DNA from: Closterium sp. NIES-65
Lineage: Eukaryota > Streptophyta > Zygnematophyceae > Desmidiales > Closteriaceae
Reading direction: 5' to 3'
Assembly (NCBI GenBank): GCA_948144175.1
Contig: CANXME010001986.1
Coordinates: 62,001 to 126,000, forward strand
DNA length: 64,000 nucleotides
The notes under the pieces were generated by a model. That model saw only the letters and a list, made by a program, of their open reading frames with translations. It did not search any database and was not told the origin of the DNA. Shown here piece by piece: positions 1-64,000 of the stretch. The position numbers and the translations under genes are program-made. Positions within the stretch are counted from its first letter, which is position 1. Each line of letters opens with the position of its first letter.

Positions 1-176
1 CGCTGTAGCGTCGGCTGTAGCGTTTGCTCTAGCAGGTCCCGCTTTCTCGCACGCTGTAGCGTCGGCTGTAGCGTTTGCTCTAGCAGGTCCCGCTTTCTCG
101 CACGCTGTAGCGTCGGCTGTAGCGTTTGCTCTAGCAGGTCCCGCTTTCTCGCACGCTGTAGCGTCGGCTGTAGCGC
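1..176. repeat. 51-bp minisatellite, about 3.4 copies, runs off left edge
   Basis: Units at 1-51, 52-102 and 103-153 are identical and a partial unit follows to about 176. A multiple of three, it encodes the 17-residue repeat of the leftward frame. Identity between units implies recent expansion. Confidence 0.9.
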
Positions 177-426
177 TCTCATGGGATGCATGCTGCTGCA
201 TCTCATGACCGCTTGGATGCCGATCCAAAGACGCGTCGTGACGTACGCCTTCCGCGTCTTGTTCCTTTCTAGCCTCCGCAGCGTCATTAGTAGCGCTTCC
301 CTGAACCGCAATTGCTGGGTTTTGAGATGTCTCAGAATTAGTGGCACCCTCTTGACCAACAATTCCTGGATCCGCGTCAGATACTGCGTTAGACACAACA
401 ATTGCTTGATCGCCGTTGTCTGCCAT
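1..426 (-). CDS. Partial gene, alanine-rich protein with 17-residue tandem repeat (5' end only)
   Basis: Reading leftward from an ATG at 426, the frame stays open for 142 codons to the window edge. An in-frame TAA lies immediately before the ATG, which fixes the start unless an upstream exon exists. The first ~85 residues are hydrophilic (begins MADNGDQAIVVSNAV) with no signal peptide or membrane segment. From about residue 86 the protein enters perfect repeats of ATADATACEKAGPARAN, one Cys per unit, at least three copies, continuing off the edge. The 51-bp DNA unit keeps frame. I recognise no family. It is divergent from the helicase gene at 1724. The open frame plus an in-frame repeat argue for coding, but a chance frame over a minisatellite is possible. 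Confidence 0.5.
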   Translation of the reverse strand, partial: MADNGDQAIVVSNAVSDADPGIVGQEGATNSETSQNPAIAVQGSATNDAAEARKEQDAEGVRHDASLDRHPSGHEMQQHASHESATADATACEKAGPARANATADATACEKAGPARANATADATACEKAGPARANATADATA

Positions 427-1049
427 TTAGGAAACTATAAGAAAGGAAACGGAACCTACGCGAGACACAAGAATGGAATTAGTCTCGAGATCAGGTGATT
501 CTAGGCCGCGCCGCGAACCAGAACCATTAGTGTTTCACTCAACTTCGGATGCTCGAGCATGCCAACGTTGAGATGTGTGGGAAGGTTGCAAAAATTCTAG
601 TGATTGCTGTGTGAAGAAAGTAATTTATGCTGGAGGCGTCTGGACCTGTTGACCGTGAACGTGGTTGATTGGAGAATGGTCTGCCCAACTCGGTCGCGAT
701 ACTCCCAGTAGGCTGAGAAGAAAAATGATTCCTCGATTCTGGTTCACGGAATGGCGAAATATATTCGCATGAGGAAACCAACAGTGAAATAGGAAGGGCA
801 GCATCCTTGCACCAATGAGCGCGTCTCAAAATCTGCCCGTAAGCGCGATTTTTGTTGTATATATTTCGGGCAGGAGATAGCAAATGACACGACCGTTTGT
901 GGTGGAGGCGGAGGGTGATTGATTTATCGGGCAGGAACTGAAGGAAATTCTCAGCCGTCCATTCAAATCGCAATCCAACAGCTCAGCGCAATTTCAGCAT
1001 TACTCCCTCGGTATGATCAAACCGGTACCTTTCTGGGTACACGGACTAA
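427..1049. other. Intergenic region between divergent genes, left part
   Basis: No credible gene seen. Open frames here lack recognisable domains or consistent composition. It should hold the promoter and 5' UTR of the leftward gene starting at 426; I see no clear TATA box or other site. Confidence 0.5.
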
Positions 1050-1401
1050 GGGCGCGTCCCCTCCCTTGATCGATCGCGCGATCGCTGTGAAAAACCACTC
1101 GGGCACACCGATCGCAGGATTGGGGTGGGATTGGTTGGAGGTGACAACGGCGGATCGATCTCGATCCCTGGGTGACAGGATCGAGAATACAAGGGGCAAA
1201 AAACCCTCGATCCTTCTAAAGCCGAGATCGGTGTGGCCACGAGGGCACATCGATCGTCACAGCGGAGGTGACAGGATCGTTGGGCACAAGTTACTGGAGA
1301 TTCGCAAGCCTTCTCGAAATTTGATTACCCTGTCAGCTGTGATTCTGTAGCTGTCCCTCGATCGATCGAGGGCAGGATCGATCGAGGGAGGGGATGCGCC
1401 C
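1050..1401. mobile_element. Tourist-like MITE (PIF/Harbinger type)
   Basis: A 352-bp segment bounded by TAA (1047-1049 and 1402-1404). Its ends form inverted repeats of about 26 bp with two mismatches: the left begins GGGCGCGTCCCCTCCC, the right inverted begins GGGCGCATCCCCTCCC. The interior is rich in GATCGATC words and includes an 18-bp perfect palindrome at 1355-1372. The 3-bp TAA duplication and GGG-start termini match PIF/Harbinger; no coding sequence. The complete Harbinger at 41355 also starts GGG and has TAA, but its ends otherwise differ, so it is probably not the source. Confidence 0.75.
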
Positions 1402-1723
1402 TAAGAACAGGTGCCGCGTCCTAAGAACCAAGATCGAAGTTGTCAATGACGAAAAACCAAGCTCAAGCTTCTGGAATTCTGAGGAGTTTAGGAAGAATCT
1501 AGGTTTCGGCTTTAGGGTTTCTCTCTCCCCAGTGTTCCTTGCTGGATACCTGACCTGAACCAGCAGCAGGTTATTGATAGCTCGCTTAGCCCAGAGCGAA
1601 TGATTCTGTGCTTGTCGTTGTTATCTTAGCCCCACTCTGCTTCAATTCCCTCTAGTTTCGTTTCAAAGAGTCATTAGTTACTAGTCTGCCGCGCAGCAAA
1701 GTCTGGGCTAAGATAGAGCGTAC
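1402..1723. other. Upstream region and probable 5' UTR of the helicase gene
   Basis: No gene seen. The stretch before the ATG at 1724 should contain promoter and 5' UTR; a pyrimidine-rich stretch near 1520-1545 is the only visible feature and could be an initiator region. No assignment of the transcription start is possible. Confidence 0.4.
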
Positions 1724-4700
1724 ATGGCGAAGCCAGGAAACCCGCGGTCGCACAGACCGCACGGGAAGGGAGGCAAATTCGGGCAGCAGAAAAAGGGTCA
1801 GAAAAACAACAAGCACCAGTACCAGAAACCCCCGTCCAAGCTCCAGCTAGAAATCGCGGAAATCCGGCAGCTCGAAGCGCGGATCGCCGCCGGCGCGCCC
1901 GCGCCGGGCTCGAATCCCCTAGCTGCGGATCTCTCCGCTCCCGCCGCTTCCGCCTCTCCCGCTGCGCCAGCGAATAGCAAAGAGAGGAAAAGGAATGCGT
2001 CAAAGGAGGGGGTGCTCGCAGCAGCAGGAGGCGGATCGACGGGCGGGAAAGGGGAATTTGAGCCGTACGTCGGCGCGAAACTGTTCGAGGAGCTGCCTAT
2101 ATCGAAGCGAACGATGAAAGGACTCAAGGTAAAGTTTGGGTTTATATAATCAGGGTTTAGATTGAGGGTTTATTGTGAAGGGCTCGTCTTATCTATGATG
2201 GTTAACTTTTAACATTTGCAGGGCTTGCGGTTATTGATGATATAAAGGGTTAATACTTGGAGGGTTATGGGGCACGGACGGGACAGGTTAAAACTGTCGG
2301 ATTCGACTCTAGTGGTGATCCGTAAACAACAATCTAACATTTTAGAATGAAGATTCGTGAACACAAAACGGATTGAACCTCTATACAGAGAGGACAGCGT
2401 TGGGTCTAAGATTGTGTCCGTCTGTTCTTCCATGAATCCCCTCTTATTCTGCCACGTGGCGCAACAGGATTCGGAGTACGTGCACATGACGGCCATTCAG
2501 CGAGCTGCAATCCCCCATGCGCTGTGCGGGAGAGACGTGCTGGGAGCAGCCAAGACAGGATCGGGCAAAACCCTCGCGTTCATTATTCCTGTGAGCTTTT
2601 TGTTCCTTTGTGTGTTCAATATACACTCAGTAGACGGGTTTTAAAGGCAATATCCCCTTGAAACATGTGCAAGACGCGTTCAACGTCTCATGCCGCTTCT
2701 CACACCACTTCTTTCCTGCAAACCTGTATCAACTTAGACCCTGTACCCTGTCCTCCTCCTCTGATGGGTTACCATCATCATGCTTCTTCGCCAATGATGT
2801 GTTTCGTCAATGTTCCCCCCTCGTTTCAGATGCTGGAGAGGCTGAATTGGCAGCGCTGGTCGCACATGGATGGCGTGGGAGTGGGCGAACGAAACGATGC
2901 AATGTGGTCCCTTAGTGCCCTTTTGAGTCGACTCAAAAGTCACCTCGCACATGGATGGCGTGGGAGTGGGCGAACGAAACGATGCAATGTGGTCCCTGAG
3001 TGCCCTTGTCAGGCAAACCTACTCCCCGCCCTCTCCCTTCTCTCCGCTCCAATCTTTTGTTTCAGCTGCTGGAGAAGCTGCATCGGCAGCGCTGGTCGCA
3101 CATGGATGGCGTGGGCAAGCGATGCAGTGTGGTGTCTTACTACACTGACCAAGAACACTCCCCTTCTCCCCACCCTTTTGTCTCTCGTTTCAGTTGCTGG
3201 AGAGGCTGCATCGGCAGCGCTGGTCGCACATGGACGGAGTGGGCGGCATAATCATATCGCCCACGCGGGAGCTTGCCACCCAGATCTTTGGCGAGCTCAA
3301 GAAGGCCGGGCGGCACCACCCGTTCTCGGGCGGCCTGCTCATCGGCGGGCGGGCAGGGAGCGTGGAGAAGGAGAGGGAGCGTGTGCAGGTGGGAGGGTGA
3401 ATCCTTGCATGTGTTTCACATTTGTTTTGAGTCGTCTCAAAGCTGATTGGCGGGCGGGCAGGGAGCGTGCAGAAGGAGAGGGAGCGCGTGCAGGTGGGTT
3501 TGTGATCATCTGTTTTTTTTTTGCCCACCTTCGTTTTTTCGCATTGCACATTACATTACTTTGTGCATATTCCGGTCATCTGCTACTCTCTGCTTGAGTG
3601 CTTAAGCGGATGTCGATGAGTCAAGATGTTACTCTCTCCTCCACCCTCTTTCCCTGCCAGTCTTCCTTCCTCCAACGCCCCTTCATCCCCTTGTGACTTT
3701 TGTGTCGACTCAAAAGTCGCGTTATTTCCAATCCTTCTTCCCCCTCTTGTCCTCTCCACCACCAGTCCCTCAACATCCTCGTCTGCACGCCCGGTCGTCT
3801 GCTGCAGCATATGGACGAGACACCCAATTTCGACGCATCCAACCTCCAGGTATGCTGCTATTCACAAACATATGTGTGCACATCTCCTGTGTTCACCTGA
3901 AGGTGCACGCCCGGTCGCCTGCTGCAGCATATGGACGAGACACCCAACTTTGACGCATCCAATCTTCAGGTACGCGATTCGGTGTGTTTCTACTTAATTC
4001 CAGCCACTCGTACAACAAACCTAATCAACAAGATGGAGACGGTAAAGTGAAACCTGTTGTCGGTGAGCAGTAATTTTACTCGTTTTTTCTTCTTCCAAAG
4101 ACTTTGTTCTTCCACCTCGGCGTCATCTTCTTTTCTGCCTTCAACGCCTCTCCCCTCCTGGTGCTGGTTTTGGACGAGACCACATTCTAAACATGGGTTT
4201 GAAACACTCATTCACGAACTCTCTTATCCCTCCCACTGCACTGCCCTCCCCCCTTCTCCCTCCACACCTTGTCCCCACTCCTTCCAGATGCTAGTGTTGG
4301 ATGAGGCCGATCGGATTCTAGACCTGGGATTCGCCGCGGCTCTCAACGCCATTATCGCCAACCTGCCTCCACCCCCGCACCGCCAAACCCTCCTCTTCTC
4401 CGCCACGCAAACCAAGTCCGTGCGGGACCTCGCCCGCCTCTCCCTCTCCTCGCCCGAGTACCTCTCTGTGCACGCCGAAGCAAAGGAGGCGACTCCCCTA
4501 AGGCTCCAACAGACGGTGATGGTCGTGGAAGCTTCCCAGAAGCTGGACGTGCTGTGGAGTTTTCTGAGGAACCACCTGCAGAAGAAGACAGTTGTGTTTC
4601 TCAGCAGCTGCAAGCAGGTGGGTGCGGATGGGTGAGAGCAGCCGCATTCAGGTGAGAGCAGCCGCATTCAGGTGAGAGCAGCCGCATTCAGGTGAGAGCA

Positions 4701-7700
4701 GCCGCATTCAGGTGAGAGCAGCCGCAAGCACGTGGGTGTGAATTGTGTGCAAGCATGTGGTTTATGCCACGTGCTATGGAGATTCTTGAGGAACCACTTA
4801 CAGAAGAAGACGGTCGTTTTCCTCAGCAGCTGCAAGCAGGTGGGTTTCAAGTCGACTTAAAAACTAAGCAGGTGAGAACAGGTGCAAGCAGCCAGGTGAG
4901 GGTGTGAATGGCATGCAGCCTCTCTCTCCCTCTCTCTCCCTCTCTCTCCCTCTCTCTCCCTTTCTCTCCCTCTCCTCGCCTGAGTACCTCTCTGTACACG
5001 CCGAGGCGAGGGAGGTGAGCCTGCTCGCCTCACCCTCTCCCTCTCTAGCCTCTCCCTCTCCATCTTGCCGGTAGCCTGCTCGCCTCACTCTCTCCCTCTC
5101 TAGCCTCTCCCTCTCCATCTTGCCGGGTAGCCTGCTCGCCTCTCCCTCTCTAGCCTCTCCTCGCCTGAGTACCTCTCTGCGCATGCTGGGCCGAGGGAGG
5201 CGACTCTGTTGCGACTTCAGCAGACCGTGATGGTCGTGGAAGCTTCCCAGAAGCTGGACGTGCTGTGGAGCTTCCTGAGGAACCTGCAGAAGAAGACGGT
5301 CGTTTTTCCCAGCAGCTGCAAGCAGGTGGGGAGAAATGAGGATTTGGAGATGGAAGTGAGCAGGTGATCGGGATAGGGATTGAGCCACTCTTCCCCACCC
5401 CCATCCCCCTTCCCACTTCTCCCCTCCCCATTCCCCTCCCCCCTCCCCTTCCCTCTTCCCCTTTCCGCCTTTCCCCCTCCCTCTTCCCTTCCGCATTTCC
5501 CCCTTCCTCTTCCCCACTTCTCTATTTCAGGTGAAATTCGTGTTTGAAGCCTTCAGAAGGCTGAGGCCCGGCATTGCCCTGAAGCTGCTGCACGGGCGCA
5601 TGAAGCAGATGACCCGCCTCGCCTCCTTCTACGACTTTTGCGAAGCCGACCACGCAGTGCTGTTTGCCACGGATATCGCTGCGAGAGGACTGGACTTCCC
5701 TGCTGTGGATTGGGTCGTGCAGGTGAGAGTGCCTTGAGTTGACTTTAGTTGACTTCTGTGACTCGGATCATGCAGTTTTGTTTGCCACAGATATTGCTGC
5801 GAGAGGGCTTGACTTCCCTGCTGTTGACTGGGTCGTGCAGGTGAGTGCGTGGTTTGTTGACCTGGGTTGACTTGGTTGACTTAGTGTCCTTTGACTCTGT
5901 TCACTCTTGTACATTTCGTTGACTCCCGTTGACTTGGTTGACTTACTCTCCTTGGACTCTTGTGCATTTTGACTCCCGTTGACTTTGTTGACATACCGCG
6001 TTCTTTTGCATCCCAATCTCACCCCCCCCCCCTCCCCACCTTCCAGGCGGACTGCCCTGATGACGTGGCAACATACATTCACCGTGTTGGCCGTACGGCC
6101 AGGTTCAATGCATCTGGACGCTCGCTGCTGCTGCTCACCCCTTCTGAGAAAGCCATGCTGCCGCTGCTAGAGGCCGCCAAGATCCCGTTTTCGCTAACCA
6201 AGGTGCGTGCTGCCTCTGCTACAGGTGCGGTTTCTTCTGCTCGCTCACCGCCTCTCTAACATCGAAGTGCCTTGGCTGCTTGCTCACTCTAACATCTGAG
6301 AAAGCCATGCTGCCGCTTTTGGAGGCAGACAAAATTCAACCTCTAGCAGCATGAACCTTGAATGAGCCGAAATTCCCTTTCCTCTAACCAGAGTAAGTTT
6401 TAGCCGATTTAATGCTCACTCAACCCCCTTTTTGGCTCAGTACGATTCTGCACACTCCATCAAATGGGTCTCTCGACTCAACCTCGCGAAACGCACGGCC
6501 AGGTTCAATGCATCTGGACGTTCCTTAAGATTGTTCCTTGCGCCCCGCCTCCTAATGGATGCCTCTCCCCTCCCTTTCCTTAAGATTGTTCCTTGCCCCC
6601 CCGCCCCTTCAATCCCAACAGGCCTAGATCCAGCCAAGATGCAGCCCATAGCCCACTCGCTGGCAGCGCTGCTCTCAAAGGACTCTGAGATTACAAGCCT
6701 TGTCCTTACCATCCCACCCCACCGCACCGCACTCCACCGCACCCCACCGCACCCCACCCCACCGCACCAAACCCAACAGGCGAACCCAGCCAAGATGCAG
6801 CCCATAGCTCAAGCGCTGGCAGCTTTGCTCTCAAAGGACTCTGAGATCAAGTACCTGGCACAGCGCTCCCTCGTCACCTACCTGCGCTCCGTGCACCTGC
6901 AGGTATGCATGTGATGCATGTATGGAGTATACATCCATGCACATGGGCATATATGTATCTATGTGTATGTATGTGTGTATGGTATGGAGTATGCATGTGT
7001 GTACCGCTGCTTTCAAAGGACTCTGAGATCAAGTACCTGGCACAGCGCTCCCTCGTCACATACCTGCGATCCGTGCACCTGCAGGTATGACCCTATAATG
7101 TATGTCTACATAAACATATGGATATATTTCTTTTAAATGTGTTCACACACATATACAAATACCTCATTCAGCACGCCTTTGTTACCTACCTATAATCCGT
7201 GCACCTGCAGGTATGACATCTGGAGTATGTACATGAATGTATGAGTGCGTATGTATACACTAAAAATATATTATACATATATATACATGTTACATACATA
7301 TAAACACGACATTATTGTATGTGTGAAACCTAATCTCCTCCTTGCCCTTCCCTTCACCCACCCACCCCCACTCCCTCCTTCCTCCCAATGCTCTTCCCTC
7401 GGGTAGAGCAACAAAGAAGTTTTTGACGTGACCAAGCTGCCCGTGGAAGAAATCGCGGCCTCCATGGGGCTGCCCAACCCGCCAAAACTTCGCTTCCTGA
7501 AAAAAACGAAGGGGGCGGGAGAGAAATCAGGGGATGCACACGGGAAAGCGGAAGGGGCAAAGGGGAAGGGGGAGGGCGGGAAGGGGAGCGTAGGGGAGTG
7601 GAAGGGGCAGAAGATTCGATTTGGGGATGATGAGAGTGATGCGAGCGAGGAGGGGAGTGATGGTGAGGGTGATGGTGAGAGTGATGATGAGATTGAGGGA

Positions 7701-9377
7701 GGAATTGAGAGAGGGAGTGAGGGAGAGGAGGATACAGATGAAGAGAGGGAGAGGGAGGAAGGGGAGGAAGGGGAGGAAGGGGAAGAGGAAGAGAGAAGGG
7801 AGGGAAGGAAAGAAGTAAAGAAGAAGAAAACAAAGCTGGAGCGGCTATTTGGGAGAACCAACAAAGGGGTACTGTCGGCCTCTTATGATAGGCTGAGAGC
7901 AACTGAGGATGAGGAGAAAGAACCAGGAGAAGGAGGGGAGGAGGGGGAAGGAGAGGAGGATGAGTTACTGCGGGTGAAGAGAGTGAATCATCTGCTAGAT
8001 GGGGAGGAGAGGGAGGAGGGGGAGGGAGGGGAGGAGGGACTGAGTGGGGCGGCCACCGCAGCAGAGAAGAAGCGGGTGCTTAAGTAAGTGTGCAGTTCTG
8101 GAATTGCAGCATATGTTGCTGCCATTCGTTTGTAGCTAGTGTGGGTGGAGTCATCATGAGTTTTGAGCTTCATCGGCTCTGAGTCGCTTCCCTTTTTGCA
8201 AGTTTCAATTTCGAGGGGTGTTCAAAACACCCATTTTATAAACACACCACGTTATTGCTCCACTCCTCTCGACCCTTCCCCACCCCTTCTTCCTCCCTCC
8301 CTCGTACCTTTTTTTTTTGCTGCTCTCAGCTCGTTGACTCTTTCCAGGAAGCAGCGCAAGAAGCTTCTCTCAGGCCCGGGCCGACATGGCGGCACGCGGT
8401 TGGTCTTCGATGAGGAGGGCAACCCGCTGCCGCCCCTTGCCGCCCTTGCCTTGGAAAAGGACAAAAACGGAGGGGTGGCGGCAGAGGGGGAGGATGCTGA
8501 GCTGGCAGCTGCCGCCCGGGCAGCTGAGGAAAGATTCCGGCAGCTGCGGGAGGAGATGCAGCAGAAGGATTTGGAGGACCGGGCAGCTGAAAAAGAGCGT
8601 CTGCGAATGAAAAAGCTCAAGGAGAAGTTGAAGGTGAAGAAGCGGGCAGGAGAGGGGAGGGAGGAGGGGGAGGAGGGAGGGCGGGTGGTAATGCTAGGCA
8701 AGGGAGTTGATGATGATGAGAGTGATGAGGAAGAGGAGGAAGAGGAGGAGGAGGGGGATGAGGAGGAGGAGGATGTGAGGAGGGGGAGAGGCAAGAGGAA
8801 GGGTGGGAGGAGTGGAAATGATTATAGCGAGAGTGAGAGGGAGGACGAAAGGGGGTCTGAAAAGGGCGGTGTACAATGGAATGAAAGTGATAGTATGGAG
8901 GGTAGCAGTAGTATGGATGAAGGGGCAAGGGAGGGGGGCTATGGGTTATACTCTAGTGGAGACGAGGGGGAGGACGTGGAGGAGAGAGAAAGAGGGGGGC
9001 AGAGAGGGGGGCAGAGAGGGGGAGGGACAGGGGGAGGGGAGGAGGAGGAGGTGCCTGAAGCAGTACCTTTGGAATGGGGCGCACAGGACCTTGCACGGGC
9101 GAGGAAACAGCAGAAGGGGCGGCATGAGTTGGTGCAAGGGAGGGGAGCAGCAGGAGCAGTAACGGGGGGGAGGAGAGCAGGAAAGAGAGTGATATACGAG
9201 GGGCAAACATCGGAGGAGCAAGCAATCTCGAGCAGGTCTGGCAAGAAGGCTAGGGTGGGCGGGTTGGAGGGTCAGGGGAAGGCGGCAGGGAAGGTTGCTG
9301 GTGGTGAGGGCGCGGGGTTGGGACTGGCAGAGCAGGAAACTTTGGTCCTCCGGCTGCTGGCTGCCAAGCGCCAATGA
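1724..9377 (+). CDS. DBP4: DEAD-box ATP-dependent RNA helicase, DBP4/DDX10 family (ten exons)
   Basis: Exons by splice sites and homology: 1724-2128, 2468-2590, 3194-3388, 3766-3849, 4288-4617, 5531-5722, 6047-6202, 6780-6902, 7407-8083, 8348-9377, joining in frame to 1104 residues. All introns are GT-AG; the first eight junctions are phase 0, the last phase 2. Helicase motifs: Q-motif glutamine 146, AAKTGSGKT 162-170, PTRELA 199-204, TPGR 249-252, DEAD 274-277, SAT 307-309, [10 protein letters not shown] 425-434, HRVGRTAR 455-462. Dbp4/DDX10 proteins act in the nucleolus on U14 snoRNA release and early 18S rRNA processing; the linker after motif VI ([12 protein letters not shown]) is typical of this family. 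The C-terminal half is a very acidic and lysine-rich low-complexity tail, making the protein longer than yeast Dbp4 (about 770) or human DDX10 (about 875). Residues 1-100 are basic then Ala/Pro-rich. Partial exon copies lie in most introns; the exons listed are the intact ones. Confidence 0.95.
2830..3116 (+). repeat. Partial copies of the head of helicase exon 3
   Basis: Segments 2830-2880 and 3066-3116 repeat the first ~51 nt of exon 3 (3194 on), each preceded by a TTTCAG-type acceptor. A further part copy with downstream sequence (2946-3006) repeats 2867-2927. Only the copy at 3194 continues into the PTRELA motif. Confidence 0.85.
3441..3493 (+). repeat. Copy of the tail of helicase exon 3 with its splice donor
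   Basis: Repeats the last ~53 nt of exon 3 (ending at 3388) nearly exactly, including the CAG/GTGGG junction. No intact acceptor is visible. Confidence 0.85.
3904..3969 (+). repeat. Copy of helicase exon 4 with its splice donor
   Basis: Repeats the last 66 nt of exon 4 (ending 3849) with few silent-type changes and a retained CAG/GT donor. An AG just before 3903 could act as acceptor, so alternative use cannot be excluded. Confidence 0.85.
4158..4200 (+). repeat. Decayed copy of the head of helicase exon 5
   Basis: Resembles the DEAD-motif coding start of exon 5 (4288 on) but is diverged and interrupted, so it is an older duplicate than the others. Confidence 0.6.
4631..4730 (+). repeat. 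20-bp tandem repeat, five copies
   Basis: Unit begins GGTGAGAGCAGCCGCA; copies at 4631, 4651, 4671, 4691, 4711, the last one variant. It lies just inside intron 5, so each unit repeats a GTGAG donor-like word. Confidence 0.95.
4768..5325 (+). repeat. Three partial copies of helicase exon 5
   Basis: 4768-4839 repeats the last 72 nt of exon 5 with its CAG/GTGGG donor. 4971-5014 repeats a middle piece ([13 protein letters not shown] region). 5153-5325 repeats the last ~170 nt, again ending at a CAG/GTGGG donor, with small losses relative to 4288-4617. CT-rich microsatellite (about 4918-4975 and 5025-5160) separates them. The upstream copy (4288-4617) is the complete exon. Confidence 0.85.
5764..5840 (+). 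repeat. Copy of the tail of helicase exon 6 with splice donor
   Basis: Repeats the last ~77 nt of exon 6 (motif V region) with mostly synonymous changes, then CAG/GTGAG as in the real exon. Confidence 0.85.
5841..5995 (+). repeat. Degenerate GTTGACTT repeat in intron 6
   Basis: Many GTTGACTT-like words spaced irregularly through the intron. Simple low-complexity sequence; no gene. Confidence 0.7.
6294..6522 (+). repeat. Fragments of helicase exon 7 in intron 7
   Basis: 6294-6337 and 6370-6391 resemble the exon 7 end, and 6495-6522 matches its middle (the TARFNASGR coding stretch). They are scrambled in order relative to the exon at 6047-6202. Confidence 0.75.
6622..6693 (+). repeat. Copy of the head of helicase exon 8 with acceptor
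   Basis: Repeats the first ~72 nt of exon 8 (6780 on) behind an identical CCAACAG acceptor context. It loses similarity after the SKDSEI codons. Confidence 0.85.
7006..7210 (+). repeat. Two copies of the tail of helicase exon 8 with splice donors
   Basis: 7006-7084 repeats the last 79 nt of exon 8 nearly exactly and ends CAG/GTATG; 7169-7210 is a shorter, more diverged copy ending the same way. TATG-rich intron sequence surrounds them. Confidence 0.85.
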
Positions 9378-9557
9378 GCTTTGAAGTGCCTTACAAGCTG
9401 GGCTGGTCTTAAGATGCCTCTGAATCTGGACTGGCAGAGCAGGAAGCTTTGGCCCTTCGGCTGCTGGCTGCCAAGCGCCAATGAGCGCCGTGCTGGTATG
9501 GGGACTTGCGGGGATGCCTGCAGTGGCAGCCAGTCACAGGAGTATGATGGTACGGGG
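9378..9557 (+). repeat. 3' flank of the helicase gene with a second copy of its last codons
   Basis: 9428-9485 repeats the end of exon 10 (AEQE..LLAAKRQ plus stop context). The sequence then runs to the 5-bp target site CGGGG (9553-9557) of Copia-B. It is probably 3' UTR or a tandem duplicate of the gene end. Confidence 0.8.
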
Positions 9558-9664
9558 TGTTGGGCTGAGTGCCCCTTAGGATCTTTGGTAGGGTTAAACT
9601 CTGAGTAAAGTGATGTAGTAGCGGAAGCGTTTAAATGAAGTCCTTGAACCACCTTGCGCTGGTA

Positions 9665-9683
9665 CCGTCACCCCCCGGATATA
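9665..9683. repeat. Left terminal inverted repeat of the pogo-like transposon
   Basis: CCGTCACCCCCCGGATATA, exact inverse of 20219-20237. Confidence 0.95.
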
Positions 9684-9982
9684 AGCGCCACCCTAGGATA
9701 AGCGCCTGGCGCTTCTAATTGGCATATGGCGCTTATATCCCCTCCTCGATTATAAGCGCATACCCTAGAGTCGTACGGATTATAACCGCATACCTGTACC
9801 TTACACATTATAACCGCCACTTTTTTAAATATTTTTTTTCTACAAACTTCACTAACCACATAAACAACTTATATTTTCATCTAATTAAATACAAAGTCAG
9901 TTTATCTACAGTTTTTTCTAATTACAGTTCTAAATCTACCTACGAGTCTCACAGGCTACAGCAATTTCTAGATCTACGTAAT

Positions 9983-12900
9983 CTAGTCATCAGCTGCGGT
10001 AGGATCATCCGGGTCGGCCTCAGAGTCCGACTCTGGTTCTTCTACGTTGTTGCAGAAAAAGCCATCTGCTGCAATGTCGTCGTCGATGTCTATTTCGTCG
10101 CCCTCAAGCTCGTCGCGCCTGTGTTGCAGGCAGATCTTGTCCTGGGACCCATCCAGGGCGTTACTAATGCCACAGGTGAGGAAAGCCCGTTGAATCAAGT
10201 CCCTGGGCACGGCCTTCCAAGCCGCTGATATCCACTTGAGCGTTAGCTCGGGTGGTGGCTTCTTGATGTTGCCTGCCATAAAATTTAAACAATCAAAAGT
10301 CAGCCACCGCTACAAACTGATAAAGCAGCACAGGCATGGCCTGCCTCTCTCACCTTTCTTTGTCAAGGTGTCGACCCCCTCGCTCTCGAACCACTCCTGG
10401 TAGAGCTGTCGAACGGATGCCTTGAAGGAGCGATTCACCGCGACGTCCAGAGGTTGAATCTCCGAGGTGCAGCCAGCTGGGATAACGGCAGGGACGATGT
10501 TCAGCTCCCCGAACTTCTTCTTCACCTCCGCAGTCAGGTGCCCGCGGTACGAATCCAAGACGAGCATCGCTTTGCGGGGCCTCACTCCAAACTTGGTGTG
10601 GACGAATGGCTTCACTGCCCCGTCGAGCCACTCAATGACTCCGTCCGCGTCCATCCAACCGTTGGGATGGACGGACACCGTAACATCTGCACAGCCACAA
10701 ACGCACATACAACATCAGTAGACATTGAAAAAAAAAAACATGCAGCAGTGGGTGTTAATGCTCACCTGAAGGGAAATCCCCTTTAGGCAGGGTCTTCCGT
10801 TTGAAGAAGACCCACGGCTTCAGCTTCTCACCGCTGGCAGTGCAGGCGAGCATCACCGTAACTCGCTCCTTCTGATAGCCGCCGCTGCGGATAGGCACAG
10901 AGCGCAGACCCACCTCCTCGACTGTGCGTTCGGCAGGCATCTCGAGCCACATTGGTGTCTGGTCCGCGTTTATTATCCACTGCGGGTCAATCTTGTATTG
11001 GCGGCGGGTGTGACGCACGAACTGAGAAGAATTGAACGAGAATGAGATGAGTATGAACGAAGTGAGTACAAATAGGAAACCCTAATTGTGTTGTACCCCC
11101 TATGGGATACCCCACTATAGCCTACACAAACAAGTAAGCTATATGTTCTGACACACCCCCATAGGCAAAGTGGGGGAGAACAAGGGGTCACAAGACCAGT
11201 CAAGCAAAGCAAAACAAAGCTCAGGGTGGATCACAAAGTCACCACGCATTCCGAGCACAAGTTCAAAGGCCACAAGGCCAGTTCACATGCAAGATCATAT
11301 ATAGAGGTATACAAGAGTCAAGCAAGCAAGAGCAAGAGTATATATATGCGAAGGTACAAGCAAGGTCAAGAGGAGAGCAAGTGAGGCAAGACAGGCACAA
11401 GACCCAACTGCGTGCAGCAACGCTGATGATCACAAGGCGCAAGTGCCTTGGTGAAGACATCAGCAGTGTTGGCCTCAGAGGCCACGTACGCAAGTCGCAG
11501 TTGTCCACGCTGCTGTAGCTCACGAGCAAGAAAGTAGCGAAGAGCAATGTGCTTCGTTCTGTGCTCCAGTCGCTGCTCTCGACACAAGGCCAGCATGGCC
11601 TTGTTGTCTACGTACAGGACTGGAGGAGAACGAGGCTGCTCTCCAAGGTCGGTCAGCAGGTAGGTGAGCCAGCGTAACTCCTGTGCAGCCATAGCCCCAG
11701 CGTAGATCTCAGCCTCACAACTGGAGCCGAGAACAGAAGACGAGCGGGTAGCCCGCCACGAGACAGAGCCGGAACCAAGGCTGAAGGTGTAACCCTGTGA
11801 CGACCGCTGCGTAGCCTGGTCGTCAGCCCAAGAAGCGTCTGCGTGCCCAGTGAGGACCACTGGACTGCGCCCTCCAAGCACTAGCCCCATGCCCGACGTA
11901 CTGCACAAGTAGCGCAACACCCTCTTCGCTGCAGCCATGTGCTCTGGTCGGTGTCTCCCAGGAGCAACAAAGCGTGCGAGAATGCTAAGAGGGTATGCGA
12001 GGTCAGGTCGTGTGCAGGTCATCAGGTACATGAGGCAGCCAACAAGCTCTGCAAACGGGCCACTCGACTCTACGGACTCATCCGAAGGCAGAGCTGAGAG
12101 CGAGTGGCGAGTAGGCAGAGGAGTGGCCTGAGGCGAGGAGTACGTGAAGCCGAAGCGCTGAAGAACCTGCTGCACCATGTGTGACTGAGTCAGGGTAATG
12201 GTGCGGCGTGCTCTGTCCCGGGTGATCTGCAAGCCAAGGTAGCTGCGCAGTTCACCCAGGTCAGTGCACGTGTGTCTCTTCTGCAGCTCGGACTTCACGT
12301 AGGCGAGTCCAGCAGTGTCAGCTGTGGCAAAGACCAAGTCGTCGACGTACACGAGGATGTAGAACGGCGGCAGAGAGGTGTCGGTGCGCAGAAACAGCGA
12401 CGGGTCGGAAGTGGAAGGAGCAAACCCAAGTGCCGCGAGCGTAGTCCTCAGTGTGTCGTGCCACTCACGTGGCGCCTGGCGGAGACCGTAGACTGGACGC
12501 CGGAGGCTCCACTGGGTACCAGGAGGGAAAGACCCAGTGAAGCCAGGTGGGCGACGCAGCCAGATCTCCTCGTGCAGGCTGCCCTGCAAGAAAGCTGTGC
12601 TGAAGTCGAGAGAGTGCAGCTCGTAGTCACGGTGAGCAGCAACGTGCAGCAGAACCCGAAGAGTGGTCATCTTCGGGGTGGGGGAGAAGGTCTGAAAGTA
12701 GTCAACCCCCTGCCGCTGACTGAAGCCACGAGCCACGTAACGCGCCTTGAAGACAGGCGGAGAACCCGGCGGCCGCTTCACCCTGAAAATCCACATGCCA
12801 CTGACGATGTTCGCCCCAGGAGGGGGAACAGCGTCAACGTAGGTGCCTGTGGACTTCCAGGAAGCCATCTCTGCATCCATAGCTGCCTGCCACTGAGAGG

Positions 12901-15900
12901 AGTAGGGACCCTCTATCGCCTCCGCGTAAGAGCGCGGAGTCGGGATGTCTGGTGCATCCGGGTCTCCCTTAGGGGCTAGCAGTACAGACGCGAGACGAGG
13001 TGAAGCGGCGGCCAGACACTGGAACTCCTCCTGCCTGTCCTCAAGGACGTCCGTGCCCAGGGCACACTCACCCCCGACGGACGGAGGACAGGCGGACTCA
13101 GACTCAGTGACAAGACGAGCAGCGTAGTCTAGACGACAGCGCGCAGCAAAGTCGACGAGCTCAGTGACAAGGGCGGACGCAGCAGACGACTCGAAGGAGG
13201 GGTCAGTGACAGCAGTAGCCAGGAGACGTGTGACAGTAGGACTGGCAGCACGAAGAGAGTCCGACTCCGGGTCGGCAAGAGCAGGAAGAGAGGAAGCAGG
13301 AGGAGAAGGCAAAGGGGCACGCAGAGGAGCAGTGGACGGACGCAGTGACATCCGGTGCGTGCCAGGGACAGGAGGAGGACGCTGACGCGACCCGCGACCA
13401 CTAGCGCGCTCAGTACGAACAGGCGACACAGGACGAGACGCAGGCTCACGACGCTCAGTAAGACCTCCAGTCGGACCAGTGTAGGGAGAAGGAGCAGGCA
13501 AAGGGGAGGCAGGCTGTAGCTGTGGCTGTGACCGGACAGGCTGCGGACCCTCTAAGGGAGGAGGAGGAGGTGTAAGACCAAGAACCTGCTGCAGGAGCGG
13601 AACGAAGTACGGTCGGGGCCGCGCGGCGACGCTAGAAACAGCAGGAACAGCACCAGCAGCCCCGGCAGGAGCACCCACTCCAGCAGCACCTCCAGCAGCA
13701 CCACCAGAAGCTCCAGAACCCCCAGCCGCAGCACCAGGAGCACTGTCAGTCGGACCGCCAACGGCAGGCTCAGCGCCAACACCCTCAGCAGGACCAGCTC
13801 CAGGAGAACCCTCAGACCCAGCAGCTCCAGCACCCACAGTACGAGTACCGGCGGGACGCGCGGCAGCAGGACCCTCTGCTGCCGAAGAACCACCCGCACC
13901 AGCAGCACGCCTCCAGCGCCTGGCAAACCACTCACGCAGCTCCTGTGGGGAGAGTGGCTCCCGGCGAGACGAAGCACCCCCAGGCACAGCACCTCCAGGC
14001 TCAGAACCCCTAGACACAGCACCCCCAGGCGCAGCACCCCCAGGCTCAGCACCCCCAGGCACAGCACTCCCAGACTCGGCACCTCCAGGCTCAGCACCCC
14101 CAGGCACAGCACCCCCAGGCTCAGCACCCCCAGGCTCAGCACCCCCAGACTCGGCACCTCCAGGCTCAGCACCCCCAGACTCCGCACCCCCAGGCTCAGC
14201 TCCCGCAGCAGCACCAGAGTCACCAGTGACCTCGACAGGCTCGACCGCGTCTACCTGGGACACACCTGAAGGGGCAGGACCCTGAGGGGGGAGGGGGACT
14301 ACCGGGGGGGGACCTGGTACCAAGAAGAGCGGGGGTGGGGGGAGGGACGGAGTGCGGTAGGGGAAGAGACGGTAGTAGGGTACCGACTCGTCGAACGTGA
14401 CGTCCTGGGAGGACAGAACACGTCGAGAGGTGGGGTGGTAAAACTGCCACCCAGGGGCGTCGGGGGGGAACCCCAGGAAGACGCAGGGAGAAGCACGAGG
14501 GGACAGCTTGTCCGCAGACAGGTCGCGAACAAACGCCCGAGATCCCCAGACCCGGAACGCCGACGCATCGCCAACCTTCCCCGTCCACAGCAGGGCTGGG
14601 GAGGTCTCCGGTCGAGAGACCCTGGGGTGGAGGTTGACCTGGTGCGCAGCGTAACTGACCGCAAACGGCCACAGAAAATGGGGAGCAGCCGCATGCATCA
14701 TGGACGTACGAGCGACGTCCATGACCATGCCAATGCGGCGCTCAGCAATCCCATTCTGCTGTGGTGAGTCCGGAAGCGTGAAGGTCTGACGGATGCCTCG
14801 CGCACGACAGTAGGCACTCAGGAGGCCAGAGGAGAACTCTCCGCCTCTGTCCGAGTGCAGACGTAAAACAGGGAAGTCAGAGCCAAAGCTCCTCCGAAGC
14901 TGGAGACGAGCTGCGCGGATCCAGTCGATCAACACCTCAGTGACCTCACCCTTGCTGCGCAAGGGGAAGACTGTGGTGTAACGCGAGTAGTCGTCAACCA
15001 CCAGCAGGAAGTAGCGCTCCTGACCCTGTCCACGGACGCGGGCTGGGCCCCACACGTCCATGTGAAGCGTCTGCAACGGGGCCTCTATCGGAGGAAACTG
15101 GGAGGAGTGAGGGGCAGCACGCTGGCGCCCCTCGACACAGGGGACACAGGTGGGGCCAGGGCCCGGAGGAAGGGGAGGGAGAGACCGGGGAAGACCAGAC
15201 ACAAGGACTCGCGAGGCCATGCCTCTGAGCCGAAGCAGAGAGGGGTGGCCAAGGCGGTGGTGCCAGAGGAGGGTCTCGTGAGACAGACGACGACACGAGC
15301 AGGGGGCAGACTCAGGACCAGACCTGGACGCTGCAGCAAACACCTGACCAGACGTAGGGACCCTACCAGACTCAGCACCTGGAGGAGAAGCAGTGGTCAG
15401 TGTGTAGAGGCTCGACCCTGGCCGACGTGTAAACGTAGCCAGGTGGCGACCTGTATCCGCCTCCGTGCAGTGGGTCACCCGCTGACGAGCAGGGGTGAAC
15501 TGGTGGACACCCGCATCCTGGAGGTCAGCACCACTCACCAAGTTCGTCGAGAACGAGGGGAGGTAGAGACCAGTCAGGATGCCAGAGGGGGCCGCCGGAC
15601 ACGGGAGGACAGTGGAGAAGCGAGACAGGACAGGCCCCCCAGAGGGGTCAGCCAGGGACACCGCAACCGGCCGACTCAGCGGCGTGAGAGTGGTGCGGTC
15701 CCTAAAGAAGGAGCGAGACGCTCCAGAGTCAAGGGTGAAGGTGTGAGAGGCCGAAGCCGACACAGTACCTGAGAGGGCAGACTCACCAGTACCTGAGAGC
15801 ACAGACGCACTGGCACCTAGAGCAGCAGCCTCACTAGTACCTGACGCGGCAGTACCAATGCCCGGGTCAGGCGGGAAACACCGGTAACAGTCATCCTCAT

Positions 15901-16224
15901 CACTACCAGTCACAGCATACATAGCAGAGAGAATAGCATCAAAATCAAGATCATAAATAGCTACACCAGCCCTAGACAGCTCTCCCCAGCGGGGGATCTC
16001 AGCGGCCTCCGGAAACTGCTGACGCCAGGCGTCGGTCAGGCGGCCAAAGCAGCGGCGGGCTGTGTGGGCGCCTCCACACCTCTCCCCTGCACGGTCACCT
16101 GTGCGAAGAACGTAGGGGCAGGGACCAAGCGCACCACCACGCTGACGCTGCAAGTACCACTCACGGAGCTGCTGAGGGCCGGGGACGGTGCGAGAGCGCT
16201 GCTGCTGCTGTGGCTGCTGCTGCG

Positions 16225-16255
<31 letters not shown>

Positions 16256-19200
16256 CTGACCACCCCCAGAGCTGCTCCGCTGGGACGAGCCACTCCGACC
16301 CCCGCCTCCACCGCCACCCCCGCCTCCACCGCCACCCCCGTCTCCACCGCCACCCCCGCCTCCACCGCCACCCCCGTCTCCACCGCCACCTCCCCCACCA
16401 GGACCGTCGCTCCCACCGCTCCCACCGCCTCCTCCGCTACCACCTCCGCCGCCACCTCCGCCTCCACCGCCGCCACCAGTACCTCCACTCCCGCCACCAC
16501 CCCCACCGCCACCCCCACTCCCCCCGCCACCCCCACCGCCTCCTCCACCGCCCCCTCTAGTTCCACCCGCTCCCTTGCCCCCTTTGCCCTTGCCAGAGCG
16601 GCGTCTGCCGCTGGGGGCAGACGCCGCGCCGACCGACTCAAAACCAGTGAGGTCGGCCGCAGCGGCAGAGGCGACAGAGGGCAGCAGGGGGGAAGGACCA
16701 CACCCCTCAAAGATGGGGGTGCGAGGGTCACCCCGAGAGGCCCCTACAGCGACAATACTCTTCTCAGCCGCTAGCAGGGACTCCTCAAGGAGATCGACAG
16801 TGAGAGTGGTGGGACAGACAGAGAGAAACTGGTCCCTAACGGCACGAAGGGACTCAGGGAGACGGGTGACGAGAAAGTAGAGAGTGATGTACATGGGAGG
16901 AGGGTTCGCAGCGCGGAACTCAGCAGGAAGGGCAGCGCGGTAGCGGGTGTCACTAGCACGGAGGTGGGTAACGAGGTCAGCAACAGTGGGAAAGGAGGCG
17001 AGGTCAGGGAAGAGAAACGGTAGCATGAGGCGGCTAAGGGTAGCGGAGGAAGGGGAGGAGTAGCGTGCAACTACAGCGTCGTACAAGGCCTGAGCGGTCT
17101 TGCACTGACTAAAGTGGGCACGCTCAGAGGAAGGGAGGTGGCGACGCACAGCAAGACGTGCAGCAGCATCGCGGGTCGCCCACTTGGAGCGAACGGCAGA
17201 GTCAGCATCAGCAGGTGGGGCAGGGACAGCGCCAGAGACAAAGTCAAAGAGAGAGACCTCATCTATCGCATCACAGAGTAAGTACAGCTGCAGGTCTTCA
17301 ATCCAGACGGCAAAGTCAATGGCCCTCCCCTCAGCGTCAAACGTAAGGACATTGGGGGTGGCCATGGCAGCAGCTGAAAGTCTCACCGGGCTGGGAGAGT
17401 CGGGTAGTGCAGCAGCAGAGGAACACAGCTCAGGGACAGCGGCACGGCTCGGGCGGCTCGGGTTGCTGGGGCGGCGCGGGCGGCTCGGGCGGCTCGGGCG
17501 GCTCGGGCGGCTCGGGCGGCTCGGGCGGCTGGGGCGGCTCGGGCGGCTCGCGCGGCTCGGGCGGCTCGGGCGGCTCGGGCGGCTCGGGTTGCTGGGGCGG
17601 CGCGGGCGGCTCGGGCTGCTGGGCTGTACGGGCGGCTCGTGCGGCGCTGGTGTCGCGACGGGCGGCTCACTGGCGGCTCGCGGGCGGCTGCACAGGCGGC
17701 TCAGGGACGGCGGCGCGGGCGGCTCAGGGAGCTCACGGGCGGCTGCGACGGGCGGCTCGCGGGCGTCGGGCGCTAGGGCGTTGGGGCGACGGCGGGCGGC
17801 GCTCAGGCGTTCGGGCGGGCGGCCGTAAGGGTGAAAGGGCGGGCGGCGCTCGGGCGCTAGGGCGGGCGGCCGGCCGTCAGGGCGCTCGGGCGAGTGGCGC
17901 ACGGGCGCTAGGGCGGGCGGCCGTCAGGGCGCTAGGGCGAGCGGCGCTCGGGCGCTAGGGCGGGCGGCCGTCAGGGCTCTAGGGCGGGCGGCGCTCGGGC
18001 GCTAGGGCGGGCGGCGCTCGGGCGCTAGGGCGGGCGGCGCTCGGGCGCTAGGGCGGGCGGCGCTCGGGCGCTAGGGCGGGCGGCGCTCGGGCGCTGGGGC
18101 GGGCGGCCGTCAGGGCGCTAGGGCGGGCGGCCGTCAGGGCGCTAGGGCGGTTGGCGCTCGGGCGCTAGGGCGGACGGCCGTCAGGGCGCTAGGGCGGGCG
18201 GTCGTCAGGGCGCTAGGGCGGGCGGCCGTCAGGGCACTAGGGCGGGCGGCCGTAAGAGGAGGGAGCAGCGGGAGCGCGACGGTAGGGGCGACACGCAGGG
18301 TCGCTAAAAAAAAGGGCGCGCGCCTCGGGGCGCGCTTCGGTGGGCCCTAGGAACAGTCCCTAGGAGGGGACCTGCTCTGATTCCATGAGAAGAATTGAAC
18401 GAGAATGAGATGAGTATGAATGAAGTGAGTACAAATAGGAAACCCTAATTGTGTTGTACCCCCTATGGGATACCCCACTATAGCCTACACAAACAAGTAA
18501 GCTATATGTTCTGACACGAACTTCCAGAAATTCCTGACGTCAGTCTCGCAGTCTGGGAGTACGGGTGGGAGGGAAAGAGAGAAGACAGTATTAATGACGC
18601 GTTAAAATTCAACCGTGAAACATAAAGAGACAAACAACACAAAGCAGTACACATTAAACTGCAACCATTTCCCACAAACTCACTGGCAGCAAGCTTCTGG
18701 CCGACCCTGGTCTTCGCTCGGGTTGTCAGATTCCAACGGCGGCGAAACCACTCAGTCCACCGCTGCGAGCCGGACCACTTTACCTGTGGGTGCAATTCTT
18801 TCATCACCTCATGCGACCACTTCTGTAGGCGAGCGATCGAGACCGCGAGACATTTTTTACGGTGGGCAAGAAACCTCCTGTAGACTTCAGCTTCCATGTC
18901 GCGATACCACGAGCTCCTTCCGCGCCCATGAAGACGCTTGCGAGCAGCATGCGCGCCCTCCAGGTCAGCCTTCCGGGTCTTCCATTCTGCGAGTGACCTT
19001 CGGGAGATGCCGGTTTGGCGAGACATCTGCCGCACGCTCATGTGCCCGGACTCAAGCTTGAGAATCCACTGCAGTTTCTCCTGCGATGTGTAAGAGTGCC
19101 GCTTGTGACTTGAAGGCTTGTGCCTGGGGGAGGGAGGACGGGCATCGCGATTCTCGCGAGAAGGGTGGGGCCGTTTCTTATTGGGGGGGGGGGAGGTGGG

Positions 19201-19749
19201 AATAGGCAGGTGCTCTGGAAGACCGTCGGCAGCCCAAAACTCCACGTCATCCTCCGCACCAGCCGCGGATTCGTCCAACGGGCAATCAGCCGGGGCTCCC
19301 CAGCGTGGCGACGGTGCGGAGGAAGACGATGCGCCACCAGCGCGGTCGGGCTCGGACAGGTACGCGTCAAACGCCGAGTAGCCAGGAGGGAGGAGAAGCT
19401 GCAGGACCCCCTGACGTGGAGCACCAAACACAGGCGGGTCAGGAGGGGACGGAGGAGCTGGAGGAACCGGAGGCGCCGGGGGAGCGGGAGGTGCAGGAGG
19501 AGTTGGAGGAGTGGGAGGAACGGGAGGAGCTACTGGTTGACACGGAGGGACGGGCGCAGGGCGCGACTGCCATTGAGAGTAGTCACAGGTGTCTCGGCGG
19601 GTGTTTTCTCTGGCAGCAGGATGGCGGCGGAACAAGAAATGCGTGCGTGGAAGGCCCGCCATGGCCACGGCAGGCCAAACGAACAAAGAAACTGAAGGCA
19701 AAAGTCGAGAATGAGGGTTGTATGAAGCCCTCGCCCGAGACCCCTTCAT
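9983..19749 (-). CDS. Pogo/CENP-B-type DDE transposase, interrupted by Copia-A1
   Basis: Exons on the minus strand: 19749-18684; 18552-18517 joined across the Copia-A1 insertion to 11017-10766 (the CGAAC target counted once); 10686-10354; 10272-9983. All junctions are GT-AG, phase 1; ancestral product about 658 residues. N-terminal Pro-rich and acidic region, then a helix-turn-helix (SYTSQEKLQWILKLE ... TGISRRSLAEWK), a second Tc5/CENP-B-type DNA-binding block (residues ~270-350), then the catalytic core with Asp386 (INADQT), Asp496 (MLVLDSYRGH) and Asp532 (IQPLDVAVN), spacing typical of pogo DDD enzymes. The C-terminal tail is acidic. The start at 19749 is the first Met of the open frame; Met at 19662 is an alternative. 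Apart from Copia-A1, which lies in the second exon, I see no disabling change. The product would cut at TA. Confidence 0.88.
11023..11153 (-). repeat. Copia-A1 3' LTR
   Basis: 131 bp, one difference from the 5' LTR. Confidence 0.97.
11366..17365 (-). CDS. Copia-A1 gag-pol polyprotein
   Basis: About 1999 residues from the MATP start shared by the other copies of the family; the open frame extends upstream only through leader repeats. Order: gag capsid-like block (~1-230), long poly-Gly region, poly-Gln stretch, a Cys/His knuckle of unusual spacing (CGGAHTARRC preceded by a distant Cys), protease DSGAS, GAG-pre-integrase (HHRLGHPS, CVPC), integrase core (DVWG, HSDRGGEF, AERR), a linker of GGAEP-type repeats, copia reverse transcriptase with YVDD, and RNase H (GHADASWADD). 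Function is retrotransposon replication in virus-like particles. No breaks seen. Confidence 0.95.
17383..18250 (-). repeat. Copia-A1 leader minisatellites
   Basis: Between primer-binding site and gag: GGCGGCTCG units (about 17440-17640) and units of about 21-23 bp built from GCGCTAGGGCGGGCGG (about 17760-18250). Extremely GC-rich. Confidence 0.85.
18386..18516 (-). repeat. Copia-A1 5' LTR
   Basis: 131 bp, TGTCAGAACATATAG to TTCTTCTCA in element orientation; pairs with 11023-11153. Confidence 0.97.
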
Positions 19750-19951
19750 TTTCGCGGCCCGGCCTCCTCTGCGGGAAAAGGGTGGCCCCAGTCAAGATTC
19801 CCCGCAGAGGAGCTGAGCTGGGCAGCTCCTTGCCTCGGTGGCGGGGAATTTTGCTGTTGATGGGCATACCGTGGCTGAACCACGACGTGCCCACGATCGC
19901 ATGCAACCCTGATTGGGCCGCTGTGATGCGAGGTACGTGTGCACTGGCATG

Positions 19952-20024
19952 GGCCAGGTTCACGTTCGATGAACCTGGCCTGGCCAACAAGGCGTGGAAG
20001 GCGTGAAGCCACGCCTTGTTGGCC
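19952..20024. repeat. Two adjacent perfect hairpins in the pogo-like transposon
   Basis: 19952-19980 has 11-bp arms around a 7-nt loop. 19982-20024 has 16-bp arms (GGCCAACAAGGCGTGG) around an ~11-nt loop. They lie upstream of the transposase start, in its probable 5' UTR or promoter. Confidence 0.85.
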
Positions 20025-20218
20025 GTTTCACGCGCAATGCATGCACAGTTTCGAACGTTCTCGACCCAGGTGAATCCGCCTTTGAGAATGCTTCGATTTG
20101 GTATATTTAAAAACAAAATTCAATTTTGACAAATTATAAACGCCGGCGCTTATAAATTTACTATATTATAAGCCCACCCCCTCAAAAAAACATGTTATAT
20201 TATAGCCCCCCATGGGGG

Positions 20219-20237
20219 TATATCCGGGGGGTGACGG
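20219..20237. repeat. Right terminal inverted repeat of the pogo-like transposon
   Basis: Exact inverse of 9665-9683, followed by the TA duplication. Confidence 0.95.
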
Positions 20238-20574
20238 TATGTGAGGGCAAAGTAAGTTATCTAAGCAAGCAAGTACAAAGGTTTATATAAGAGTACAAAT
20301 AATACGAAGAGATATAATTAAACTGCTTTACTGTTGCGGTTCGATACAGTGCGACTCAGGCAACTGCTCAATGTCGAGTCAGTTGTGTGTCCTTGCTGTC
20401 GCGCTGCATTTGTCAAGTCAAAGGTCGCTGACCTTTGACTTTCGCGTAACCTCCAGCGGTTACTTCAACCTCCGAGGGTTGACTCGCTGGTGCCTCGATA
20501 TGCTCTGCTTCGCTTGTGCCTTGGTGTTTCGACACGACAGAGGCGCTTAACTTAATTTTTTCCCAACACTCCCC

Positions 20575-21332
20575 TTCGCTTCTGGAGTGTCGCTGCTGGT
20601 GACGTGGCTTTGTCCAGTCAGCAGCATGCAGTACTCGAACTTCTGTTTTCTGAATTTCTTGGTCAAGTAGTCGGCTGCCATCTCGGACGTGGGACAATAG
20701 GATAGTTCAAGTCTCCCCTTCTCAACCTCGTCTTTCACGAAGAAATATCGCAGAGCGATATGCTTCGTTCTGTTCGCGAATCCACTTTTGTTGGCGATGC
20801 GAATTGCAGATTGGTTGTTGCAGAACAGAGTGAAGTTGGGTAACTGGGCTAACTTCGCTTCTTCCAGCAGCTCGCGAAGATAGAGTCCTTCCTTGGTGGC
20901 TGAGCAGAGTGCAATATATTCTGCTTCAGCTGACGAGAGAGCAATTAATTACTGCTTACTCGATTGCCAGGAGATCGGTCCGATAGGTTCGAGGCGGTAG
21001 ATGTAGCCAGTGCGGGAGCGCCTATTGTCTGAGTCGCCAGCGTGATCAGCGTCGACGTAGCCGATTAATTTAGTCGGTGTGGTTGTGTTCTTATAGTAGG
21101 TTAGGCCGATCGTTGAGGTACTGACGTAGTGGTGGAGAGCGCGGTCGAGCTCCGCCAGGTGTTCTGCTTCAGGCTTCTTGAGGTAGGTGGCGAGCTGGCT
21201 TGCAGAGTAGGATAGATCTGGGCGGCAGGTGACGGCTGCGAAGAGAAGGCAGCCCAGCTTTCTCTGGTAGTCGCGTATCCCGGCGGATTTGAGTAGAGAG
21301 GATCCTTCCTTGTGGTTTCCTGTCGCGTAGCG
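20575..21332 (-). pseudogene. Copia-B RNase H part and 3' end (fossil)
   Basis: Minus-strand translation shows copia RNase H features (YCPTSEMAADYLTK near 20640-20700, preceded by the histidine/asparagine-containing core) and ends next to the 3' LTR. Broken. Confidence 0.75.
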
Positions 21333-21464
21333 TGTCAGAACATATAGCTTACTTGTTTCTGTAGGCTATAGTGGGGTATCCAATAGGGGGTACAACCCAA
21401 TTAGGGTTTCCTATTTGTACTCACTTCGTTCATAGTCATTTCATTCTCGTTCTTTGTTTTCACA
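21333..21464 (+). repeat. Copia-A2 5' LTR
   Basis: 132 bp, TGTCAGAACATATAG to TTTTCACA, identical to 28609-28740. Confidence 0.97.
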
Positions 21465-21555
21465 TGGTATCAGAGCAGGTTCCCTCCTAGGGACTGCTTC
21501 TAGGGCCCACCGAACCGCGCCCCGAGGCGCGTTTTTTTTTTAGCGACCCGTCGTG

Positions 21556-22376
21556 TCGCCCCTAGCGGACCGTTGCGCCGCCCTTCCCCTCGCGGCTCCG
21601 CCGCCCTTCCCTAGCGGCCCCGCCGCCCTTCGATCGCGGCCCCGCCGCCCTCTGCTACGCGGCCCCGCCGCCGCCCTTCGATCGCGGCCCCGCCGCCCTC
21701 TGCTACGCGGCCCCGCCGCCCTCTGCTACGCGGCCCCACCGCCCTCTGCTACGCGGCCCCGCCGCCCTTCGATCGAGGCCCCGCCGCCCTCTGCTACGCG
21801 GCCCCGCCGCCCTTCGATCGCGGCCCCGCCGCCCTCTGCTACGCGGCCCCGCCGCCCTCTGCTACGCGGCCCCGCCGCCCCCTGCTACGCGGCCCCGCCG
21901 CTCTCTTCGGTAGCGGCCCCCGCCGCCCTCTGCTACGCGGCCCCGCCGCCCTCTGCTACGCGGCCCCGCCGCCCTCTGCTACGCGGCCCCGCCGCTCTCT
22001 TCGGTCGCGGCCCCGCCGCCACTCTGCTACGCGGCCCCGCCGATCCGCCCAGCAGCAGCCGCCGCCGCCTGAGCCGCCGCCGAGCCGCCGCCGAGCCGCC
22101 GCCGAGCCGCCGCCGAGCCGCCGCCGAGCCGCCGCCGAGCCGCCGCCCGAGCCGCCGCCGAGCCGCCGCCGAGCCGCCGCCGAGCCGCCGCCCGAGCCGC
22201 CGCCGAGCCGCCCGTGCCGCCCGAGCCGCCGCCGAGCCGCCCGTGACGCCCGAGCCGCCCGCGCCGCCCAGCAGCACTCGAGCCGCCGCCGAGCCGCCGC
22301 CGAGCCGCCGCCGAGCCGCCGCCCGAGCCGCCGCCCGAGCCGCCCGCGCCGCCCGAGCCGCCTGCGGAGCCGTGCT
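21556..22376 (+). repeat. Copia-A2 leader minisatellites
   Basis: Arrays of CGGCCCCGCCGCCCTCTGCT-type units (about 21590-22040) then CCGAGCCGCCG-type units (about 22060-22360). They differ in sequence from the leader arrays of A1 and A3. Confidence 0.9.
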
Positions 22377-22438
22377 GCTGTTCCTCTGCTGCTGACCTAC
22401 CCGCCTCTCCCAGCCCGGTGAGATTTTCAGCTGCTGTC

Positions 22439-25400
22439 ATGGCCACCCCCAATGTTCTTACCTTTGACGCTGAGGGGAGGGCCATTGACTTTGCCGTCTG
22501 GATTGAAGACCTGCAGCTGTACTTACTGTGTGATGCGATAGATGAGGTCTCTCTCTTTGACTTTGTCTCTGGCGCTGTCCCTGCCCCACCTGCTGATGCT
22601 GACTCTGCCGTTCGCTCCAAGTGGGCGACCCGCGATGCTGCTGCACGTCTTGCTGTGCGTCGCCACCTCCCTTCCTCTGAGCGTGCCCACTTTAGTCAGT
22701 GCAAGACCGCTCAGGCCTTGTACGACGCTGTAGTTGCACGCTACTCCTCCCCTTCCTCCGCTACCCTTAGCCGCCTCATGCTACCGTTTCTCTTCCCTGA
22801 CCTCGCTTCCTTTCCCACTGTCGCTGACCTCGTTACCCACCTCCGTGCTAGTGACACCCGCTACCGCGCTGCCCTTCCTGCTGAGTTCCGCGCTGCGAAC
22901 CCTCCTCCCATGTACATCACTCTCTACTTTCTCGTCACCCGTCTCCCTGAGTCCCTTCGTGTCGTTAGGGACCAGTTTCTCTCTGTCTGTCCCACCACTC
23001 TCACTGTCGACCTCCTTGAGGAGTCCCTGCTAGCGGCTGAGAAGAGTATTGTCGCTGTAGGGGCCTCTCGGGGTGACCCTCGCACCCCCATCTTTGAGGG
23101 GTGTGGTCCTTCCCCCCTGCTGCCCTCTGTCGCCTCTGCCGCTGCGGCCGACCTCACTGGTTTTGAGTCGGTCGGCGCGGCGTCTGCCCCCAGCGGCAGA
23201 CGCCGCGCTGGCAAGGGCAAGGGGGGCAAGGGAGCGGGTGGAGCTAGAGGGGGCGGTGGAGGAGGCGGTGGGGGTGGCGGGGGGAGTGGGGGTGGCGGTG
23301 GGGGTGGTGGCGGGAGTGGAGGTACTGGTGGCGGCGGTGGAGGCGGAGGTGGCGGCGGAGGTGGTAGCGGAGGAGGCGGTGGGAGCGGTGGGAGCGACGG
23401 TCCTGGTGGGGGAGGTGGAGGTGGAGACGGGGGTGGCGGTGGAGGCGGGGGTGGCAGTGGAGGCGGGGGTCGGAGTGGCTCGTCCCAGCGGAGCAGCTCC
23501 GGGGGTGGTCAGCGCCAGCAGCAGCAGCAGCAGCAGCCGCAGCAGCAGCCACAGCAGCAGCAGCGCTCTCGCACCGTCCCCGGCCCTCAGCAGCTCCGTG
23601 AGTGGTACTCGCAGTGTCAGCGTGGTGGTGCGCTTGGTCCTTGCCCCTACGTTCTCCGCACCGGTGACCGTGCAGGGGAGAGGTGTGGAGGCGCCCACAC
23701 TGCCCGCCGCTGCTTTGGCCGCCTGACTGACGCCTGGCGTCAGCAGTTTCCGGAGGCAGCTGAGATCCCCCGCTGGGGAGAGCTGTCTAGGGCTGGTGTA
23801 GCTATTTATGATCTTGATTTTGATGCTATTCTCTCTGCTATGTATGCTGCGATTGGTAGTGATGAGGATGACTGTTACCGGTGTTTCCCGCCCGACCCGG
23901 GCATTGGTACTGCCGCGTCAGGTACTAGTGAGGCTGCTGCTCTAGGTGCCAGTGCGTCTGTGCTCTCAGGTGCTGGTGAGTCTGCCCTCTCAGGTACTGT
24001 GTCGGCTTCGGCCTCTCACACCTTCACCCTTGACTCTGGAGCGTCTCGCTCCTTCTTTCGGGACCGCACCACTCTCACGCCGCTGAGTCGGCCGGTTGCG
24101 GTGTCCCTGGCTGACCCCTCTGGGGGGCCTGTCCTGTCTCGCTTCTCCACTGTCCTCCCGTGTCCGGCGGCCCCCTCTGGCACCCTGACTGGTCTTTACC
24201 TCCCCTCGTTCTCGACGAACTTGGTGAGTGGTGCTGACCTCCAGGATGCGGGTGTCCACCAGTTCACCCCTGCTCGTCAGCGGGTGACCCACTGCACGGA
24301 GGCGGATACAGGTCGCCACCTGGCTACGTTTACACGTCGGCCAGGGTCGAGCCTGTACACTCTGACCACTGCTTCTCCTCCAGGTGCTGAGTCTGGTAGG
24401 GTCACTTCGTCTGGTCAGGTGTTTGCTGCAGCGTCCAGGTCTGGTCCTGAGTCTGCCCCCTGCTCGTGCCGTCGTCTGTCTCACGAGACCCTCCTCTGGC
24501 ACCACCGCCTTGGCCACCCCTCTCTGCTTCGGCTCAGAGGCATGGCCTCGCGAGTCCTTGTGTCTGGTCTTCCCCGGTCTCTCCTTCCCCTCCCTCCGGG
24601 CCCTGGCCCCACCTGTGTCCCCTGTGTCGAGGGGCGCCAGCGTGCTGCCCCTCACTCCTCCCAGTTTCCTCCGACAGAGGCCCCGTTGCAGACGCTTCAC
24701 ATGGATGTGTGGGGCCCAGCCCGCGTCCGTGGACAGGGTCAGGAGCGCTACTTCCTGCTGGTTGTTGACGACTACTCGCGTTACACCACAGTCTTCCCCT
24801 TGCGCAGCAAGGGTGAGGTCACTGCGGTGTTGATCGACTGGATCCGCGCAGCTCGTCTCCAGCTTCGGAGGAGCTTTGGCTCTGACTTCCCTGTTTTGCG
24901 TCTGCACTCGGACAGAGGCGGAGAGTTCTCCTCTGGCCTCCTGAGTGCCTACTGTCGTGCGCGAGGCATCCGTCAGACCTTCACGCTTCCGGACTCACCG
25001 CAGCAGAATGGGATTGCTGAGCGCCGCATTGGCATCGTCATGGACGTCGCTCGTACGTCCATGATGCATGCGGCTGCTCCCCATTTTCTGTGGCCGTTTG
25101 CGGTCAGGTACGCTGCGCACCAGATCAACCTCCACCCCAGGGTCTCTCGACCGGAGACCTCCCCAGCCCTGCTGTGGACGGGGAAGGTTGGCGATGCGTC
25201 GGCGTTCCGGGTCTGGGGATCTCGGGCGTTTGTTCGCGACCTGTCTGCGGACAAGCTGTCCCCTCGTGCTTCTCCCTGCGTCTTCCTGGGGTTCCCCCCC
25301 GACGCCCCTGGGTGGCAGTTTTACCACCCCACCTCTCGACGTGTTCTGTCCTCCCAGGACGTCACGTTCGACGAGTCGGTACCCTACTACCGCCTCTTCC

Positions 25401-28400
25401 CCTACCGCACTCCGTCCCTCCCCCCACCCCCGCTCTTCTTGGTACCAGGTCCCCCCCCGGTAGTCCCCCTCCCCCCTCAGGGTCCTGCCCCTTCAGGTGT
25501 GTCCCAGGTAGACGCGGTCGAGCCTGTCGAGGTCACTGGTGACTCTGGTGCTGCTGCGGGAGCTGAGCCTGGGGGTGCGGAGTCTGGGGGTGCTGAGCCT
25601 GGAGGTGCCGAGTCTGGGGGTGCTGAGCCTGGGGGTGCTGAGCCTGGGGGTGCTGTGCCTGGGGGTGCTGAGCCTGGAGGTGCCGAGTCTAGGGGTGCTG
25701 AGCCTGGGGGTGCTGAGCCTGGGGGTGCTGAGCCTGGGGGTGCCGTGCCTGGGGGTGCTGTGTCTAGGGGTGCTGAGCCTGGAGGTGCTGTGCCTGGGGG
25801 TGCTTCGTCTCGCCGGGAGCCACTCTCCCCACAGGAGCTGCGTGAGTGGTTTGCCGGGCGCTGGAGGCGTGCTGCTGGTGCTGGTGGTTCTTCGGCTGCA
25901 GAGGGTACTGCTGCTGCGCGCCCCGCTGGCGCTCGTACTGTGGGTGCTGGAGCTGCTGAGTCTGAGAGTTCTCCTGGAGCTGGTCCTGCTGAGGGTGTTG
26001 GCGCTGAGCCTGCCGTTGGCGGCCCGACTGACAGTGCTCCTGGTGCTGCGGCTGGAGGTTCTGGAGCTTCTGGTGGTGCTGCTGGAGGTGCTGCTGGAGT
26101 GGGTGCTCCTGCCGGGGCTGCTGGTGCTGTTCCTGCTGTTTCTAGCGTCGCCGCGCGGCCCCGACCGTACTTCGTTCCGCTCCTGCAGCAGGTTCTTGGT
26201 CTTACACCTCCTCCTCCTCCCTTAGAGGGTCCGCAGCCTGTCCGGTCACAGCCACAGCTACAGCCTGCCTCCCCTTTGCCTGCTCCTTCTCCCTACGCTG
26301 GTCCGACTGGAGGTCTTACTGAGCGTCGTGAGCCTGCGTCTCGTCCTGTGTCGCCTGTTCGTACTGAGCGCGCTAGTGGTCGCGGGTCGCGTCAGCGTCC
26401 TCCTCCTGTCCCTGGCACGCACCGGATGTCACTGCGTCCGTCCACTGCTCCTCTGCGTGCCCCTTTGCCTTCTCCTCCTGCTTCCTCTCTTCCTGCTCTT
26501 GCCGACCCGGAGTCGGACGCTCTTCGTGCTGCCAGTCCTACTGTCACGCGTCTCCTGGCTACTGCTGTCACTGACCCCTCCTTCGAGTCGTCTACTGCGT
26601 CTGCCCTTGTCACTGAGCTTGTCGACTTTGCTGCGCGCTGTCGTCTAGACTACGCTGCTCGTCTTGTCACTGAGTCTGAGTCCGCCTGTCCTCGGTCCGT
26701 CGGGGGTGAGTGTGCCCTTGGCACGGACGTCCTTGAGGACAGGCAGGAGGAGTTCCAGTGTCTGGCCACCGCTTCACCTCGTCTCGCGTCTGTACTGCTA
26801 GCCCCTGAGGGAGACCCGGATGCACCAGACATCCCGACTCCGCGCTCTTACGCGGAGGCGATAGAGGGTCCCTACTCCTCTCAGTGGCAGGCAGCTATGG
26901 ATGCAGAGATGGCTTCCTGGAAGTCCACAGGCACCTACATTGACGCTGTTCCCCCTCCTGGGGCGAACATCGTCAGTGGCATGTGGATTTTCAGGGTGAA
27001 GCGGCCGCCGGGTTCTCCGCCTGTCTTCAAGGCGCGTTACGTGGCTCGTGGCTTCAGTCAGCGGCAGGGGGTTGACTACTTTCAGACCTTCTCCCCCACC
27101 CCGAAGATGACCACTCTTCGGGTTCTGCTACACGTTGCTGCTCACCGTGACTACGAGCTGCACTCTCTCGACTTCAGCACAGCTTTCTTGCAGGGCAGCC
27201 TGCACGAGGAGATCTGGCTGCGTCGCCCACCTGGCTTCACTGGGTCTTTCCCTCCTGGTACCCAGTGGAGTCTCCGGCGTCCAGTCTACGGTCTCCGCCA
27301 GGCGCCACGTGAGTGGCACGACACACTGAGGACTACGCTGGCGGCACTTGGGTTTGCTCCTTCCACTGCCGACCCGTCGCTGTTTCTGCGCACCGACACC
27401 TCTCTGCCGCCGTTCTACATCCTCGTGTACGTCGACGACTTGGTCTTTGCCACAGCTGACACTGCTGGACTCGCCTACGTGAAGTCCGAGCTGCAGAAGA
27501 GACACACGTGCACTGACCTGGGTGAACTGCGCAGCTACCTTGGCTTGCAGATCACCCGGGACAGAGCACGCCGCACCATTACCCTGACTCAGTCACACAT
27601 GGTGCAGCAGGTCCTTCAGCGCTTCGGCTTCACGTACTCCTCGCCTCAGGCCACTCCTCTGCCTACTCGCCACTCGCTCTCAGCTCTGCCTTCGGATGAG
27701 TCCGTAGAGTCGAGTGGCCCGTTTGCAGAGCTTGTTGGCTGCCTCATGTACCTGATGACCTGCACACGACCTGACCTCGCATACCCTCTTAGCATTCTCG
27801 CACGCTTTGTTGCTCCTGGGAGACACCGACCAGAGCACATGGCTGCAGCGAAGAGGGTGTTGCGCTACTTGTGCAGTACGTCGGGCATGGGGCTAGTGCT
27901 TGGAGGGCGCAGTCCAGTGGTCCTCACTGGGCACGCGGACGCTTCTTGGGCTGACGACCAGGCTACGCAGCGGTCGTCACAGGGTTACACCTTCAGCCTT
28001 GGTTCCGGCTCTGTCTCGTGGCGGGCTACCCGCTCGTCTTCTGTTCTCGGCTCCAGTTGTGAGGCTGAGATCTACGCTGGGGCTATGGCTGCACAGGAGT
28101 TACGCTGGCTCACCTACCTGCTGACCGACCTTGGAGAGCAGCCTCGTTCTCCTCCAGTCCTGTACGTAGACAACAAGGCCATGCTGGCCTTGTGTCGAGA
28201 GCAGCGACTGGAGCACAGAACGAAGCACATTGCTCTTCGCTACTTTCTTGCTCGTGAGCTACAGCAGCGTGGACAGCTGCGACTTGCGTACGTGGCCTCT
28301 GAGGCCAACACTGCTGATGTCTTCACCAAGGCGCTTGCGCCTTGTGATCATCAGCGTTGCTGCACGCAGTTGGGTCTTGTGCCTGTCTTGCCTCACTTGC

Positions 28401-28411
28401 TCTCCTCTTGA
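22439..28411 (+). CDS. Copia-A2 gag-pol polyprotein
   Basis: 1990 residues from the conserved MATP start. Approximate positions: gag to ~230, poly-Gly 264-347, poly-Gln 358-375, Cys/His knuckle 400-425, protease DSGAS at ~531, integrase aspartates near 755 and 822 and glutamate near 858, Gly/Glu/Pro repeat linker ~1040-1120, reverse transcriptase YVDD near 1663, RNase H HADASW near 1831. Nearly identical to the A1 product. No breaks seen. Confidence 0.95.
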   Translation: MATPNVLTFDAEGRAIDFAVWIEDLQLYLLCDAIDEVSLFDFVSGAVPAPPADADSAVRSKWATRDAAARLAVRRHLPSSERAHFSQCKTAQALYDAVVARYSSPSSATLSRLMLPFLFPDLASFPTVADLVTHLRASDTRYRAALPAEFRAANPPPMYITLYFLVTRLPESLRVVRDQFLSVCPTTLTVDLLEESLLAAEKSIVAVGASRGDPRTPIFEGCGPSPLLPSVASAAAADLTGFESVGAASAPSGRRRAGKGKGGKGAGGARGGGGGGGGGGGGSGGGGGGGGGSGGTGGGGGGGGGGGGGSGGGGGSGGSDGPGGGGGGGDGGGGGGGGGSGGGGRSGSSQRSSSGGGQRQQQQQQQPQQQPQQQQRSRTVPGPQQLREWYSQCQRGGALGPCPYVLRTGDRAGERCGGAHTARRCFGRLTDAWRQQFPEAAEIPRWGELSRAGVAIYDLDFDAILSAMYAAIGSDEDDCYRCFPPDPGIGTAASGTSEAAALGASASVLSGAGESALSGTVSASASHTFTLDSGASRSFFRDRTTLTPLSRPVAVSLADPSGGPVLSRFSTVLPCPAAPSGTLTGLYLPSFSTNLVSGADLQDAGVHQFTPARQRVTHCTEADTGRHLATFTRRPGSSLYTLTTASPPGAESGRVTSSGQVFAAASRSGPESAPCSCRRLSHETLLWHHRLGHPSLLRLRGMASRVLVSGLPRSLLPLPPGPGPTCVPCVEGRQRAAPHSSQFPPTEAPLQTLHMDVWGPARVRGQGQERYFLLVVDDYSRYTTVFPLRSKGEVTAVLIDWIRAARLQLRRSFGSDFPVLRLHSDRGGEFSSGLLSAYCRARGIRQTFTLPDSPQQNGIAERRIGIVMDVARTSMMHAAAPHFLWPFAVRYAAHQINLHPRVSRPETSPALLWTGKVGDASAFRVWGSRAFVRDLSADKLSPRASPCVFLGFPPDAPGWQFYHPTSRRVLSSQDVTFDESVPYYRLFPYRTPSLPPPPLFLVPGPPPVVPLPPQGPAPSGVSQVDAVEPVEVTGDSGAAAGAEPGGAESGGAEPGGAESGGAEPGGAEPGGAVPGGAEPGGAESRGAEPGGAEPGGAEPGGAVPGGAVSRGAEPGGAVPGGASSRREPLSPQELREWFAGRWRRAAGAGGSSAAEGTAAARPAGARTVGAGAAESESSPGAGPAEGVGAEPAVGGPTDSAPGAAAGGSGASGGAAGGAAGVGAPAGAAGAVPAVSSVAARPRPYFVPLLQQVLGLTPPPPPLEGPQPVRSQPQLQPASPLPAPSPYAGPTGGLTERREPASRPVSPVRTERASGRGSRQRPPPVPGTHRMSLRPSTAPLRAPLPSPPASSLPALADPESDALRAASPTVTRLLATAVTDPSFESSTASALVTELVDFAARCRLDYAARLVTESESACPRSVGGECALGTDVLEDRQEEFQCLATASPRLASVLLAPEGDPDAPDIPTPRSYAEAIEGPYSSQWQAAMDAEMASWKSTGTYIDAVPPPGANIVSGMWIFRVKRPPGSPPVFKARYVARGFSQRQGVDYFQTFSPTPKMTTLRVLLHVAAHRDYELHSLDFSTAFLQGSLHEEIWLRRPPGFTGSFPPGTQWSLRRPVYGLRQAPREWHDTLRTTLAALGFAPSTADPSLFLRTDTSLPPFYILVYVDDLVFATADTAGLAYVKSELQKRHTCTDLGELRSYLGLQITRDRARRTITLTQSHMVQQVLQRFGFTYSSPQATPLPTRHSLSALPSDESVESSGPFAELVGCLMYLMTCTRPDLAYPLSILARFVAPGRHRPEHMAAAKRVLRYLCSTSGMGLVLGGRSPVVLTGHADASWADDQATQRSSQGYTFSLGSGSVSWRATRSSSVLGSSCEAEIYAGAMAAQELRWLTYLLTDLGEQPRSPPVLYVDNKAMLALCREQRLEHRTKHIALRYFLARELQQRGQLRLAYVASEANTADVFTKALAPCDHQRCCTQLGLVPVLPHLLSS

Positions 28412-28608
28412 CCTTGCTTGTACTTTCGCATATATATACTCTTGCTCTTGTATATCTCTATATATGATCTTGCATGTGAACTGGCCTTGTGGCCTTTGAA
28501 CTTGTGCTCGGAATGCGTGGTGACTTTGTGATCCACCCTGAGCTTTGCTTTGCTTTGCGTGACTGGTCTTTTGACCCCTTGTTCTCCCCCACTTTGCCTA
28601 TGGGGGTG

Positions 28609-28740
28609 TGTCAGAACATATAGCTTACTTGTTTCTGTAGGCTATAGTGGGGTATCCAATAGGGGGTACAACCCAATTAGGGTTTCCTATTTGTACTCAC
28701 TTCGTTCATAGTCATTTCATTCTCGTTCTTTGTTTTCACA
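28609..28740 (+). repeat. Copia-A2 3' LTR
   Basis: 132 bp, identical to the 5' LTR. Confidence 0.97.
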
Positions 28741-30347
28741 TAGCGGTAGGGCGTAGAGATGGTGGTAGGTGTGAGCGCGAAGCGTTTGGCGATGGTGTCA
28801 GCGTACTTAGCGGCGTTGAGGTAGATCGCGCCTTCTTCTTCCCGAATGTTTAAGCCGAGGTACTGTGTGACGGTAGAGGAGACCGTGAGTGTGAGGTCCC
28901 TCTGTAGCTCCCCTTCGAACCAAGTGGTGATGTCGTCAGTGGAGCCGATGTAGAGTAGGTCGTCTACGTAGACGATCAGCAGAATGTAGTCGATGTCTTT
29001 AGTGAGTCGGTACATTCCTTGGTCGTGAGGTAGTTGGCGGAATCCGATGCGAATGAGGCGAGTGTGTAGGTACTGTTGCCATGGCCGCGGAGCTTGCTTG
29101 ATCCCGTAAAGTGATTTCAGCAGTTGACAGACTTGGTTAGGTTCCCCGTTGGTACCGTATGGGAGCTCGACGAAGATTTCCGCGTCGACAGGTGCGTAGA
29201 GGAACGCGTTGGCGACATCGATTTGCAGTAGCTTCCTTTTCTTCATGGCGGCGATCGCGAGGAGGATTCGAAGTGAGGTATGTCGGCTAACCGGGGCGAA
29301 TGTCTCGGTAAAGTCCCGTACGTGCTCCTGATCGAATCCACGCACAACCCAGCGTGCTTTGAACTTCTCAATTGTGCCGTCTGCTTTTGTTTTAACGCGG
29401 AAAACCCATTTCCCGGTGAGAATGGTCTTGTTCCTTGCCATGCTGATGAGGACAACTTTCCAGGTGTTCCGTTCCTCCAGCGACTTTAACTCTTTGTCCA
29501 TGGCTTTACGCCATTTTTCCTTGTGTTCCCCCCCAAGAGCCTGCTGAACCGTCGCAGGCTCCTTAGGGAGAGTGTTGCCGTGGACTGCGGTGACGAGTCC
29601 AAGAATCTGCAGTCCAGTCTGTGAGTAGCGGGGAAAAGTTGCATCCTCGGGATAAGCTGCTTCATCTCCCGCTTCTGGATCAAGTATGAAATTCGGTCCT
29701 ACTCGTTCTGCTTCGTTGGTGTTGACTGTCGCAGGTGTTACGTAACCGTTGTCGGCGAAGTAGTAGAAGGTTTCGGCGTTGAGACTTTCGCGAGGGTTAT
29801 CTTTGTCCATGGGGACGTCAACGGAGCAGAACGGAAGGGGTCCAGCTTCTTCTGATGCGTTGGCCACATTCTGCTCGTCCCAGGTAACTTCGTCTGCTGC
29901 CGAGGCGAAGGCTCGATCACCACGAAAACCACCTGTGGGATCTTGGTCCTCTTGCAGGTTGGCAAGGTATGTCTGGAGCGTGAGTCGTTCGTAGAAAATG
30001 ACGTCGCGTGCTGCTACTGTTTCCTTGGAGTGGACGTTAAAGATTTTCCACGCGTTGTAGTTCTTTTCGATGCCGAGGTGTAGTCCCCACTGTGCGCGTT
30101 GAGAAAATCGGCCCGCTCGTGCTGCTGGGGGTCGGTACTGTACCATGCATCCGGAAACTCGTAACATTTTTGTGCTGCCCTGTTTTCCTGTCCATAGCAG
30201 ATGCGGTGATGCGTTGTTCGAAAGCGATGATGACGACAGCAAGTTGTGCAGCATGACGGCGTGGTCCATTGCTGCAGGCCACTGGTGGTTGGGTAGCCGC
30301 ATGCCACGTAACTGTTTGCGCATGCTGTTCTGTAGAGTCCTGTTCAT
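28741..30347 (-). pseudogene. Copia-B integrase end and reverse transcriptase part (fossil)
   Basis: Contains the integrase C-terminal linker and a copia reverse transcriptase: WVFRVKTKADG, FKARWVVRGF, IDVANAFLYA and the catalytic YVDD (LIVYVDDLLYIGS). Copia-A2 lies at its downstream side. Confidence 0.9.
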
Positions 30348-30395
30348 TCTTTCTGCTACACCTTGCTGCTGATGGGCGTAGGGAAGAGAGAGGAG

Positions 30396-31454
30396 CTACT
30401 TGATTCCCCTTTCCGCTAGGTACTGCTTGAATCGCTCAAAGGTGTATTCTCCTCCTCCGTCAGACTGGAAGCTTTTTAACTTTACGCCCGACTCTCTTTC
30501 TGCTACTGGTAGCCAAGCAGCGAATGCTTCGAGGACCATGTCGCGGCTGGGTAGATTTAGATGCCAGACGTAACGGGTGGCGGCGTCGATGAAGGTGATT
30601 GTGTAGTTGTATATTACTTGTCCTGATTCCCGATTGTATAGGATGTCGCTATACACCTTTTCGAGTGGTGCGTACGCGGGTGCGCTCGGGTTGTGATGAG
30701 GAGTGAACGGCTGATGTGGTAAGTCGGCTTCGAGGCAGGTAAGACATGTTCCTCGTGCCCGTTGAAGTTCTCTGCCGTCGAGTAGTAGTAACGAGTCCTT
30801 GTCAAGGACTCCTGCTCTTATTGTGTTGTTTAACACAGTGTTGCTTGGGTGTCCCATGCGTGTGTGCCAAATGTCTTCGGAGGCGCGGTGTCCGGGTGAG
30901 TGTCGATACGCGTCGGAGTTGGAGTAGAAGCTGGCGGTGAAGTTTGCGCTTCTATGGACTTCCCGTTGAGCCGGATCCAGCTGCTGTGCGGGTGTTGGTG
31001 GTGCTTCGTCAACGAGGACTGGTGTCATTAGTGCTGCTATTGTTGTTGTTCCTGCTACTGCCGATGATGTCTCTGCTGCTGCCGATGTTGTCTCTGCTGC
31101 TGCCGATGTTGTCTCTGCTGCTGCCGATATTGTCTCTGCTGCTGCCGATGTTGTCTCTGCTGCTGCCGAATGTTGTATTGTTACTAACGCACGTGTTCGT
31201 TCTGCTTCAGGAATGGTATATGAATACCAAAAGCCTTCCGGACTGAAGTCGGGGTCGAGATCCGGCGGGTGCGTCCAAGATATGAAGGTGACGATCCCGT
31301 CACTGTCTGCGGTGCCCAGGTCTGGGACGAAATCGAGAACGAAGACATTGTTCTTCAGGACCGCCTTTCCGATGTAGAGGCCGCCCTTCCCGTGGTACAG
31401 CTTGAACTCCTGGGTGGTACTGTCGGCTTCCAGATGTATGTCTTTCGCCATCAA
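30396..31454 (-). pseudogene. Copia-B integrase part (fossil)
   Basis: Shows the GAG-pre-integrase histidines (WHTRMGHPS), cysteines CLTC, then the integrase core with D in YSDI, D in FIDAATRYVW, and QSDGGGEYTF. Upstream is an Ala/Thr-rich repeat. Confidence 0.85.
31068..31175 (-). repeat. 21-bp tandem repeat inside Copia-B
   Basis: About five units reading SAAAETT-like residues on the minus strand, between protease and integrase parts. Confidence 0.85.
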
Positions 31455-31517
31455 CTGACTGACGCTCAGTAAGTTGTAGCCAAGTCCTTCTGCTATTAGG
31501 ACTTAGGACATTTGCAG

Positions 31518-31649
31518 TGTCAGAACATTATAGCTTACTTATTTGTGTAGGCTATAGTGGGGTATCCCATAGGGGGTACAACCCAATTAGGGTTGCCTAT
31601 TTGTACTCACTTCGTTCATAGTCATTTCATTCTCGTTCATATTCTCTCA
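31518..31649 (+). repeat. Copia-A3 5' LTR
   Basis: 132 bp, ends TTCTCTCA; pairs with 38786-38917. Confidence 0.96.
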
Positions 31650-31761
31650 TGGAATCAGAGCAGGTCCCTTCCTAGGGACTGTTCCTAGGGCCCACCGAAG
31701 CGCGCCCCGAGGCGCGCGTTTTTTTTTTTTAGCGACCCTCCGTGTCGCCCTTACCGCCGTG

Positions 31762-32540
31762 CTCTCGCTTAGGCCCCTCGTCGGCCCCGCTTAGGCCCCT
31801 CGTCGGCCCCGCTTAGGCCCCTCGTCGGCCCCGCTTAGGCCCCTAGTCGGCCCCGCTTAGGCCCTGTCGGCCCCGCTTAGGCCTCGCCGGCCCCGCTTAG
31901 GCCCCGCTACGGCCCCGCGTCGGCCCCGCTTAGGCCCCGTCGGCCCGCCTAGGCCCTGCTACGGCCCCTCGTTGGCCCCGCCTAGACCCCGTCGGCCCGC
32001 CGTAGGCCCCGCTCCAGCCCGCCGTCGGCCCCGCTATAGCCCGCCGTCGGCCCCGCTACAGCCCGCCGTCGGCCCCACTACAGCCCGCTGCCGGCCCCGC
32101 TACAGCCCGCTGTCGGCCCCGCCCCAGCCCGCCGCCGGTCCCGCTACAGCCCGCCGTCGGCCCCACTACAGCCCGCCGCCGGCCCCGCTACAGCCCGCCG
32201 TCGGCCCCGCTACAGCCTCGCTACAGCCCCGCTACAGCCCGCCGCCGGCCCCGCTACAGCCCCGCTACGGCCCACCGTCGGCCTCGCCGCCCGTGCTGCA
32301 GCCCGCCGCGCCACCGTGCAGCCGCCCGTGCAGCCGCCCACCGTGCCGCCCGTGAGCAGCCCCAGCCGCCCGTGAGCCGCCCGTGCAGCCGCCCGCGCCG
32401 CCCGTGAGCCCCTGCGCCGCCCGAGCCGCCCGAGCCGCCCGAGCCGCCCAAGCCGCCCGAGCCGCCCGAGCCGCCTGAGCCGCCCGAGCCGCCCGAGCCG
32501 CCCGAGCCGCCCGAGCCGCCCGAGCCGCCAGTGCAGCCGC
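31762..32540 (+). repeat. Copia-A3 leader minisatellites
   Basis: Units such as CGGCCCCGCTTAGGCCCCTC (about 31780-31990), then CGGCCCCGCTACAGCCCGC units (to ~32270), then GCCGCCCGA units (about 32400-32530). A third leader type for the same family. Confidence 0.9.
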
Positions 32541-32638
32541 ACTCCTGCTCCTGTGGGGCCACTGCTGCTCCTGGGCTGTGTTACAGTGCCGCTGACCTAC
32601 CCGACTTTTCCTACCCGGTGAGACTGTCAGCTGCTGTC

Positions 32639-35600
32639 ATGGCCACCCCCACTGTCCTAGCTTTTGACGCTGAGGGTAGAGCCATTGACTTTCCAGTCTG
32701 GATTGAAGACCTGCAGCTGTACTTACTGTGTGATGCGATAGATGAGGTCTCTCTCTTTGACTTTGTCTCTGGAGCTGTCCCTGCCCCTCCTGCTGATGCT
32801 GACCCCGCCGTTCGCTCCAAGTGGGCGACCCGCGATGCTGCTGCACGTCTTGCTGTGCGTCGCCACCTCCCTTCCTCCAAGCGTGCCTACTTTAGTCAGT
32901 GCAAGACCGCTCAGGCCTTGTACGACGCTGTAGTTGCACGCTACTCCTCCCCTTCCTCCGCTACGCTTAGCCGCCTCATGCTACCGTTTCTCTTCCCTGA
33001 CCTCGCTGCCTTTCCCACTGTTGCTGACCTCGTTACCCACCTCCGCGCTAGTGACGCTCGCTACCGCGCTGCCCTTCCTGCTGAGTTCCGCGCCGCAAAC
33101 CCTCCTCCCATGTACATCACTCTCTACTTTCTCGTCACTCGTCTCCCTGAGTCCCTTCGTGTAGTTAGGGACCAGTTTCTCTCTGTCTGTCCCACCACTC
33201 TCACTGTCGACCTCCTTGAGGAGTCCCTGCTAGCGGCTGAGAAGAGCATCGTCGCTGTAGGGGCCTCTCGGGGTGACCCTCGCACCCCCATTTTTGAGGG
33301 GTGTTCTCCTTCCCCCCTGCTGCCCTCTGTCGCCTCTGCCGCTGCGGCCGACCTCGCTGGTTTTGAGTCGGTTGGTGCGGCGTCTGCCCCCAGCGGTAGA
33401 CGCCGCAATGGCAAGGGCAAAGGGGGCAAGGGAGCGGGTGGAGCTAGAGGGGGCGGTGGCGGGGGAGGTGGGGGTGGCGGGGGGAGTGGGGGTGGCGGTG
33501 GAGGTGGTGGCGGGAGTGGAGGTACTAGTGGATGCGGTGGAGGCGGAGGTGGCGGCGGAGGAGGTAGCGGAGGAGGCGGGGGTGAGGGTGCCGGTGGGGG
33601 CGGTGGCGGTGGAGACGGGGGTGGCGGTGGAGGCGGGGGTGGCGGTGGCGGCGGGGGTCGGGGTGGCTCGTCTCAGCGGAGCAGCTCTGGGGGTGGTCAG
33701 CGCCAGCAGCAGCAGCAGCAGCAGCAGCCACAGCAGCAGCAGCGCTCTCGCACCGTCCCCGCCCCTCAGCAGCTCCGTGAGTGGTACTTGCAGCGTCAGC
33801 GTGGTGGTGCGTTTGGTCCCTGCCCCTACGTTCTTCGCACCGGCGACCGTGCGGGGGAGAGGTGTGGAGGCACCCACACAGCCCGCCGCTGCTTTGGCCG
33901 CCTGACCGACGCCTGGCGTCAGCAGTTTCCGGAGGCCGCTGAGATCCCCCGCTGGGGGGAGCTGTCTAGGGCTGGTGTAGCTATTTATGATCTTGACTTT
34001 GATGCTATTCTTTCTGCTATGTATGTTGTGACTAGTAGTGATGAGGATGACTGTTACCGGTGTTTCCCGCCTGACCCGGGCATTGGTACTGCTGCGTCAG
34101 GTACTCGTGAGGCTGCTGCTCTAGGTGCCAGTGCGTCTGTGCCCTCAGGTACTGGTGAGTCTGCCCTCTCAGGTACTGTGTCGGCTTCGGCCTCTCACAC
34201 CTTCACCCTTGACTCTGGAGCGTCTCGCTCCTTCTTTCAGGACCGCACCACTCTCACGCCGCTGAGTCGGCCTGTTGCGGTGTCCCTGGCTGACCCCTCT
34301 GGGGGGCCTGTCCTGTCTCGCTTCTCCACGGTCCTTCCGTGTCCGGCGGCCCCCTCTGGCACCCTGTCTGGTCTCTACCTCCCCTCGTTCTCGACGAACC
34401 TCGTGAGTGGTGCTGACCTACAGGATGTGGGTGTCCACCAGTTCACTCCTGCTCGTCAGCGGGTGACACACTGCACGGAGGCTAGCACAGGTCGCCACCT
34501 GGCTACGTTTACACGTCGGCCGGGGTCGAGCCTGTACACACTGACCACTGCTTCTCCTCCAGGTACTGACTCTGGTAGGGTCCCTTCGTCTGGTCAGGTG
34601 TTTGCTGCAGCGTCCAGGTCTGGCCCTGAGTCTGCCCCCTGTTCGTGTCGTCGTCTGTCTCACGAGACCCTCCTCTGGCACCACCGCCTTGGCCACCCCT
34701 CTCTGCTTCGGCTCAGAGGTATGGCCTCCCGTCTTCTTGTGTCTGGTCTTCCCCGGTCCCTCCCTCCCCTTCCTCAGGGCCCTGGCCCTGCCTGTGTCCC
34801 CTGTGTCGAGGGGCGCCAGCGTGCTGCCCCTCACTCCTCCCAGTTTCCTCCGACAGAGGCCCCGTTGCAGACGCTTCACATGGACGTGTGGGGCCCAGCC
34901 CGCGTCCTTGGACAGGGTCAGGAGCGCTACTTCCTGCTGGTGGTTGACGACTACTCGCGTTACACCACAGTCTTCCCCTTGCGCAGCAAGGGTGAGGTCA
35001 CTGAGGTGCTGATCGACTGGATCCGCGCGGCTCGTCTTCAGCTCAGGCAGAGCTTTGGCTCCGACTTTCTTGTGTTGCGTCTGCACTCGGACAGAGGCGG
35101 AGAGTTCTCCTCTACCCTTCTACGTACCTACTGTCGTGCGCGAGGCATCCGCCAGTCCTTCACGCTTCCGGACTCTCCGCAGCAAAATGGGATTGCTGAG
35201 CGCCGCATTGGCATGGTCATGGACGTCGCCCGTACGTCCATGATGCATGCGGCTGCCCCCCATTTTCTGTGGCCGTTTGCGGTCAGGTACGCAGCGCATC
35301 AGATCAACCTCCACCCCAGGGTCTCCAGGCCGGAGACCTCCTCAGCCCTGCTGTGGACGGGGAAGGTTGGCGATGCGTCGGCGTTCCGGGTCTGGGGATC
35401 TCGGGCGTTTGTCCGCGACCTGTCTGCGGACAAGCTGTCCCCTCGCGCTTCTCCCTGCGTCTTCCTGGGGTTCCCCCCCGGACGCCCCTGGGTGGCAGTT
35501 CTACCACCCCACCTCTCGACGTGTTCTGTCCTCCAAGGACGTCACGTTCGACGAGTCGGTACCCTACTACCGCCTCTTCCCCTACCGCACTCCTTCCCTC

Positions 35601-38573
35601 CCCCCGCCCCCGCTCTTCTTGGTACCAGGTCCCCCCCCGGTAGACCCCCTCCCCCCTCAGGGTCCTGCCCCTTCAGGTGTGTCCCAGGTAGACGCGGTCG
35701 AGCCTGTCGAGGCCACTAGTGACTCTGGTGCTGCTGCAGGTGCTGAGCCTGGGGGTGCTGGGCCAGGGGGTGCTGAGCCTGGGGGTGCGGAGCCTGGGGG
35801 TGCTGAGCCTGGGGGTGCTGAGCCTGGGGGTGCGGAGTCTGGGGGTGCGGAGTCTGGGGGTGCTGAGCCTGGGGGTGCTGAGCCTGGGGGTGCTGAGCCT
35901 GGGGGTGCTGAGCTTGGGGGTGCTGTGCCTGGGGGTGCTGTGCCTGGAGGTGCTTCGTCTCGCCGTGAGCCACTCTCCCCACAGGAGCTGCGTGAGTGGT
36001 TTCCCAGGCGCTGGAGGCGTGCTGCTGGTGCTGGAGGTTCTTCGCCTGCGGAGGGTGCCACTGCCGCGGGTCCCAGAGGTGCTCGTCTTGGGAGTACTGG
36101 AGCTGCTGGGTCTGAGGTTTCTCCTGGAGCTGGTGCTGCTGAGGGTGTTGGCACTGGGACTGCCACTGGCGGTCCGCCTGGCAGTGCTCCTGGTGGTGCT
36201 GCTGGAGGTTCTGGAGCTACTGGAGGTGCTGCTGGAGGTGCTGCTGGAGCGGGTACTCCTGCTGGGGGTACTAGTCCTGTCCCTGCTGTTTCTGGCGTCG
36301 CCGCGCGGCCCCGACCGTACTTCGTTCCGCTCCCGCAGCAGGTTCTTGGTCTTACACCTTCTCCTGGTCCTCCTCCTCCTCCCTTAGAGGGTCCGCCGCC
36401 TGTCCAGTCACAGCCACCGCTACAGCCTGCCTCCCCTTTGCCTGCTCCTTCTCCCTACGCTGGTCCGACTGGAGGTCTTACTGAGCGTCGTGAGCCTGCG
36501 TCTCGTCCTGCGTCGCCTGTTCGTACTGCGCGCGCTAGTGGTCGCGGGTCGCGTCCGCGTCCTCCTCCTGTCCCTGGCACGCACCGGATGTCACTGCGTC
36601 CGTCCACTGCTCCTCTGCGTGCCCCTTTGCCTTCTCCTCCTGCTTCCTCTCTTCCTGCTCTTGCCGACCCGGAGTCGGACTCTCTTCGTGCTGCCAGTCC
36701 TACTGTCACGCGTCTCCTTGCTACTGCTGTCACTGACCCTTCCTTCGAGTCGTCTGCTGCGTCTGCCCTTGTCATTGAGCTTTTCGACTTTGCTGCGCGC
36801 TGTCGTCTAGACTACGCTGCCAGTCTTGTCGCTGAGTCTGAGTCTGCCTGTCCTCCGTCCGTCGGGGGTGAGTGTGCCCTTGGCACGGACGTCCTTGAGG
36901 ACAGGCAGGAGGAGTTCCAGTGTCTGGTTGCCGCTTCACCTCATCTCGCGTCTGTACTGCTAGCCCCTGAGGGAGACCCGGATGCACCAGACATCCCGAC
37001 TCCGCGCTCTTACGCGGAGGCGATAGAGGGTCCCTACTCCTCTCACTGGCAGGCAGCTATGGATGCAGAGATGGCTTCCTGGAAGTCCACAGGCACCTAC
37101 GTTGACGCTGTTCCCCCTCCTGGGGCGAACATAGTCAGTGGCATGTGGATTTTCAGGGTGAAGCGGCCGCCGGGTTCTCCGCCTGTCTTCAAGGCGCGTT
37201 ACGTGGCTCGTGGCTTCAGTCAGCGGCAGGGGGTTGACTACTTTCAGACCTTCTCCCCCACCCCGAAGATGACCACTCTTCGGGTTCTACTGCACGTTGC
37301 TGCTCACCGTGACTACGAGCTCCACTCTCTCGACTTCAGCACCGCTTTCTTGCAGGGCAGCCTGCACGAGGAGATCTGGCTGCGCCGTCCACCTGGCTTC
37401 ACTGGGTCTTTCCCTCCTGGTACCCAGTGGAGTCTTCGGCGTCCAGTCTACGGTCTCCGCCAGGCGCCACGTGAGTGGCACGACACACTGAGGACTACGC
37501 TCGCGGCACTTGGGTTTGCTCCGTCTACTGCCGACCCGTCGCTGTTTCTGCGCACCGACACCTCGCTGCCGCTGTTCTATATCCTCGTGTACGTCGACGA
37601 CTTGGTCTTTGCCACAGCTGACACTGCTGGACTCGCCCACATGAAGTCCGAGCTGCAGAAGAGACACACGTGCACTGACCTGGGTGAACTGCGTAGCTAC
37701 CTTGGCTTGCAGATCACCCGGGACAGAGCACGCCGCACCATTACCCTGACTCAGTCACACATGGTGCAGCAGGTCCTTCAGCGCTTCGGCTTCACGTACT
37801 CCTCGCCTCAGGCCACTCCTCTGCCTACTCGCCACTCGCTCTCAGCTCTGCCTTCGGATGAGTCCGTAGAGTCGAGTGGCCCGTACCCAGAGCTTGTTGG
37901 CTGCCTCATGTACCTGATGACCTGCACACGACCTGACCTTGCATACCCTCTTAGCATTCTCGCACGCTATGTTGCTCCTGGGAGACACCGACCAGAGCAC
38001 ATGGCTGCAGCGAAGAGGGTGTTGCGCTACTTGTGCAGTACGTCGGGCATGGGGCTAGTGCTTGGAGGGCGCAGTCCGGTGGTCCTCACTGGGCACGCAG
38101 ACGCTTCTTGGGCTGACGACCAGGCTACGCAGCGGTCGTCACAGGGTTACACCTTCAGCCTTGGTTCCGGCTCTGTTTCGTGGCGGGCTACCCGCTCGTC
38201 TTCTGTTCTCGGCTCCAGTTGTGAGGCTGAGATCTACGCTGGGGCCATGGCTGCACAGGAGTTACGCTGGCTCACCTACTTGCTGACCGACCTTGGAGAG
38301 CAGCCTCGTTCTCCTCCTGTCCTGTACGTAGACAACAAGGCTATGCTGGCCTTGTGTCGAGAGCAGCGACTGGAGCACAGAACGAAGCACATTGCTCTCC
38401 GCTACTTTCTTGCTCGTGAGCTACAGCAGCGTGGACAGTTGCGACTTGCGTACGTGGCCTCTGAGGCCAACACTGCTGATGTCTTCACCAAGGCACTTGC
38501 GCCTTGTGATCATCAGCGTTGTTGCACGCAGTTGGGTCTTGTGCCTGTCTTGCCTCACTTGCTCTCCTCTTGA
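32639..38573 (+). pseudogene. Copia-A3 gag-pol region (broken about once)
   Basis: Same parts as A1 and A2: gag, poly-Gly, poly-Gln, knuckle, protease, integrase, repeat linker, reverse transcriptase, RNase H, with high similarity throughout. Confidence 0.93.
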
Positions 38574-38785
38574 CCTTGCTTGTACCTTCGCCTATATATA
38601 CTCTTGCTCTTGCTTGCTTGACTCTTGTATATCTCTATATATGATCCTGCATGTGAACTGGCCTTCTGGCCTTTGAACTTGTGCTCGGAATGCGTGGTGA
38701 CTTTGTGATCCACCCTGAGCTTTGCTTTGCTTTGCTTGACTGGTCTTGTGACCCCTTGCTCTCCCCCACTTTGCCTATGGGGGTG

Positions 38786-38917
38786 TGTCAGAACATTATA
38801 GCTTACTTATTTGTGTAGGCTATAGTGGGGTATCCCTTAGGGGGTACAACCCAATTAGGGTTGCCTATTTGTACTCACTTCGTTCATAGTCATTTCATTC
38901 TCGTTCATATTCTCTCA
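38786..38917 (+). repeat. Copia-A3 3' LTR
   Basis: 132 bp, one difference from the 5' LTR. Confidence 0.96.
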
Positions 38918-38922
38918 TGCAG

Positions 38923-40551
38923 TATGACATTCGTCTCTCGTGACTGAAGTTGCACTACTCCTTGTCGTCGTGTGCGCAGGTTCTGATTATTGGCGACAGT
39001 GATGACGACTTCTCGTTGAAGTTGGTGCTCGCGTTGAACGAAACTTCCTGAAGAGCACATATGTTGTCCGCAGCAACTGTCCAAGAACCATGTATCCTTC
39101 CCGGACGGCTCGCTTTGAGCGATGGTGGCGTACGTCGGGTTTGGTTGAAGTGACTCGCGGCGAGGCGTGCTGTTGTCGAGTTGTTCTTCTAGTGAGTAAT
39201 ATGGTGGTGACTCGGTTACACAGGAGTCACTCAGCCTTGCCATGCAACTGACGATGTTTCTTGTTCCTTTTGCGGGTTGTCCCGTTGATGTTGTTGAGAC
39301 TTGTACTGAAGTTGTCGGATTTGCTTGCGTTGAGGCGACTTGACTGCTTGAAGGGCGAAGTTGGCGTTGGGGCGACGTTGACTGTTGTCGATTCGGGCAG
39401 TGCGTACGAGGATGCCCTGAAGTCTTGCAGAGGTGGCAGAACGGAGGTACGATTTTCGGTCGATTGTTGTTGTTGTTGTGGCGTTGTTGAGTGTGAAACG
39501 CGAATTCGGGCATTGATACCTTTCTCTTGTGTCGTTCTTCTTGCAGGTCCATGTCTTGCTGTTTGGCGTGGATTTCGGTGCAAAGTGTTGCTTCAGAGAT
39601 TTTCCCGTGGGCTCGTAGTATGGCGCGAGTGGAGCGCCAGTGAGGACCAAGACCGCCGATGACAACCGTGACGAAGGCGTCCTCTTAAATGGATCCTCCG
39701 CGTCGAAGAAGCTTGTCGTGCAGCTCGCGGCAGCGACTGATATACGCCATTCCCTTCTCGCCTGGTTTCATTTCGATTGTTGTCAGCTGCGCCATTAACC
39801 GACTTTGGTTTACGCTGTCTATTGCTTGATACAGGCTCTTCAAGTGATTGTACGCGAGCTCCGCGGAGTTGCCGTAGCCTCAGTAAGACCGTATGTTTTG
39901 TTGTTGAGTTGGAGTGATGTTCCTCAGTAGTATCGTGTACGCCATCATCGATTGATAGGTGTACTGCTGTTTCTCATATTGTGTGCCGTTTGTTGGGTAT
40001 GGCAGGGACCCGTCGAAGAAGCCAAGGATTTGCGCTCCTTCCATCATCAGCTCGAATTCGAACGACCAGGTAAAGAAATCCTTCCCGACGAAGGGTTTTG
40101 TCGTTTGCAGTTTTAGAACGTACGTGAACTGCGACGGAACTTGTAGTGCGTCCAACGTTCTCTCTTGTCCCGGTGCAGGTTGTGGTTGTGGCATGATGCT
40201 AACGGAGCCGCGCTGGGGCTCGTACGAAGCGAAGGTAGATTGCTGTTGTTGATTCCCGCGTGCGTAGGATGAGCCATCGAGACTCATGGGCGTCACGTTG
40301 TTGTTGTTGTTGCTGTTGTTTGATTGCGCAGGTGCTCCTTGCTGATGCTGCTCGTAGAAGGACATGAAGGAGAAGAACTTCTCCATCATGCTTGGATCGA
40401 AGCCCGCGCCTTGGTTTGCGGGTGTTTCAGTAGACCCAGCTGCCGGTCTCGTTGTTGTGCCTTCCTCTGTACATAGGCCAGAGGCAGGAGGTGGAGTAGG
40501 AATAGTACCAGGAGAGCCGTTGGAGGAGCTCCTCTCCTTTCTGGTAGACAT
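38923..40551 (-). pseudogene. Copia-B gag and protease part (fossil)
   Basis: Gag-like N-terminus (begins MSTRKERSSS, Q/N-rich patches), a CCHC zinc knuckle (CHLCKTSGHPRTHC, about 39398-39441) and a protease-like region (WFLDSCCGQHMC) near 39040-39090. Several breaks. Copia-A3 is inserted just downstream. Confidence 0.8.
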
Positions 40552-40612
40552 GTCTTTTGGTGCATTAGGTGTTAAGGAGAAATAATTTTAACCCTAACCA
40601 GCTCTCATACCA

Positions 40613-41049
40613 TGTTGGGCTGAGTGCCCCTTAGGATCTTTGGTAGGGTTAAACTCTGAGTAAAGTGATGTAGTAGCGGAAGCATTTAAATGAAGTCCTT
40701 GAACCACCTTGCACTGGTATGTGAGGGCAAAGTAAGTTATCTAAAACAAGCAAGTACAAAGGTTTATATAAGAGTACAAATAATACGAAGAGATATAATT
40801 AAACTGCTTTACTGTTGCGGTTCGATACAGTGCAACTCAGGCAACTGCTCAATGTCGAGTCAGTTGTGTGTCCTTGTTGTCGCGCTGCATTTGTCAAGTC
40901 AAAGATCGCTGACCTTTGACTTTCGGGTAACCTCCAGCGGTTACTTCAACCTCCGAGGGTTGACTCGCTGGTACCTCGATATGCTCTGCTTCGCTTGTGC
41001 CTTGGTGTTTCGACACGACAGAGGCGCTTAAGATTGTTTGTTCCCAACA
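40613..41049 (-). repeat. Copia-B 5' LTR (437 bp)
   Basis: Uninterrupted LTR, TGTTGGG...CCCAACA. It pairs with the split copy at 9558-9664 plus 20240-20568. Confidence 0.95.
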
Positions 41050-41054
41050 CGGGG

Positions 41055-41354
41055 CATGCTTCTGCTAGCATACCTGAAGGCTAGGGTAGGCGGGTAGGAG
41101 GGTCAAGGGAAGGCGGGAGGGAAGGTTGCTGGCTGCAACTGGCATAGCAAGAAGCTTTGGTCCTTAGGCTGCTGGCTGGAATGCACCAAAAGGAGAGAAC
41201 CAGTGAGGAGGGGCTGTAAGGAGTCTCACAAGTTGGGCTTCGCAGATGGAGACGTTTGGCAAGGCAGTCTGCCCGCAATCCTGTTTGGTACACCTTTTGA
41301 GAATTCAGGTCTCAGTACTATACCTTTCCTGAATATTCAGATTGTTTCATATAA
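41055..41354 (+). repeat. Decayed third copy of the helicase gene's 3' end
   Basis: About 41078-41200 aligns with the exon 10 end and its flank (9245-9415): KARVGG-coding stretch, then the LAEQE...LLAA stretch, with losses. It lies directly beyond the right target duplication of Copia-B. 41201-41354 shows nothing recognisable. Confidence 0.8.
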
Positions 41355-41744
41355 GGGTACATTCCGCTGTGGATTTATGTCACAATCGATATGTCTCAAT
41401 CCACTTTCCGTCGAGCCGCGCCCAATTTTCCTGAATCTGCATGTCCCAATCGATCAATGTATTGCGACTCATCCGTGTGATGCGAAAATTATCAGCGACC
41501 CCTGCTGATTGGTCACCGTCCATCCTGGCCCACATTCCCGCCAAAAGCACAAACACCCCCGAACCCCGTCAACTGGGGGAAACACAAATCCCCTCGGCGC
41601 ACTCCCCGAAGATACACAACATAGCCGCGCTGCCAATAATTGCGACATCTGGTACTATAGTGGTATGCACCAGACATAAGGAGCTAGTATAAACCACAAA
41701 CACACGTACTGGAATTAACGGCTTGCGCGCACTGTCCACCAGAC

Positions 41745-43040
41745 ATGGCTGAGCCACGAACCATCCCATTCATCCTACGGCTCCTCGTCGCCTGGATAAC
41801 CTACTACTACACAATCTTCCACGACAATGTCTCCGAGAGCTTCGTAGGCCTGATAGAGTCTGGCGTCTTCGAGGACGACGAAGAGCAGTCCTCGTCCTGC
41901 GGGAGCGATTACGGCGACAACCGCCGTCATAGAGCGCGGATACGAAAGCGGAAACACGCTCTGTGGGTTGAAGACCTGCAACACATGCGCGAGAACGACT
42001 TTCAGGATCTCTTCAGGATCAACCGTTCAATTCTGGAGCACATTGTGGCAGGGATGCAACACTACCTTGAGCCGATTGTGCAACGATCCATACTCACCAT
42101 GTACACTGCAGTGCTGATCCCTATCAAATACCTGGCATCTGGAATATCGTACGTAGACATCTCGTACCTGTTCGGCATCTCCAAAACTCTCTGCCACGAG
42201 GTGGTCGACGTGTTCCTCTCGCACTTCCCCTCCGTCTTCAAGGCCGCCTGGGTGCGGTTCCCCACCCGTGAAGAGCTTCCAGAGATGGCGCGGGAGTTTG
42301 CAGCCGTCAAGGGTGTACCTGCTGTGGTGGGTGCTGTGGACGGCACTCACATACACATGAAGGGGATGGAGGGGCACAGGACAGAATACTGGACAAGGAA
42401 ATCCGCATATGCTGTACAACTCCAGGTCACATGTGACGCACGAGGGAGAATATGGGACTACCTTATCGGGTATCCCGGTAGCGCTGACGACATGCGTGTT
42501 TTCAAGGAGTCTGCATTACTTGAGCGGTTACAGAACGGGGACATAGCCCCATACCAGATCGTTGGCGATGCGGCCTACCCACTACGGGAGTACTGCCTAA
42601 CACCCCTGCATGCCCCACGAGGAGAGGACCTCATGGACGACTGGGCACAAACTTTCAACTACTGCCAAAGCGCCACACGCATGGCCGTCGAGAGATGCAT
42701 TGGCGCGTTCAAGGGGAGATGGCGCATCTTCGGCCAGCGCAACGACTGCAGGCTGTGGCGCTTACTCGCCGGGGCCGCGTGTTGTATCATCCTGCACAAC
42801 ATGTGTGAAGACATGCAGGATGTCAGGCGGCGCAACATGGCATGGGCGAACATACCACGCAACCGAGATCCGTGGTGGACGCGGGGTGCTGTCGCGGCAT
42901 TCAAATGGGAACCGTGCGATCCCCCTACACAACAAGCACTCAGGGAAAGGCGAAAACGACTAGGGGAGGCGCTGCAGTCATCTTACGCTAATCGTCGGCG
43001 CCGCGAACCCATACTTCCACATCCTCATCCGCCGGCATAG
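41745..43040 (+). CDS. PIF/Harbinger DDE transposase
   Basis: 431 residues, single open frame. Helix-turn-helix-like block (ISYLFGISKTLCHEVVD, ~135-160), then the DDE_Tnp_4 nuclease core with Asp199 (GAVDGTHIH), the conserved YPGSADDMRVF block (248-253), Asp275 (VGDAAYPL) and Glu316 (AVERCIGAFKGRW). These enzymes cut at TWA sites together with a Myb-like partner. The extreme N-terminus is hydrophobic, but nuclear action is expected. Length is normal for an intact Harbinger transposase. Its last ~50 bp overlap the 3' end of the opposing gene. Confidence 0.94.
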   Translation: MAEPRTIPFILRLLVAWITYYYTIFHDNVSESFVGLIESGVFEDDEEQSSSCGSDYGDNRRHRARIRKRKHALWVEDLQHMRENDFQDLFRINRSILEHIVAGMQHYLEPIVQRSILTMYTAVLIPIKYLASGISYVDISYLFGISKTLCHEVVDVFLSHFPSVFKAAWVRFPTREELPEMAREFAAVKGVPAVVGAVDGTHIHMKGMEGHRTEYWTRKSAYAVQLQVTCDARGRIWDYLIGYPGSADDMRVFKESALLERLQNGDIAPYQIVGDAAYPLREYCLTPLHAPRGEDLMDDWAQTFNYCQSATRMAVERCIGAFKGRWRIFGQRNDCRLWRLLAGAACCIILHNMCEDMQDVRRRNMAWANIPRNRDPWWTRGAVAAFKWEPCDPPTQQALRERRKRLGEALQSSYANRRRREPILPHPHPPA

Positions 43041-44425
43041 CGGTGTCGCCGTCGCCCTCGTCCACACGCGTCCGTGCGGTTTCGGGAGCAGGCGCGGACT
43101 CCCCGCGTGGCGGCGGTGGAGAGAATTCATGGGGCGTGCGGTGCACATCCGGGGGAGCCGACTCTGTCATACGCTCACAGGCAAGTCTGAGATCTTGCGC
43201 CATCCATTCACGGACGAGGCCTTCGATGCGGTTCATAGCGTCGCCATGGCAGTCCTTGATGGTGGCAGATACGAACATGGCCGCTTGCATGGTGGCCGTC
43301 TCATGCACCCGGGCACGCCTCGGTGTGGCAGGAGTCGTTGGCGGAGGAGCTGCGACATAGCAGGGACATTCGCATTAGTGTTAGCTCATAGAATAACCCG
43401 TTGTCGGTGTGCGTTGCATGCATGTTTTTTTTTAAATTAAATTGTTCAAGAAACAACGTGGACGAGAACCACAACGCGAGCGATAAATCTTCGGACTCAC
43501 CAGTGAAACAAGGGGTTGACGTGCCTGGCTGGGACGATTGCGGAACCTCCATGCCTGCCGGGACGTTGACGTTATTCGCGCCACCTCCGTCCACGGCATG
43601 AGGTGCGGCTGCGGCGGTGTCCTGGTTGTGCAGGTCAACGTACGGGTACCAAGGTGGTTTCTCCACGGAGCCGTTGCCCGACCCCTCGTCGGCCTTCTTA
43701 TACTCACGCCATAGCACTATTAGGTTACGCCACTGTTTCTGGAGCGCGTTGACACCCCGGATCCATCCGGGGTTCGACTCCTTGATATGTGCGAGTAGCC
43801 GCGCCCAGTACTGGGTACCCTGTTTCCCCTTGAGGGGCTCGAGCTCCTCCTTGAGAAACCACTTTGCCGCAGCGAAGATGGTGCTCTCCTTGTCAGACCA
43901 TAAACCGCGCTCGACAGGTGCAGTAGCCCGTTTCTTACGCGGCTCCGGGCGCGCTGCAGGTTGCGCCGCCTTGCCTTTGCCCTTATCAGACGCGGCCTTG
44001 CGTGCGGTTTTCCGTTTCGGCGGCGGGGCTCGCGGCTGTGCTTCCTCGGTGTCGTCGTCCTCGGTGTCATCGGCGTCCTCCTCGTCGTCGTCGTCGCTTG
44101 GCGACATTCCTTGGTCCTCAGGTTCGTCGTCCTCGTCGTCGGAGGCAAAGTCGTCGTCGCCTTCGTCGTCGTCGTCATCTGCTACGTGTTCCTCCACGGC
44201 GGGCCGGTGTGTTGCCGCCGTCCTGGTAGGCTGACGACGCATACGCGACGGCCCAGCCGTAGGCGACGGTGCAGTAGACCCCTGGCCGTCAAGAACGGGT
44301 GGCGCGGACAAGCCCCTGGGGTGACGGCCGTTGGCGATTTGCTGGTTCATCCAACGGATGTACGGGATTTCGTTTAAGTCCTTGGGGCAGTCATTAAGAG
44401 CATGCCCCTTGCGCTTACGAGCCAT
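42988..44425 (-). CDS. Harbinger Myb/SANT-like DNA-binding protein (two exons)
   Basis: Exons 44425-43501 and 43349-42988 (GT-AG intron, phase 1), 428 residues. N-terminus MARKRKGHALND, then a long acidic Asp/Glu run and basic patches, then a trihelix/Myb-like domain (about 190-265) with tryptophans in GLWSDKESTIFAAAKWF, YWARLLAHI, WRNLIVLWREYKK. The C-terminal exon is helical (ETATMQAAMFVSATIKDCHG). In PIF/Harbinger elements this second protein helps the transposase enter the nucleus and bind the ends. Position and convergent orientation fit that role. Confidence 0.88.
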
Positions 44426-44911
44426 GCTTGCGGTGGGCTCGCTTTCAGATCTGGATCTAGAGCTAATCGCGATGGTTGAAGATGATAGAGCACAATTTCA
44501 CACACGGAGCACAACGTTGACTGGTTTGAGAGAAGGAGTTGTTGCGGAGGTGCACGGGGACGGGGGGAGGGCACATTGGCGGGGCTGTGCGCGTCCCTGT
44601 CAATAATTCTGCGCGGTTCGTTTCCTCCAATGAGGGTGCTCCGAACGCGTTTGGGGGGAAACTGGGTGTCGCAAAATGTGGTCCAGATACATTATGCATG
44701 GGATGACATTTGGGGCCGCGTGCGATTGCTGGGTAGTGTTGCAATTAGCTGGCGACAGTTCCGAGAATTACGCCACCCAATGATAATTACAGTCGGCGAC
44801 CTTCACGAGCGCTACGGCATTCCGACACCTGGCAGCTTATGCTGGCCGTACGCGTCCCAATCGATTGAGACACATCGATTGGGACATATTCTACAGCGGA
44901 ATGTACCCTAA

Positions 44912-45186
44912 TTGTTTCTACTATCTATGATTTATCTGTTGAGGATTATGTTTGTAGGGTACAGTAAACTGGTAAAGTTGGAGGCTGGAGGCAGGCTATT
45001 GAAAGAAAATGGCTGGCTACATGAAATTCGCAAACAAACCAGCACACATGGGCTACCGAAGTTTGTCCAAAGCCATGTGCCACAGGCAAACACCACAGCC
45101 ATGTGCCACAGGCAAACACCACAAGTATACTGGACAGCCATTTTTATGCATTATTTGATGCAGAGTGTAACCACCAGCACTACACT
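44912..45186. other. 3' flank (probable 3' UTR) of the cytochrome b561 gene
   Basis: No gene. Contains a perfect 26-bp tandem duplication, 45071-45096 and 45097-45122. Probably 3' UTR for the leftward gene ending at 45187. Confidence 0.6.
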
Positions 45187-47757
45187 CTACACATCGCCTG
45201 CGCCATTCGCGGGAGCGGCTGCAGAGGCCTTGAACTGGTTGTCCTCGGACTTGGGCTTGAAGAGGTAATCGCGAATGACAAGAACAATGTAGAACAGACC
45301 AAATGCGCTGATGGCAATCCCGATAATGATCAGGTAGGCCTGAAAGGCGGTGAGAGAAATACATGAAATTGGATGAGTTGACATGCAACAATGCTTATGA
45401 AATGAGGGGTTGATATAGTGGAGTGTTATGCGCATCCTATTATGAGCGGCGTGAATCAGTGGAGGGAACGTGAATTATCGTGGTTGACCGTGCAGCAAGA
45501 GATAACTGAGTGGTATGAGATGGTGGTATGAAGGGTCTAACCTTCTGGTTTCCAGAGAACATTGTAGTGTAACGGTCGAGGCCGAGGAACACGTTCACCC
45601 AACCCAGCACCACCGCGACAATCCCCACGAACCAGTGACCAAAACGCCAGAACACACGGTAACCGGAGTTTCGCGAAGGCTTCACGAATCCCCCAACGGG
45701 CAGAACCAACACAATGATGAACATCGCCAGCCCCAGCTGCCCGTGAAGGTAATCCAATCCGCGAGTGCCACTGGTAACCAGAGCAATCACTGCACCAGTG
45801 AAAATAAAAACAACGGCTACGATCTGCAGGATCATATGCGCCTTGAACCACAGAGCCCTTCGCGCTTCGTCCTGCTCGGAAAGGCTCGCGGTCAGCCCAG
45901 CAGCCAAACCGTTCGCGTCACCGCTTGTGCTGTACAATAACGGATCCGAAATCTGGTCAGCTGCGAGGAACATACGCGCTATAATGATGGCAGACGGCAT
46001 CAGGATAGCGAACGCGAACGTCATGAAGAAACCGTGTGCGATAAAAGACGCGGAATTTCCGTAGGTTGTGGTGGGAACTGGGGTGGTGGTAATTGTAGTT
46101 GTGCCATTGTTGTATCCAACCCTCGCAGAACCCCTGTAACCACAACCACCCATGACACAAGAGCAAACAATAACAACATTTTTATTGGAAGCTTGTTGCA
46201 TAAAGCCGGTTGGTTGAAGATTGCCAGGAATGAGTAACGAGAGACAAACAGGTGGTAGGTGGAGGCATAGCACACCTGTTGGCACCGTGATACTTCAACT
46301 CCTTCGAATTTCCGTCGGAGTAAGCAAAGATGACGTTAGCAACGGCATCAAGAAATAGGGGAACGTTGCCTGAAGCCAATTCCCTCTCGAATCTGCATAC
46401 CGGGAGTAAATCGATGCACAGAAAGGCAGAACAGGTTGAGGCGAAATTCCAGCACGACTACCTGAAACGTAAATCACCACAGGGCCTAGAAATAGGTAAT
46501 CAAGTAATTACGATGCGGTATTTCAAGCTTCTTATTACTCACGCCGACAACTGTTTTTTACAGACAGCTGAACTTACTCGACAATGGTCTTGCCATCGCG
46601 AGTAGTCACGGCAGTCAACGACAGTCCGAGACGCGGGTTCGGCACAATATCCGCCGCGTTCTTCGCGCGAATGTAGTAAGCGCCAATGGGGGCCGGGTTG
46701 CCGTTCGCAGTGTCAGTGATGGTGCCAGGTGGCAGATTGCCAATCGCTGCATCGCTGCCGGCCATCTTGCCGTCCTTGGACCAGCCGAGGGCGACCCAGC
46801 CGGTGGTCGCGACTTCGGCGGCGTAAGAGATGGAGTTAATTCCAACGGTCCAGTGCAGGACATAACTGATGTGATTGTCGGGGAAGTAAGGGAAAAAGGG
46901 GCATACAGTGGGGCACTTCGAAATATGAAGCGCATGTGGTGGTGGCGCAGGTGGTGACTACAGTGTAACGGACGGATAAGTGTGCCCCTGGTAAGTGTCG
47001 AATGTACGCGGGATTGAAGGAGCGTGGATTAATAGAATTAATTTCACGGCGCGCAGACTCTATAGAGGCATTCGATACCTTTCCTGTCCTCTCGCCTCTT
47101 CAAATCAATCTCGTTACAGGAGCCCCTGCTAATTGTTCCAGCGATAGCTTACTCTTTGCCCTTGAGTTCGGCGGAGCAGCTGTAGCCAGTCAGCGAAGAC
47201 TTCGTGCATTGCGACGAACCCAGCTGCGACCGAGGTTCGCCTTCACCAAACTCGTCGTTCACGACGGGTTCGCCGATCGCCCACGCGTCATCCATCTCGT
47301 GCATCGGCTCCCCATCGCCGAACGAGTCGCCGGCGACGCCTTCGTCAAATCCCCACATTTCGTCAGTCTGGTGAACTGGTTCACCTTCGCCAAAGGAGTT
47401 ACCAGAGCTTTCGCCAAAGTCCCAAGACTCGTCGGTTTCGTGCACAGGCTCGCCTTCGCCAAATGCGTCGGACGACGACTCGCCGAACTCCCAGGACTCG
47501 TCGGTTTCGTGAACGGGTTCACCTTCGCCGAACTCGTCCGCTGCTTGAAGTTTCGTCACTTCCCAGTCCCATGATTCGTCAATCTCGTGAATAGGCTCGC
47601 CTTCGCCAAACTCGTCAGTTGGATTCGAAATTACGGGCTCCCAGTCCCATGACTGATCAAATGGACTTTCTTGCCTGTTCCTGCCTGGAGCCTTCTGGGC
47701 GTGAGCGAGGGCAAGTAGCCCGAGGAAGGCGAAAAATGCGATAGAACGGGGCGCCAT
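45187..47757 (-). CDS. DOMON-cytochrome b561 protein with N-terminal acidic repeats (five exons)
   Basis: Exons 47757-47153, 46865-46578, 46392-46276, 46133-45542, 45339-45187 join in frame (phases 2, 2, 2, 0; all GT-AG) to 584 residues. Signal peptide 1-21 (IAFFAFLGLLALAHAQ). Residues ~45-180 are five to six repeats of ~23 residues with consensus FGEGEPVHETDESW, very acidic. A DOMON domain (~203-345) has likely heme ligands Met236 and His333. A Thr/Pro linker follows, then a b561 core with transmembrane helices and four histidines, 370, 436, 467, 503, which bind two hemes. Such proteins move electrons across a membrane, commonly from cytosolic ascorbate to extracellular acceptors. The start at 47757 places the signal peptide first; an in-frame Met at 47820 is less likely. 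The repeat block is not one I know from CYBDOM proteins. Confidence 0.9.
47153..47630 (-). repeat. Coding tandem repeat in the DOMON-b561 gene
   Basis: Repeated ~69-bp coding unit (FGEGEPVHETDESW plus ~9 variable residues), diverged between copies, within exon 1. Confidence 0.85.
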
Positions 47758-48747
47758 ACTAGCGACCTCCGAGGTATAAGACGAAACCTCACCCTCTCTG
47801 TGTGCTACTTTAACGACCAATTTAGCACGACTGATCGAGCTCTGGCGTCAACTTATGCTGTGAAAATCACCCCATAATGCCAGTCGTCTCAACTTTATAC
47901 GTGTACCAGCTCACAGGAGTGGCTCGCATGTTCGTTGTTCCCAGTCTCCCTGGTTGAGCCTGCTCAAATTGCTCTGTGGAGGTGCTTTGTGGTGGCGATT
48001 TTGAGGGGAGATGCCAGGCGAGGCGAGGATAGTGTTGTGTCGAGGGGCTGGAAATTGGGACACAATGCAGATGCGCACAATTTCTTTTCCAAATCCATGA
48101 TGACGAGGCGCGCACATTGCCACCACTCATTCGAAATGCGTCTCGGCTTGGCCTCCACAAATCATCCAACATGGCACGTGGCAAAGGGTCACCCTGCTTT
48201 GGTACAGTATCTCGGCCAGGTTTCCCATCAGGGGGCAGTTCCGAAGCGGGGCAGTCCCACTTCACAGCCATTCTCAGCAATCCAGCTTACTTTTTTACCA
48301 TCGTCCGGTCAAAATTGCACGACGGGCAGTTATAGGGGCAGTAAGAACTTGGACTTCCGATAAATCTTCTGTCTGAACCAGACCTACAATGCGGGGAGGA
48401 AAAGAGGGCGCTTCTTAGGGCCAGATTCAACGAGCCGCGATAGCACAGGCTGGGAATGAGGGAGGGTGCAATATGCACGAACTTCTATGCAGGATCCTCG
48501 ATATAGATGTCGTGAATGTAGCAGGGAAATCTTGGGCGTCACTTTGGTTCCAATCAATCTACCACATTTATATTGCTTATATAGTTGGATCCAGGCCCTT
48601 AGATATCAGTGTAAAACACGCTGATTACGCTGATTTTGTAGCTCTGATTTTCGTTTTCCCTAAAGAATCAGTATTTGTGATTTTGCCACACTGACCATTT
48701 TACGTGTTTCTGAACAAGTCACACTGACAAATTAGTATACTTCAGTA
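47758..48747. other. Upstream region of the DOMON-b561 gene
   Basis: About 1 kb with no convincing gene, RNA or repeat. Should contain the promoter of the leftward gene. It becomes AT-richer after ~48480, towards Copia-C1. Confidence 0.5.
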
Positions 48748-48754
48748 TGTCAAA

Positions 48755-48864
48755 TGTCAAATGTTGTAGCCAATAGTGAGGTTTGTCTTAGGGGGTACAA
48801 AATTTAGGGTTTGTCATATGTACCCCAACTCACATCAATGAGATCACCACTTCTTTTCTTGACA
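48755..48864 (+). repeat. Copia-C1 5' LTR
   Basis: About 110 bp, TG...CA ended, containing the GGGGGTACAAAATTTAGGG block analogous to the other copia LTRs here. The left edge is ambiguous because of a TGTCAAA duplication. Confidence 0.7.
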
Positions 48865-48878
48865 TGGTATCACCTAGG

Positions 48879-49745
48879 TTCGGATCCTGTGGGATCCCGC
48901 TCCTCCCGACCTCGTTCGTTTCGCCCGAGCCAGTCTCACCTTGTCGTACTAGTTGCGCACGTCTTGCCCGAGCCTAGCACCGGCCCGCTCTAGTCGCGTT
49001 CGTTCGTTACCACTAGTTCCGCCGATCCACTGCTCTCGCAGCGTAGCGACCTTCCCCCCCCCCCCCTCCCCCTTGCTGCCCGTCGCGTTTCCCCCCCCCT
49101 ACTGCCCGTCGAGTCGCGATTTTCCCCCTGTTGCCTGTCGGGTCGCGTTTTTCCCCGCGCTGCCCGTCGAGTCGTGTTCCCCCCCCCCCCCCCCCCCCCC
49201 CCCCCCCGCTGCCCGTCGAATCGCGCCTTCCCCGGCCCCCGTCGCGTCGCGCTCTCCCCGCCCGTCGTCCCGTCGTGCCCTCCCCCGCTACTCGTCGCGA
49301 CGCGCCCCCCCCCCCCCCCCTCTGCCCTAAACGCCCGTCGCGTCGCGCCTGCCCGCCGTCGCATCCCTACCCCCGCCCTACGCGCCCGCCGCGTCGTCCC
49401 TACGCCCGCGCGCCCGCGCCTCCCCGCGCCCTACGCCCTGCGCCCGTCGCTCGTCGCCTCCCTACGCCCTGCGCCCGCGCCTCCCCGCGCCCTGCACCCT
49501 GCGCCCGTTACCTCCCCGCGCCCTGCGCCCGCGCCTCCCTGCGCCCTGCGCCTGAGTGCTCGCTGCGCCCGTTTCTACGCACGCCCGCCCTTTACCCGCT
49601 GTGCTGTCTTGTCTCTTTCGGCATGCGTGCCTGCTTGCTCGCGCTGCCACGTCTGCTCGTTTTCTCCGCCGCTACGCCTGCTTGTTAGGCCTACTGCAAG
49701 CCCTCCCTCCGCTCTACTAAGCGTCCTGTCGCTCGTACTTCCACT
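48879..49745 (+). other. Copia-C1 leader, C-rich
   Basis: Untranslated leader dominated by C runs (a run of about 29 C near 49179-49207) and CCCGTCG words. No gene. Confidence 0.7.
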
Positions 49746-49921
49746 ATGGCGACTCCTAGAGCTCTTCGTTTTGACGCTGACGGTCGACCCCTCGAGTTCT
49801 CGGTCTCGCTCCTGCGCGCGCGTCGCCTTTTAGAGAGTCAGGTCCAGGCGGGTGAGTCCCTCTGGGCGCACGCTACTGGTGACCTTCCTGCGCCCGACGA
49901 CTCTACGCCTTTAGGCTCTGC

Positions 49922-50050
49922 TGTCAGAACATATAGCTTGTGCTTATTGTGCAGGCTATAGTGGGGTAGCCCATAAGGGGTACAACCCAATTAGGGTTAG
50001 TACTTGTACTCAGTTCATTCATAGTTCATTCATTCTCGTTGATTTTCACA
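49922..50050 (+). repeat. Copia-A4 5' LTR
   Basis: 129 bp, pairs with 52694-52822. Confidence 0.95.
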
Positions 50051-50074
50051 TCTGCCACTGACGACGCTGAAGGC

Positions 50075-52482
50075 GTTGGAGCTGAGACTGCTGCTGGAGG
50101 TCCTGCTGCGGGTACTACTGGTGCTGCTGGAGGTGCGGGAGCTGGAGGTGCTCCTGGCGGTGGTGCTGCCGCTGGGGGTGCTGGTGCTGTCCCTGCTGTG
50201 TCTAGAGTCGCCGCGCGGCCTGGGCCGTACTTCGTTCCGCTCCTTCAGCAGGTTCTTGGTCTCCGGTCTTCTACTGGTCCTTCTCCTCCTCACTTAGAGT
50301 GTCCACAGCCTGTCCCGTCGCAGTTACAGTTACAGCCCGCCTCCCCACTGCCTGCTCCGTCTCCCTACACTGGTCCTACTGGAGGTCTTGCTGAGCGTCG
50401 TGAGCCTGCGTCTCGCCCTGCGTCGCCTGTTCATGCTGCTCGCACTAGTGGTCGCAGTTCGCGTCAGCGTCCTCCTCCTGTCCCTGGCACACACCGGATG
50501 TCTCTGCGTCCGTCCACTGCTCCTCTGCGTGCCCCTTTGCCTTCTCCTCCTGAGTCTTCTCTTCCTGCTCTTGTCGACCCGGAGTCGGACTCTCTTCGTG
50601 CTGCCAGTCCTACAGTCACGCGTCTCCTGGCTACTGTTCTCACTGACCCTTCTTTCGAGTCCACTGCTGCGTCTGCCCTAGTTGCTGAGCTCGTCGACTT
50701 TGCTGCTCGCTGTCGCCTAGACTACGCTGCTAGTCTTGTCGCTGAGTCTGAGTCTGTCTGTCCTCCGTCCGTCGGGGGTGAGTGTGCCCTTGGCACGGAC
50801 GTCCTTGAGGACAGGCAGGAGGAGTTCCAGTGCTTGGCAGCTGCTTCACCTCATCTCGTGTCCGTACTGCTTACCCCTGAGGGAGACCCGGATGCACTTG
50901 ATATCCCGACTCCGCGCTCTTACGCGGAGGCGATAGAGGGTCCCTACTCCTCTCAGTGGCAGGCAGCTATGGACGCAGAGATGGCTTTCTGGAAGTCCAC
51001 AGGCACCTACGTTGACGTTGTCCCCCCTCCTGGGGCGAACATCGTCAGTGGCATGTGGATCTTCAGGGTGAAGCGGCCGCCGGGTTCTCCACCTGTCTTC
51101 AAGGCGCGTTACGTGGCTCGTGGCTTCAGTCAGCGGCAGGGAGTTGACTACTTTCAGACCTTCTCTCCCATCTCGAAGATGACCACTCTTCGGGTACTGC
51201 TGCACGTTGCTGCTCACCGTGACTACGAGCTGCACTCTCTTGACTTCAGCACAACTTTCTTGCAGGGCAGCCTGCATGAGGAGATCTGGCTGCGCCGCCC
51301 ACCTGGCTTCACTGGGTCTTTCCCTCCTGGTACCTAGTGGAGTCTCCGGCGCCCAGTCTACGGTCTCCGCCAGGCGCCACGTGAGTGGTACGACACACTG
51401 AGGACTACGCTTGCGGCTCTTGGGTTTGCTCCTTCTACTGCCGACCTGTCGCTGTTTCTGCGCACCGACACCTCTCTGCCGCCGTTCTACATCCTCGTGT
51501 ACGTCGACGACTTGGTCTTTGCCACAGCTTACACTGCTGGACTCGCCTACGTGAAGTCCGAGCTGCAGAAGAGACACACGTGCAAAGACCTGGGTGAACT
51601 GCGCAGCTACCTTGGCTTGCAGATCACCCGGGACAGAGCACGCCGCACCATTACCCTGACTCAGTCACACATGGTGCAGCAGGTCCTTCAGCGCTTCGGC
51701 TTCACGTACTCCTCGCCTCAGGCCACTCCTCTGCCTACTCGCCACTCGCTCTCAGCTCTGCCTTCGGATGAGTCCGTAGAGTCGAGTGGCCCGTTTGCAG
51801 AGCTGGTTGGCTGCCTCATGTACCTAATGACTTGCACACGACCTTACCTTGCATACCCTCTTAGCATTCTCGCACGCTATGTTGCTCCTGGGAGACACCG
51901 ACCAGAGCACATGGCTGCAGCGAAGAGGGTGTTGCGCTACTTGTGCAGTACGTCGGGCATGGGGCTAGTGCTTGGAGGGCGGAGTCCAGTGGTCCTCACT
52001 GGGCACGCGGACGCTTCTTGGGCTGACGACCAGGCTACGCAGCGGTCGTCACAGGGTTACACCTTCAGCCTTGGTTCCGGCTCTGTTTCGTGGCGGGCTA
52101 CCCGCTCGTCTTCTGTTCTCGGCTCCAGTTGTGAGGCTGAGATCTACGCCGGGGCCATGGCTGCACAGAAGCTTCGCTGGATCACCTACCTGCTGACAGA
52201 CCTTGGAGAGCCGCCTCGTTCTCCTCCAGTCCTGTACGTAGACAACAAGGCCATGCTGGCCTTGTGTCGAGAGCAGAGACTGGAGCACAGAACAAAGCAC
52301 ATTGCTCTTCGCTACTTTCTTGCTCGTGAGCTACAGTAGCGTGGTCAGTTGCGGCTTGCGTACGTGGCCTCTGAGGCCAACACTGCTGATGTCTTCACCA
52401 AGGCACTTGCGCCTTGTGATCATCAGCGCTTCTGCACGCAGCTGGGTCTTGTGCCTGTCTTGCCTCACTTGCTCACCTCTTG
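50075..52482 (+). pseudogene. Copia-A4 partial pol (fossil)
   Basis: Linker, reverse transcriptase (WIFRVKRPPGSPPVFKARY, LVYVDDLVFAT) and RNase H (GHADASWADD) closely matching A1-A3. About two breaks. Confidence 0.9.
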
Positions 52483-52693
52483 ACCTTGCTTGTACTATTG
52501 CATATATATACACCTGCTCTTGCTTGTTTAGTCCGTTATATATATGTACTCCTGCATGTGAACTGGCCTTGTGGCCTTGAACTTGTGCTCGGAATGTGTG
52601 GTGACTTTGTGATCCACCCTGAGCTTGCTTTGCTTTGCTTTGCTTGACTGGTCTTGTGACCCCTTGTTCTCCCCCACTTTGCCTATGGGGGTG

Positions 52694-52822
52694 TGTTAGA
52701 ACATATAGCTTGTGCTTATTGTGTAGGCTATAGTGGGGTAGCCCATAAGGGGTACAACCCAATTAGGGTTAGTACTTGTACTCAGTTCATTCATAGTTCA
52801 TTCATTCTCGTTGATTTTCACA
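52694..52822 (+). repeat. Copia-A4 3' LTR
   Basis: 129 bp, two differences from the 5' LTR; preceded by the CCTATGGGGGTG polypurine tract. Confidence 0.95.
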
Positions 52823-54009
52823 TCTGCCACTGACGACGCTGCTAGAGCCCGCTTTGCCAGCCAGCGTGCTGACCTCACGGCGTGGAAGTCGTGTGACGCT
52901 GCGGCCTCCATCGATCTTAGCAGCCTCCTCCCTGAGTCTGAGGAGGCCCACTTCACTCATCTTCGCACTACTAGTGAGTTCCTGACTGCGATTAAGGCCC
53001 GCTATGCTACTCCCACCACTGTCTCTCTTGGCCGACTCTTTCTACCGTTCCTGTTCCCTGACCTCGCCTCGTTTGAGCCCTCTGCTGACTTGATTGCTCA
53101 CCTACGCTCGGTTGATTCTAGCTACCGCGCTGCCTGCACTGACGCACAACTTGCACTGCTCCCTCCCCCTATGGCGATTACTATCTACTTCAACGCCACT
53201 AGCCTCCCTGACCACCTTGCCTCAGTCCGTGACACGCTTCTTCTGAAGCACCCTAGTGAGCTCACTATCGAGGTCCTTGAGTCTGCGCTCAAGGACGTCG
53301 AGAGCAACCTCTGCTCCGTAGCCTCCACCTCTGGTGCTGTGCCCCCTCCACTGTTCCACGGGTGCACTGTCTCTTAGCTGCCCACCTTCACAGCCTCTCT
53401 TGCCACTTCTGCTACTGACGTGACCGCAGCTGTTGTTACAACTTCTTCGCGGTCTCGAGGTAGAGGTGGCAAGAGGGGCGGTCAGGGTACAGGTGGCGGC
53501 GGCGGTGGAGGCATTGGCGGCGGAGGTGGTGGGCCAACTGGTGGCGGCGGGAGTTCAGGGCCTGGAGAGGCGTCTCGTGCAGCGGCCGGTGACCCCGCTA
53601 CTGCAGCTGGTGGAGGCGACGCCCGGGCTCGTCAGCCACCTTCTGGTCTGCCGGCCGTGGCGGCTGGAGCAGCGGCGTGGTACCTGGCCTAGTGGCAGCA
53701 GCAGCCCCTCCCCTCGCAGTAGCAGTGGCAGCAGCAGGTTTCGGGGCCAGGACAGCGTCAGCCTCAGCGAGGTGTTGTTCACCCTTCGTGCACCTATCAG
53801 CTTTTGACAGATGCTGGCCGAGGCCAGCCTTGTGGTTGCACGCACCCTCCTTGTCAGTGCTTTGCTCAGCTCACTGACACGGTTCGCTTGGCCTACGGCG
53901 TTGGAGGCCCTGCCCCTGACTGGTTTCCTCTTGTTTAGACGTACGGCCCTGCCCTTTAGGGCATGTCAACTTCTCAGTTGCTTGATCTCTTCGACTGGAG
54001 ATACCGCAC

Positions 54010-54858
54010 GTGGTGGCTTCTCACTGCATCGCACACAGGTAAAATGATGATGTGTTGGTGTCGTTGCTGTTTGATATGTGGAACGTGGTATGTTGCTGTG
54101 CGAGTTCTAACCCCTCATCTGTGATATTGTCCCTATGGCAGGGAAGCGCTAGCAGCAAAGGAGGCGGCTAAGGCACTACCAGAGCCTGGCATAATCGACG
54201 CGGTTATTCGCTCAGTGGCAGAAGACCTCGGCATATCCAGCAACTCCAATCTCAAGTTCAAGGAGCTGCAGGAAATGTTCACTCATACCAACCTCGAGGT
54301 CCAGGGGATCCATTCCGTCCGCTGGTTGAGTCGCGGCGACGCAATCGCACGATTCGTCCGCGTTCTGCCTGCTGTCATCGTTATGCTCGAGGAGACTGAC
54401 ACGAAAATGTACCTCCTGGTGACATCGTTCGAGTTTCATTACTTCTTATCCTTCTCGACGCTGTTTTGCCACTCAACACAGTCGAGTGCGAACGCGGGTT
54501 TTTCCGCCAGAATGTCATCAAGTCGTGGCGCCGGACGAGCCTCTGCAACGCCAAGCTGGGAGATCTGTTGGCAATGAGCCTGCTCGACTATGACATGGAG
54601 TGGGAGAAGGTGGTGGACATCTGGGGGAGCAGCAGGAAAAGGCGCCCCAGCAAGCGCAAGGAGCAACCTGCGCCAGAGAAGGAGCGGGCCAAGTCCAAGT
54701 TTGTTAAGGGGAGTGGCCGCCGGGTGCTTCAGGTGGAGGAGGAGGAGGAGGAGCTAGACGACGAGGGCATGCATGGTTCTGCAGGCGATGACAGTGAGAG
54801 TGATGACACCGGTAGCAGTGGTGATGATGCGAGCGTTTCTGACGATGACATGACATGA
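54010..54858 (+). pseudogene. hAT-type transposase fragment (ZNF862/KIAA1586-like)
   Basis: 54010-54038 reads VASHCIAHR up to a GTAAAA donor; an intron-like gap ends at an AG before 54143. The frame resumes EALAAKEAAKAL...KFKELQEMFTHTNLEVQGIHSVRWLSRGDA, a block shared by hAT-derived ZNF862/KIAA1586-like proteins. After ~54450 the middle of the transposase is absent and the C-terminal block (LNTVECERGFFRQNVIKSW, the hAT dimerisation signature) continues in another frame, followed by a basic then very acidic Ser/Asp tail to a stop at 54858. The 5' part is missing at the Copia-C1 boundary. Not functional as a transposase. Confidence 0.8.
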
Positions 54859-55349
54859 GCTAGTTAGTAGTACCGTATTCCCCCGGATAAAAGACCCCCC
54901 CATAATAATGTACCCGGGTCTTTAATACGGGGGGGGGGTATTTTATTACGGGTTGTTTTTGTTATACCCCCCATTTGGGGTGAAATCATTACAAGACCCC
55001 CCCCAAACCTCAAAAGTGTTTTAAACATGAAAATATCAGCCCCTGTTTCTGTTTATGTTCCAAGGGTGCCTGACACAATGCAGTGGAGGTGGTACAGGTC
55101 CGTCGCCCCGTGATCTAGCGTGCTGGTTACTACTGAATATGGGCCAATGTGCATGAAGCATTCACATGTTTCATGAATTGTGCCCGCTTCCTCGGCCCTG
55201 GACATTCGCGTGGTGTTTCCCCATTTAAAAAATGCAGCACAACATTACAACACCCCTCTATTTCATTGCATTCAGAAAAACATAGCACAAATGATAAGAA
55301 CCGGATCTTATAATTTTGATACGATTTTCTCAGAAACTAAACACAGCGG
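54859..55349. other. Unassigned stretch with one isolated transposon-end-like sequence
   Basis: At 54872 a TA is followed by CCGTATTCCCCCGGATAAAA, resembling the inverted repeat of the pogo-like transposon (CCGTCACCCCCCGGATATA). I find no matching opposite end. G and C runs follow to ~55010. The rest shows nothing. Confidence 0.45.
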
Positions 55350-55444
55350 AATGAGTTGGATTGATTGGGTTGGGGTACAAATGCCTAACCCTAACTATTT
55401 GTACCCCATATAGCATGACCCACTAGAGGCTATAACATTTGACA
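55350..55444 (-). repeat. Copia-C2 3' LTR (approximate)
   Basis: Starts TGTCAAATGTTATAGCC in element orientation, similar to the Copia-C1 LTR start. The far edge cannot be fixed without the other LTR. Confidence 0.55.
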
Positions 55445-55650
55445 CACCCCCATAGCCTAAGTGGGGAATGCCAAGCAATAAGAAACGCAACCTAAGGTCA
55501 CAAGACCAGTCACAAGCAAGAGAGAAAACAAAGCTCAGGGTGGATCACAACGTCACCACAAAGTCTGAGCAAAAACAAAGGGCCACAAGGCCAGTTCAAG
55601 AGTATACAAGCTAATATATATGGTACACACAAACAAGAGGCAAGAACTCA

Positions 55651-56590
55651 CTACTGCAGTCTACTAGACCCAGTCTCAACGAGGCCTAACTGCAGACAAA
55701 ACCGGCGGTGGTCACAAGGCTGAAGGGCCTTGGTGAAGATGTCTACAGTGTTGGCCTTGGAGGCCACGAAGTCCAGACGAGCCTGTCCGCGTCTCTGCAA
55801 CTCTCGAAGGAGGAAATACCTGACGTCGATGTGCTTCACTCTGCTCTCCAGTCGAGGCTCACGACACAGGAGAATCATCGCCTTGTTGTCAGCAAACAAG
55901 GTCGGTGCAGAGCTCGGCCGCTCACCAAGGTCAGTGAGCAAGAAGGTCAACCAGCGTAGCTCCTGTGTAGCAAGGGCTCCAGCGTAGATCTCGGCCTCTA
56001 CGGTAGAAGTCGCAACAGAAGAGGACCGAGTGGACCTCCACGAAACAGCTCCAGAGCCCAGGCTGAAACAGTAACCCTGCGTAGACCTCTGAGTCTCAAC
56101 GTCGTCGGCGTAGGAGGAGTCGTAGTGACCGATGAGTACAACTGGCTGTGTCCCTCCAAGTACAAGCCCCATGTCTGATATCGCGCCGAGGTACTTTGCC
56201 ACCCTCTTAGCCGCCGTCTAGTGAACAGGATGGTGTCTCCCAGTCGCAACAAAGCGAGAAAAGATGCTAAGAGGGAAGGCGTGGTCCGGGCGAGTACACG
56301 TCATCAGGTGCATGAGGCAGCCCACCAGCTCTGCGTAGGGACCACTGGGCTCGAACGGCTCGTCAAGAAAAGGCCCAGTGAGTCAGTGGTCTACAGCAAG
56401 AGGGGTGGGTGTAGGAGAAGAGTGTTGAAGCCCGAACCGCTAAAGGACCTGCTGCACCATGTGTGACTGAGTCAGACTGATGGTGCGAGCGGCTCTGTCC
56501 CTGGAGATCTCCAGGCCAAGGTAGCGGCGCAGTTCCCCAAGGTCAGTGCAGGTGTGTCTTTTCTGCAGTTCGGACTTCACCTCTGCCAGT
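55651..56590 (-). pseudogene. Copia-C2 reverse transcriptase end and RNase H part (fossil)
   Basis: RNase H block (IGHYDSSYADDVETQRSTQGY, FADNKAMILLCREPRLESRVKHIDVRY) preceded by the reverse transcriptase thumb region. 55445-55650 is 3' non-coding sequence. N1 is inserted at the right side. Confidence 0.88.
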
Positions 56591-56723
56591 TGTGAAGAAT
56601 GAGGAATGAAGAAGAGTGAAGTGTTGCACTAGCAGCAGTTGGCATACATATAGGAAACCCTAATTGGGTTGTACTCGCTATAGAGTACCCCACTGCAGGC
56701 TAGACAATTATAACATTCTGACA
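56591..56723 (-). repeat. N1 3' LTR
   Basis: 133 bp; pairs with 58239-58371. Confidence 0.95.
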
Positions 56724-57599
56724 CACCCCCATAGCCAAAGTGGGGTGTAATCAGCACAGTGAGCAAGCAGGCATAGAGCAGGAGTTCACAATAGGGAGCA
56801 AAGCTAGAGTTAATCACAGCGGGCAAGTGAGGAGGAAGAGGAACTGTGGAGGGAGAGAAGATGGGAGGCAAAGACTGAAGCTGCAAAGGCACGGGCACAG
56901 GAGCGGCTGACTCAGTGGCTATTGAAGCAAGGGCGACGGACTATTGGAGTAACTGGCTCCGCGGCTATAGACGAGCGGCAAGACCAACGGACCCACTGGC
57001 GACTGGTGCAACAGGCTCACTGGCTACCGAAGCAAGGGCGACGGACTACAGGCGCTGTAGGCGACACGACAGCTACCTTCACACAGCCTCCTCCAGCTGC
57101 CCCACACCTCTCGACACACACCCCTTGCTCAAACCCTAGTTCTACTCCCAAAGCACCCCCATATCACACACCCCTTGCTGCACCCTAGGTTCACTCACAC
57201 CCCACCCCCTAGCACCACTCCGTCGACTCCCACACACCCACCCCCCTCAGCGGCAGCTGCAGCAGTGGGAGACAGAGGAGGAGGAGGAGCACGGGAGACC
57301 ACACACCCGCCACCCCCTACTCGCCGCCCCCAGACCCTAACACAGGGCAGGGCGGGACGGCGGGTAGGGAGGTTACAGGGGGGGGGGGGGGGGGCGACGC
57401 GCGGCCTCCTAGGGCGCCAAAACAGGCGGCAGAAGGGGCGACGCTCGCCCCCCCCCCCCCAAGGTCGCGGCCCCCCCAGGGAGCCGCGACGGGCGACGGG
57501 AAAAGAGGGGGGGGGGCGGTGCACGGGCCCCTGGTGCGCCGCAACAGGCGACAGAGCATGGCCGGGGCGGGGCTGGGGCAGAGTCGAGGCAGGGCCGAA

Positions 57600-58170
57600 A
57601 GGGGCGGCGACGGGGCCGCAAGTGGCGGCGACGGGGCCGCTGGAGGCGGCGACGGGGCCGATAGGGGCGGCGACGGGGCCGCTAGGGGCGGCGACGGGGC
57701 CGCTGGTGGTGGCGACGGGGCCCATAGGGGCGGCGACGGGGCCACGAAGGGGCCGCGAGGGGCCTGGAAGGGCGGCGACGGGCCGCTAGGGGCGGCGACG
57801 GGGCCGCGAAGTGGCCGAGAGGGGCCTGGAAGGGCGGCAACGGGGCCGCTAGGGGCGGCGACGGGGCCGCGAAGGGGCCTCGAGGGGCCGAGAAGGGCGG
57901 CGACGAGGCCGCTTAGGGGCGGCGACGGGGCCGGTAGAGGCGGCGACGGGGCCGCGAAGGGCGACGGGGCCGCTAGAGGCGGCGACGGGGCCGCGAAGAG
58001 CGGGGACGGGGCCGCTAGGGGCGGCGACGGGGCCGCGAAGGGCGGCGACGGGGCCGCTAGGGGCGGCGACGGGACCGCTAGGGGCGGCGACGAGACCGCT
58101 AGGGGCGGCGACGGGGTCGCGAAGGGGCCGCGAGGGGCCTGGAAGGGCGGCAACGGGGCCGCTAAGAGTA
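57600..58170 (-). repeat. N1 internal GC-rich tandem array
   Basis: About 18-24-bp units GGCGGCGACGGGGCCGCTAG and variants; the same words occur inverted in N2 (61220-61670). Confidence 0.9.
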
Positions 58171-58238
58171 GCACACAGAGTAGCAGCGGAAGCAGTTAGG
58201 TGGGCCCACAGGCCAGGAGCGTAGATGCTCTGATAGCA

Positions 58239-58371
58239 TGTGAAGAATGAGGAATGAAGAAGAGTGAAGTGTTATACTAGCAGCAGTTGGCATACATATA
58301 GGAAACCCTAATTGGGTTGTACTCGCTATAGATTACCCCACTGCAGGCTAGACAATTATAACATTCTGACA
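58239..58371 (-). repeat. N1 5' LTR
   Basis: 133 bp; three differences from the 3' LTR. Confidence 0.95.
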
Positions 58372-58376
58372 CCAGT

Positions 58377-60740
58377 GCAACTGTGTCGCCTGTGGCAAAA
58401 ACCAGGTCGTCAACATAGACGAGAACGAAGAAAGGTGCGCCTACGACGAACAAACAGCGACGGGCTGGCGGAAGACGGCTCAAACCCAAGGTCGGACAGA
58501 GTAGAGCGGAGAGTGTTGTGCCACTCACGGGGTGCCTGGCAGAGACCGTAGACCGGTCGTCTGAGGCTCCACTGGGTACCAGGCGGGAAGGTGCCAGTGA
58601 AGCCCGGAGGACGACGCAGCCAGATTTCCTCGTGTAGACTGCCCTGGAGGAAGGCAGTGGAGAAGTCAAGAGAGTGTAGCTCGTAGTCTCTCTGCGCTGC
58701 TACGTGTAGTAACACCCGAAGAGTGGTCATCTTCGGGGTGGGCGCGAAGGTATGAAAGAAGTCAGCTCCCTCACGCTGACTGAACCCTCTAGCCACGTAG
58801 CGTGCCTTGAAGACTGGGGGAGATCCCGGCGGCCGCTTCACCTTGAAGATCCACATGTCGTCAACTATGGTCACCCCTCGGGGGGGAACCTCGTCAACGT
58901 AAGTGCCTGTGGACCTGTAGAAGGCCATCTCTGCGTCCATGGCAGCTCTCTACTAAGAGGCCCAAGGCCCTGACACTGCCTCAGCGTAAGTGCGAGGAGT
59001 AGGTATGTCAGGAGCGTCGGGGTCTCCCTCAGGAACGAGGAGCATGGCACAGAGATGAGGCGAAGCAGCTGCTAGGAACTCTAGCTCAAACTGTCTGTCC
59101 TCTAGGACGTCACAGCCAAAGGCAGACTCACCCCTGGTGGACAGAGGACGGACAGGAGGAGCGACCACAACACGAGTGGCGTAGTCAAGGCGATGCGTGG
59201 CAGTAAAGTCAGTGACAACGGCAGTGAGGACCATGACGGAGGAAGGGGAGGCACGAGGGTCAGTAACAAGAGAGGCGAGAACACGAGAGAGAGAGAGAGT
59301 AGGGCGGTACGTGCGGTAGTAGTCAATGACCGGAGTGGACAGGGAGGCAGTGAGAGACGACTCAGGAGGACGAGGAAGAACAAACGAAGGAGGATGAGGA
59401 GGACTAGGACGAAACAACACGGTACGGAGGTCAGTGACAGGTGACGAAGGACGAGCACAAGGGGGACAAGAGGTCCAAATGTGGGCGAGAGGAGAGGGAG
59501 ACGGAGGAGACTGAGAACGAGGGAACACAGCCGGAGCTGAGTCCGGAGGAGGAAACGTAGGACCGAACACAGGAGGAGAGGAGGGGAAACCAAGGGCCCG
59601 AAGGCCAGAAACAGGGGCCGGAGGCTGCTTCGGCTGCTGTGGTTGCTGCTGCTACTACTGCTGCTGCTGCTACTGCTGCTGCTCCCGCTGCAACTCCAAC
59701 CTCTCACGCTCCACCCGCTGCTGAACCACCGACCTCTCACGCTCCAAACGCTGCTGCTCCTCACGCTCTAGACGAAGAAGGGTCTGGTAATGAGTCGGGT
59801 AGGGGTGAGGAGGAGGAGTGGTGTCAGGAGACGCAGCAGAAGAACCGGCTCCGTCCTCGACAGTACCCGACTGAGCACCCCCAGAGCGAGTACCTCCCGC
59901 CGCAGCACGACCTATAGGAGGTGTACCCGCACCCCTAGTCATGGTGCCTCTAGTGGCACCAGCACCAGCCCCAAACTCTCCAGCTCCAGAAACACCACCA
60001 GCTCCAGCACCACCACCAGCTCCAGTACCCTCGGAACGGGCAGCTGCAGCAGGTGCACGAACAGCTCCAACGCCAACACGCCCTCACCTCGAGCACCAAC
60101 ACCCTCAGAGGCCGCAGTGGTCGGTAAAGGAAGCGCTGACGGCTGCTGCGGAGGCGGTGAGGACGTCTGTGGGGAAGGAGGAGAGACCTGGGGGGGTACT
60201 AAGGGGGGGGGGGAGTAGCATGGGACACACTAGACGGAGTGGGAACGGGGGGGGTACCGGAGGAGTAGGGGCGAGAGGAGGAGGAGCTGGAGCTAGGAAG
60301 AGGGGAGGGGGGGGAACCGGGAGACCTCGACAGGGGTACCGGACGTAGTAGGGGACGGACTCGTCGAAGCGGACGTCACGAGAGTCAAAGAACCGGTGGG
60401 AGGGAGGGTGGTAAAAATGAAGTCAGAGGAGCCCTCTGGGAAACCAAGGAAGACACAAGGGACAATGCGAGGCGAGATCTTGTCCGCAGAGGTGTCGCGG
60501 ACAAGAGTTAAGCAGCCCCAGACACTAAACCTCGACGCAACACCAGGGGACCCTGTCCAAAGACTGGTCGGTGAAGCCCCTGGCCGAGAGACGCGAGGCC
60601 AGAGGTTCAGCTGATGAGCGGCATACCGAGCCGCGTAGGGCCACAGAAAATGGGGTGCTTGGGCGTGGATCATGGAGGTGCGAGCGATCTCCATGACCAG
60701 GCCTAAGCGGCGCTCAGCAACCCCATTCTGCTGTGGTGGG
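58377..60740 (-). pseudogene. Copia-C2 integrase end, linker and reverse transcriptase part (fossil)
   Basis: 60293-60740 gives an integrase C-terminal part (MEIARTSMIHAQAPHFLWPYA, LWTG, CVFLGFPEG). 58941-60290 is a long low-complexity linker with Gln/Arg/Glu-rich repeats. 58377-58940 is reverse transcriptase (MWIFKVKRPPGSPPVFKARY, LVYVDDLVFATGD). Several breaks. Confidence 0.85.
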
Positions 60741-60946
60741 CGCTGCTGATGGCTCTGTCGCTGCTGTTGCTGTCCCTGCCGCTGCTACTGTCCAGGCGGT
60801 GGCAGCTACTGAGGAGTTGGCTGCTACTGCTGCTGGGACCCCTCACCACCAGTGAAAACTCCACCGTCGAAAGGAGGGTCGTCAGGTCCCGAGCCACCCC
60901 CACCACCACTCCCACCACCTGCTCCACCGCCACCGCCACTACCCGC

Positions 60947-61136
60947 TGTTAGAATATATCTGTAACTGCTTGTAGCTGTAGTAAGTGTAGTTACTATAAA
61001 CTTTATTAGGTGGTGCACCTTCTTTGTTCATTTGCTATATGTTCTTGCAAACCTAAAGTGAAGTCATTCATTCTCCTTTTCAACTTCCTCGACACTCACT
61101 AGCCATGGCTCCTAGTCTAGCTAGGACTCTTTGACA
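60947..61136 (+). repeat. N2 5' LTR
   Basis: 190 bp, TGTTAGAATATATC to CTTTGACA; pairs with 62600-62789. Confidence 0.95.
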
Positions 61137-61219
61137 GGCTATCAGAGCAAACTACGTTCCTGGCCTGTTGCTTCCGCTGCTACTCTGTGTACTGCACGCC
61201 CCGTGGCGTGCCCCTCGCG

Positions 61220-61670
61220 AGACCCTTAGTGTCCCCTCGCGGCCCCCTTCGCGGCCCCGTCGCCGCCCTTCCAGGACCTTCGCGGCCCCTTCGCGGCCCC
61301 TTCGCGGCCCCGTCGCCGCCCCTATCGGCCCCGTCGCCGACCTTTCAGGCCCTTCGCGGCCCCTTCGCGGCCCCGTCGCCGCCCCTATCGGCCCCGTCGC
61401 CGACCTTTCAGGCCCCTCGCGGCCCCTTCGCGGCCCCGTCGCCGCCTCCAGCGGCCCCGTCGCCGCCCCTACCAGCCCCGTCGCTGACCTTTCAGGCCCC
61501 TCGCGGCCCCTTCGCGGCCCCGTCGCCACCCCTATCGGCCCCGTCGCCGCCTCAAGCGGCCCCGTCGCCGCCTCCAGCGGCCCCGTCGCCGCCCCTTGCG
61601 GCCCCGTCGCCGCCTCTAGCGGCCCCGTCGCCGCCCCTTGCGGCCCCGTCGCTGCCCCTTTCGGCCCTCC
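61220..61670 (+). repeat. N2 internal GC-rich tandem array
   Basis: CGGCCCCGTCGCCGCCCCT-type units, inverted equivalent of the N1 array. A long C run follows at about 62029-62070. Confidence 0.9.
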
Positions 61671-62028
61671 CTCGACCCCGACCCTGGCCCGGCCCCGACC
61701 CTGTTGCGGCCCCGTCCCGGACCTGCCCCGACCCCGGCCCTGCCCTGACCCTGTCGCGGCCCTATCGCGGCCCTCCCCCTGCTATGCCCCGACCCTACCT
61801 CGACCCTGCCCCGGCCCCGCCCCGGCCATGCTCCGTCGCCTGTCGCGGCGCGGGGCACGTGCACCGCCCCCCCCCTCTTTTTCCTGTCGCACGTTGCGGC
61901 TCCCTGGGGGGGCGCACGCGGCCCCCTAAGGTCCCCTCGACAGGCGACGGGAGGGGAGACCTAGGGGGGGGGGGCGAGCGTCGCCCCTTCTGCCGCCTGC
62001 TTTGGCGCCCTGGGAGGCCGCGCGTCGT

Positions 62029-62059
<31 letters not shown>

Positions 62060-62599
62060 CCCCCCCCCTGTAACCTCCCTACCCGCCATCCCGCCCTGCC
62101 CTGTGTTAGGGTTTGGGGTTGGCGAGTAGGGGGTGGCGGGTGTGGGGGTGGCGGGTGTGTGGTCTCCCCTTCCCCTCCTCCTCCTTTCATTCCCACTGCT
62201 GCAGTTGCCGCAGGGGGGGAGGGTGTGAGGGTGTGGGGGAGCCAGGGGAGTGGCATTGGGGTGGCGGGTGTGTGGTCTCCCCTTCCCATCCTCCTCCTTT
62301 CGCCCCCCCTCTGCTGCTCCTGCAGCAGTGGGAGGGGGAGGGGGAGGGGGAGGGTGAGGGGATGGAGTGGGTGACCAGCTAGCGCCAGCCCGCCTCCTCT
62401 CTCTCCCTGCCGCCCCTCCTGTGGTCAGGGGGGGAGGAGAGTAAAGGGGTGGCAGGAGTGCCTGTCCCCCCCCCCCTTTGCTGCTGTACCTGCTTTGTAA
62501 CCTTGCCTGTTGCCTGCTGTTGCTGTTTTCTCAGCTCGTGGTGTACCCATCCAGGTTGTGTCACTGCACAGACTCCTGCTTCTGGCAGTTATGGGGGAG

Positions 62600-62789
62600 T
62601 GTTAGAATATATATGTAACTGCCTGTAGCTGTACTTAGTGTAGTTATTATAAACTTTGTTAGGTGGTGCACCTTCTTTGTTCATTTGCTATATGTTCTTG
62701 CAAACCTAAAGTGAAGTCATTCATTCTCCTTTTCAACTTCCTCGACACTCACTAGCCATGGCTCCTAGTCTAGCTAGGACTCTTTGACA
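62600..62789 (+). repeat. N2 3' LTR
   Basis: 190 bp, about six differences from the 5' LTR. Confidence 0.95.
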
Positions 62790-63657
62790 CCCGCACCACC
62801 TCCAGTACCCCCGCCGCCCTTCCCGCCCCTCTTACCAGCCTTGCCACGTTTCTGCCCACCAGAGACAGAAACAGGCGCCGTCTCCTCAGAGGCAGAAGAC
62901 GTGGGGGTGGCAAGTGAGGCAGAGAAGGTGGGAAGCTGTGGTACCGCACACCCCTCAAAAAGACGAGGAGGAGGCTCGGAAGAGGCAGAGGCAATAGTGA
63001 GGAGGTTACTCTCGATCTTCGAGAGAGCAGTCTCAAGAAGATCGATGGTAAGCTCAGTGGGGTGCTTCAGAAGAAGCGTGTCGCGGGCTGTGGCTAGGTG
63101 GTCAGGGAGGCGAGTGACTAGCAAGTGAATAGTGAGGGTGGGGCAAGGGCAAGCTGGTCCTCAGTGCAAGCAGCACGAAAGCGAGCATCAGGGGAGCAAA
63201 AGTGAGTAGCGAGGTCAGAGATAGTCTGAAAGGAGGCGAGGTCAGGGTAGATAAAGGGTACGAGCAGGTGACTAAGCGAAGCAGAGGAGGGAGTGGAGTA
63301 GCGAGTAACAATAGCCTTATGCAGATCTACAGCAGACTCGACCTGAGTGAAGTGGACTGCCTCTGTCGGCGGGAGAAGGTCGGTCAGGGCGAGACAGGCA
63401 GCGGCGTCACGAGACTCCCACACGTCGCGAGCAAGGAGCTGGGGCTGGTAGTCGGCCTCCTGCTCAGAAGTAGGCGGTGGGGTAGTGGGCAGCGGCTGAG
63501 GCTGCGGAGGAGCGGTGTGAGTGCCGGACGCGTGTGCGAATAGGTGCACGCCATCCTGCCGCTGGCTCTTAAGGTGGCGCTGCACCTGCGTAAGCCACGT
63601 ACTAAAGTCAATCGGTCTCCCTTCAGGGTCAAATCGAAGTACTCGGGAGGTCGCCAT

Positions 63658-64000
63658 AGGGGGCAAAACTGAGAGAGCGCGACTGCCAGCCGCGGGAGGG
63701 GGAGACAGTCAGTGGCCTGTGAGCAAGCGCGCAGGCGTGCAGGTGGGCATGCGGCGCGGCATTCGGACAGGCGGGCGGCGCGGCGCGCTGGCTGGTGGGC
63801 GGTGCGGTGCGCTGGCTGGCGTGCGAGCGGCGCGGTGCGCTTGCGTGGCGTGCTGGCGTGTGCGCCGGCGTGGCGCGCTGGCGTGCGCACTGGCGAGCGC
63901 GCTGGCGTGACGCGTTGGCGGGCGCGCTGGCTGACGGGCTGGCGGGGCGCGCTAGCGTGCGCGCTGGCGTGACGCGCTGGCGGGCGCGCTGGCGTGCGCG
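63658..64000 (-). repeat. Copia-C2 leader repeats
   Basis: GC-rich array of GCGCGCTGGCGTG-like words, densest from 63860 to the edge. Again a repeat-rich copia leader; no gene. Confidence 0.75.

Follow-up and report, generated by a model that had tools for sequence, protein, structure and literature searches.

Repair-mediated duplications of proximal DNA, as described by Pace et al. 2009, are short and local events of up to 619 bp; among 824 human events, four had partial exon/intron donors, and the Ka/Ks of two full duplicated exons was not different from 1, in a survey that excluded insertions within 50 bp of the template in order to remove tandem duplications (available portions of PMC2671141). 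For Closterium NIES-65, the available portions of the genome paper report an assembly of 876 Mb with a mean intron of 485 bp, duplication of more than half of the ortholog groups in both NIES-65 and its sister strain NIES-4550, and a hybrid origin of the sister strain, in which sequences from distinct sources have recombined (PMC10407611). No mention of intronic exon copies was found in those portions, and a literature search returned, among the matches listed, no report of an intronic exon-copy pattern in Closterium and nothing relevant on Closterium diversity.

The exon copies described here, found in a helicase gene of Closterium sp. NIES-65 and in a sample of its other housekeeping genes, share features with three known systems, as far as the available text of each source describes them. 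As with repair-mediated duplications, short local duplications are able to bring exons and splice sites into introns; unlike the human events (PMC2671141), copies were found here for 38 of 58 tested exons, with tandem polarity and dN/dS of 0.12-0.19. Partial exon duplication is a large source of intron sequence in this genome, involving approximately two-thirds of the tested exons compared to a handful in the human survey. As in ATP2A1 (Hellsten et al. 2011), tandem duplication occurs within the gene and leaves the protein unchanged; unlike ATP2A1, existing introns appear to grow with no new intron, and most copies lack an AG/GT pair that splicing could use. As in tandem exon duplication giving mutually exclusive exons (PMC9013439), exon sequence is repeated in the neighbouring intron, but here only partial exons are repeated (whole exons in 0 of 94 alignments). 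The pattern makes it possible to test both intron growth and the tolerance of splicing to intact decoy sites beside the real ones.

The window (the whole 64,000-nucleotide stretch analysed) contains a DDX10/DBP4-like helicase gene of 10 exons encoding a predicted product of 1104 aa, the joined exons reading without interruption through 1104 codons to a stop codon, with nine introns averaging 482 bp. The product combines DEAD and Helicase_C domains with an SPB4-type C-terminal extension, which places it in the DDX10/DBP4 group. The structure match to 2pl3 (DDX10) scores 280 bits over 213 aa; HAS1/DDX18 chains align over more residues and outscore it, the DDX10 chain among the matches listed being only 236 aa long. 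Each of the following exons rests on the joined open frame.

1724..2128, plus strand, exon 1, start codon at 1724
2468..2590, plus strand, exon 2
3194..3388, plus strand, exon 3, DDX10 2pl3 match at 5.4e-15
3766..3849, plus strand, exon 4
4288..4617, plus strand, exon 5
5531..5722, plus strand, exon 6
6047..6202, plus strand, exon 7
6780..6902, plus strand, exon 8
7407..8083, plus strand, exon 9
8348..9377, plus strand, exon 10, stop codon at 9375-9377

Comparison of each exon, extended by 40 nt on either side, with the gene after masking of its exons (E<=0.01) gave 16 plus-strand and no minus-strand alignments, which place partial exon copies in seven of the nine introns and one 3' of the gene end; introns 1 and 9 contained no exon copy in this search. 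The alignments derive from exon 3 (head, three; tail, one), exon 4 (one), exon 5 (four), exon 6 (one), exon 7 (two), exon 8 (head, one; tail, two) and the gene end (one). They are listed below with one further copy read by eye.

2820..2879, plus strand, exon 3 head copy with acceptor, intron 2, 92% identity
2945..2964, plus strand, short exon 3 head piece from sequence alignment, intron 2, starting the second 85-bp-spaced unit
3053..3116, plus strand, exon 3 head copy with acceptor, intron 2, 91%
3442..3498, plus strand, exon 3 tail copy with donor, intron 3, 93%
3904..3975, plus strand, exon 4 tail copy with donor, intron 4, five exonic differences, all third-position silent
4160..4200, plus strand, putative decayed exon 5 head copy, intron 4, read by eye only and absent from the alignment search
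4717..4738, plus strand, short exon 5 end copy, intron 5, E 8e-4
4769..4845, plus strand, exon 5 tail copy with donor, intron 5, 87%
4964..5018, plus strand, exon 5 internal piece copy, intron 5, 89%
5145..5330, plus strand, exon 5 tail copy with donor, intron 5, 84%
5751..5873, plus strand, tandem copy of exon 6 tail and intron start, intron 6, 118-bp period
6275..6335, plus strand, exon 7 piece copy, intron 7, 80%
6492..6523, plus strand, exon 7 piece copy, intron 7, 94%
6596..6691, plus strand, exon 8 head copy with acceptor, intron 7, 84%
7008..7089, plus strand, exon 8 tail copy with donor, intron 8, 96%
7156..7231, plus strand, second exon 8 tail copy, intron 8, 75%
9428..9486, plus strand, copy of the final 57 coding bases with the stop codon, 3' of the gene, 95%

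The initial annotation had proposed at least ten partial exon copies in the introns of this DBP4-type gene, and every group that it listed was recovered among the 16 alignments. Exons 1-9 against the nine introns gave 14 alignments (E<=0.01), none on the reverse strand, compared to a mean of 0.075 in shuffled introns (40 dinucleotide shuffles). In this comparison of all nine exons with all nine introns, each of the 13 alignments at E<=1e-4 lay in an intron touching the source exon. In the search with extended exons, identity between copy and exon ranged from 75 to 96%. The proposal of several rounds of duplication is supported, with copies of differing divergence. The duplications also include splice sites, as had been suggested: eight tail copies include the donor and run 5-33 nt beyond it, and three head copies include the acceptor and the 10-26 nt preceding it. 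In five of the eight tail copies the run beyond the donor is only 5-6 nt, and in another 7 nt, which the common donor consensus could explain; long outer flanks occur in the copies of exon 6 (+33) and exon 8 (+20 and -26). Because copies carry a splice site together with its outer flank, the introns would predate the copies, and the duplications appear to have enlarged pre-existing introns, clearly so where the copied flank is long.

A scan of other genes, also suggested at the outset, found the pattern widespread in the exons sampled. These comprised nine helicase exons and 49 from DEAD-box and chaperonin genes. Of 146 Pfam rows, 55 entered the sample (one per gene pair where discernible, within fetched loci); removal of a row lacking a locus and of four second copies reduced it to 50. 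Outside DBP4, exon boundaries were set by splice-site score rather than by RNA. The 38 exons with intronic copies gave 94 plus-strand and two minus-strand alignments. Of the former, 42 were heads lying upstream (11 of them in one array), 32 were tails lying downstream and 20 were internal, with no head downstream, no tail upstream and no whole exon, so that all 74 end-containing alignments had the expected polarity. Since heads lie only upstream, tails only downstream and no exon is copied whole, the geometry is that of a tandem duplication broken once within the exon and once within the intron. Shuffled flanks of the tested exons gave no alignments; a cross-gene control with the other locus unmasked gave nine alignments in 7 of 174 trials, which were taken for paralogous helicase or chaperonin exons without individual inspection, and the control without restriction to other genes gave eight alignments in five exons.

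Tandem arrays were found at helicase exon 6 (118-bp period), in a chaperonin gene (a 124-bp unit with an exon head, 11 rows) and at a further locus (L028; a 125-bp segment recurring every 132 bp). In some copies the whole unit, intron part included, recurs at a constant period (118, 124 and 132 bp); in many, the intron part is unalignable, often even where the exon part is more than 90% alike. Turnover is visible between paired copies of 22 loci, where 9 of 15 indels of at least 15 bp are tandem units, two of the 15 falling in the misaligned pair L057/L058. Two further ideas were rejected. For the palindrome TTTTGAG..CTCAAA as a cause of breakpoints, a hairpin lay within 15 nt of 3 of 78 breakpoints and the motif of 2 of 78, compared to 2.1% and 0.7% of random sites; a single event producing both head and tail copy was considered for 12 exons, in six of which the head-copy end and tail-copy start match within 20 nt, a non-significant result (P 0.26 and 0.45).

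Differences between exon and copy are concentrated at third codon positions. The counts over the three positions were 131:94:457 for 76 copies (from 37 exons, with the array and DBP4 exon 10 excluded), 144:108:486 in 90 alignments, and 13:9:67 in DBP4 exons 3-8 alone. The dN/dS between exon and copy was 0.18, 0.12 and 0.19 in three identity classes, with class means of exon-copy dS of 0.10, 0.27 and 0.39, and silent differences per codon ranged from 0 to 0.46 in rows with at least 28 codons. On copy-private branches the counts were 45:35:126. Recent differences gave 7:6:8 inside copies versus 5:10:24 in exons, and 6:6:6 inside copies without three low-complexity rows from DBP4 exon 10; compared to the private-branch proportion (126/206), Fisher's test gave 0.06, or 0.026 without those rows, on 18-21 sites of which two are perhaps one event (C2050). 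Recent changes in the copies therefore look neutral. Between copies sharing the same breakpoint, third positions continue to hold most differences (15:13:41 over 11 pairs as a hand sum excluding the C1103 frame and the C43:1716749 array; 19:15:73 as the computed total over 69 pairs), despite the drift expected after truncation. This counts against the explanation favoured below, which would need breakpoints that recur or copies renewed through unequal exchange. Because the differences are mainly synonymous, the copies appear not to be simply decayed duplicates of the adjoining exon.

The explanation that we favour, as somewhat more probable than its opposite, combines fast tandem turnover, divergence of copy and exon as functional sequences before they became neighbours, and a diverse or hybridising gene pool. 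In this organism's genes, small tandem duplications, spaced mostly approximately 100-300 bp, would appear and vanish rapidly. Where one breakpoint falls in an exon and the other in the adjacent intron, the duplication would be tolerated, presumably because splicing of the intact exon can still use the outer of the two splice sites. Each such duplication would lengthen an existing intron by an exon head lying upstream or an exon tail lying downstream, as the observed geometry, strand and adjacency indicate. Since the silent bias exists relative to the exon in cis while the copy itself now looks neutral, copy and exon would have diverged as two functional gene versions before becoming neighbours. 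Most probably the gene pool holds very divergent versions, in a hyperdiverse population or among hybridising lineages, hybridisation being reported for the related strain NIES-4550 of the Closterium complex; recombination would place a young copy from one such version beside the exon of a different one, introns retaining the fragments of other alleles. High silent diversity is known in Schizophyllum commune.

Divergent alleles within the assembly itself were rejected as the source of these versions, a point against the favoured explanation: 29 paired loci show differences of only 0.03-2.6% where they align, far below exon-copy dS, and the first 1.5 kb of the helicase gene, used as a DNA query, matched no full copies beyond two nearly identical ones. 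A single pair of greater divergence (L079/L080, 94.4% identity) looks decaying rather than functional in both members. A match of copies to the other exon allele was likewise rejected, holding at two of nine allelic sites, four of which lie in a misaligned pair. A bolder and more tentative possibility, which we consider rather doubtful, is that introns are a fossil record of the gene pool, in which exon-end copies would preserve functional alleles (or lost subgenome copies) up to approximately 0.4 silent substitutions per site from the resident exon while tandem duplication and loss rebuild the introns; if true, one haploid genome would suffice to reveal how much silent diversity a hyperdiverse or hybridising alga contains. 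Provided that the silent bias stands, one genome of what is probably a close algal relative of land plants could gauge old allelic diversity or hybridisation.

It is also conceivable, although unlikely, that the copies derive not from a diverse population but from a second diverged subgenome of an allopolyploid phase, since lost or overwritten. Most Pfam match rows are near-identical pairs on different contigs, and the available portions of PMC10407611 describe genome-wide duplications and a hybrid relative of NIES-65, both consistent with such a phase; the range of silent differences per codon, however, is broad for a single subgenome split, and no diverged third homologue was present among the matches listed.

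Plain tandem duplication in a single lineage, with the copy then decaying neutrally and nothing more, would account for the geometry and polarity, for arrays that include intron sequence and for the apparent present neutrality of the copies, yet it is improbable on the codon positions. By our own estimate for a constrained exon and a free copy, decay predicts a third-position share of at most approximately 0.47; the observed share is 486/738 (P about 5e-25, copies of one exon being non-independent), and the bias persists on copy-private branches. A mutation bias towards third positions could rescue plain decay, but a decaying tRNA-synthetase pair, used as a neutral yardstick from the same genome, shows 6:5:8.

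Equally improbable is that the copies are alternative exons, spliced instead of part of the exon and hence kept protein-coding. The silent bias would fit, as would the fact that 27 of 28 tail copies retain the donor GT and 17 of 22 head copies the acceptor AG (real sites being partly assigned by score). Against this, a donor-like GT near the inner end is absent from all 31 head copies and an acceptor-like AG from 30 of 32 tail copies (present in two), and AG/GT switching is possible in only 19 of 63. In addition, indels in the copies are frameshifting in 27 cases and in-frame in six (in 18 of 88 rows); the 70 of 88 rows with no frameshift are instead a point against the favoured explanation. 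Functional alternative exons under present protein-level purifying selection were rejected on the even spread of recent changes over codon positions, itself a matter of small numbers, and mutually exclusive tandem exons on the lack of whole-exon copies and the missing inner splice site.

The suggestion that introns were gained or grew by tandem duplication of AGGT-containing segments is supported for duplication and growth and not for gain. Intron gain from AGGT-containing exon segments is very improbable: tandem duplication is real, but the exon-AG/copy-GT pair (or the reverse) that the model needs at the same place occurs in only 19 of 63 head and tail copies, nearly all with a weak donor score, and copies that include the outer intron flank point to introns older than the copies.

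Assembly error is next to impossible: repeats are difficult to assemble, and comparisons among L030-L033 show 44-49 gap openings each, but the DBP4 copies are 75-96% alike rather than identical and are present in both assembled gene copies, so that this objection, raised with the initial annotation, is not borne out on the evidence at hand. A genome search with positions 1724-3200 of the window (intron 1 and most of intron 2) found only the two copies of the helicase gene and a 30-base palindromic repeat, a result that bears on introner elements for those introns only. The second gene copy (C43:853621-866500) differs by 32 substitutions across the 7.65-kb gene and aligns through all exon copies, with unit-sized differences of 85, 60 and 55 bp. 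The unit at 2860-2944 in intron 2 is missing from it, and three of the six indels between the pair are unit-like differences of 55-85 bp.

The partial copies of exons in the DDX10/DBP4-like helicase gene (the DBP4 gene; plus strand, 1724-9377) are a real feature that is widespread in the sampled genes and unusual in its density. The ten joined exons of this gene, part of an 874-Mb genome, give a 1104-codon open frame followed by a stop, its introns start with GT and end with AG (TAG before exon 9), and its product contains DEAD, Helicase_C and CTE_SPB4 domains, with DDX10 (2pl3) and HAS1/DDX18 as the closest solved structures. Searching each exon against the exon-masked gene bore out the initial annotation of exon copies in the introns, giving 16 same-strand and no opposite-strand alignments; 14 alignments were found in the real introns compared to a mean of 0.075 in shuffled introns. 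Copies occur in introns 2-8 and 3' of the stop codon, while this search found none in introns 1 and 9, and all 13 alignments at E<=1e-4 sit in an intron touching the copied exon. Tail copies reaching the exon end include the donor, and head copies the acceptor. Local direct repeats are rarer in the rest of the window, where old repeats lacking an exon would escape recognition. Separately, a TTTTGAGTCGACTCAAAA-like palindrome lies in introns beside copies (2921-2944 and 3425-3447); about 30 of its bases match many genome sites, with no clear enrichment at copy breakpoints. An exact tandem repeat (51-bp unit, 3.4 copies) occupies 1-175.

Survey exons were taken as matches to two Pfam families, DEAD and Cpn60_TCP1 (55 of 146 listed rows, with each recognisable gene pair represented once), and 50 remained after removal of one row without a locus and four second copies. 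Same-strand copies were present within 1.5 kb of 33 of these 50 exons (84 plus versus 2 minus alignments). Adding nine DBP4 exons and dropping an exon of doubtful frame (C1103:504702) brought the set to 58 exons, 38 of which had copies, the alignments comprising 42 head copies upstream of their exon (11 from a single 124-bp array), 32 tail copies downstream and 20 internal copies; downstream heads, upstream tails and whole-exon copies each numbered zero in this set. For tRNA synthetases (PF00133), the match table alone gave 20 same-strand pairs within 1.5 kb with at least 60% profile overlap (49 of 52 rows, three with stops being excluded, and both paired gene copies counted). A second synthetase-like gene pair (C1749:2304901-2306400 and C946:127701-129200; 94.4% identity) is apparently decaying, most of the differences in one exon altering the amino acid (11 of 19 changed codons); here, too, exon sequence recurs in local direct repeats. 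In a chaperonin gene (L059, L060, L061), part of an exon has given rise to a short-unit array (22-bp shift), whose length differs by 220 bp between the two gene copies.

Support for the duplication geometry is good. When a tandem duplication breaks once inside an exon and once inside an intron, a head copy must fall upstream and a tail copy downstream, and all end-containing copies show this polarity. Regular tandem examples are present in the genome, and tandem units distinguish paired copies of loci. Whole-exon copies may be missing through selection, which would remove protein-changing duplications. Duplication of AGGT-containing segments, the mechanism initially proposed, is mostly impossible for these copies.

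The silent bias of exon-copy differences is likewise well supported as a fact. By codon position (1:2:3), differences total 144:108:486 in 90 alignments, among them the 124-bp array and a low-complexity match between DBP4 exons 10 and 9 that is spurious; leaving out both the array and DBP4 exon 10 gives 131:94:457 (76 copies, 37 exons). The dN/dS is 0.12-0.19 in every identity class, and the nonsynonymous rate is below the synonymous for 12 of 12 mutation types. Among exons with two copies (24 pairs), branches private to the copies carry 45:35:126 and those private to the exon 8:6:44. At present, the copies look noncoding. Donor-like GT was found at the inner end of 0 of 31 head copies, and acceptor-like AG at that of 2 of 32 tail copies. 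Indels comprise 27 frameshift versus 6 in-frame (70 of 88 rows lack a frameshift), and recent differences inside copies, between paired gene copies, are even (7:6:8, or 6:6:6 minus three low-complexity rows); the apparently decaying synthetase pair gives 6:5:8. If constraint is set to 0.08 for positions 1 and 2 and to 0.8 for position 3, codon-position counts on the private branches suggest that roughly one fifth of the copies' history after their split from the exon was unconstrained.

Copy and exon must therefore have been functional in separate gene versions for most of their divergence. Several causes of the silent bias may be considered, a diverse gene pool and a lost subgenome among them. 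A hyperdiverse or hybridising pool, in which recombination would part young copies from the exons they came from, would account for the silent bias and for why copies now look neutral, vary widely in divergence and have flanking introns that align poorly. According to PMC10407611, NIES-65 was haploid when sequenced, over half of its ortholog groups are duplicated, and its Closterium complex includes a documented hybrid strain. This explanation is weakened because no donor versions, which would differ by 0.1-0.4 silent changes per site, turned up in this assembly, because same-breakpoint copies are themselves third-position biased (15:13:41 in 11 pairs; 19:15:73 in total with arrays), because copies seldom agree with the exon's other allele (2 of 9 sites), and because the neutrality test has few sites. 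The main alternative is that the copies stem from a lost subgenome.

A second assembled copy of the DBP4 gene lies on contig C43. Its identity is 99.9% over -3412 to 2922 and only 97.5% (gaps counted) over 2945-9664, with 13 substitutions in exon 10, which looks like the outcome of recombination between the two copies near intron 2. About 10.6 kb (9665-20235) has no counterpart at the matching place on C43 and includes:

10313-10714, minus strand, DDE_1 transposase-like frame
11366-17923, minus strand, 2185-codon open frame

Insertions therefore also separate the two gene copies.
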